Of a stretch of DNA of 35,224 bases, positions 1 through 35,224 are shown one piece after another. How positions within the stretch are numbered: the first letter of the stretch is position 1; each line of letters starts with the position of its first letter. The notes below the pieces were generated by a model that was not told the DNA's origin, did no database searches, and was given only the letters and a program-made list of their open reading frames with translations. This DNA comes from Methanobacteriota archaeon (GTDB lineage: Archaea; Thermoplasmatota; Poseidoniia; Poseidoniales; Thalassarchaeaceae): assembly GCA_002717835.1 (NCBI GenBank), contig PBBV01000011.1, positions 55,644-90,867 on the forward strand, in the 5' to 3' direction. The position numbers were made by a program, and so were the translations under genes.

Positions 1-789
1 AACAATCGACTTTGGTTATTCACCTCAGGCGCGGTGCATGACCAACTCCTCCAAGATGGCACATCAGATATTCTCGAAGAAGGAGGAGTATTGCTCTTGA
101 GGGATACTTGCCCCGAGGTAACTCCATACAACAGGGACCGATATAATTACCTGCTCACTAATTCCATGAAAGCAGAACATTACCTCACCAGTGGTTTGAA
201 TTCAATGCCCACTAGCGTTGCACGAATACACGAGTGCGTCGCACATGCATTCGATCCAGATTTATCCGCAGGTCCCCCTCCCTCGCTTGAAAAATCACAT
301 GCAAAAGAAATGATATCTGCAAAAACATGGAAGAGTGGAGAGGTCTCTATGAAGGGGTCGGGCTTACCTAGCCAGCATTCATTCGAGGTTGTTGCCAAGG
401 CCCTTGTCACTGACATACCAATCACGTATCTCGGATATGTAGATCCTGAGTCAGGCATAGTGACTGAGCCGGGACACCCTCTTCATGGACAGGCTATAGG
501 TGGGAAGATACTCGTCTATCCGCGTGGCTCGGGGTCCACTGTAGCCCCATATGTGCTGATGGGCCTCTCTTACGGGGGAAAAGCACCTGCAGCAATTTTG
601 AACAGGGACGTTTGCCCACTCACACTCCCTGCTGCATCTATCCAGGCAATACCCTACGGACATGGCTTTGATGCCGATCCAACTATTGAGATAAATTCCG
701 GAGACCTCGTGAAAATGACTCTTAACGAGGGCATTGTCACAGTCACCATATTGGACCGCTCACCATCTCAAGAAGAGGCATCAGCATGA
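1..789 (+). CDS. Phosphomevalonate dehydratase / aconitase X, C-terminal part of a large-small subunit fusion (5' truncated by window)
   Basis: The frame is open from base 1 without a stop, so the gene begins outside the window; the GTG at 34 is internal. The first ~85 residues match the end of the AcnX large subunit (WLFTSGAV, then DTCPEVTPYN with the Fe-S-ligand-type Cys, then TNSMKAEHYL). After a linker comes the swivelling small-subunit domain (DUF126): TEPGHPLHGQ, IGGKILVYPRGSGSTVAPYV with the conserved Ser loop, and APAAILNRDVCPL. In archaea this enzyme dehydrates 5-phosphomevalonate to trans-anhydromevalonate 5-phosphate in isoprenoid synthesis (established knowledge). Large and small parts are in one frame here, whereas the characterised archaeal enzyme has separate subunits. 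AcnX also includes hydroxyproline dehydratases, so the substrate is inferred. The stop overlaps the next start (ATGA). Confidence 0.85.
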   Translation, partial: NNRLWLFTSGAVHDQLLQDGTSDILEEGGVLLLRDTCPEVTPYNRDRYNYLLTNSMKAEHYLTSGLNSMPTSVARIHECVAHAFDPDLSAGPPPSLEKSHAKEMISAKTWKSGEVSMKGSGLPSQHSFEVVAKALVTDIPITYLGYVDPESGIVTEPGHPLHGQAIGGKILVYPRGSGSTVAPYVLMGLSYGGKAPAAILNRDVCPLTLPAASIQAIPYGHGFDADPTIEINSGDLVKMTLNEGIVTVTILDRSPSQEEASA

Positions 790-2903
790 CTAGGGAAAGC
801 CCTCCTTGCAGGCCGCAGGATCTTGGAAAGTTTGAGATTGTGAATAGGGATGGGGCTGCCAGAATAGGGAAAATCCACACCAACCATGGAATATTAACTA
901 CTCCCGCTCTTTTGCCCGTTGTAAATCCGAATATACTTACAATTGAACCAAGAGAGATGTGGGATAATTTTGCTTTTAAGGCACTAATCACGAACTCGTA
1001 TGTGATTTGGAAACACGAAAAACTTCGGAAGCAGGCACTTGAACAGGGAGTACACGAGCTCCTGAACTTTCCGGGTGTGATAATGACTGACTCCGGAACT
1101 TTTCAATCATATGTCTATGGGGATGTGGAAGTTGGAATCGAGGAGATTGTTGAATTTCAGCGAGATATCGGCGTGGACATAGGTACAATGCTCGACGTCT
1201 TCGGTCGCCCCGACATGACTAGGGAAGAGATAGAGGACGCTGTTGATATTACTGCAGTGCGCGCTATTGCATCGCTTCGAGCCGCAGGAGAAAAATTACT
1301 TCTCAACGGACCTATTCAAGGAGGAATACATCAAGATTTGAGAGCGGAATCAGCATCTAGAATGGCTGCATCAGAGGCAGGAGGAAAGCGGTTTTCGGTT
1401 CATCCAATAGGGGGCATCGTCCCACTCATGGAAACACAGAGGTATTCCGATCTATTTTCTGCAGTGCTCTCTTCCATGTCAATGCTCCCCCCAGACCGCC
1501 CAGTTCATATCTTTGGGTGCGGACATCCTATGTTGTTTCCACTTTGCATTGCACTCGGTGCAGACCTTTTCGACTCAGCAGCTTATGCCTTATTTGCCAA
1601 AGATGGGAGGATACTCTCCGAAGAGGGAACCCACAGAATCGAATCCGCAGTGGAGTGGCCCGTGTCGTCAAGATATCTCGAAGATTACACACCGATGGAG
1701 GTCAGGCAGATGGATAAGAAGACTAGGACAGCAGTTCTTGCCAGACATAATCTTGAGGTCACGCAGAGAGAACTTTCTCGATGTAGGGAAGCCATAAGGA
1801 ATGGATCAATATGGAATCTCGCGGAACGTAGAAGTCACGCATCCCCTTATCTTAGAAAGGCATTTAAGGAGATAATGGCAATCATAAAAGAAGACTCAAA
1901 ATCACCGCCAGGGCTCAGATTGTCGTCAATTATTTTCTCAACCGACCCAGTTAGGCCTTCCTCCGAACCCTTTGGCGAAGACATCTCTGAAAGGCCGCAT
2001 ATCATTCACGCTGGCACGCTACTGGAAAAGAGGTGGAGGTTACCGGGCTCATGGTGGGACGGGTCCACAGGACCGCCATCGAATGTTGTAATTCTGCACG
2101 GAAGCCAACCTCCATGGAGAACTGCATACGGAAGTACGGTATCCGAGATTCTTCAACATGAACCCAAGACCGCATTGTTCGTGAACACGCCACTGGGAAT
2201 AATCCCCTACTCATTGGAGGACTTATCCCCCTGGTGTCGAGTAGAAGGTAGTGATGATTCTGTTTTGGTTGATCCAAATTCTGCAGAATCATACATTCGA
2301 TTAGACCGTATTGGATTGCAGGACACACCTCTTGAATACAGAACGGCTTCTGATAATGAAGGCATGATGAAGAGCGAAATTAAAACGTGGTTAGATAGAT
2401 GTTCTACTGTAGATAGGCTCGCAGTCCTTTGCGGAGTGAAACCTTCTGATGGGTGTCGAATAACAGATGGCATGAACGTTCGACACTCAAAGACAGGTAG
2501 GCCAGTGAACATATTGCTGGGTGAACGTCACCTTTTCTCACCTCGGTTGAATGATGGAGGGTTGTCCCTTGCACTGGAAGGTGCCAAGGCGCTCCATTCC
2601 CTTGTGAATGTCCAGCCCCCTCTTGGATTTTCGAGTGGCAATGAAAGTCATCTTCGGACCCATCCGGGTATTGCCAGAGTCACAATCCACTCTGATGCAG
2701 TACCATTTGTAGGGGCTGGAAGGAATGTTATGCACGGATTCGTGATCGGAGCAGATGAGTGGGTTACAGTCGGGCAGCCATGTTTGATTGTAGATGAAAA
2801 TGGAAGTCTAGTAGCACATGGAAACTCCAATTCAACCATGCTTGAAATGTCCGTGCAAAGGAAAGGTGTAGCTGTACGAGTCAGAGATGGAGTATTGACT
2901 TGA
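786..2903 (+). CDS. tgtA: Archaeosine tRNA-guanine transglycosylase TgtA-like with degenerate ArcS-like domain and PUA domain
   Basis: TgtA inserts preQ0 at G15 of archaeal tRNA, the first step to archaeosine. Visible are the catalytic barrel (about residues 15-365) with DSGTFQ (D102, base-recognition Asp), GPIQGG, IFGCGHPM and DSAAY (D263, nucleophile equivalent), a TGT_C2-like segment around 560-625 and a C-terminal PUA domain (about 627-703). Two features are odd. The zinc site normally formed by three Cys before the HNL histidine is missing: residues 288-303 contain no Cys, although HNL (321-323) remains. Residues ~400-545 resemble the DUF5591 core of ArcS (VVILHGSQPPWRTAYGS, then TPLGIIPYSLEDLSPW), but the expected PC..KPY..S active-site signature is degenerate. 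At 705 residues it is longer than typical TgtA (~500-650). It overlaps the upstream gene by 4 bases. Confidence 0.85.
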   Translation: MTRESPPCRPQDLGKFEIVNRDGAARIGKIHTNHGILTTPALLPVVNPNILTIEPREMWDNFAFKALITNSYVIWKHEKLRKQALEQGVHELLNFPGVIMTDSGTFQSYVYGDVEVGIEEIVEFQRDIGVDIGTMLDVFGRPDMTREEIEDAVDITAVRAIASLRAAGEKLLLNGPIQGGIHQDLRAESASRMAASEAGGKRFSVHPIGGIVPLMETQRYSDLFSAVLSSMSMLPPDRPVHIFGCGHPMLFPLCIALGADLFDSAAYALFAKDGRILSEEGTHRIESAVEWPVSSRYLEDYTPMEVRQMDKKTRTAVLARHNLEVTQRELSRCREAIRNGSIWNLAERRSHASPYLRKAFKEIMAIIKEDSKSPPGLRLSSIIFSTDPVRPSSEPFGEDISERPHIIHAGTLLEKRWRLPGSWWDGSTGPPSNVVILHGSQPPWRTAYGSTVSEILQHEPKTALFVNTPLGIIPYSLEDLSPWCRVEGSDDSVLVDPNSAESYIRLDRIGLQDTPLEYRTASDNEGMMKSEIKTWLDRCSTVDRLAVLCGVKPSDGCRITDGMNVRHSKTGRPVNILLGERHLFSPRLNDGGLSLALEGAKALHSLVNVQPPLGFSSGNESHLRTHPGIARVTIHSDAVPFVGAGRNVMHGFVIGADEWVTVGQPCLIVDENGSLVAHGNSNSTMLEMSVQRKGVAVRVRDGVLT

Positions 2904-2981
2904 ATGAGAAGGTCTTCACGGGGATTGATTCATAGGTTGTTCAAACAGTGGACAAACAAGCAACGGAGGATAAAGGTGTGA
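2904..2981 (+). CDS. Possible 25-residue basic small protein between tgtA and the ABC operon
   Basis: ATG directly follows the tgtA stop (TGAATG), and the frame runs 25 codons to a TGA that overlaps the GTG start of the ABC ATPase (GTGA), the same 4-base coupling seen through the rest of this operon. The predicted peptide begins MRRSSRGLIHRLFKQW and is strongly basic (about nine Lys/Arg). I do not recognise a family. A weak GGAG lies about 11 bases upstream of the ATG. A frame this short can occur by chance, and most of the segment could equally be leader for the ATPase. Confidence 0.25.
   Translation: MRRSSRGLIHRLFKQWTNKQRRIKV
2966..2970 (+). promoter_or_regulatory. Shine-Dalgarno site deciding the ABC ATPase start
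   Basis: GGAGG lies 7 bases upstream of the GTG at 2978. No comparable site precedes the in-frame GTG at 2948, so 2978 is preferred as the start of the ABC ATPase. Confidence 0.6.
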
Positions 2982-3940
2982 GTGACCCAGTAATCCAAAT
3001 ACGCGGGCTCAGAAAAATGTACGGCCCGCACACCGCTCTGGACGGTGTTGATTTGGACATCGGTACTGGCGGTATAGGGATATTGGGGCCGAATGGCTCA
3101 GGAAAATCAACCCTGTTCAAATGTATTTTGGGTTTGATAAGAATCACTGAGGGTGGTGGCACAGTTCTTGGAAAGGATATTGTGACCATGGGCCCACAGA
3201 TACGATCCAGTATAGGATATATGGCAGAATACGATTCTTTGGATCCAGGTCTAACTGCTGTAGACCATGTAAGATATGCCGGGGAACTCCTCGGAATGCG
3301 ACCAGACCAAGCAACACAGAGAGCACATGAAGTTCTGCAGTATGTTGGTCTGGAAGATCAGCGCTATCGCACTATCGACAGTTTCTCTACAGGAATGAGG
3401 CAGGCTACAAAACTGGCATGTGCAATTGTTCATGATCCCCAGATACTTTTCTGCGATGAACCTACTAATGGATTAGACTCATCTGCGAGGCAATTTATGC
3501 TTGACACCCTGAGGAGAACCATCTCTGATGGAGGGGGGACTGTCATCATGACTAGTCATGTTATGGAAGATATTCAGGGTGTGTGTGAACGGGTAGTGAT
3601 GCTTTCCGGGGGGAAGATAGTTTTGGAAGGTCGCATAGATGAGCTTGCACGCCAAATTACGAGAGAAATCGAAATATCTGTCTGGGGTGGAGCTACGAAA
3701 CTAGAGGAATGGCTACTGACAAGAGGCCATCGCGTCCGAAGAATGGGGCGTATAATGAGGGTCGAAATGAATGGTGATGAGACAATTTCAGCCATTCTTC
3801 TGGGAGCCTCCGAGACAAACGCCCAAGTCAGAGTCTTGAAAGAGTACGAGCCAGATTTGGAGGATATATTTCTCCTTATCATGCAACGACTAGGAAAAGA
3901 GGCAAAGGGAGCCTCTGCTATTATTGGGGGTCGTGAATAA
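2978..3940 (+). CDS. ABC transporter ATP-binding protein (ABC-2 type), first copy
   Basis: This is a cytoplasmic ATPase subunit that would power the adjacent membrane permease. In order it shows Walker A GPNGSGKST, Q-loop region SIGYMAEYDSLDPGL, signature STGMRQ, Walker B ILFCDEPTNGLD and switch His in MTSHVMED. A ~90-residue C-terminal extension follows, as in NosF/CcmA-like exporters. The GTG at 2978 is chosen for its GGAGG; the in-frame GTG at 2948 would add 10 residues. The stop abuts and overlaps the permease ATG at 3940. It starts a tightly coupled run (2978-8697) of two ATPase/permease pairs plus a Trp-rich protein. The transported substrate cannot be read from the sequence. Confidence 0.9.
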   Translation: MSDPVIQIRGLRKMYGPHTALDGVDLDIGTGGIGILGPNGSGKSTLFKCILGLIRITEGGGTVLGKDIVTMGPQIRSSIGYMAEYDSLDPGLTAVDHVRYAGELLGMRPDQATQRAHEVLQYVGLEDQRYRTIDSFSTGMRQATKLACAIVHDPQILFCDEPTNGLDSSARQFMLDTLRRTISDGGGTVIMTSHVMEDIQGVCERVVMLSGGKIVLEGRIDELARQITREIEISVWGGATKLEEWLLTRGHRVRRMGRIMRVEMNGDETISAILLGASETNAQVRVLKEYEPDLEDIFLLIMQRLGKEAKGASAIIGGRE

Positions 3941-4947
3941 TGATCGAATCTGATGGCACCGCCAGTCTCGGCGAAGCCAGAATAGAGGCGGCCTACGGTT
4001 CAGGAGATGGCGACGACACTTCGTCTGCAACAGTAGCAAGGCCAATGGAAGGCAAAATATTCGAACAAATATACCGGCCGTGGAATGGCCCTCTCGGCCC
4101 GAGATGGGTCAGGAACTACGCTATCTACAGGCATCATGTATACGGTATAGTCTCAGGCTCTGGCCATCGACGTTACCATCCATTCGTGAGGCTACTTTTG
4201 CTAGTTGTCATACTGGGTTCGATGACCCCAATACTCATGCTTTTACTTTCAACCTTGGTGAGCGACGATGCAACAGGCTTCCTCAATAGGATGTGGGGGG
4301 TAAATAGGTACAATTTATGGGGTAACGTGTTGGGATACTTCCCGCGCAATCTTTGCATGTGGCCATTGTTGACTGCTCTTGTGGTTGGCGGCCTGATTTC
4401 TGACGATAGAAGAAATGGGACCAGCGCAATATACTTCTCTAGGCCAGTTTCACGGCTTGATTATGCAGCCATGAAATGGCTAAGCGCCGCATCAGTCCTC
4501 GCCATAGTGATCCTTCTGACATACATGATGTACTATTCTGCGGCTGTCGTCTTCAAAGGAGAAGGCTGGTCATACATAGCAGACACCCTTCCAATTTTCA
4601 TTGGAGGATTATTGGCTGGTATCTTCCTGGTATTCACCTACACCTCGATAGGAATCGCACTTTCGAGCATAAGTACGAGTAGATTTACAGCCTCAATTTC
4701 ATTCTTGGGTTACATCCTAGGATCCAAACTCATTGCATGGCTGATAGAAATACAATTCAATACAACTTACGTCTACATGGTAAGCCCCTATGACTGTCTA
4801 GCACATGTCGGGCAGTGGCTAGTGGGCCTTCCATCCAACTATGATCACCCCCTTGCATTATCAGTCATATCATTGGTGGCAATGAATGCAGCCTCATTGG
4901 CGATATTCGCAAGCCGCGTGGCATCATTGGAGGTGACTAGGGAATGA
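3940..4947 (+). CDS. ABC-2 type permease, partner of first ATPase
   Basis: An integral membrane protein of 335 residues. A hydrophilic N-terminal ~70 residues precedes about six hydrophobic segments, e.g. LLLLVVILGSMTPILMLLL, SVLAIVILLTYMMYYSAAVV and LAGIFLVFTYTSIGIALS. The cytoplasmic loop SDDRRNGTSAIYFSRPVSR is the typical ABC-2/NosY-like motif (an acidic, Gly-Thr-containing helix ending in SRPVSR) that couples to the ATPase. It overlaps its ATPase by 1 base and the following ATPase by 4 bases (ATGA), implying one operon and probably one transporter complex. Direction is likely export, as in most of the family; substrate unknown. Confidence 0.85.
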   Translation: MIESDGTASLGEARIEAAYGSGDGDDTSSATVARPMEGKIFEQIYRPWNGPLGPRWVRNYAIYRHHVYGIVSGSGHRRYHPFVRLLLLVVILGSMTPILMLLLSTLVSDDATGFLNRMWGVNRYNLWGNVLGYFPRNLCMWPLLTALVVGGLISDDRRNGTSAIYFSRPVSRLDYAAMKWLSAASVLAIVILLTYMMYYSAAVVFKGEGWSYIADTLPIFIGGLLAGIFLVFTYTSIGIALSSISTSRFTASISFLGYILGSKLIAWLIEIQFNTTYVYMVSPYDCLAHVGQWLVGLPSNYDHPLALSVISLVAMNAASLAIFASRVASLEVTRE

Positions 4948-5879
4948 CGAATCCGCCAGCTGTGACTCTAGACCACGTGTCAAAGTGGTACGGACAAGTC
5001 ATTGGCATCAATGATGTATCAATTGCAATTGACGGGGGTGTAACGGGCATTCTAGGCATGAACGGTGCAGGAAAATCAACTCTCTTCAAACTCCTAATGG
5101 GCAGAATCCGACCAAGTAAAGGATCTGTGCGGCTCTTTGGAACAAACCCATGGGATTCCACCGCGCCATATCGGAGAATTGGCTATGTTAGTGAATCAGA
5201 GAGGATGTATGACTGGATGACTTCAATCGACTTCGTATCCACTCTTGCTAGGCTTCATGGCATGACAAGGGCAGAAGCTGAATTTCGGGCTGAGCACGCT
5301 CTCTCTTTTGTTGATCTGGGGGACGTTCTGAACAAGGAGATCGGCAAATACAGCAAGGGTATGCGTCAACGAGTCAAAATTGCAGCTGCTTTGGTACACG
5401 ATCCCGACTTGCTCATACTAGACGAACCTCTTCACGGCTGCGACCCCCTAGCGCGAACTAGTATAATGAACGTGATAAGAGAAATGGGGTCAAGAGGGAA
5501 GACCGTACTACTTTCGAGTCACATACTAGAAGAAATAGAAAGAATAACTGAACAGATCGTCATTCTTCATGCCGGCAGACTAGTTGCTCTTGGTAATTTA
5601 CATGCAATCAGAGCAATGCTTGACAAGCACCCTCATCGTATTCTGATACACTGTGAAGATGCAAGAGCTCTCGCATCAAGCTTCATCGATAAGCAACCAG
5701 TATATGGCGTTAGATTCCTGGATAATGAGCGCCTTGAGATAATGACAAAAGACCTCTCGGAAGCACATTCCATCTTGCCAGCGCTGATCCTTGAGTCAGG
5801 GGTCCCAATACACTCTATTGAGAATCCGGATGATAATCTGGAATCTCTTCTTGGTTACCTTGTGGGTGATTCAAGATGA
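4944..5879 (+). CDS. ABC transporter ATP-binding protein (ABC-2 type), second copy
   Basis: Second ATPase of the cluster. Walker A GMNGAGKST, signature YSKGMRQRVK, Walker B LLILDEPLHGCDP and switch His in LSSHILEE are all present. The D-loop reads GCDP rather than the usual GLDP or GMDP, a small deviation. About 85 residues follow the nucleotide-binding core. A strong GGAGGTGA sits 7 bases before the ATG inside the end of the upstream permease. The stop overlaps the next permease start by 4 bases. It probably serves the large-ectodomain permease that follows, either as a second transporter or as the other half of a heteromeric one. Confidence 0.9.
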   Translation: MTNPPAVTLDHVSKWYGQVIGINDVSIAIDGGVTGILGMNGAGKSTLFKLLMGRIRPSKGSVRLFGTNPWDSTAPYRRIGYVSESERMYDWMTSIDFVSTLARLHGMTRAEAEFRAEHALSFVDLGDVLNKEIGKYSKGMRQRVKIAAALVHDPDLLILDEPLHGCDPLARTSIMNVIREMGSRGKTVLLSSHILEEIERITEQIVILHAGRLVALGNLHAIRAMLDKHPHRILIHCEDARALASSFIDKQPVYGVRFLDNERLEIMTKDLSEAHSILPALILESGVPIHSIENPDDNLESLLGYLVGDSR

Positions 5880-7507
5880 GTAGGAAGGACCAGATAGACT
5901 CTGAAGGAAGACGGCTGGCTACGACAGTGTGGACAGCACTCGATAGGAAAGCCGGTGCGATAATTGAACTCACAGTTAGGCAACTAAAGAACAAGACTTC
6001 TACATGGACTGTAATGGGCGTATCCGTCTTGTTGCTCACACTTCTCTCAGCATTCTACATCGATGCGGTGAGGCAGGGCTTCGAATCTATCGATAATGAC
6101 GGGGACTCTGTTGATTTCGATGGCGACGGCTATCCCCTCGGACAGGAAATGAAGTATGGCTCCAGCGATTATGACGACAGAGAATTCCCTGGAGCTGCTA
6201 TTTTCATCCCTGAAGATCAAATCAATTACTGGGGTGTTCGAACACACTCCGGAAACTACACATGGGATGTGTTTGGACCGTCTAAATTTACAGGAAATTG
6301 GGAGAACGCCGCTTACAACTTCGATGGATCCAACGATGAATGTCCTGAAATAATCGGGGAAAATCTGGAGAATACCCCCTATGGGTACAGCTCCTTCGCA
6401 TGCACTCTTGCCGATAACTCCCTCTATGTACAATTCCTGAGATTCGACGGGAATGGAACTCTGGCAGTTGCTGAGGGCTGGAATGCAGAATACGGTAGAA
6501 CAACCGAGAGCTACTACGTCCCCCCAGATCCTCCAAGCGCGTACATCGACGAAGACGGATTGGACTGGGACTCTGAAGATCCCTCTCAAAGCCAGGGATT
6601 CGATGACGACGGAGACTGTACCCAAGAGAATTACTATTTGCCTACTGGAAATCAAAATAACGATGAAAATAGAAATGGCATAGCTTGCGATGTGCAATGG
6701 ATAAGAGGTCCAGATGGCTCGGTTTTACAAATAAACAAGGATGAATTTGTTGACGAGGACCCTGTGGACTCAGAACTCCTAGGGGAATCTTCTCACAGAT
6801 CATTCATAATCGCCACAGGGAAAATTGCATTCGCTATGATTATCGGCATCTTCCTGCCGTTGTTCTTGGCGTTAGGGCTGATTCGAGATGAAAGCGAGAA
6901 TGGAACGTTACATTATTTGCTCTCAAAACCAATTCATCGTGGTGAATTCATCGTCTACAGGCTCACGGGATATCTCATATTCACTGGTGGCTTCGTGCTT
7001 GCGATGTCTTTGATCATGGCTTTAATCACCGTTACCATTGGGCCTGATGGAAATAGGTTGGGAGACATCAATGTCTGGTTTGGCATAGGCATTGTAACCG
7101 TACTCTCTCTTGCTGCTTATGGCTCAATTTTCAATGCAATGGGACTTATATCTCCAAAATATGGCGTTTATTTTGCATTGGTGTATGGCGTGTACGAGTT
7201 TGCAATGGCGGTCATGACCTTGTTCGGGGCAGACTTGGTTCCAATAATCTCAGTATCCCACTGGTCTCTCCAAATGATTGATGCGATTGTAATTCTCGCA
7301 TGGCCGGATACCATCATGCTAGCTCAGATGGCAACTGCATTCAATCTTGAAAGTGGGTTGGCATTCTTCTGGAATCCCCCTGTACACACTTTTGGGACTG
7401 GTTCATCAGCACTGGCGTTGAGTCTGAGTGTAATTGTACTTCTCGTTTTCATAACATTCCCAATACTAATCGGTCAATCCATATTCAATAGGAGGGAGAT
7501 CGATTGA
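5876..7507 (+). CDS. ABC-2 type permease with large Asp-rich extracellular domain
   Basis: 543 residues. TM1 (about 44-62, MGVSVLLLTLLSAFYI) is followed by a ~240-residue outside domain, and then by about five or six TM segments beginning IAFAMIIGIFLPLFLALGLI. The cytoplasmic loop ESENGTLHYLLSKPIHRGEF is the ABC-2 coupling motif. The ectodomain opens with DNDGDSVDFDGDG (73-85), a Ca-binding-loop-like (EF-hand or thrombospondin-3-like) run, and has further acidic stretches (DEDGLDWDSEDPS, FDDDGDCTQENYY, GIACDVQW) with a few Cys that may pair outside. Acidic Ca-binding-type repeats fit an extracytoplasmic position in seawater (inference). Overlaps both neighbours by 4 bases. Confidence 0.85.
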   Translation: MSRKDQIDSEGRRLATTVWTALDRKAGAIIELTVRQLKNKTSTWTVMGVSVLLLTLLSAFYIDAVRQGFESIDNDGDSVDFDGDGYPLGQEMKYGSSDYDDREFPGAAIFIPEDQINYWGVRTHSGNYTWDVFGPSKFTGNWENAAYNFDGSNDECPEIIGENLENTPYGYSSFACTLADNSLYVQFLRFDGNGTLAVAEGWNAEYGRTTESYYVPPDPPSAYIDEDGLDWDSEDPSQSQGFDDDGDCTQENYYLPTGNQNNDENRNGIACDVQWIRGPDGSVLQINKDEFVDEDPVDSELLGESSHRSFIIATGKIAFAMIIGIFLPLFLALGLIRDESENGTLHYLLSKPIHRGEFIVYRLTGYLIFTGGFVLAMSLIMALITVTIGPDGNRLGDINVWFGIGIVTVLSLAAYGSIFNAMGLISPKYGVYFALVYGVYEFAMAVMTLFGADLVPIISVSHWSLQMIDAIVILAWPDTIMLAQMATAFNLESGLAFFWNPPVHTFGTGSSALALSLSVIVLLVFITFPILIGQSIFNRREID

Positions 7508-8697
7508 ATGACCAAATGAAAAGGTTCGGAGGAGATCTTTCCACCATGTGGCGCTTTGACATTCTGCCACCAATCAAGCGACTCTCATGGTGGTGGTGGT
7601 GGTTCATCTTGGTCCTCCCCGATCCGAAACATCCCAAGAGATCACGTCAACTCATGGTTCTATGGTCAACCAAGGAGACTCCCTCGATAAGGGTGAACAA
7701 CCACTGGTGGAAGCCTGGTGCTAGGATGGCAATCGATGAGCATGATGGCCATGTTCTGCCGGGAATGGTGTGTGCGTGGTGGTATGACGGAGATGTGATG
7801 CACGAGCCAGCCCGTATGACTGAATGCCGAATTGCAGCAATGACAGATACACATCCGAATTGGCCGGGGGACGGAATGGGTGTTGGGGGTGGCGCAGTAG
7901 TCCCCTTGACAAGCGATGACCTATCTTTCGGCATGTTGCCAGACCTAAGCAAGATGTGGCTTTCATTCAAATCAGATAATGAGTCAGATAATCATCTTCC
8001 AAAATCCTTCGAGGCAGAGTTGACGCCGTGGTGGGAACGTCCAAGCAGCGCAACATATGCGAACAATGTTTACGCATTGGGGATGGGGTACGATATCCTA
8101 AGAATACACGCCATGAAAGCCAACGTGTCGATAGATGGAGAGGTTGTCGAAGGTTCGGCATACTTTCAGAAGGTGACTGTGCAAGCTCCCAGCGTGCCAT
8201 GGTTCTGGGGTTTTCTTCATTTTGATGATGGGACGTATCTGGACTGGTTCTTGCCACACATCTCTGGCTCGATGTCGAAGAAAGACTCTGTACCATGGTC
8301 CAAAAGGGATTCAATCAGATGGCCCAGTAATGCCAGAGGTCTGATGCACGATCGGTCTAGGGGTACTACTGAGAAACTTGAACATGGATCGATTGAACTG
8401 ATTAAACCAGATGACCCAGAAGCACTAACAGATTCAGACGGTAATGTACTTCCAAGATTCAGGATAAGGCTCCACAATGAAAAGGTAAACGTAGAGCTCC
8501 AAGTAAGGGCAACTTCGAGAGCGCATTGGACTTTCGATCAACCCACGCGGGCAGGCCTCACAAGCCATCTCACCTACAATGAGTACCCACTCGAAGTGGA
8601 ACATATCCTCCTATCGGATGAGGCTGGCGACAGGAACATCTCAGATTTCAAATGGATACGGGGCAATGCAGAGCATGCTTGGGGAATCCTAAATTGA
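7504..8697 (+). CDS. Trp-rich protein, possibly lipocalin-like (CrtC/AttH-type), end of ABC operon
   Basis: Family not firmly recognised. The 397-residue protein is unusually rich in Trp, including five in a row near residue 29 from a (TGG)5 run at 7588-7602. Segments such as CAWWYDGDVMHEP, YFQKVTVQAPSVPWFWGFLHFDDGTYLDWF and a late SHLTYNEYPLEVEH recall the hydroxyneurosporene synthase/AttH beta-barrel (lipocalin-like) families, in which aromatic residues line a lipophilic pocket. There is no convincing signal peptide, although LSWWWWWFILVLP is a short hydrophobic patch. It is coupled by ATGA to the ABC permease and has an AGGAGG before the ATG, so it probably works with the transporters on a hydrophobic ligand (inference). 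Confidence 0.45.
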   Translation: MNDQMKRFGGDLSTMWRFDILPPIKRLSWWWWWFILVLPDPKHPKRSRQLMVLWSTKETPSIRVNNHWWKPGARMAIDEHDGHVLPGMVCAWWYDGDVMHEPARMTECRIAAMTDTHPNWPGDGMGVGGGAVVPLTSDDLSFGMLPDLSKMWLSFKSDNESDNHLPKSFEAELTPWWERPSSATYANNVYALGMGYDILRIHAMKANVSIDGEVVEGSAYFQKVTVQAPSVPWFWGFLHFDDGTYLDWFLPHISGSMSKKDSVPWSKRDSIRWPSNARGLMHDRSRGTTEKLEHGSIELIKPDDPEALTDSDGNVLPRFRIRLHNEKVNVELQVRATSRAHWTFDQPTRAGLTSHLTYNEYPLEVEHILLSDEAGDRNISDFKWIRGNAEHAWGILN

Positions 8698-8718
8698 AAT
8701 GAGATATCTGCTCAAGTC

Positions 8719-9648
8719 ATGGCCAACACCGGGGACCATCTCAACAGTGGGACCAACAGGAATAGGATACCCACGCTGACAGATTCCGAGCAAATTCTCT
8801 GGATAGGCCACCCTACAGCGCGTAGCATGTATGGAAGATACGTGCTGGGGGGCTTGATGGGGGGGCTGTACATATTTTTCTGGTGGGCGAATATATCTGA
8901 AAGACCACAGGGGGAAGGCCAAATGGCATTTGTGATCAAAATGCTCCATCTGGGTGCAGACATTACGGGTGTCTTCGGTCTCATGCTAATCATGCTAATA
9001 CTTGCTAAAATAATCCATTTTTCCAATGGCCCCACCAGTGGAAAATGGACTATCATCTGGGTTGTTTTTGCAGCTATATTGCCAGCATTTTGGGTATCCT
9101 TAGAAATCAGCATCAATGTTGCAGGCATTTTCGGAGATGGAGATTTTCCCCTGCCTAGTTGGGGGAATGCCTACTATTTGCTTTTAGGCCCTATGTTTGC
9201 AGGGATTTTAATCGCATTAACCGTGGTTTACCAAAGAGCGTTCACATATGCAATAACGGATCGTCGGATACACTTAATCAAACGATTCATGTATCTTGAT
9301 GCCAATAGCCAAAGTATAGGATACGATCGTATTGAGAATCTCATAGTTGAGACGTCGATAACCAGTAGATTGCTTAGATTCGGGACTATACAGATTCTCA
9401 CCGCCTCAGGCCTGAATATCGCTTCTGATTCGACTTCAGTAGCAGCAGGAGTTTCAAATGATACGACAAATGAGGAGTCCCCCGGCGGAATACGAGCATT
9501 ATTCTCAGGGATTGGACTATTCCTCTCGTTCAAAAGAACTAGGCCAAAGGCAGTGAATGAGCCAGAGTCCTGCATCTACGGAATTCACGCTCCTGAGAAA
9601 ATTCACCTCCTGATCAATCAGACATCGGATGCATTCCGAATGTCGTAA
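8719..9648 (+). CDS. Membrane protein with C-terminal bacterial PH-like (DUF304) domain
   Basis: 309 residues. Four hydrophobic segments are visible: VLGGLMGGLYIFFWWAN, VFGLMLIMLILAKIIHF, IIWVVFAAILPAFWV and LLLGPMFAGILIALTVVY. They are followed by a bPH2/DUF304-type signature: FTYAITDRRIHLIKR, then SIGYDRIENLIVETS and LLRFGTIQILTASG. The short N-terminal motif SEQILWIGHPTAR is also usual before such domains. The PH-like domain should lie in the cytoplasm; its ligand is unknown. The gene starts 21 bases after the Trp-rich gene, so it may be co-transcribed with the ABC operon. A ~45-residue Ser/Asn-rich insert interrupts the PH-like domain near its end before FSGIGLFLSFKRTRPK. Confidence 0.7.
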   Translation: MANTGDHLNSGTNRNRIPTLTDSEQILWIGHPTARSMYGRYVLGGLMGGLYIFFWWANISERPQGEGQMAFVIKMLHLGADITGVFGLMLIMLILAKIIHFSNGPTSGKWTIIWVVFAAILPAFWVSLEISINVAGIFGDGDFPLPSWGNAYYLLLGPMFAGILIALTVVYQRAFTYAITDRRIHLIKRFMYLDANSQSIGYDRIENLIVETSITSRLLRFGTIQILTASGLNIASDSTSVAAGVSNDTTNEESPGGIRALFSGIGLFLSFKRTRPKAVNEPESCIYGIHAPEKIHLLINQTSDAFRMS

Positions 9649-9725
9649 ATGAGCCTGTTGATTATCGGAGCACAGGCATATCGTTGATAACCAAAAGCAT
9701 CTGGGTTGTAGTACGAGGGAACACC

Positions 9726-10268
9726 ATGTCCGAAGACGTAGTCACATCTGCAGCACAACACATCACTCGAGGCGATTACATGTCGGCAATGTCGATTTTT
9801 GAGGAACATGTGAGCAGTTCTCCAGACGATCCAGCCGGTTATCACGGTTGGGCAGAGGCAGCCTTGTTCGAGATACAAGAAAATGGAAATCTCGATGACA
9901 AGGGCAATGATAGGATCAATGAGGGCCAGGTGCAATCATACCTTCGTCGAGCATGTTCACTTGCACCAGAAAATGCGGATTACAGGGCAGCATACGCTAA
10001 TGCTCTAATTGAGTTCGACCGAATACCCATGGCTGTCAGGGAACTCCGGAAACTTGTCGATTTAGGAACTTCTTCCGAAGAGACAGACATTTCGTTCCAC
10101 CTCTATGAAGCAGCGCGACTACTCATCGAATCAATCGATGTTAAGACCAATTTCGATAGAAGTGCACCCATTGCCAGACAGTTCATTCGCGATGCAGTCG
10201 AATTTTCACTTCTAGGCCTCGGATTCCAGTCGGTTGGAGAGGCAATGGAGTACTTGGTAGAGGAGTAA
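9726..10268 (+). CDS. TPR-like helical protein
   Basis: 180 residues, soluble and helical. Repeating motifs (AAQHITRGDYMSAMSIFEEH, then DDPAGYHGWAEAAL, then LAPENADYRAAYANALIEFD) follow the spacing of tetratricopeptide repeats, suggesting a protein-protein scaffold. The ATG at 9726 is chosen because GAGGGA lies 5 bases upstream; an in-frame start at 9684 would add 14 residues without a ribosome-binding site. The stop is 2 bases before the truA GTG, so the two are probably co-translated. No specific partner can be named. Confidence 0.65.
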   Translation: MSEDVVTSAAQHITRGDYMSAMSIFEEHVSSSPDDPAGYHGWAEAALFEIQENGNLDDKGNDRINEGQVQSYLRRACSLAPENADYRAAYANALIEFDRIPMAVRELRKLVDLGTSSEETDISFHLYEAARLLIESIDVKTNFDRSAPIARQFIRDAVEFSLLGLGFQSVGEAMEYLVEE

Positions 10269-10270
10269 AT

Positions 10271-11161
10271 GTGCAACCCGGCCCAGAAGCCGAGAGTTTC
10301 ATCCTCGCAGTAGGTTATCACGGGGCAGCTTTCAGCGGTTCACAAATACAACCTGATATGCCAACGGTGCAAGGAGAAATAAAGTCCATCATTGAAGAAC
10401 TGAACTGGTCCGAGAATGCAAAAATTCGCCTATCATCGAGAACTGACTCGGGTGTAAGTGCGAGAATGAACCTAATCGATCTGGAACTCGAACCGACACT
10501 TATGAACAACTTGGACGAATCCAGAATAATCAGGGCTATAGGCGATAGGCTTTCATCAAATCTTTGTGTTTGGGGGGTCTCTAGGAGAAAATCTTCTCTG
10601 CCAATCAGACTAGCTTCTTCTCGCACGTATCTGTATCGCTTGGATATGATCCATGGTTGGAATAATGAAGTAGACCTGGACGTTCTCGAAGAAATATGTT
10701 CCATTTTCACCGGAAAGCATGATTTTTCTGCCTTCTCGAGACAAGACCCAGACCGACTTCCTGTGAGGACTGTTGACGAATGTTCGCTATGGAGGCGAGA
10801 AAATGGGGGAATCGTCGGATTCAAAATTACAGCAGAGTCATTTCTTTGGAATCAGGTTCGAAGGATGGCATCAGCCATCAATGCAGTAAATAGCTCAAAT
10901 TCAAGCATCGACGAAATCAGAGACGCCCTCAGGAATCCCAGCCAAGCCAGAGATTTAGGAAGAGCCCCCGCTGATGCGCTGTTACTCTGGAACATTGACC
11001 ACAGGGATATCCCTGCTCACTGGGCTGCCTCCTTACCTGAATTACCATTCCATGCGCCGCCGCTCAATTCAGACCCCAGAGCCATAGCTCGATGGCGTGC
11101 TACGGCCTTATCTGAGATACACACGCTTCTTGAATCAGATTGGACTTCTAGATTTACTTAA
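10271..11161 (+). CDS. truA: tRNA pseudouridine synthase TruA-like
   Basis: TruA isomerises uridines in the tRNA anticodon arm (positions 38-40). The 296-residue protein has the N-terminal beta strand with YHGAAFSGSQIQ (the family YdG..f.GwQ motif). It also has the catalytic motif SRTDSGVSA with D59 (consensus GRTDxGVHA), RTYLYRLD, DFSAFSRQD and the C-terminal FLWNQVRRM. These are all TruA hallmarks in the right order and spacing. The GTG start has AGGAG five bases upstream. The last 8 bases overlap the end of the convergent riboflavin kinase gene. Confidence 0.92.
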   Translation: MQPGPEAESFILAVGYHGAAFSGSQIQPDMPTVQGEIKSIIEELNWSENAKIRLSSRTDSGVSARMNLIDLELEPTLMNNLDESRIIRAIGDRLSSNLCVWGVSRRKSSLPIRLASSRTYLYRLDMIHGWNNEVDLDVLEEICSIFTGKHDFSAFSRQDPDRLPVRTVDECSLWRRENGGIVGFKITAESFLWNQVRRMASAINAVNSSNSSIDEIRDALRNPSQARDLGRAPADALLLWNIDHRDIPAHWAASLPELPFHAPPLNSDPRAIARWRATALSEIHTLLESDWTSRFT

Positions 11162-11597
11162 CTAGTAAGGAAACCAAGTCCCCATCATTGACGGGGAGCA
11201 ATTCTCTAAGAAATGAGCTTGCAATTATCTCAGCAGTCTCAGTGTGCCGAGTAAGATCTGGTATGAGTATTGCACATTCGTACCACGAGGAACCATCTTT
11301 TGATATCGAGGCTAGGAATGCCGTGGCCCCTCCGAATGAGCGCCCCTCTCTCTCAAATCCGTTTATTCTATTCGGTTCGATACCTTCGATTGTGTCCCCT
11401 TCACAAAGACCTGCCACTGCTCGTAAGCTGGTGTATGTATCCAAATTTTCCTTTAATACCTCGATATTCAGAGTCCCAGGCCACGCCGTGGCACCCAATA
11501 CGTCTCTAAATTGATCTTGATAATGCGGTTGGGACATGAATACCTGAGCTCTCCCGAGACCACTCGCTACCTTGCCCCGTATTCTCGTCTCCGTCAC
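11154..11597 (-). CDS. ribK: CTP-dependent riboflavin kinase (archaeal RibK)
   Basis: Archaeal RibK phosphorylates riboflavin to FMN using CTP. The 147-residue protein has the family pattern: RGKVASGLGRAQVFMSQ, then YQDQF, LGATAWPGTLNIEV (GTLN at 41-44, the metal/nucleotide motif) and a C-terminal RHTETAEIIASSFLR. Its length is normal for the stand-alone enzyme without the N-terminal HTH of RbkR. The GTG start at 11597 is preferred because AGGAGGTG lies just upstream. The stop (TAA) overlaps convergent truA. Confidence 0.92.
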   Translation of the reverse strand: MTETRIRGKVASGLGRAQVFMSQPHYQDQFRDVLGATAWPGTLNIEVLKENLDTYTSLRAVAGLCEGDTIEGIEPNRINGFEREGRSFGGATAFLASISKDGSSWYECAILIPDLTRHTETAEIIASSFLRELLPVNDGDLVSLLVK

Positions 11598-11667
11598 GGC
11601 CTCGCACCTCCTAAATACGCCTCATGATAATCTTGCAATCACTGTGCACGGGTGCATTTTCTCTCAA

Positions 11668-12024
11668 CTACTTAGAAATCAGTGTAGCACCGGTTTCGCT
11701 GCGAATAATCAATCCATCTTTCAGAGTGTGGACGCTCATGACAGCTTCGGTTGTACCGTCTGGGAAGTCCATTATAGAATGCTCAACTAGTATCTCATCG
11801 TTTTCATAAATGCATCTGGCATCACGGACGACGACCTTTTCGTTGGCCATCATCATGTTCATCATCTCCACCATCTGCTCTCTGTCCATCGAAGTGCCGG
11901 TCTGGTGCCTGACGAACTCGTAGTTGCCATGGAGCAAGTCGGTGTACATATTGGCATCTCTCTTTTCCAAGGCTTCGGTCATTATATTGTACAGGGTCAT
12001 GTTGGTCGACTCTGGAACCAACAT
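11668..12024 (-). CDS. SnoaL/NTF2-like small protein
   Basis: 118 residues. The N-terminal helices YNIMTEALEKRDANMYTDLL, then the strand run VVVRDARCIYENDEILVEHS and AVMSVHTLKDGLIIRSETG match the cone-shaped SnoaL-like/DUF4440 fold (NTF2 superfamily), which hosts small-molecule enzymes and binding proteins. No catalytic pair can be assigned. The ATG at 12024 is used; an internal ATG at 12000 (MTLYN) is a plausible alternative. It lies 70 bases upstream of ribK on the same strand and is divergent from the aminotransferase-like gene at 12089, with 64 bases between them. Confidence 0.6.
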   Translation of the reverse strand: MLVPESTNMTLYNIMTEALEKRDANMYTDLLHGNYEFVRHQTGTSMDREQMVEMMNMMMANEKVVVRDARCIYENDEILVEHSIMDFPDGTTEAVMSVHTLKDGLIIRSETGATLISK

Positions 12025-12088
12025 TTCATTGTTCGTTATTCAAAACTTGATTGGTAATAGCCATTTACTCCCTATCTCATGGATCACC

Positions 12089-13267
12089 ATGGCGGCAGAC
12101 CTCTCGTGGATGAAGCGCCGATATGAAGAGCTTGAAGAACAAGGTCTGGCATGGAAACCACCCACCCTCGAATCAGCTAATGCACCAAGGTGCAACATTG
12201 AAGGATCTGAGATGATAATGCTGTCTGCAAATAATTATCTCAATTTAACAACCCACCCAAAAGTCGTAGCGGCCTCCATCGAGGCGACCAAAAAGTACGG
12301 TGCTGGATCAGGCTCAGTAAGGGCAATCGCCGGTACCTTGGACCTGCACCTAGAAGCCGAGAAAGTCGCTGCTGAATTCAAAGGCGTCGAAGCCTCATTG
12401 ATTTATTCTGCTGGGTACACAGCAAATGTTGGTCTTATTCCGACACTCGTCAGGGGGCAAAAAGACCTCATTATCTCAGACGAGTTAAATCATGGCTCAA
12501 TAATCGACGGCGTCCGCCTGACTAAGGCCCAAAGGTCGGTCTACCCGCACAATGACATGAACGGGCTCGAGAAAGCCTTGAAGGAAGGTAAGTCGGCTGA
12601 GCGTAAGTTGATAATTACGGACGGCGTATTCAGCATGGATGGCGACATCGCCCCCCTAGATCAGATAGTGGATTTGGCTGAAGACTACGATGCCATGGTA
12701 ATGGTGGATGATTGTCATGGCGAGGGAGTCCTGGGCGGGGGTAAAGGCATAGTAGCACACTTCGAACTCCAAGGGAGAGTGACCGTCGAAGGTGGCTCAT
12801 ACTCCAAAGCATTGGGAGTCCAAGGCGGTATTATCGCAGGATCAGAGGACTTGAGGAACCACGCCTTGAATCATAGCAGGTCGTGGCTTCTCTCAGGAAG
12901 CCAGCCGCCGGGCGTCGCAGCGGCACAGAAGGCCTCAATAGAGGTCCTGAGAGACGAGCCTCAACACGTAGAGAAACTATGGCACAACACAAATTATTTC
13001 CGAGATGAGCTTACTTCCCTTGGATTCGATACAGGTGTGTCCACAACCCCCATCATACCAGTCATGTGCGGGGAAAGCAGAGTAGCTCAGCAATTTTCAA
13101 GAAAACTGATGGAAAGGGGGGTCATGGTTGGGGCGATTGTATTCCCAATGGTTGCAAGAGATAAAGCCAGGGTAAGAACTCAGATGTCTTCTGGACTGAC
13201 ACGCGAGGATATCGACGAGGTCCTTTCGAAGTTTGAAGAGGTTGGAAGAGAAATCGGACTAATATGA
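12089..13267 (+). CDS. kbl: 2-amino-3-ketobutyrate CoA ligase / alpha-oxoamine synthase (PLP)
   Basis: This is a PLP enzyme of the alpha-oxoamine synthase family, most like glycine C-acetyltransferase, which splits 2-amino-3-ketobutyrate from threonine into glycine and acetyl-CoA. Motifs: LSANNYLNLTTHPKVV, GAGSGSVRAIAGT, DELNHGSIIDGVRL, ITDGVFSMDGDIAPL, VDDCHGEGVLGG and the PLP-lysine region SYSKALGVQGG. At 392 residues from the ATG at 12089 it matches the family length (~395-400); an open frame extends upstream but would overlap the divergent SnoaL-like gene and lacks similarity. 8-Amino-7-oxononanoate synthase is the main alternative; no biotin or threonine dehydrogenase gene is adjacent. 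Confidence 0.85.
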   Translation: MAADLSWMKRRYEELEEQGLAWKPPTLESANAPRCNIEGSEMIMLSANNYLNLTTHPKVVAASIEATKKYGAGSGSVRAIAGTLDLHLEAEKVAAEFKGVEASLIYSAGYTANVGLIPTLVRGQKDLIISDELNHGSIIDGVRLTKAQRSVYPHNDMNGLEKALKEGKSAERKLIITDGVFSMDGDIAPLDQIVDLAEDYDAMVMVDDCHGEGVLGGGKGIVAHFELQGRVTVEGGSYSKALGVQGGIIAGSEDLRNHALNHSRSWLLSGSQPPGVAAAQKASIEVLRDEPQHVEKLWHNTNYFRDELTSLGFDTGVSTTPIIPVMCGESRVAQQFSRKLMERGVMVGAIVFPMVARDKARVRTQMSSGLTREDIDEVLSKFEEVGREIGLI

Positions 13268-13330
13268 CTCGCCGAAAAAGAAGACATTCTATCGGAGAGA
13301 TTATCACAGACCAATCCCAGCCGCCACATT

Positions 13331-14506
13331 ATGGGGGACGAGGGAGAGCCAATTTTCCAAATTCGGGGGGGGAATCTCGACTCAGGATTAAGAGGCGTTC
13401 CCGTTGGGACGTGCCAGACCTCATTCGTTGACCCCATGGAAGGAGTACACTATGTCGGATACCCCGTAGAAGATTTAGTCGATTTAGAGGAAGAGGACGT
13501 CATTTACCTACTCTTCAACAAGAGACTTCCCACTGAGGAGGAAAGTGAGGCATTCAGAGCGGAATTAGCCCATCGGGCAGAAAATATGCCAACTGGGGCT
13601 TTACGGGTACTTGAATCACTGACTCCAGGTTCAGGACACCCAATGGATTGGTTGTCAATTGGAATACTCGCCCTCGGCGCATCAGATACAACGGGTGATT
13701 TGCGTACCGATGCCATGAACCTCATCGCCAGGATGCCTGAATTGATGGTCAGGATATTCCTCCTGAGGGGCGGAAATGTGCAGGAAACAAGAGACTCACG
13801 ACCACAACTCGGCCTTGTGGAGAATTTTACACACATGCTTGGAGTGGATGGCGCTGAAGCAGATAGAATGAATAGAGTTTTGAGATTCTTTTTCATTCTT
13901 CACATGGACCATGGAGGTGGCAATCTCTCGACATTTTCCGGAAAAGCTGTCGCATCAGGGAGGGCTTCGATATACGCTTCTATCTCATCTGCAATGAGTG
14001 CCTTATCCGGCCCATTACACGGGAGAGCGAATCAATCATGTCTCGAATTCGTAAAGCGAATTGGGACCAGTAATGAGGAGGAGATTGAAACCTTCGTAAG
14101 GGGCGAACTTGCTGCAAAAAGACCAATCTATGGCTTCGGACACGGAGTACTTCGCGCGGAGGATCCTCGTGCAAGGTTACTAATCAAACTCGGCGAAGAG
14201 GTTTGTCCAGATGACTCTGATTTTAAAATCGTAAAAGCCCTCCGGAAGGTGGTCCCTCCAATTCTCTCAGAGATACCTAAGATATCCAACCCGTACCCCA
14301 ATGTGGACATTGCCAGTGGATCATTGCTTCAGTCTGTGGGATTCAGAAAACCAGATTACTACACGACATTCTTCGGGTGGTCCAGGATAGCGGGAATAAC
14401 CGCACAGATACTCGATGAGCGGAATGCACGAGGGGGCCGAGGAGTTCCAATCTACAGGCCCAAGTATTTGGCCGAGAATCAGCCACATAGGCGTCTTGAG
14501 TCATAG
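13331..14506 (+). CDS. gltA: Citrate synthase
   Basis: Condenses oxaloacetate and acetyl-CoA to citrate. The catalytic triad is visible as H230 (SGPLHGRANQ), H271 (GFGHGVLR) and D326 (NPYPNVDIASG), with the oxaloacetate-binding region HMDHGGGNLSTF (191-202). Several blocks (DHxGGN, SGPLHGRANQ, GHGVLRAEDPR, NPYPNVD.ASG.LLQ) look closer to the mitochondrial-type enzyme than to common bacterial or archaeal forms, by eye. The Glu usual in the HxDHE motif is Gly here. It starts 63 bases after kbl on the same strand. The stop overlaps that of the convergent phosphodiesterase. Succinyl-CoA synthetase, another TCA enzyme, is at 29220-31357. Confidence 0.93.
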   Translation: MGDEGEPIFQIRGGNLDSGLRGVPVGTCQTSFVDPMEGVHYVGYPVEDLVDLEEEDVIYLLFNKRLPTEEESEAFRAELAHRAENMPTGALRVLESLTPGSGHPMDWLSIGILALGASDTTGDLRTDAMNLIARMPELMVRIFLLRGGNVQETRDSRPQLGLVENFTHMLGVDGAEADRMNRVLRFFFILHMDHGGGNLSTFSGKAVASGRASIYASISSAMSALSGPLHGRANQSCLEFVKRIGTSNEEEIETFVRGELAAKRPIYGFGHGVLRAEDPRARLLIKLGEEVCPDDSDFKIVKALRKVVPPILSEIPKISNPYPNVDIASGSLLQSVGFRKPDYYTTFFGWSRIAGITAQILDERNARGGRGVPIYRPKYLAENQPHRRLES

Positions 14507-15559
14507 TGTCCCAGGATCCTTACCGACTCCTCTGTGACCTATCAAACGAGGCGCTTCCCAAGGAAGAGTACTTTCTGTTGTTATTATGCTCAATTCTTCG
14601 GGGGTTACACTCCATGACCAGCGCTTACGCCATTTTTGGACAACCCCTCTACGCTCACCCTGGGAAATTTCATTCCATGGCATTCTAACACCCTCAATTT
14701 CAGGCATAGTAGCGGGCCTCATGCATCTTTCTATACCATCGGGATACTTCAGATCTGAATCCATGGTGTCAGATATACACGATAGCCCAGCATCCAATAA
14801 ACGCGGCTCCACCTTCAACGGCGCAGGCCAGACATAGACTGGATGCCCTTTTCGAATCTTGTTAAAGCGCTGAAGCCCTCTTCCCCTCAACCCAACGGAC
14901 GTCCCTATCGGGACATGGCGGGTCCACCCTTCGAGATACTCCAAGGCGAGCGGAAGCATTGGCGCACCCAATTTTTTTTGTCGGGATAACATCCTCGGTA
15001 CAGATGTAGAAATAAAAGATGGGAATGCTGCAGCCCTCTGGACATTCCATCCGCCCCATTGTCTTAATTTTGGCATTAGTCTTGCATGACGATAATCCCC
15101 GGAATGGCTCCTAGCCACTTTAGTTATACATGGGTCAAATGAGTAGAAGACCGTGGACGAAATGGGAACCTCCTCTTGTTCGATCATCTCTCTAACCTTC
15201 CCCATCAGTTCACTCATATGACGCCTCATCGCATCGCCTCTAAACCATCCCCCGCCAGCTCCAGAAGATGGATGGGGCGCTTTCAATTCAAGACAGACGA
15301 ACCGACCCTCATCCACCCATCTTGATGTAAAATTCTCTCTGGACAAGAGATCCTCAAATCGATCGGAATGTTTTGAAATCTCGCTGTAATCGCTGGATTC
15401 CGGGAACAGGCCGCCCGGAGTTCGCGGGTCATGGTGGATAACTACCTCGCCATCAGCCGTCAGTCTGAGGTCCATTTCAACCCCATCTGCGTGTTCAATT
15501 CCGTAGAGTAGGGCTTCGACAGAATTTTCCCTTGGCTTCTCCCATGCCCCTCCAACCAT
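14501..15559 (-). CDS. Glycerophosphodiester phosphodiesterase (GDPD) family, apparently circularly permuted
   Basis: GDPD enzymes hydrolyse glycerophosphodiesters to glycerol-3-phosphate and an alcohol on a TIM barrel. The usual order is HRG, then PENT, then E.D, HHD and E.K. Here the 352-residue protein begins directly at the PENT region (GGAWEKPRENSVEAL). It continues with VEMDL (E28, D30), VVIHHD (H43), LELK (E91, K93), FYSFDP, VYVWPAP and CISDTMDSDL, and ends with PRLIGHRGVGKDPGTL, placing the HRG histidine at residue 342. Joining the C-terminus to the N-terminus restores a normal GDPD opening. A TAG stop two codons upstream of the ATG excludes an N-terminal extension in this frame. All catalytic residues are present. 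It converges on citrate synthase with a 6-base stop overlap. Confidence 0.8.
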   Translation of the reverse strand: MVGGAWEKPRENSVEALLYGIEHADGVEMDLRLTADGEVVIHHDPRTPGGLFPESSDYSEISKHSDRFEDLLSRENFTSRWVDEGRFVCLELKAPHPSSGAGGGWFRGDAMRRHMSELMGKVREMIEQEEVPISSTVFYSFDPCITKVARSHSGDYRHARLMPKLRQWGGWNVQRAAAFPSFISTSVPRMLSRQKKLGAPMLPLALEYLEGWTRHVPIGTSVGLRGRGLQRFNKIRKGHPVYVWPAPLKVEPRLLDAGLSCISDTMDSDLKYPDGIERCMRPATMPEIEGVRMPWNEISQGERRGVVQKWRKRWSWSVTPEELSIITTESTLPWEAPRLIGHRGVGKDPGTL

Positions 15560-15601
15560 ACTCTATCTGAGGGTAATGTAGACCATCAATTAGCCTATCA
15601 T

Positions 15602-15628
15602 GTATTTATTCGAATATCAAATAAATAC
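15602..15628. promoter_or_regulatory. Perfect 9-bp inverted repeat in divergent promoter region
   Basis: GTATTTATT and AATAAATAC are exact reverse complements separated by 9 bases. They sit in the 171-base intergenic region between the GDPD gene (minus) and the MFS transporter (plus). Each arm is TATA-like when read outwards, so the element could hold two divergent box A sequences, or an operator for a dimeric regulator. It is about 43 bases from the GDPD ATG and about 100 bases from the MFS ATG. The rest of the intergenic region shows nothing else recognisable except GAGG ahead of the MFS start. Confidence 0.45.
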
Positions 15629-15730
15629 AAGTTTCGGGAAACCGGCGCATACGGCCTATCGTATCCGTTATTGCCTGCGCAGTGACAACGCTCATACCCT
15701 CTCATACCTATTGGGTGCCGAGGCAGCAAT

Positions 15731-17542
15731 ATGCAAGGAGCCACTTTAGATCGTCAATCAAACCTCGAATCAGTACGCGGTTACGCATTCTATGACTGGG
15801 GTAAATCGGCATTTGAGACATCAGTTACAACCGCGGTTCTCCCTGCCTGGTTTGCGTATCTCTTCCTGAAGGCAAATGGTCTGGAGGCTGAAATTCTTGG
15901 CCGTAACATGACTTCAGACGCAGTATGGAGCGTCGCAGTTGCGATCGGAGCACTGCTGGTTGCAATTGCTAGCCCTTCACTCGGGGTCATCGCAGATAGA
16001 CGGGCAATCAAGATGTGGTGGCTTAGAATATTGACCTATCTTGGAGCAGGATCAACCATTGCCCTCGCCTTCGCTCCAGTGTTCGATATCTCAATGCAGT
16101 GGGTTTGGATATTTGTCATGTTTCTATTGGCCAATATCGGATTGAATGGTGCAGGTGTATTCTACAATGCATTACTTCCACATATGGGTACGGACGATGA
16201 GATGGATGCAATATCCAACAAAGCGTTCGCATACGGCTATTTCGGAGGAGGCGTCTTACTGCTTATCCATCTTCTCATGATTACATTCATTGTGGATGGT
16301 GCCGGATCAAACCCTAGTTGGCTAATTCCTTTCGTAATGGCATCTTCCGGAGCGTGGTGGCTCGGATTTGCAATGTTGACTTTCAAGTATGTCCCTGAAC
16401 CAGAAATCGAAAATGAGATGGAGAGCCTTGGAATTATTCAATCAGCAAAACTTGCATTCGGGGAGTTGAAAAAGACCTTTTCAGAATGGCGGAAATTCAA
16501 GACTCTCTTCATCTATATGTTCGCTTACTTCTTGTTCATCGATGGAATAAACTCAGTAACTGCATTAGCTGGAATTTACGGCATATCTGTATTGGGGTTA
16601 ACGACCACTGCACTGATAGCTACAATATTGGTCATCCAATTTGTTGCAGCCCCATGTGCAATAGGATTTACAAAACTGGCTGAGGCAACGAGCACGAAAT
16701 CAGCATTGACAATGTCCTTGGTTGGCTGGGTCGTCGTAGTGACCGCTGCGCTCTCATTCGCTCCGTTGGAACTCTCTCAGCATTCAGAGTACGATTTCCA
16801 GTATGATTGGAATCAAGAAAATACCGAATACGACATCACAGTTGGAGATACGGCATTCGCACTCAAGCTATCCGTCGACGATTCTGAACAAGATTGGGCA
16901 GTGAAGTGGCTTAATGTCATGCCAATACACGAGGATGACAATTACGACGATCGAACGATTTACGAATTCAATAATCCCGATACTGAATCTGATGAATACA
17001 GAGGAGCATCCACTGCCGATACTCAATTAATTGAGATGTTCTTCGAGGACTTTTCAGAAACAAGGTTCAGCGCCAGTGTATCCGGTGGGCCGTTAGATGG
17101 TCGCATTGCCCTCGGAGATGAACACCCAACCAGCCTCGGAGATGGACCACTGGACGTCGTCCCAGAGACCGTCAGGGACAAACTTTGGGAGCCACTTGGA
17201 TTCGGCGTCATGTATCAATTTCTTCTGCTTGGGTGCATGGCTGGAGCCCTGCTAGGTGGTTCTCAGGGATTAGCAAGATCATTATTCGGCCAGATGGTGC
17301 CTGAAACCAGAAGTGCGGAATTCTTTGGATTCTTCGGGTTCTTCGGCAAAGTGGCCGCACTTCTCGGACCAGCGATTTATGCATTTATGACGACCATGTA
17401 CGATAGTCGCGTAGGGGTTGCTAGCCTGTGCCTGCTCATAATAGCGGGAACATTCCTGATGCGAATAGTTGATGTCGACTCAGGTAGGGAAGACGCTCGC
17501 GCAGAAGATTCGAGGAACCGAGGTATAGAAAAATCACCTTGA
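15731..17542 (+). CDS. MFS transporter, UMF1/Atg22-like, with inserted extracytoplasmic domain
   Basis: The N-terminus YAFYDWGKSAFETSVTTAVLP is the diagnostic start of the UMF1/Atg22-like family of major facilitator proteins. About eleven or twelve hydrophobic segments follow, with the MFS loop LGVIADRRAIK after TM2. The 603-residue length exceeds the usual ~430-480. The excess is an acidic soluble insert of ~130 residues (about 350-480; SVDDSEQDWAVKWL, EDDNYDDRTIYEF, SDEYRGASTADTQ) between membrane segments, probably extracytoplasmic. The late FFGFFGKVAALLGPAIYA segment is also typical of the family. Substrate unknown (fungal Atg22 exports vacuolar amino acids). The stop overlaps convergent tatC by 9 bases. 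Confidence 0.8.
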   Translation: MQGATLDRQSNLESVRGYAFYDWGKSAFETSVTTAVLPAWFAYLFLKANGLEAEILGRNMTSDAVWSVAVAIGALLVAIASPSLGVIADRRAIKMWWLRILTYLGAGSTIALAFAPVFDISMQWVWIFVMFLLANIGLNGAGVFYNALLPHMGTDDEMDAISNKAFAYGYFGGGVLLLIHLLMITFIVDGAGSNPSWLIPFVMASSGAWWLGFAMLTFKYVPEPEIENEMESLGIIQSAKLAFGELKKTFSEWRKFKTLFIYMFAYFLFIDGINSVTALAGIYGISVLGLTTTALIATILVIQFVAAPCAIGFTKLAEATSTKSALTMSLVGWVVVVTAALSFAPLELSQHSEYDFQYDWNQENTEYDITVGDTAFALKLSVDDSEQDWAVKWLNVMPIHEDDNYDDRTIYEFNNPDTESDEYRGASTADTQLIEMFFEDFSETRFSASVSGGPLDGRIALGDEHPTSLGDGPLDVVPETVRDKLWEPLGFGVMYQFLLLGCMAGALLGGSQGLARSLFGQMVPETRSAEFFGFFGFFGKVAALLGPAIYAFMTTMYDSRVGVASLCLLIIAGTFLMRIVDVDSGREDARAEDSRNRGIEKSP

Positions 17543-18316
17543 GCGACTTGTGACTCGTTCGAATATGATAGCTATCTCCAATAAGACGACTACTGGGCCT
17601 CCAACCAAAAACATGGAAAGAGGGTCAGGAGGTGAAAGAAACGCACCTACTGCCAATGCTGAGAACCATAAAAGGGATCTATTCCTGATGATTGTTTCTG
17701 GCAATATTAGATTAGATCGGATGAGCATGAAAGCAACTAGAGGGACTTGAAAGCCGATCGTCGATGCTGTAATTAAACCCAAAATGAACCCCAACCACGA
17801 GCCTATGCGCCAGGTTGCATCGAGCCCAGAGGAGGTTGAATCAGCAGCAAGGTATTCTAGAAGAAATGGAATCAATATCGAATTTGCATAAAAAAGGCCC
17901 ATCATTGCCAATGCAACTGACGATAAACATACCCCTGCAAGCCTCAGAACACTTCCATCATCAGGTGTAGTACGCTTTCCCCTGGCAATAATCTCTCTCC
18001 CGTTCAATGCAAGATCAAAAATCAATGCTAACATAGTAGCCCCTAAAGCGATGTGAACTGAAATTCTTAGCTTTAGGAGAATCAGCTCCAATGGTTGTAT
18101 GATTACTATGCTGACCCCGTCTGGACGCCATTCTGCATTATTTGCCGCCCAAGATATCATTCGCTCTGCGAGGGGGTAACCGATTAGTAGAGCTACAATA
18201 AAGAGGGCTGAGAAGCTACGGAAGCGACCTTTCAGATGCTCAATAAGGGAGCGCATCTCGGCCCGAGGAATGATGTCTGCATCTCTTGCCACATCCTCGG
18301 AAAGATATCCTGTCAT
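17534..18316 (-). CDS. tatC: Twin-arginine translocase subunit TatC
   Basis: TatC is the membrane receptor for twin-arginine signal peptides and exports folded proteins. The 260 residues contain six hydrophobic helices. Family landmarks are a cytoplasmic N-terminal EHL start, QPLELILLKLRIS before TM2, ILIPFLLEYLA in the TM3 loop, GFQVPLVAFMLI and AFLSPPDPLSMFLVGGPVVVLLEIAII. The N-terminal motif reads EHLKGRFRS instead of the usual HLxELR, so the signal-peptide-contacting Glu of that motif appears replaced. It starts 6 bases after the Drg-type GTPase gene, indicating co-transcription. No tatA is visible in the window. Confidence 0.85.
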   Translation of the reverse strand: MTGYLSEDVARDADIIPRAEMRSLIEHLKGRFRSFSALFIVALLIGYPLAERMISWAANNAEWRPDGVSIVIIQPLELILLKLRISVHIALGATMLALIFDLALNGREIIARGKRTTPDDGSVLRLAGVCLSSVALAMMGLFYANSILIPFLLEYLAADSTSSGLDATWRIGSWLGFILGLITASTIGFQVPLVAFMLIRSNLILPETIIRNRSLLWFSALAVGAFLSPPDPLSMFLVGGPVVVLLEIAIIFERVTSRSR

Positions 18317-18322
18317 CTAAAA

Positions 18323-19432
18323 TCATCTTCTTGTGATGATGGACAGCAAATCTCCATCGGACAGCTTATGATCAAGCCCAACTCTTTGCCAGTCAAATTT
18401 TGCACTTGGGCCCTTGACTCGCGCATATCGAAACTTCCTTACAAAATCCCTGTGGAGTTTAACACATATTTCCCTGACAGTTGAATCATCTTTTACTATT
18501 AATGGCTCAACAAGATCCGCCTCTTGTCCCTGTGGCTTCAGATATATCGACATGAAGCCTAGATTTTCGTAAATGAAATCCTTCATTTCTTCAATCCCTT
18601 CTCCTGTCTTGGCAGAAACCCTGAGAATCGACCAACCGTCAGGCACCATCGACTCTGCCTTTTCCATGTCCGATTCAGTGGCCAAATCCACTTTGTTGAT
18701 TACCACAACTGCGCGGGAATAAATCCTGTTACCCGCCAGGGTGTCTACGATATGATCATCTGTAGCATTCGATCTAAGCACAACATTGGCGGACACTATG
18801 CCGAAAGACCTGATTATATCTTGAACCTCCCTTTCGGACAGATTGGACTGCCCAAGCGTGGAACGAACTACGACCCCTCCCCTGTCAGTCCTTCGGATGA
18901 AAACCTGTGGTTTTGGTTGATTAAGTCGCATACCTGATTTCCAAAGCTCATGATCTAGTACATTGAAATGAGACTCTTGAAATGGATCTAGAACATACAG
19001 CACCATATCTGATGAGCGAATAACATTCAGAATTTCACGGCCTCTTCCCTTTCCTTCGCTTGCGCCTTTGATAAGGCCTGGAAGATCGAGGATCTGTATC
19101 TTTGCCCCTCTGTGTTCCATCAATCCAGGTATGCATGTCAGGGTAGTGAATGCGAAAGCACCCGCCTCGGATTCAACACCCGTAAGTTGTGATATCAGGC
19201 TGGATTTGCCAACAGAAGGAAATCCGACCAGAGCAACACTTGCATCTCCCGATTTCTTTACTTCGAAACCTGGTGCACCCCCTCCGGATTTAGCTTGTGC
19301 CTTCTCTTTACGTTCTTTGAGAGCAGCGATTTTCGCCTTCAACTTTCCAATGTGTCCTTGGGTAGCCTTGTTGTATTTCGTCTTGGTAATCTCTTCCTCA
19401 AGAGCCTGAATCTGCTCATCGATAGTTGCCAT
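18323..19432 (-). CDS. Drg-family GTP-binding protein (OBG-HflX superfamily, C-terminal TGS)
   Basis: Archaeal/eukaryotic Drg GTPase associated with translation. The N-terminal helical region (EEEITKTKYNKATQGHIGKLKAKIA) is diagnostic of Drg. It is followed by G1 GFPSVGKSS, switch FAFTTLTCIPG, G3 DLPGLIKGASEGKGRG, G4 NKVD and SAKTGEG (G5). A C-terminal TGS domain (about 295-369) closes the protein: EPLIVKDDSTVREICVKLHR, then SDGDLLSIITRR. The 369-residue length is standard. Start ATG at 19432. It leads a two-gene unit with tatC. Confidence 0.95.
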   Translation of the reverse strand: MATIDEQIQALEEEITKTKYNKATQGHIGKLKAKIAALKERKEKAQAKSGGGAPGFEVKKSGDASVALVGFPSVGKSSLISQLTGVESEAGAFAFTTLTCIPGLMEHRGAKIQILDLPGLIKGASEGKGRGREILNVIRSSDMVLYVLDPFQESHFNVLDHELWKSGMRLNQPKPQVFIRRTDRGGVVVRSTLGQSNLSEREVQDIIRSFGIVSANVVLRSNATDDHIVDTLAGNRIYSRAVVVINKVDLATESDMEKAESMVPDGWSILRVSAKTGEGIEEMKDFIYENLGFMSIYLKPQGQEADLVEPLIVKDDSTVREICVKLHRDFVRKFRYARVKGPSAKFDWQRVGLDHKLSDGDLLSIITRR

Positions 19433-19463
19433 GGCGCCAACCCGTGGTCACACCCTCGGTTCT

Positions 19464-19577
19464 TCAAGACAGCCCATGTGCGACCGTATCAAAGGACGAA
19501 ACGAATCCTTCACACGCACAAGTACATCTTGGGCAACCTCGGATATCTGGTGTTGATGTCGCTGACACTATATCCAT
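19464..19577 (-). CDS. Doubtful 37-residue Cys-rich small ORF upstream of drg
   Basis: In the 177-base gap upstream of the Drg gene an ATG frame of 37 codons ends 31 bases before the Drg ATG. It contains GCPRCTCACEG, a CxxCxCxC arrangement that could bind metal. There is no well-placed Shine-Dalgarno (GAGGATGAT is about 13 bases away) and no family is recognised, so it may be chance. Nothing else is seen in this gap. Confidence 0.13.
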   Translation of the reverse strand: MDIVSATSTPDIRGCPRCTCACEGFVSSFDTVAHGLS

Positions 19578-19609
19578 TATTCAACAAATCATCCTCATGT
19601 TGACAATTT

Positions 19610-20497
19610 TCATGATTTTTTGAAAAGTAGTTCTACCAAGAAATCCCTGCCTCTCTTCAATGAATCAACACGAGCAGCTGGATTGCCTTGCACATGAGCC
19701 CCCCTGTTTCGTAAGATTCGAATCACCCATTTTCGTTGCCACCGCTCATTCAGTGGTAATCGTATACCTGGGAGTAATTCTCCGGACATGTATCCATTTT
19801 TACTTATCTTTGCAGTTCTATATCTCAATCGAACAGCCTTTGGAAGAAATGTCAAATTCTTCTCACTGTCGAACCCATGGTGTGCGTCTGGATACGCATG
19901 CAAGGTAGCATTTGGAACCTGATCGATCAACTCTTCAACTAGATGAATTGGAGTCCAGTCATCGTCTTCACCATGCAGGATCATTATAGGAGAATCAGAC
20001 CAATTTTGAATCTCTGGCCGAATGTGGGCAGCCGGATAAAACGGTAAATGAGCTTCGAATTTGTCACCCAGAATATCGATAATAGGTGACCATGCAGAGT
20101 ACAGAGCAACTGTGCCACCAAGACTCCAACCGGCAATACCTATCTTTCCAATTCTGGAATCCTTGGATAATACTGTTCGGGTCCTAAATGCATCAACAAG
20201 CATCATCGCATGGGTTACTGAAAGCTGGTCGTCAACAGTCGAATCAATTCCCCTTGAATCGAATGAATTCACTTTGCAAACAGCCAACCCGGCATCAATC
20301 CAATTGTCTATGTGATCGCTATGATGGGTAGCCCAACCTTTGCTCCCATGAATTGCGACTACACAACCAAATGGGCCTTCGCCTTTCGGCAAATATAATT
20401 CAGCATCAATTACGATTTGAGGCGTAGAATCCAGACCTGTGAGTATGTGATGAATTTCAAATGGAGATCGAGAATGGACTTCTAAGCGCTCGACCAT
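19610..20497 (-). CDS. Alpha/beta hydrolase, dienelactone-hydrolase-like
   Basis: A soluble serine hydrolase fold. The oxyanion strand VVAIHGSKGW, nucleophile elbow IAGWSLGGTVAL, acid loop ILHGEDDDWTPIHL and catalytic His in YPDAHHGFDS occur in canonical order and spacing for the dienelactone hydrolase/acyl-peptidase-like group. A basic ~70-residue tail follows the His, longer than in simple dienelactone hydrolases. The start is uncertain: the ATG at 20497 (MVERLEV) has GGGTG just upstream and fits the fold, but in-frame ATGs at 20521 and 20560 are possible. Substrate unknown. It is divergent from the unknown gene at 20585. Confidence 0.75.
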   Translation of the reverse strand: MVERLEVHSRSPFEIHHILTGLDSTPQIVIDAELYLPKGEGPFGCVVAIHGSKGWATHHSDHIDNWIDAGLAVCKVNSFDSRGIDSTVDDQLSVTHAMMLVDAFRTRTVLSKDSRIGKIGIAGWSLGGTVALYSAWSPIIDILGDKFEAHLPFYPAAHIRPEIQNWSDSPIMILHGEDDDWTPIHLVEELIDQVPNATLHAYPDAHHGFDSEKNLTFLPKAVRLRYRTAKISKNGYMSGELLPGIRLPLNERWQRKWVIRILRNRGAHVQGNPAARVDSLKRGRDFLVELLFKKS

Positions 20498-20584
20498 GGG
20501 CACCCGGAAGTCCCAATCCATTTGAAATGCAATCCACACTCGACCCCACCATAGAACCAAACCACTACGCTTCCACGAACATGC

Positions 20585-21259
20585 ATGCCCAATATCGTCC
20601 TGAGGCTGATCGATGGGGAATGCTTCGACGCAATCCTCTCAATGAAGCCAATCGACCTTTTTCTGAAGATGGAGAGGCAAAAAATGCGCAGCGCCAGGCC
20701 TAGCCCCTTGGATTCTATCCACAGACCGTTCTCGGTAGATGTCGAAGGGGATCTTTTGGATGCATGGGATTCTTCTTCAGACGATGCTGAGGCGACTTCT
20801 ATTCTTGAAATTAAACCGCTGGATGCTAGGTTATCGGCACTGTATTGCATCGGCTCTTGGGCATCGGTGGCTGAATGGACTTGTTGGGACGCACGCGCTT
20901 ATTTGTACATCGAGCCATACCTCTCAAGAGGGATGTCAATTAATGACCTACTTGATTTTGAATTGTGGTTGGACCTAGCTTCAGGCCTATCTAGGTATAG
21001 CAGAGGAGAGTATGTCGACAAAGTCACTCAAGATTGGATGTCGCGGAGAGACGACCTCGGAGCACCCGTGGAAAGTCGAGATGACCCTCACTTGATGTCT
21101 ACCATGACCGCCCATCGAGCCGCGTCATCGGAATTACATCGTATTTCTACAGCCATCAACAGAGGATCGGGGAGGCTGATGCTTGGATTGGAACAAACAC
21201 CGCCATCCGATTGGCTAATTGACGGCCTCACCTTGCGAGATATAGGGGGTGCGGAATGA
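20585..21259 (+). CDS. Unknown protein coupled to nadM
   Basis: I do not recognise a family. The 224-residue protein is soluble and probably helical, with an acidic stretch (DVEGDLLDAWDSSSDDAEA) and a Trp/Tyr-rich middle (SVAEWTCWDARAYLYIEPYL, then DFELWLDLASGLSRY). No membrane segment, signal peptide or metal motif is evident. The ATG at 20585 is used, with later in-frame ATGs possible. Its stop overlaps the nadM ATG (ATGA), so the two are translationally coupled and it may serve NAD metabolism, or simply share expression. Confidence 0.55.
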   Translation: MPNIVLRLIDGECFDAILSMKPIDLFLKMERQKMRSARPSPLDSIHRPFSVDVEGDLLDAWDSSSDDAEATSILEIKPLDARLSALYCIGSWASVAEWTCWDARAYLYIEPYLSRGMSINDLLDFELWLDLASGLSRYSRGEYVDKVTQDWMSRRDDLGAPVESRDDPHLMSTMTAHRAASSELHRISTAINRGSGRLMLGLEQTPPSDWLIDGLTLRDIGGAE

Positions 21260-21843
21260 TGCCCCATGGAATAATTCCTGAAGCATGTGTCGTTTTAGGC
21301 CGCTTCCAGCCGGTTCACAGGGGGCACGCCTCGTTGTTCTCTTCTGCTGAAGAATGGAGAAGGAAACACGAACCAGACATGCCCTTGAGAATAGCCATAG
21401 GGTCAATCAACAAACCACAGAATCTGACTAACCCATGGGATGCCGAGGAACGCGAGATGATGCTGAAGGCAAGCCTCAGAGAACTTGATTTCGATGCAGA
21501 GATCGTCGGTATACCTGACATTGACGACCCACCAAGGTGGGTAAATCACGCTGAGGCGTACCACGGCCCTTCAGGAGTTTTGATAACTAGCGACCAACCA
21601 ACTGCAGAACTGTATTCATCCTGTGGCTGGGAAGTCAAAATAATTGATTTGGAGGATAGAGACTCGCTAGAGGGATGGAGAATCCGGGAAACTGCTAGAA
21701 TGATGTCCACCATAACCGATGAGATGGCCATACTCACAGTCATGAGCCCAACAATGCAGGCATCTGTAGTTGAGACTATGATTGAAATGGATGCATTTCG
21801 GAGACTTGCATTCATGGGGGAAGGCGGAGAACCAGTCGGCTAA
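21256..21843 (+). CDS. nadM: Nicotinamide-nucleotide adenylyltransferase (archaeal NadM type)
   Basis: Transfers AMP from ATP to NMN to make NAD+. The nucleotidyltransferase signature GRFQPVHRGH is at residues 15-24, followed by IAIGSINKPQNLTNPWDAEER (the archaeal NMNAT S..KP.t..NPft..ER block), IPDIDDPPRWVNH, and a C-terminal LEGWRIRETARMM in place of the consensus y.gT.vR..m. The 195-residue length is slightly above the usual ~170-185. ATG overlaps the upstream stop; a second ATG follows immediately. The stop overlaps the convergent lipoprotein gene by 4 bases. Confidence 0.9.
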   Translation: MMPHGIIPEACVVLGRFQPVHRGHASLFSSAEEWRRKHEPDMPLRIAIGSINKPQNLTNPWDAEEREMMLKASLRELDFDAEIVGIPDIDDPPRWVNHAEAYHGPSGVLITSDQPTAELYSSCGWEVKIIDLEDRDSLEGWRIRETARMMSTITDEMAILTVMSPTMQASVVETMIEMDAFRRLAFMGEGGEPVG

Positions 21844-23945
21844 CTAGCATCGTAGATGCAAGATCCTTGACAATAATCTTCTACGTACCCAGTGTAGAGG
21901 TAACTGAAAGCCATACTGTGGGCCGCTTCAACACCTGCCACCCAGTTGTGAGCTCCATGAGGCTCCTGACCTAGCAGATTCTCTACGGGAGCATGGCTGA
22001 AACCACCATCGAAATAAACTCCGATATTCCCTGTTGCACTCTCTCCCCCATCGATTACAGGCATGCCATAAGGCAATATCGAGGAACTGGAGAGTATGGA
22101 GGCATCAGCATTTCGAAGAGCGCGACTAGTGGATATGTTGGAAATCTGGAGATCCCCTATGGATCCAATAAAAAGCATCTCATAGGGGTCGATTCTTCCT
22201 TCCAAACCGTTCGATAGAGTTGACCATGTATTGGTGTCTGTAGCATCCCATAATGATTGGATTATGGATATAACAACAGCTCTGTCAAGTTGTGATGGAT
22301 AACCAATCACACTTTCCATGAGATCATCAAATTGGTCGTATTGCGTGCATCTTTCAATTTGATGTGAGAATGCAGCTCCCCCGACCCACAATGCCCCCCG
22401 ACTCACGTCGGGCGAGAGTCCAAGCAAAGACGCACCTCTATTCCCCCCTAGTGAATAGCCCGTGTAGTAGACTTCTGATGTGTTAACAAGAAGACGCCCG
22501 CTGTCATCTTGCATCTCGGGCAAATCAGAGCAAATCCCCTTGAAAGTTCTAATCATCACAACATGATTTACCATTGCTTGTTGTAACCTGTCTGATTGAT
22601 GAGTGAAGTAGTACCCATCCATTATGCCCATCGAGATGCCATCATGATCATCCGAGCTCCATCCATAGAAATCCGTGGCTAAGAGGGCTGTTTCGTATAT
22701 CTCTCCCCACTCCCTGAGTCCGCTGCTGACGTGGCCCTCACCTGTCCCGAGGAAACCATGGCCAAATACAGTCAAGGCACCGGGCTCGGTTGAGTTGTAC
22801 AGGGACATAGGGATAATTAATGTGAATGGAACTTCTCTATTTTCCACGAACACAGGGTTGTATGATGAGTCTCTTGATAGCAACGTCGGTGCCCGGTCCT
22901 CCAATAGGTACTGAGGCGCTGTGAATGTACCTCTCACTCTTCTGTAAATCATGCCGTCGCCACCGAAGTTATCTTCCACCCCGTCGGAATTAATTGTGCA
23001 TCCGAGCCCGTCCCCTATTCTTTGAAGAGCGTCATCTCTCATCGACAGAACAGGACCTATCACCGATTCTACAGATGCCGTGTGAAACGACCAAAGAGCC
23101 TGGATATCGTCCCTTTCGACCCCAATCTGATTTTCAGCGACTTGGATGTAATTATTGTATGCGGCTCTTCTAAATTCAATGTCTTCTGCATTAGTGGACT
23201 CTCCATCGATCAATGCTTTCAGCGCGGCAGAAGGTTGGATCGGCTCACCATTCTGGTCACTCAGGCCGCGTATGACCACCATGTACGCCGTGTCATGTTC
23301 AAGAGCAGCGGCAGTTCGAAGATGGACAATGGTCTGCTCACCACTTTGCGCTCTCGCATCCAGCTCAACCCAGTGCGCGACTAAAACACCATCATCTAAA
23401 TTCCATATGATTGTCGCATGATCGGGTTGCATTGACTTTTCGATATCATATTGGTAGGCGACACCTTGTAGGTCCGGCACTTCATCAAAGGTCGTCATAA
23501 TCTGACTTGCAGTACTTGCCCCATCAATTTGATTCAATCTGGGTATTTCTACGACATCCACCGAACCGGAGGCTGGGATAGATCCAGTGGGGTAGTGGAC
23601 TCTCAGCCCGGTTGCAGTCGCAGAGTCCTCAACAAGGAACGCATCGGATGGGAAGGGGAGCATACAGTGGTGTGGATTCAGATTGTCGCAACCAGCCTGA
23701 TTAGGGACCTCTTTGGTTGTTGGAGAGTTAACATCTTCACCTGGACCTGATTCACTTTCTTTTTCATCTGAATAGTCCCCGCAGTCGTCGAAGCCGTCAT
23801 TGATTTTGCTTATTGGGATTTGATTCCCATTGTCGCATTCAAACAAGTCTGCTGTGTCCACAGAATCATCCTGCCCAACACAACCTGCAATCGGGACCAA
23901 TAGAAACAAAAGGGCAATAGAATAAGCACTCGACTTGGCATTCAT
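21840..23945 (-). CDS. Predicted lipoprotein with LDLa-like motif and alpha/beta-hydrolase domain
   Basis: The N-terminal hydrophobic segment ends in the lipobox VPIAGC (C22), so the protein is probably exported and lipid-anchored. Residues 35-61 (FECDNGNQIPISKINDGF, then DDCGDYSDE) resemble an LDL-receptor class A repeat reduced to two Cys, with the acidic Ca-binding end DDCxDxSDE retained. After a Ser/Glu-rich linker, NPHHCMLPFPSDAFLVED opens a large domain of ~600 residues with an oxyanion-like GHGFLGTGEGH, nucleophile elbow TGYSLGGNRGASL and a late His in EPHGAHNW. This suggests a cell-surface esterase or hydrolase; substrate unknown. It lies last in the minus-strand string and has its own TATA-like sequence. 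Confidence 0.75.
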   Translation of the reverse strand: MNAKSSAYSIALLFLLVPIAGCVGQDDSVDTADLFECDNGNQIPISKINDGFDDCGDYSDEKESESGPGEDVNSPTTKEVPNQAGCDNLNPHHCMLPFPSDAFLVEDSATATGLRVHYPTGSIPASGSVDVVEIPRLNQIDGASTASQIMTTFDEVPDLQGVAYQYDIEKSMQPDHATIIWNLDDGVLVAHWVELDARAQSGEQTIVHLRTAAALEHDTAYMVVIRGLSDQNGEPIQPSAALKALIDGESTNAEDIEFRRAAYNNYIQVAENQIGVERDDIQALWSFHTASVESVIGPVLSMRDDALQRIGDGLGCTINSDGVEDNFGGDGMIYRRVRGTFTAPQYLLEDRAPTLLSRDSSYNPVFVENREVPFTLIIPMSLYNSTEPGALTVFGHGFLGTGEGHVSSGLREWGEIYETALLATDFYGWSSDDHDGISMGIMDGYYFTHQSDRLQQAMVNHVVMIRTFKGICSDLPEMQDDSGRLLVNTSEVYYTGYSLGGNRGASLLGLSPDVSRGALWVGGAAFSHQIERCTQYDQFDDLMESVIGYPSQLDRAVVISIIQSLWDATDTNTWSTLSNGLEGRIDPYEMLFIGSIGDLQISNISTSRALRNADASILSSSSILPYGMPVIDGGESATGNIGVYFDGGFSHAPVENLLGQEPHGAHNWVAGVEAAHSMAFSYLYTGYVEDYCQGSCIYDAS

Positions 23946-23965
23946 CCTGTAGAAATTGATAGTGA

Positions 23966-23974
23966 TAATATATC
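23966..23974 (-). promoter_or_regulatory. TATA-like box for lipoprotein gene
   Basis: On the minus strand GATATATTA is centred about 25 bases upstream of the lipoprotein ATG at 23945, the spacing expected for an archaeal promoter giving a leaderless or very short leader. The 53-base gap to the upstream gene holds nothing else. Confidence 0.45.
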
Positions 23975-23998
23975 AATGAATGTGATTTCATACATCTT

Positions 23999-24493
23999 TC
24001 AACATTGGCTGCCACTTTTCTCGTATCCGTTCAAGTGAGCCATCAATGAATCAAGACGTTCAGGATTAACCCCCAGATCACTGATGCCTATTCTCGACGA
24101 ACTGTGCCCGTGTATTGTTGTCAACCCATCTGAACATTCAATATGAACCACAAGATCATCCTCGAATCTTAAGATCAGTGTTGTTTCGACAATATGCAAC
24201 GTATCATTGTCTGAATAGACAATTTTGCTTCTATCTCGCTCAGACACCCATTCTCTAACCGAATTTCTGGCATCTTCCATGTTTCCGTCAAATACAATTG
24301 CCGCAGAGTCATCTGTTCTGTGGCTCCATTTTCCGAATCCTGCACAATTTTGTGACTGCTCCTCGCATTCTTCCGGAAGAGTCTCTGAGTAATCTGGCTC
24401 AGGGGAGATTGCTTTGACTGTCGCTATGAGTATCAGCCAGGCAATGAAAACGGTCAGTGCTGTCAATGCCAAGCGCCGGAGATTAGCATTCAT
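23999..24493 (-). CDS. Membrane-anchored DUF1499-like protein
   Basis: A single N-terminal membrane segment (ALTALTVFIAWLILIATV) precedes a ~130-residue outside domain. The block TLHIVETTLILRFEDDLVVHIE, then GHSSSRIGISDLGVNPERLDSL, matches the conserved core of DUF1499 (consensus ..RS..fgF.DD.e.......vrSaSR.G.sDlGvN..Ri..i). Three Cys (residues 43, 50 and the last) may pair outside the cell. The ATG at 24493 is preferred because GGAGTGA, overlapping the grpE stop, lies four bases upstream; an in-frame start at 24511 would overlap grpE. Function of the family is not established. Confidence 0.7.
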   Translation of the reverse strand: MNANLRRLALTALTVFIAWLILIATVKAISPEPDYSETLPEECEEQSQNCAGFGKWSHRTDDSAAIVFDGNMEDARNSVREWVSERDRSKIVYSDNDTLHIVETTLILRFEDDLVVHIECSDGLTTIHGHSSSRIGISDLGVNPERLDSLMAHLNGYEKSGSQC

Positions 24494-24497
24494 AATT

Positions 24498-24983
24498 TCA
24501 CTCCGAGACAACTACCTTGGCTGGCTTCAGTACTCGATCATGAATCATGTACCCCGTCTCGATAACTTGCAACACTGTGCCTGAATCGGCTTCCTCTGGT
24601 GCGGGAATAGCTGCGATTGCTTCCATTCGACTGGGGTCGAATACTCCATCCTCGATCTCAATCTCGACAATCCCTTCGGAAGAGAGGGCCATCCGCATGT
24701 TCTCTGCGGTCAGCCTTATTCCTTCCAGAGTAGAATCCGGTGAATCTTTCGAGGACTCCATGGCGAGTTCGAGACTACTAAGGACGTCTAGCATCTTAAG
24801 CCCAAGCCGACTCGGAGAGTACTTGACCAGATCAGCTCTTTCTCTGGAAGCCCTCGAACGTACATTTGCAATCTCTGCACGAGCATATTGGAGATCGCGC
24901 TCTAGAGACTCAATACTAACCCCCCCATCGCCCTCATCTTCGGGAACAACACTTTCTTGATTTAGATCGTCTTCTTCAGTCAT
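24498..24983 (-). CDS. grpE: GrpE nucleotide exchange factor
   Basis: GrpE releases ADP from DnaK in the Hsp70 cycle. The protein (161 residues from the ATG at 24983) has an acidic N-terminus and a long helix with ERDLQYARAEIANVRSRASRERADL (first part of the coiled-coil dimer). The C-terminal beta domain has DPSRMEAIAAIPAPEEADSG and VIETGYMIHDRVLKPAKVVV (consensus GY.l.dRvLRPA.V.V). The start is set by GAGGTGG a few bases upstream; an open frame to 25019 would add 12 residues from a TTG. The usual partner dnaK is not adjacent; the gene sits between ABCE1 and a DUF1499 gene. Confidence 0.92.
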   Translation of the reverse strand: MTEEDDLNQESVVPEDEGDGGVSIESLERDLQYARAEIANVRSRASRERADLVKYSPSRLGLKMLDVLSSLELAMESSKDSPDSTLEGIRLTAENMRMALSSEGIVEIEIEDGVFDPSRMEAIAAIPAPEEADSGTVLQVIETGYMIHDRVLKPAKVVVSE

Positions 24984-25000
24984 TTTTACTACCACCTCTG

Positions 25001-25010
25001 TATAAAAAAA
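25001..25010 (-). promoter_or_regulatory. T7-TATA element at ABCE1 end / grpE promoter
   Basis: On the minus strand TTTTTTTATA begins 5 bases after the ABCE1 stop and lies about 22 bases ahead of the grpE ATG. The U-run could act as an archaeal intrinsic terminator, and the TTTTATA as a box A giving grpE its own (for instance heat-responsive) promoter. Either role is inferred from sequence and position only. Confidence 0.35.
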
Positions 25011-25015
25011 CCTAA

Positions 25016-26785
25016 TCAATCAACATAGAAATATTCGCCGTCGATTTTCTGCTCCCTATCCTTCCTACTCCCTGGTTTGTTTATTCTAGGCCTGTGCGAT
25101 TCATGATCCCTTCGAAACGTCACATCGACCTGTTCTAAGAATCGATTCATGCCTTTCCTCAGCGCCATCGGTCCATGGGCATTACCATGAGTTCCGCCTT
25201 CCCCCTCAAAGACAAGTAGCGAGTCACTCACGATATCGATAAAATAGATGTCGTGGTCGATCACCATAGCCGCCTTTTCCTTGGTAAGCATAGTCCTTCG
25301 GATTGCCTTGGCAGCTTCCATTCTGGCATTCACGTCAAGATGCGCACTTGGCTCATCAAGGAGATACAAATCAGCCTCTCTGCCTAGACATATGGCTATG
25401 CTCACCGCTTGTAACTCCCCTCCAGATAGACGTCGAGCGCTCAATTCGACCATCTGGTCAATTTGAAGTGGCCGAATAACTTGGGTGTTGAACTCCCCAC
25501 TTCTCCATGTTAGCCCTATTTCAGAGTCTAGCCATTGAGCAACACTCCCCTCGAAATCTGTATTGACGTGTTGGGGCTTGTATGACACTATCGCATCCAT
25601 TGTACACCATCCCTGATCGGGCTCAATTTCTCCCGCGATCATTCTGACCATAGTCGTCTTACCGGTTGCGTTTGGTCCAACCACGCCCACCACTTCGGCA
25701 CTTCTAACGCCACCTTCTCCTGTCTTCAAGGAGAAATCTCCCATTTTCTTCTCCATGTCGCCCCATTCCAGAATAATATCTCCAACTTCTTCACCACGTA
25801 CTCTGCCTCTTAGGAAAGAAATGGGCTTGTCTCTAATCCTGACGTTTTCTTCCGTCAGGAAACCGTCCAGATAGGCATTTATTGCAGTCCTAGTTGTTCT
25901 CGGCGGAGTGAATATTCCGTATGCAGCTCGCCCTCCGTATACTACATGAACGAGGTCGCACAAAACATCGAGAATGGCTAAATCATGCTCAATAACAATT
26001 ATTCTCTTACCCTTCTCCACGAGATTCTGAATTATTCTGACGACTCTCATACGTTCGTGGATATCGAGATAGGATGACGGCTCATCAAAGAAGTAAACGT
26101 CTGCGTCTTTCAGTATAGTAGCACATATGGCGACACGTTGCAGCTCACCACCAGATAGCCCTGAAAGTCTTCTATCCAAGATGTGACTTATGGCAGTTTT
26201 TTCAGCACATTCCTCAAGTTCACCACGATCATCAACTCTTGAAAGAAGACCTCGGACCTCTCCATCCCAAAGTTTTGGGAGCTTGTCGACATACTGTGGT
26301 TTGACAGCTATGGAAACTCCTGATTCCGATAGTAGACTCAGGTAATCTCTTAATTCCCCACGAGGGAATGAGTTGAGGACCTCATCCCAATCCCTGTCTG
26401 CAATGGTCCAATCCCCTAGATTCGGTCTCAAGGCCCCAGATAACAGATTGATCGCAGTCGATTTTCCCATTCCATTCGGACCAAGAATACCAACGACTTG
26501 GCTTTCACGTGGAGCAGGCAGACGAAATAGTCTGAATGAGTTCTCTCCGTAACTGTGTGTCAGGTCATGATCCAGTTCTTCTGGGAGATTTATGATCTTG
26601 ACTGCATTTCCAGGACATCGTTTTGCCCTATTTAGGCACACTGGACATGCAGTTTCCAGAATTCTGCATTTATTGCCTTCGAATTGAATGCACTCCCTTC
26701 CGCAACTACCCGCGTATTTTTGCAGATAATCAAATGCGGGAGTGTTGGGCTTACATCTTTCTTCAAGCAATACCGCGACACGCAA
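25016..26785 (-). CDS. abce1: ABCE1 / Rli1 ribosome-recycling ATPase with remodelled Fe-S domain
   Basis: ABCE1 splits post-termination ribosomes. Two ABC cassettes are clear: GPNGMGKST, LSGGELQRV and FDEPSSYLD; then GPNATGKTT, LSGGELQAVSI and LLDEPSAHLD. The Fe-S domain ends with the conserved VKIINLPEEL and YGENSFRLFRLPAPRE. Its Cys pattern is abnormal: only seven Cys (11, 28, 32, 40, 47, 50, 57), with a ~12-residue insertion after the first, and CPVCLNRAKRCP where the family has CxxCxxCxxxCP, so the third ligand position is Arg. The start is uncertain: the TTG at 26785 gives the expected RVAVL opening, while TTGs at 26839 and 26893 are also in frame, the last overlapping the upstream gene. 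Confidence 0.9.
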   Translation of the reverse strand: MRVAVLLEERCKPNTPAFDYLQKYAGSCGRECIQFEGNKCRILETACPVCLNRAKRCPGNAVKIINLPEELDHDLTHSYGENSFRLFRLPAPRESQVVGILGPNGMGKSTAINLLSGALRPNLGDWTIADRDWDEVLNSFPRGELRDYLSLLSESGVSIAVKPQYVDKLPKLWDGEVRGLLSRVDDRGELEECAEKTAISHILDRRLSGLSGGELQRVAICATILKDADVYFFDEPSSYLDIHERMRVVRIIQNLVEKGKRIIVIEHDLAILDVLCDLVHVVYGGRAAYGIFTPPRTTRTAINAYLDGFLTEENVRIRDKPISFLRGRVRGEEVGDIILEWGDMEKKMGDFSLKTGEGGVRSAEVVGVVGPNATGKTTMVRMIAGEIEPDQGWCTMDAIVSYKPQHVNTDFEGSVAQWLDSEIGLTWRSGEFNTQVIRPLQIDQMVELSARRLSGGELQAVSIAICLGREADLYLLDEPSAHLDVNARMEAAKAIRRTMLTKEKAAMVIDHDIYFIDIVSDSLLVFEGEGGTHGNAHGPMALRKGMNRFLEQVDVTFRRDHESHRPRINKPGSRKDREQKIDGEYFYVD

Positions 26786-26843
26786 GCACTCTACCCCGAC
26801 ACCCGCCTCGTGGATTGACGTTTGAGCCCTTCGTGACAACCAG

Positions 26844-28142
26844 TCAGATGGGGAGGAAGCGATAACGGAAGTACACCCATGCAGCGAGGCCAATCTTCTC
26901 GGGTTTCGATAACTGCACTCTTTCTGAGAAAACGTCGCCGTTGTTTTTGCTGATTTTCTTTAATATCGAGTCATAGAATGCCATCATAGCTGCGGGGGAG
27001 TATCTAGATTGCCTGTCTAAATGCCCCAGAAGGCCCTTGGCGGTCCGCCCATATGATTGTGCACGCTTGACATAATTTCGGCAGAAACCTTCCCACCCGG
27101 GGTGATCTAGGAGGCTTGCACCGTCCAAAACGTCTTTTTCCGTTATTCCATACCTGCGCAATTCGTCTAGAGGCAAGTATATCCTTCCTCTGGCGGAGTC
27201 CTCTTGCACATCTCTCAAGATATTAATCAGCTGCATGTAAATGCCCCATGCTTCAGCCTCGTCCTTTGCCTCCGGAGCATTGTAGCCGTAGATTTCTATG
27301 CAAACCAAGCCAACTGTTGAAGCAACTTTGTAACAATACTCGTAGAGATCCTCGAAGGTTTCGAATCGATCTCTGTGAAGATCATCTTCCATGCCACTTA
27401 TCATATCGTCCAAAAGGGTCCTTGGGATTCTGAACTTTTCAACAGTGTCTTTCAGTGCAATGAATATCGGGTCGGTGGAGGTAACAGTCGTGTAAGCCGT
27501 CGAGAGTTTCTTTCGATAGTAAAAAAGCTGAGACATTTTATCATCGTAGGCCTCTCTTTCTAGAACAGGCTCACCCATTATTCGCTCTATCTCTGTTCTG
27601 TAGTCCCTAGATTCGCTACTGCTTTCAGAACCTCCGGGGAATAAATCGGTGTAGTCACCGTCAGCGATATCGTCAGCCCTCCTGCAGAAGGCGTAGTATG
27701 CACATATTGATTGTTTAATCTCATGTGGGAGATACTTGAAGGAATGATAGAAGTTTGCGGCTTCTATTCTTGTCAATTCTTCGCAGTAATCATAGGAGGC
27801 AGCAATCATCCTTTGTGGAAGCTCGCCCTCTTTCCAAATTGAAGCATCGATGTGCCCAAATGGATTCTTGAGATTGCCTCTCAAGCCAATGACGCCCATG
27901 AATTTGGCCCCTTCTCGGAGCGTTTCAAGTGCCGTAATGGAGATTGCACGCGCAGCATCGCTGGTAACTGAGACCCTAGACCTGATTGCATCTATGGGTC
28001 CGGCTGAATCCCTCTCGAAACCAAGGGAGATGTCTTCGATATCTAAGCCATCAATATCGATGGACTCAGCCTTTCCGTTCTGGGACATCATAGGATGCTG
28101 CAAAGTTGGACGTTTGAAGGTCTGTGTCTCTAGTGCGCCCAC
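26844..28142 (-). CDS. Phytoene/squalene synthase family protein (CrtB/HpnD-like)
   Basis: Head-to-head condensation of prenyl diphosphates. Family signatures: NFYHSFKYLPHEIKQSICAYYAFCRRADDIAD (residues ~129-160, first Asp-rich motif), GMEDDLHRDRFETFEDLYEYCYKVASTVGL, and QLINILRDVQEDSARGRIYLP (second Asp-rich motif). Both Asp clusters are intact. An N-terminal extension of ~100 residues before the fold is unusual; if the real start is the ATG pair at 28088-28091, it is still ~85 residues. The GTG at 28142 lies 3 bases after the stop of the second paralogue, so they are surely co-transcribed. Product (squalene intermediates or phytoene) cannot be settled without a desaturase or reductase partner, and none is visible. 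Confidence 0.88.
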   Translation of the reverse strand: MGALETQTFKRPTLQHPMMSQNGKAESIDIDGLDIEDISLGFERDSAGPIDAIRSRVSVTSDAARAISITALETLREGAKFMGVIGLRGNLKNPFGHIDASIWKEGELPQRMIAASYDYCEELTRIEAANFYHSFKYLPHEIKQSICAYYAFCRRADDIADGDYTDLFPGGSESSSESRDYRTEIERIMGEPVLEREAYDDKMSQLFYYRKKLSTAYTTVTSTDPIFIALKDTVEKFRIPRTLLDDMISGMEDDLHRDRFETFEDLYEYCYKVASTVGLVCIEIYGYNAPEAKDEAEAWGIYMQLINILRDVQEDSARGRIYLPLDELRRYGITEKDVLDGASLLDHPGWEGFCRNYVKRAQSYGRTAKGLLGHLDRQSRYSPAAMMAFYDSILKKISKNNGDVFSERVQLSKPEKIGLAAWVYFRYRFLPI

Positions 28143-28145
28143 ACT

Positions 28146-29162
28146 TCATTCTCTTGTCGAAAACATTCTGCCCGAGCTTATCAGTCTCTTTTCATACCAC
28201 TTTGACCGCACTGCTAGTTTGCATTGGAAGAGAATCATGGCTACCCTTCTCCTGCTTATTTTAATTTGGTTAACAGGGTTTAGGACATTTTTCCCTCGGA
28301 GCAGCGCAATAGTCCTACGGCCAATCACCACGGGCAGCATACAGGATAATCGAAGACTTCTGTATTCCCTAGGAATGATCGAGATATACTCTTCTGCGTG
28401 GTCAAGATGATCACAGGTTATGTCCAGATATGCAGAGTACAGGGCCCTGAATGTGCCCATGGAATCAGGATTGAGGAGATCAGAGGGATCGAGGTCGTAT
28501 TCCAATAAGCGATTCATTGGCAAGTAGCACCTCCCTATCGAAAGATCGGAGGGTATGTCTCGAAGAATGTTAATCATCTGCAATGCTTTGCCAAAACGAA
28601 TTCCGAGAACGCGCATTCTTTCAGTCTCGATTTCTTCGCTCTCAATAAGTCGACGCAAGGAAATTTCAGTCCAAAATTCTCCAACAGAACCAGCCACTCT
28701 GTACGCATAGTCGTCTAATTCTTCATCAGATTTCAAAGCTATTATTTCACTTGATTTTGTACCAAATCTCTCTATATCAAGTCGCTGACCACTAATGATA
28801 ACAAGCAGGCATCGTAATATCATCTGCCTATCCCCCTCTTCAGCACATGCAAATGCGGATATTACTTTGGAGACAGATCTCAGTAGGTCGCCTTCATGGT
28901 GATTTTCTTGGAGATCGGCAATAGAATTTAGGTCCAATTCGTTCGAATTACTTTGTACGGCCTCAGAGTATTTGTCAAGCATCCCAATCAGGAGATCCCG
29001 ATCATCTCCTGTGTCTGCTATAGTGTCTGCAACCCTGGCGAGTAAGTAAAGCAGTCCAACTTGGTTTCTTATTTGGTCTGGAAGCGTCCCTAGCGAGAGA
29101 TAGAACGATCGAGAGGTCCTCCTTAAGAGGTCATCAATGGCATCATCCACAATCACGCTCAT
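28146..29162 (-). CDS. Squalene/phytoene synthase family protein, second paralogue (squalene-synthase/HpnC-like)
   Basis: TSRSFYLSLGTLPDQIRNQVGLLYLLARVADTIADTGDD is the squalene-synthase type first Asp motif, followed by RLDIERFG, LDDYAYRVAGSVGEFWTEI and MINILRDIPSDLSIGRCYLP (second motif). It differs clearly from the downstream paralogue, so this is an old duplication rather than a recent copy. A tandem of two such enzymes is known for HpnC/HpnD squalene synthesis in bacteria, where a third protein HpnE reduces the product (family knowledge); no such gene is present here. The start is uncertain: the ATG at 29162 fits the fold, while the ATG at 29213 lies 6 bases after the sucD stop and would add 17 basic residues. 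Confidence 0.85.
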   Translation of the reverse strand: MSVIVDDAIDDLLRRTSRSFYLSLGTLPDQIRNQVGLLYLLARVADTIADTGDDRDLLIGMLDKYSEAVQSNSNELDLNSIADLQENHHEGDLLRSVSKVISAFACAEEGDRQMILRCLLVIISGQRLDIERFGTKSSEIIALKSDEELDDYAYRVAGSVGEFWTEISLRRLIESEEIETERMRVLGIRFGKALQMINILRDIPSDLSIGRCYLPMNRLLEYDLDPSDLLNPDSMGTFRALYSAYLDITCDHLDHAEEYISIIPREYRSLRLSCMLPVVIGRRTIALLRGKNVLNPVNQIKISRRRVAMILFQCKLAVRSKWYEKRLISSGRMFSTRE

Positions 29163-29219
29163 GGTATTACTTCGATCGTTACGCGGAGCGCCTCGATGTT
29201 GAGTTCTTCGCATCGTAGC

Positions 29220-30149
29220 TTAGGATTCACGCAATCCTGCTTCGATAAGAGCGTCTGCGAGTACTTGGCCAATGACCGAGGGGTCATCGGCCACGTGAAT
29301 GCCAGCGGCCCTAAATGCGGTTATTTTCTCTGCTGCTGTTCCTTTGCCTCCGCTTATGATTGCACCAGCGTGCCCCATTCGCTTGCCCGGGGGTGCAGTT
29401 GAACCTGCTACGAAGCCGACAACCGGTTTGGTTCCATTGGCGGATATCCATTCGGCTGCCTCTTCCTCAGCGGATCCCCCAATCTCCCCTATCAAAACAA
29501 TTGCTTCTGTTTGAGGATCCGATTCGAAAGCCTCGAGACAATCGATGAATCCTGTGCCTTGTACAGGGTCGCCTCCAATACCGATACACGTCGACTGTCC
29601 TTCTCCTATGCCCGTGGTCTGAGCAACCGCCTCGTAAGTTAGAGTTCCTGACTTGGAGACTATGCCTATCCTACCTTTACGATGAATATGGCCAGGCATT
29701 ATGCCGATTTTTGATCCGCCATTTGACCCCGGCGTAATTATGCAAGGACAATTGGGCCCTATTAGACGCACATCCGGATATGACGCCATAGCATCCACCA
29801 CATCTACCATGTCTAGAATGGGGATGCCCTCTGTGATGCACACTACTAGGCCGGAACCGCGAACGGTTTGAAATGCGGACGCTGCCTCCTTAATCGCAGC
29901 CCCAGCATAAGGAGGAGGAACGTAAATTACGCTTACGTCCGCCATAGTTTCCTCAACTGCCTGTTCCATTCCGTCGAAAACAGGCACCACCCTTCCGTGC
30001 AAAGAAACCGTCATGCCCCCCTTTCCTGGGGTAACCCCTCCTACTATGTCAGTACCGTACTCGACCATTTTCCCGCCATGAAATGTGCCTTGACGACCAG
30101 TGACCCCTTGAATCAGCACTTTGGCATCCTCGCCTACCCAAATGGACAT
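29220..30149 (-). CDS. sucD: Succinyl-CoA synthetase alpha subunit
   Basis: The alpha subunit binds CoA and carries the phospho-histidine. The protein opens [22 protein letters not shown] (CoA-binding Rossmann domain), with [39 protein letters not shown] and the active-site His in [18 protein letters not shown]. At 309 residues it is slightly longer than the usual ~290. The start overlaps the sucC stop by 1 base (TGATG), so alpha and beta are translationally coupled. With citrate synthase at 13331 it supports an operating TCA cycle. Confidence 0.95.
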
Positions 30150-31357
30150 CAGAATCCCTCCTGAATCAAATTTACAATTTTTTCAGCACCCTCAGCAAGT
30201 GAATCAGCAGGATGTATGTTAAGCCCGCTATTTTCGAGAATCGCCTTCCCCTCATCCACATTTGTTCCTGCAAGCCTCACCACCAATGGGTCTGATAGCC
30301 CAAGTTTGCCGACAGCAGCTATTATGCCGTTTGCAATTATATCGCACCGCATTATCCCTCCGAATATGTTCACAAGGATTCCTTTGACATTTGGATCTTC
30401 AAGGATTATACTGAATGCAGTTGTGACTTGATCCTCATTGGCTCCACCCCCTACATCGAGGAAGTTGGCTGGTTCACCCCCGTACAACTTGATTACATCC
30501 ATGGTTGCCATAGCCAATCCTGCACCATTCACCATGCAGCCGATATCGCCATCGAGCTTAACATAAGACAGACCAGTCTCCTTCGCCCTGACTTCTATCT
30601 CCTCCTCTTCCGAAAGGTCCCTGACATTTTCCCATTCAGGATGTCTGAATAATGCGTTATCATCGAATGAAACTTTGGCATCAAGAGCTATCATGCCGCC
30701 ATTCTCGGTTCTCACAAGGGGATTGATTTCTATCATGCTGCAGTCTGAACGTATGAATAATTCTCCAAGATTTACAACAAGGTCTGAAAATGAAGAGCAG
30801 GATTCACCAACTAAGCCGAGAGCAGATCCAAGTTCCAAACACTGTGATTCAGTGAACCCATTTTTCCCCTCGCTCCATATTCTGTGAATTGCATCGGGAT
30901 CATTCTCTGCAACATCCTCGATATCGACTCCACCTTGCTCTGAGGCCATGACGAGCAACGAGTTTGCACTCCGATCGATAAGCATCGCAAGATAGTACTC
31001 GTGTGCTATCGAACACCCTGCCTCAACATACAAGTTTCTGACCATTTTTCCAGCAGGGCCCGTCTGCTTGGTTACGAGTAAATTCCCAAGAATATTACTC
31101 GCGTATTCCCCGACTTCATGCTCTGAAAATGCTATTTTGACGCCCCCTTTCATTCGAACTTCTCCGGTATCTGGGCATAGAAGCGTACCTTTTCCTCTTC
31201 CACCAGCGTGTATCTGGCTCTTTACCGCCACCGTTCCTCTTCCTAGTTTCTGATATGCCGACAGGGCCTCATCGACGTTTTTACAATGAACTCCCTCAAG
31301 CACAGGGACGCCCGATTCTCTGAACATATTTTTTGCTTGGTACTCGTGTATGTTCAT
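30149..31357 (-). CDS. sucC: Succinyl-CoA synthetase beta subunit
   Basis: The beta subunit forms the nucleotide-binding ATP-grasp part. The N-terminal [33 protein letters not shown] (nucleotide-binding Lys region), [26 protein letters not shown], and the CoA-ligase-like half with [29 protein letters not shown] and [10 protein letters not shown] are all family blocks. 402 residues compares with ~390 typically. It is the first gene of the minus-strand string that runs down to 21840. A 97-base region with the divergent nucleotidyltransferase gene lies upstream. Confidence 0.95.
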
Positions 31358-31454
31358 GCTGCTCGGTTTGACCGCAACGCAGGACGTCCTTGAACGGTTC
31401 GCATGATAATCAATATTGGGACAACCCTAACTTATCCAACTCTTGCCCTTAATC

Positions 31455-32405
31455 ATGGATGCAATAGTATTGGCAGGGGGATTCGGGACACGCCTCAGAC
31501 CGTGGACTCTTTCAGTACCCAAGCCACTTGTGCCTCTGTTAGATACAACTTTGATAGAACACTCGATGCGGATTATACCAAGATCACTAGTCAACAGAGT
31601 AATCATTGCCGCAGGATACGAGGCAGAACAGATACGGTCATACTTCACCAATCTCGATGCCGGGGTAGAAGTTGTAATTGTAGAGGAAAAAGAACCCCTC
31701 GGAACAGGTGGGGCAATAGCGAATTGCTTGGCTGCCGTCAGAGGCAATAGATTTCTGGTTTTGAATGGCGATTTGATAACAACCGTAGATATCCGCAAAA
31801 TGATTGCCCAACATGAAAGAGACAATCGTTTGGCAACAATCTCCTTGTGGCCGGTTGAAAACCCAAATCGCTTCGGCGTAGCAGATTTCGACTCTCCTAA
31901 CAGATCAATAAAACGATTTCAAGAGAAGCCAGACCCTGGAAAGGAATATTCCAACCTAATCAACGCCGGTTGTTATTTGCTGGAACGAGAAGTGATTGAT
32001 CAAATGCCCGATGGCCCTCATTCTATCGAGCGAGAAGTTTTCCCCTCGATAGCCAAATCAGGCAATATGGGTGGCTTTTGCTACACTGGTAGATTCATAG
32101 ATGCAGGAACTCCCTCAAGCTATCTTGACGCAATGCGTACCGCAATCTCCGATGGCTCATTCTATCGTGGCAAAGTTCTCGGCACAACATGGTCCATGAG
32201 CGACGGAGTAGACAGCTCCACAGCCGATTACAGTGCAATAGGGCAGGGATGCACGATAGGTCAAAACACAGTTGTGAAATCCAGCGCAATATTGGATGGG
32301 GCCAGCATAGGATCTAATTGTCACATAGAAAGGTGCTTAATCGGAAAAGGTGCGGAAATTGGCGACAATGTCCGTATGATCGATCAGGTTGTAGCATTCA
32401 ACTAA
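31455..32405 (+). CDS. Sugar-1-phosphate nucleotidyltransferase (mannose-1-phosphate guanylyltransferase-like)
   Basis: The pyrophosphorylase signature LAGGFGTRLRPWTLSVPKPLVPL opens the protein, with GTGGAIANCL, the metal Asp in VLNGDLITTVD, GVADFD, FQEKPDP, INAGCYLLE and SIEREVFPSIA, then FIDAGTPSSYLDAM. The IEREVFP and IDAGTP blocks are typical of GDP-mannose pyrophosphorylases. The C-terminal ~80 residues have hexapeptide-like repeats (IGQGCTIGQNTVVKSSAI, then IGSNCHIERCLIGKGAEIG) of a left-handed beta helix. UDP-glucose or dTDP-glucose forms are alternatives. The ATG at 31455 starts the conserved motif exactly; an upstream TTG at 31443 is not needed. No clear Shine-Dalgarno, so it may be leaderless. 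Confidence 0.88.
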   Translation: MDAIVLAGGFGTRLRPWTLSVPKPLVPLLDTTLIEHSMRIIPRSLVNRVIIAAGYEAEQIRSYFTNLDAGVEVVIVEEKEPLGTGGAIANCLAAVRGNRFLVLNGDLITTVDIRKMIAQHERDNRLATISLWPVENPNRFGVADFDSPNRSIKRFQEKPDPGKEYSNLINAGCYLLEREVIDQMPDGPHSIEREVFPSIAKSGNMGGFCYTGRFIDAGTPSSYLDAMRTAISDGSFYRGKVLGTTWSMSDGVDSSTADYSAIGQGCTIGQNTVVKSSAILDGASIGSNCHIERCLIGKGAEIGDNVRMIDQVVAFN

Positions 32406-32462
32406 CGCCAAAACATATGATTGAGGCGACACCAAGAAAAGGCGAACGCATGAGAGCCACCT

Positions 32463-33125
32463 ATGCCTGATCCGCTTGTAGTAGTCAATTGCAAGACATA
32501 TTCAACTGCATCTGGGGCTGCTGCAGAGGCCCTCGCAGTACAGATGATGAGTTTGGAAACTTCAGCTCGGATGGTTTTGTCGGTTTCACCCCTTGATTTA
32601 GCCCCAGTTATAGCCGCCGCACCTGATTTAGAGGTTTGGACTCAACATTTAGATCCAGTGGGCCATGGATCTAACACTGGGCGAATTCAGCCGGAGACCG
32701 CCATTTCCAGGGGAGCTGCCGGTTCACTCATCAATCACGCCGAAAGAAAAGTCTCTTTGGGCCATGTGGACGAACTTCTTGCCATGGTGCCTACCGGATT
32801 CGAAGTGTGTGCCTGTGCTGCAGATGCCTCGGAGGCAATGGCCCTGGCTCATCTGGCACCTCCCATGATTGCAGTAGAACCACCGAGTTTGATAGGGGGC
32901 AATGTCTCGGTAACTAAAGCAGATCCATCCGCCGTCTCAGATTCTGTCGACGCAGTCCGCTCCATTGATGATGGAATCAGAGTCCTTTGCGGTGCAGGGG
33001 TGAAAACGGGCGAGGATGTAGCAGCAGCTGTCGATCTTGGAGCATCCGGCGTTTTGCTCGCCTCTGGCGTAACTAAGGCAAGGGATACTCAAGCCGTCCT
33101 CTTAGATTTGGTGTCCATGTTGTAA
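32463..33125 (+). CDS. tpiA: Triosephosphate isomerase (archaeal type)
   Basis: Interconverts dihydroxyacetone phosphate and glyceraldehyde-3-phosphate. The short archaeal form (220 residues versus ~250 in bacteria) shows NCKTY with K11, TQHLDPVGHGSNTG, LINHAERK with catalytic H92, AVEPPSLIGG with catalytic E139, and the phosphate-binding GAGVKTGEDVAAAVDLGASGVLLASGV. All three catalytic residues are present. It starts 57 bases after the nucleotidyltransferase stop on the same strand. A TATA-like AACATATGATT lies in that gap. Confidence 0.95.
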   Translation: MPDPLVVVNCKTYSTASGAAAEALAVQMMSLETSARMVLSVSPLDLAPVIAAAPDLEVWTQHLDPVGHGSNTGRIQPETAISRGAAGSLINHAERKVSLGHVDELLAMVPTGFEVCACAADASEAMALAHLAPPMIAVEPPSLIGGNVSVTKADPSAVSDSVDAVRSIDDGIRVLCGAGVKTGEDVAAAVDLGASGVLLASGVTKARDTQAVLLDLVSML

Positions 33126-33130
33126 ATTTC

Positions 33131-33140
33131 CAATATATCG
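33131..33140 (+). promoter_or_regulatory. TATA-like box ahead of small membrane protein gene
   Basis: CAATATATCG lies between tpiA and the membrane protein ATG at 33179. Transcription expected about 25 bases downstream would leave a leader of roughly 15-20 bases. Confidence 0.4.
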
Positions 33141-33178
33141 GGAATCGAATTAAGAGGTCATGGCCTTTGGTGTGGATC

Positions 33179-33544
33179 ATGGCGCAACCAAGAACAATAC
33201 AGAATTCGATGCTGATGGGGATATGCATAGGTGCTTTCGGCGGGGGCTTGTATTCGTACATGATGCTCACAGGAGTCGGCGGCATTGTTGATCAGGAGAC
33301 TGATCTGCAGATGATCAAATACAAGGCCACATCACTTGGAATAGCAGCTTCAGGAGGCTTCGTTCTAGGCCTGTATCTCTTCCTAAGTATAACAGCTAGG
33401 ATTGGGAGATTCATGCGCGGTGGTTCGGATGAGCCCTCTTCACCATCTCAAACAATTGTAGTCCAGACCGGCGTCGCCCCTGCCTCCATTGAGTCCGAAG
33501 TCCCATCCAGTGTTTCTAGTGTGGATGAATTGCTCAATTCTTGA
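33179..33544 (+). CDS. Small membrane protein of unknown function
   Basis: 121 residues from the ATG at 33179. Two hydrophobic segments are visible (MLMGICIGAFGGGLYSYMML and LGIAASGGFVLGLYLFLSI), separated by a short loop with an acidic patch. A ~45-residue Ser/Pro/Val-rich tail follows (SDEPSSPSQTIVVQTG, then SVSSVDELLNS), probably disordered. GGTG precedes the start; a TTG at 33167 in frame would add four residues. No family is recognised. Confidence 0.6.
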   Translation: MAQPRTIQNSMLMGICIGAFGGGLYSYMMLTGVGGIVDQETDLQMIKYKATSLGIAASGGFVLGLYLFLSITARIGRFMRGGSDEPSSPSQTIVVQTGVAPASIESEVPSSVSSVDELLNS

Positions 33545-33559
33545 CTTCTTCCGAATGCG

Positions 33560-33569
33560 TCATATACAC
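33560..33569 (+). promoter_or_regulatory. TATA-like box for L41e-like gene
   Basis: TCATATACAC is centred about 26 bases before the ATG at 33590, the distance that gives a leaderless mRNA in archaea. There is no Shine-Dalgarno between them, consistent with leaderless initiation. Confidence 0.5.
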
Positions 33570-33589
33570 CGAGTAGGTCGGCGAGTCGC

Positions 33590-33697
33590 ATGAAGCGTGG
33601 ATCACGGGCTTGGAAGAAGGCCGGGAACCAGCGCTGGAAGTGGCGAAAGAAGAAGTTGCGCCGACGAAAGGCAGCCAGAAAAGCGGCCCGTCAATGA
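33590..33697 (+). CDS. rpl41e: Ribosomal protein L41e-like 35-residue basic peptide
   Basis: ATG to TGA gives 35 residues: MKRGSRAWKKAGNQRWKWRK followed by a Lys/Arg/Ala-rich helix (KKLRRRKAARKAARQ). The WKWRKKKLRRRK core matches the eukaryotic and archaeal L41e pattern (KWRKKRMRRLKRKRRK), the smallest ribosomal protein, a single helix at the ribosomal subunit interface. More than half the residues are Lys, Arg or Trp, which argues against chance. A TATA-like box at leaderless spacing supports expression. Archaeal L41e is often missed by gene finders because of its size. Confidence 0.75.
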   Translation: MKRGSRAWKKAGNQRWKWRKKKLRRRKAARKAARQ

Positions 33698-33704
33698 ATG
33701 GGCT

Positions 33705-33717
33705 CGGGCTTCGCCCT
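33705..33717 (+). terminator. Possible short hairpin between L41e-like gene and tRNA-Ala
   Basis: GGGC-TTC-GCCC (33706-33716) can form a compact 4-bp GC stem eight bases after the L41e-like stop. There is no following T-run, so a termination role is weakly supported. Confidence 0.2.
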
Positions 33718-33732
33718 ACATTCGAGTAGTTA

Positions 33733-33809
33733 TGGTGGACGTGCCGAGATTTGAACTCGGGGCCTCTTCCATGCCAAGGAAGCGCGCTTCCAAGCTGCGC
33801 CACACGCCC
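33733..33809 (-). tRNA. tRNA-Ala (GGC anticodon), CCA encoded
   Basis: The minus strand folds into a full cloverleaf. The acceptor GGGCGTG pairs with CACGTCC, including the G3:U70 wobble that is the alanine identity element. The D-stem is GCGC/GCGC, the anticodon stem CTTCC/GGAAG has loop TTGGCAT (anticodon GGC, reads GCC/GCU), and the T-stem is CCGAG/CTCGG with loop TTCAAAT. The discriminator is A, followed by an encoded CCA (33733-33735). There is no intron. It is convergent with the L41e-like gene and divergent from the metallopeptidase-like gene. Confidence 0.97.
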
Positions 33810-33833
33810 AATAACTATCCGGTCACCTACACC

Positions 33834-33842
33834 GATTTAAGG
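33834..33842. promoter_or_regulatory. Shared TATA-like element between tRNA-Ala and metallopeptidase-like gene
   Basis: GATTTAAGG contains a near-symmetric TTTAA core. It is about 29 bases from the tRNA-Ala 5' end on the minus strand and 21-27 bases from the two candidate ATGs of the plus-strand gene. One TATA could therefore serve either or both directions. Inference from spacing only. Confidence 0.35.
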
Positions 33843-33858
33843 AACGTGGGTCCGTCAG

Positions 33859-34392
33859 ATGGTCATGGCCGAGACACCAAAGGGAGTGCCTGAGCACCTT
33901 TGGTCGTCCATCGTCGAACTTCTTGATACAGATATTGCGCCCTTCCTGCCTTACTTGCCGGGTCGACTTGAGGTGCTATACGAAGATCCAGGGGATGGAC
34001 GAATGGGAATAACCAGATTCAAGATGGACCACAATGAACTTGAACGACGTAGAAAATTTCGAATGGGCCCGGGTGAAGTCGTAATCCTTCTTCACCCGGA
34101 ACTCGTCGATGATCCTGCGTTGAGGGACCACACCTTGGTACACGAGTTGCTGCACGCCTCCGGACTCCTCACGCACGACTCCTTGCACGCAGATCTAGCT
34201 TCAAAAATTGCACCGGCACCAACTCTCAAAAATTCAGTGGTGCTTCAGCGAATGAGACAGAGAGTACTCGAATCTCTGCCTGAGCGCACTTGGTTGTGCG
34301 GTAACTGTGGACATGCATGGGAAAGAAGACGCGTTACACGCCCGACAAGATGTCCCAAGTGCGCGAAACCCTTCTCGCCGGCACCCAAATGA
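33859..34392 (+). CDS. SprT-like zinc metallopeptidase-like protein with C-terminal zinc ribbon
   Basis: Residues 95-99 form HELLH, a metallopeptidase HExxH motif, followed by H106 and H110 as possible third ligands in GLLTHDSLHADLA. The C-terminus carries a zinc ribbon with WLCGNCGHAW and TRCPKCAKPF (C147, C150, C165, C168). The combination of HExxH plus zinc ribbon in a ~177-residue protein is the SprT/Spartan-like layout, which in eukaryotes acts on DNA-protein crosslinks; substrate here unknown. Start ATG at 33859; a second in-frame ATG at 33865 is closer to leaderless spacing from the TATA-like element. It is 22 bases ahead of the next membrane protein gene. Confidence 0.7.
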   Translation: MVMAETPKGVPEHLWSSIVELLDTDIAPFLPYLPGRLEVLYEDPGDGRMGITRFKMDHNELERRRKFRMGPGEVVILLHPELVDDPALRDHTLVHELLHASGLLTHDSLHADLASKIAPAPTLKNSVVLQRMRQRVLESLPERTWLCGNCGHAWERRRVTRPTRCPKCAKPFSPAPK

Positions 34393-34414
34393 ATAACACC
34401 CCTGTTCAAGTGGC

Positions 34415-35068
34415 ATGGGCTGGATCGATGAAGTGTACGAGATTACATCCAGTCAAGTGGATGAGATGGCAAAGACTGCAGTCATTATCGCCGCCATAGT
34501 GATGTATTCCGGACTAGTATTCCGTTTCTACCGACTCCTTGCCAGAAGAACGATGATCTCTTTAGACATCACCACTGACAAACAAGGATTAATTGGATGG
34601 CTTTCCAGGCAAAACAAGAGATTGATCTTCATCATTCTATATGTTGTCCTTACACCGACATTAATCGGTTTCTGGGCGCTAGTCCTTTCTGCAATACTGG
34701 TCATACTCAATGGAGGCCAACAACTGAGTTCAGTTGCTGAGCTCGCGGTAGCCGTTGTTGGTGCCATAAGAATCACATCGTATTTCTCGGAGAATCTTGC
34801 CCAAGATCTCTCAAAGATGCTTCCGTTCGCTGTATTGGGCGTGTTTCTAGCAGACGGCTCATTAGATCTTTCAGGGCTAAGTTTGCTATGGGACGAAGGC
34901 AACGATCTGGTAATCACCTTCCTCACTTTAGTCATCTCATTGTCGATTTTAGAAACAATCCTAAGAATTGTATCGGGCCTTACAGAGAGATGGGCTCGTA
35001 GAAATCTAACCCCTGAGGTCGAGGAGGCCATCGCACGTGCTCAGGAACTCGCGGAGAGTTTGGAATAA
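34415..35068 (+). CDS. Membrane protein of unknown function
   Basis: 217 residues with about five or six hydrophobic segments (VIIAAIVMYSGLVFRFYRLL, FIILYVVLTPTLIGFWALVLSAILVIL, VAELAVAVVGAIRIT, MLPFAVLGVFLA, LVITFLTLVISLSILETILRI) and a short helical, charged C-terminal tail (TPEVEEAIARAQELAESLE) probably in the cytoplasm. No transport or enzyme motif is recognised. It starts 22 bases after the metallopeptidase-like gene. The 78 bases between its stop and tRNA-Arg show nothing convincing. Confidence 0.6.
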   Translation: MGWIDEVYEITSSQVDEMAKTAVIIAAIVMYSGLVFRFYRLLARRTMISLDITTDKQGLIGWLSRQNKRLIFIILYVVLTPTLIGFWALVLSAILVILNGGQQLSSVAELAVAVVGAIRITSYFSENLAQDLSKMLPFAVLGVFLADGSLDLSGLSLLWDEGNDLVITFLTLVISLSILETILRIVSGLTERWARRNLTPEVEEAIARAQELAESLE

Positions 35069-35146
35069 CCAAACAACCCCCTGTTTTGTACAGAATTGAT
35101 ATCAGTTCATGGAGGTGGGTTCAAACCAAGCACCCCATCGTAGGCC

Positions 35147-35223
35147 GGGCGATTGGTGTAGTCTGGATATCATGCTGGCCTTCTAAGCCGGTGACACGGG
35201 TTCGAATCCTGTATCGCCCACCA
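35147..35223 (+). tRNA. tRNA-Arg (TCT anticodon), CCA encoded
   Basis: Acceptor GGGCGAT pairs perfectly with ATCGCCC. The anticodon stem CTGGC/GCCGG encloses loop CTTCTAA (anticodon TCT, reads AGA), and the T-arm has GGTTCGAATCC. The D-stem is partly wobble-paired. The discriminator is A, with an encoded CCA at 35221-35223. The gene ends one base before the window edge and has no intron. Confidence 0.95.
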
Positions 35224-35224
35224 C

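Follow-up and report, generated by a model that had tools for sequence, protein, structure and literature searches.

A circularly permuted GDPD barrel conserved across the Poseidoniales

Introduction

In canonical glycerophosphodiester phosphodiesterases (GDPDs) the chain runs from β1 to β8 starting at the N-terminus, with the catalytic histidine in an HRG motif on β1. One gene of the Poseidoniales (Marine Group II, MGII) departs from this layout by ending with the HRG motif, which raises the question of whether its barrel is a natural circular permutation or whether the gene is frameshifted or mis-assembled. The gene lies in a 35,224-nucleotide stretch of DNA, referred to here as the window, and a preliminary description made from the sequence alone favoured a permutation. 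Enzyme families seldom contain natural circular permutations. Where the permuted clade is well defined, its sister group is unpermuted, and the active site is intact, such a case helps in the study of how permutations arise and become fixed. MGII are abundant marine archaea whose membrane lipids are unknown (PMC6962369).

The gene and its motifs

The open reading frame (14501..15559, minus strand) has an ATG start and encodes 352 residues, with a stop codon two codons upstream. The protein begins with MVGGAWEKPRENS, followed by DGVEMD (E28, D30), HHD (H43), and LELK (E91, K93). Its N-terminal stretch MVGGAWEKPRENSVEALLYGIEHADGVEMDLRLTADGEVVIHHD corresponds to the PENT helix, ExD, and HD motifs of GDPDs without an HRG ahead of them, while the C-terminal sequence PRLIGHRGVGKDPGTL holds H342, 11 residues before the end. 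The protein is a GDPD in which the first strand of the barrel and the HRG motif are C-terminal. The preliminary description had placed the missing N-terminal HRG at H342, and this was confirmed with its residue numbering exact. It had also taken the upstream stop to rule out an N-terminal HRG in this frame, which holds, and the other upstream frames likewise lack the motif.

All the residues that mark a GDPD active site are present. The HRG of β1 is found as H342-R343-G344, albeit C-terminally, and the ExD motif, the second histidine (HD), and the E..K pair on the next strand are supplied by E28, D30, H43, E91, and K93, in the normal order that had been claimed for them. Only the order of the strands differs, running from β2 to β8 and then to β1. 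As the canonical strand order is the usual architecture but not a catalytic requirement, the protein is classed as a permuted GDPD variant.

The Pfam GDPD profile (PF03009) scores 33.6 bits against a curated cut-off of 23.6, but the match covers residues 10–46 only and enters the profile at position 9. No NCBIfam model names the protein, the best score being 12.7 against a cut-off of 450. Since profile annotation covers only a fragment of the protein (37 residues in Pfam, no NCBIfam name), lipid turnover in MGII is probably under-annotated.

On the minus strand, PRENS (residues 9–13, 15521..15535) lies at the N-terminus and by profile alignment equals the PENT segment found just after HRG in canonical GDPDs. 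DSSP on the predicted model places β2 at residues 26–33 (15461..15484), carrying the catalytic E28 and D30, and the catalytic H43 follows at 15431..15433. Model and conservation place β3 at residues 87–93 (15281..15301), with E91 and K93. The next strands are β4 (residues 136–141, TVFYSF, 15137..15154), located by profile alignment and model, and β5 (157–160, 15080..15091) and β6 (202–204, 14948..14956), both located in the model. Profile alignment and model also agree on β7 (241–245, VYVWP, 14825..14839; canonically V.VWTVN) and β8 (260–264, CISD, 14768..14782; canonically GIITD). A linker of ~72 residues with two helices (265–336, 14552..14767) then joins what would be the ancestral C- and N-termini. 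The chain ends with β1 and its HRG in PRLIGHRGVGK (337–347, 14519..14551), equal to canonical positions 2–12 and including the H342 codon at 14534-14536.

Predicted fold

The AlphaFold2 model of the window protein (pLDDT 92.2, pTM 0.91) contains eight barrel strands by DSSP, at residues 26–33, 87–92, 136–140, 157–160, 202–204, 241–243, 260–263, and 339–342, the last of which is the IGHRG strand. Local pLDDT is ~96 for residues 331–340 and 88 for residues 341–350. A distant Poseidoniaceae homologue, modelled from a smaller alignment weighted toward that family, has a pTM of 0.88 and the same layout, with its HRG strand at 371–374. Structure prediction had been proposed as a check on the permutation, and in both models the C-terminal HRG strand forms the last of the eight barrel strands. 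This placement suggests that H342 would lie near the other catalytic residues.

Foldseek searches of the PDB with the model rank GDPDs at the top (1o1z with an E-value of 7e-9, 1v8e, 1vd6, 4oec, and 7e0v); at lower ranks come lysophospholipases D, which share this fold, and a small number of other barrel proteins. Sequence identity to the solved GDPDs in these matches is 11–20%. The sequential TM-score is ~0.45 by query length, and a lowered value is expected of a permuted chain. Model and structure search together indicate an eight-stranded TIM barrel like that of solved GDPDs.

Profile test of the permutation

Using hhalign, a profile of 56 permuted proteins was compared with 19 aligned canonical GDPDs from Thermoplasmatota. 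The best match pairs residues 9–265 with canonical columns 14–251 (E-value 5.3e-18), and a second pairs residues 337–347 with canonical columns 2–12 (E-value 0.0016). Such a pair of matches, with their order swapped, is what defines a circular permutation. The second match covers 11 columns and is weak alone, but gains strength from its position, its invariance, and a rotation control. When at least 16 C-terminal residues are rotated to the front, a single alignment over columns 2–251 results and the score rises from 130.2 to 151.5. In 100 controls with the columns of the moved 20 residues shuffled, the mean was 130.6 (SD 1.3) and the maximum 137.5. Rotating other stretches gave no gain, except for those still containing the HRG strand. 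Scanning rotations with HMMER and a 19-sequence profile brought a gain of only ~0.4–1 bit, as a local HMMER alignment does not extend across the longer HRG–PENS loop. The earlier proposal that joining the C- to the N-terminus restores a canonical GDPD opening is upheld by the rotated profile, which is collinear with canonical GDPDs over their whole length.

Occurrence and conservation in Poseidoniales

The permuted gene is present in ~165 of 174 Poseidoniales genomes, spanning two families and ~20 genera; 168 genomes match at class level, and the weak matches in G017, G175, and G162 were left out of the count. The window lies on contig C11 of its genome, whose relatives are Poseidoniales metagenome-assembled genomes, and among relatives full-length homologues extend down to ~33% identity. 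HRG lies 7–19 residues from the C-terminal end in 137 of 144 loci, with none found to have it in the first 120 residues. Of the other seven loci, some hold canonical genes (L031, L032) and the rest have no complete ORF of the permuted kind. This frequency is far beyond chance, and the search for homologues with a C-terminal HRG suggested by the preliminary description finds them throughout the order.

Ten residues are invariant in all 86 distinct full-length proteins: E28, D30, H43, E91, K93, D264, H342, R343, G344, and G346. The linker between β8 and β1, by comparison, is less conserved, evolves faster than the rest of the protein, and varies from 60 to 100 residues, the shortest being that of L029 (60 residues from D264 to H342). 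Such variation in length and rapid evolution are expected of a tether.

Alternative explanations

Beyond the odd order in a single metagenome-assembled genome (MAG), nothing favours an artefact of assembly or frameshift, in which an ordinary GDPD has lost its 5' end and carries a chance HRG at its 3' end. The same order recurs in well over 100 MAGs and single-cell genomes, independent of one another and drawn from two families and ~20 genera. At 69 homologous loci none of the frames within 400 nt upstream encodes an HRG-like peptide, and the three frames of the window lack one as well, which excludes a frameshifted N-terminal HRG. Selection also extends to the last codons. Overall dN/dS against close relatives is ~0.07–0.08, and three comparisons with these relatives show 3–7 synonymous and no non-synonymous changes in the last 20 codons (residues 333–352). 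The C-terminus of the permuted GDPD is under purifying selection. Frameshift and mis-assembly were rejected because homologous loci share the order and their upstream frames lack HRG, and an artefact of this kind is extremely improbable. The two outcomes that the preliminary description had named as counting against a permutation, an orthologue with an N-terminal HRG and a frameshift, were not found. Homologues, rotation test, and predicted fold together support its central claim of a natural circular permutation of the GDPD barrel.

A genuine C-terminal strand could also complete the barrel of a second subunit in a domain-swapped dimer, a geometry that the long linker makes possible. Yet the AlphaFold2 monomer of the window protein has a high pTM and confidently forms the strand by DSSP, as does that of the distant homologue, and linker length ranges from 60 to 100 residues; such a dimer is very unlikely. 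A different activity within the GDPD fold is less remote, though still doubtful. The protein might act as a lysophospholipase D, or on another phosphodiester or a non-lipid substrate, given the low identity to solved GDPDs and the presence of lysophospholipase D enzymes among the structure matches. Its large inserts, with an invariant PHP after E91/K93 as well as W295, W316, and W334, could also reshape the pocket. Against this, the best sequence and structure matches are true GDPDs, and the protein retains the complete set of GDPD catalytic residues. A permuted, self-contained GDPD is the preferred reading.

Origin and gene order

Among 243 Thermoplasmatota genomes, no full-length match was found outside Poseidoniales. 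Matches outside the order span the first 50–100 profile positions, bar one weak match elsewhere in the profile. Marine Group III (MGIII), a sister group in the same class, and the other Thermoplasmatota examined carry ordinary full-length canonical GDPDs only. In a tree of rotated permuted and canonical GDPDs, the permuted set has a long stem of 1.96 and is monophyletic (100/100), which is most simply explained by a single permutation on the branch leading to MGII. Searches for viral and for plasmid homologues of the permuted GDPD found none. A record titled Deltaproteobacteria AH-558-G13 (L073) was considered as a lateral transfer and rejected, as its rearranged gene order equals that of the Poseidoniales locus L078. 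It is probably a mislabelled or contaminated record.

Gene order around the permuted gene is also conserved. In the window it is flanked by a convergent citrate synthase (13331..14506, plus strand) and a divergent Atg22-like MFS transporter (15731..17542, plus strand), with TatC nearby (17534..18316, minus strand). Citrate synthase adjoins the gene in convergent orientation in 77 of 80 named loci, and TatC and the Atg22-like transporter lie close to it in many. None of these neighbours was found near the canonical GDPD loci of MGIII. The permuted GDPD and citrate synthase genes of the window overlap by 6 nt at their stop codons (14501-14506). The transporter has Pfam matches at residues 14–338 and 494–586, and the stretch between them appears hydrophilic by eye. 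Genome counts, loci, synteny, selection, and monophyly show that the permutation is heritable and conserved.

Circular permutations usually arise by duplication, fusion, and truncation. No duplicated or fused GDPD intermediate was found, but the simplest route would be that an ordinary GDPD was tandemly duplicated and fused and then lost its outer ends, once, in the Poseidoniales stem. The linker may derive from the former C- and N-terminal tails of the ancestral GDPD.

Proposed mechanism and function

The gene most probably encodes a cytosolic GDPD with a (β/α)8 barrel circularly permuted by one strand, with a single origin in the Poseidoniales stem. Its proposed order is PENS loop, β2 (E28, D30), H43, β3 (E91, K93), β4–β8, helical linker, and β1 (HRG with H342 and R343). 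The C-terminal strand would close the barrel between β2 and β8 and restore the canonical metal-dependent site. There, the HRG histidine and H43 may form the acid/base pair, with E28, D30, and E91 as metal ligands and R343 and K93 holding the phosphate. The reaction would convert a glycerophosphodiester and water to glycerol phosphate and an alcohol. As its catalytic residues match those of metal-dependent GDPDs, the protein likely hydrolyses glycerophosphodiesters. Inspection of the N-terminus by eye revealed no export signal, making cytosolic recycling of lipid head-group diesters likely. It is also conceivable, speculatively, that the free C-terminal end beside the catalytic histidine might allow gating or regulation beyond that of ordinary GDPDs.

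The glycerol phosphate metabolism of the hosts bears on the fate of the product. MGII genomes are reported to lack glycerol-1-phosphate (G1P) dehydrogenase (PMC7852524, PMC6962369). In line with this, none of 30 relatives has a match to G1P dehydrogenase (Fe-ADH_2) over the cut-off, which 13 of 14 controls exceed, and 29 of the 30 have a match over the cut-off for GpsA, the glycerol-3-phosphate (G3P) dehydrogenase. From this pattern, the released glycerol phosphate most likely enters G3P metabolism, and the gene content is consistent with the use of sn-glycerol-3-phosphate.

Comparison with known systems

Canonical GDPDs (PF03009; 1O1Z, 1V8E/1VD6, 4OEC, 7E0V, 2PZ0) share the barrel fold, the catalytic residues, and, after rotation, the strand sequence with the permuted protein. 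The latter differs in its C-terminal β1 and HRG, its ~72-residue helical linker between β8 and β1, its start at the PENT loop, and inserts that lengthen it to 350–390 residues. The canonical GDPDs of MGIII and other Thermoplasmatota (for example L159–L165) belong to the same superfamily and phylum; in contrast, they have an N-terminal HRG and ~230–250 residues, lie away from citrate synthase in the loci inspected, and form a separate clade. A natural circular permutation between TIM barrels has been described for transaldolase and class I aldolase (PMC2213659). The active site is kept there as in the permuted GDPD, but that permutation lies between families, whereas the present one falls inside a single family and a single order of archaea. 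The cut directly after a catalytic strand offers a direct test of the tolerance of a TIM barrel to new termini.

The literature searched contains no description of a permuted GDPD; publications pairing 'circularly permuted' with GDPD, or with TIM barrel and phosphodiesterase, concern other topics judging by their titles, and one of them treats GDPD in the context of polymorphic toxins. It can be said with good confidence that this is the first natural permuted GDPD described, arising from a single event in the Poseidoniales stem and fixed as the usual single GDPD of hosts lacking G1P dehydrogenase.

Further GDPD-related genes in Poseidoniales

Some Poseidoniales carry other GDPD genes. L031 and L032, from genus g8 of the window's own family, encode canonical full-length GDPDs with an N-terminal HRG; genome G017 has a canonical GDPD only, and G027 has both a canonical and a permuted one. 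The canonical GDPD in this genus is probably a later lateral gain. In L132 (G047), G138, G195, G163, and others, one in-frame stop lies within or at the edge of the homologue match.

A conserved GDPD-like protein of 190–200 residues was also detected across many genomes from the family to which the window belongs, including the window's own genome (contig C6, L177:5487-6059, minus strand) and the loci L178:5841-6440 (minus strand) and L179:~5930-6506 (plus strand). It has an N-terminal GHRLGASGT followed by ENT, EFD, FHDD, and EIK, and ends before the last barrel strands. This 'half GDPD' could be a truncated GDPD or belong to one made of two subunits.
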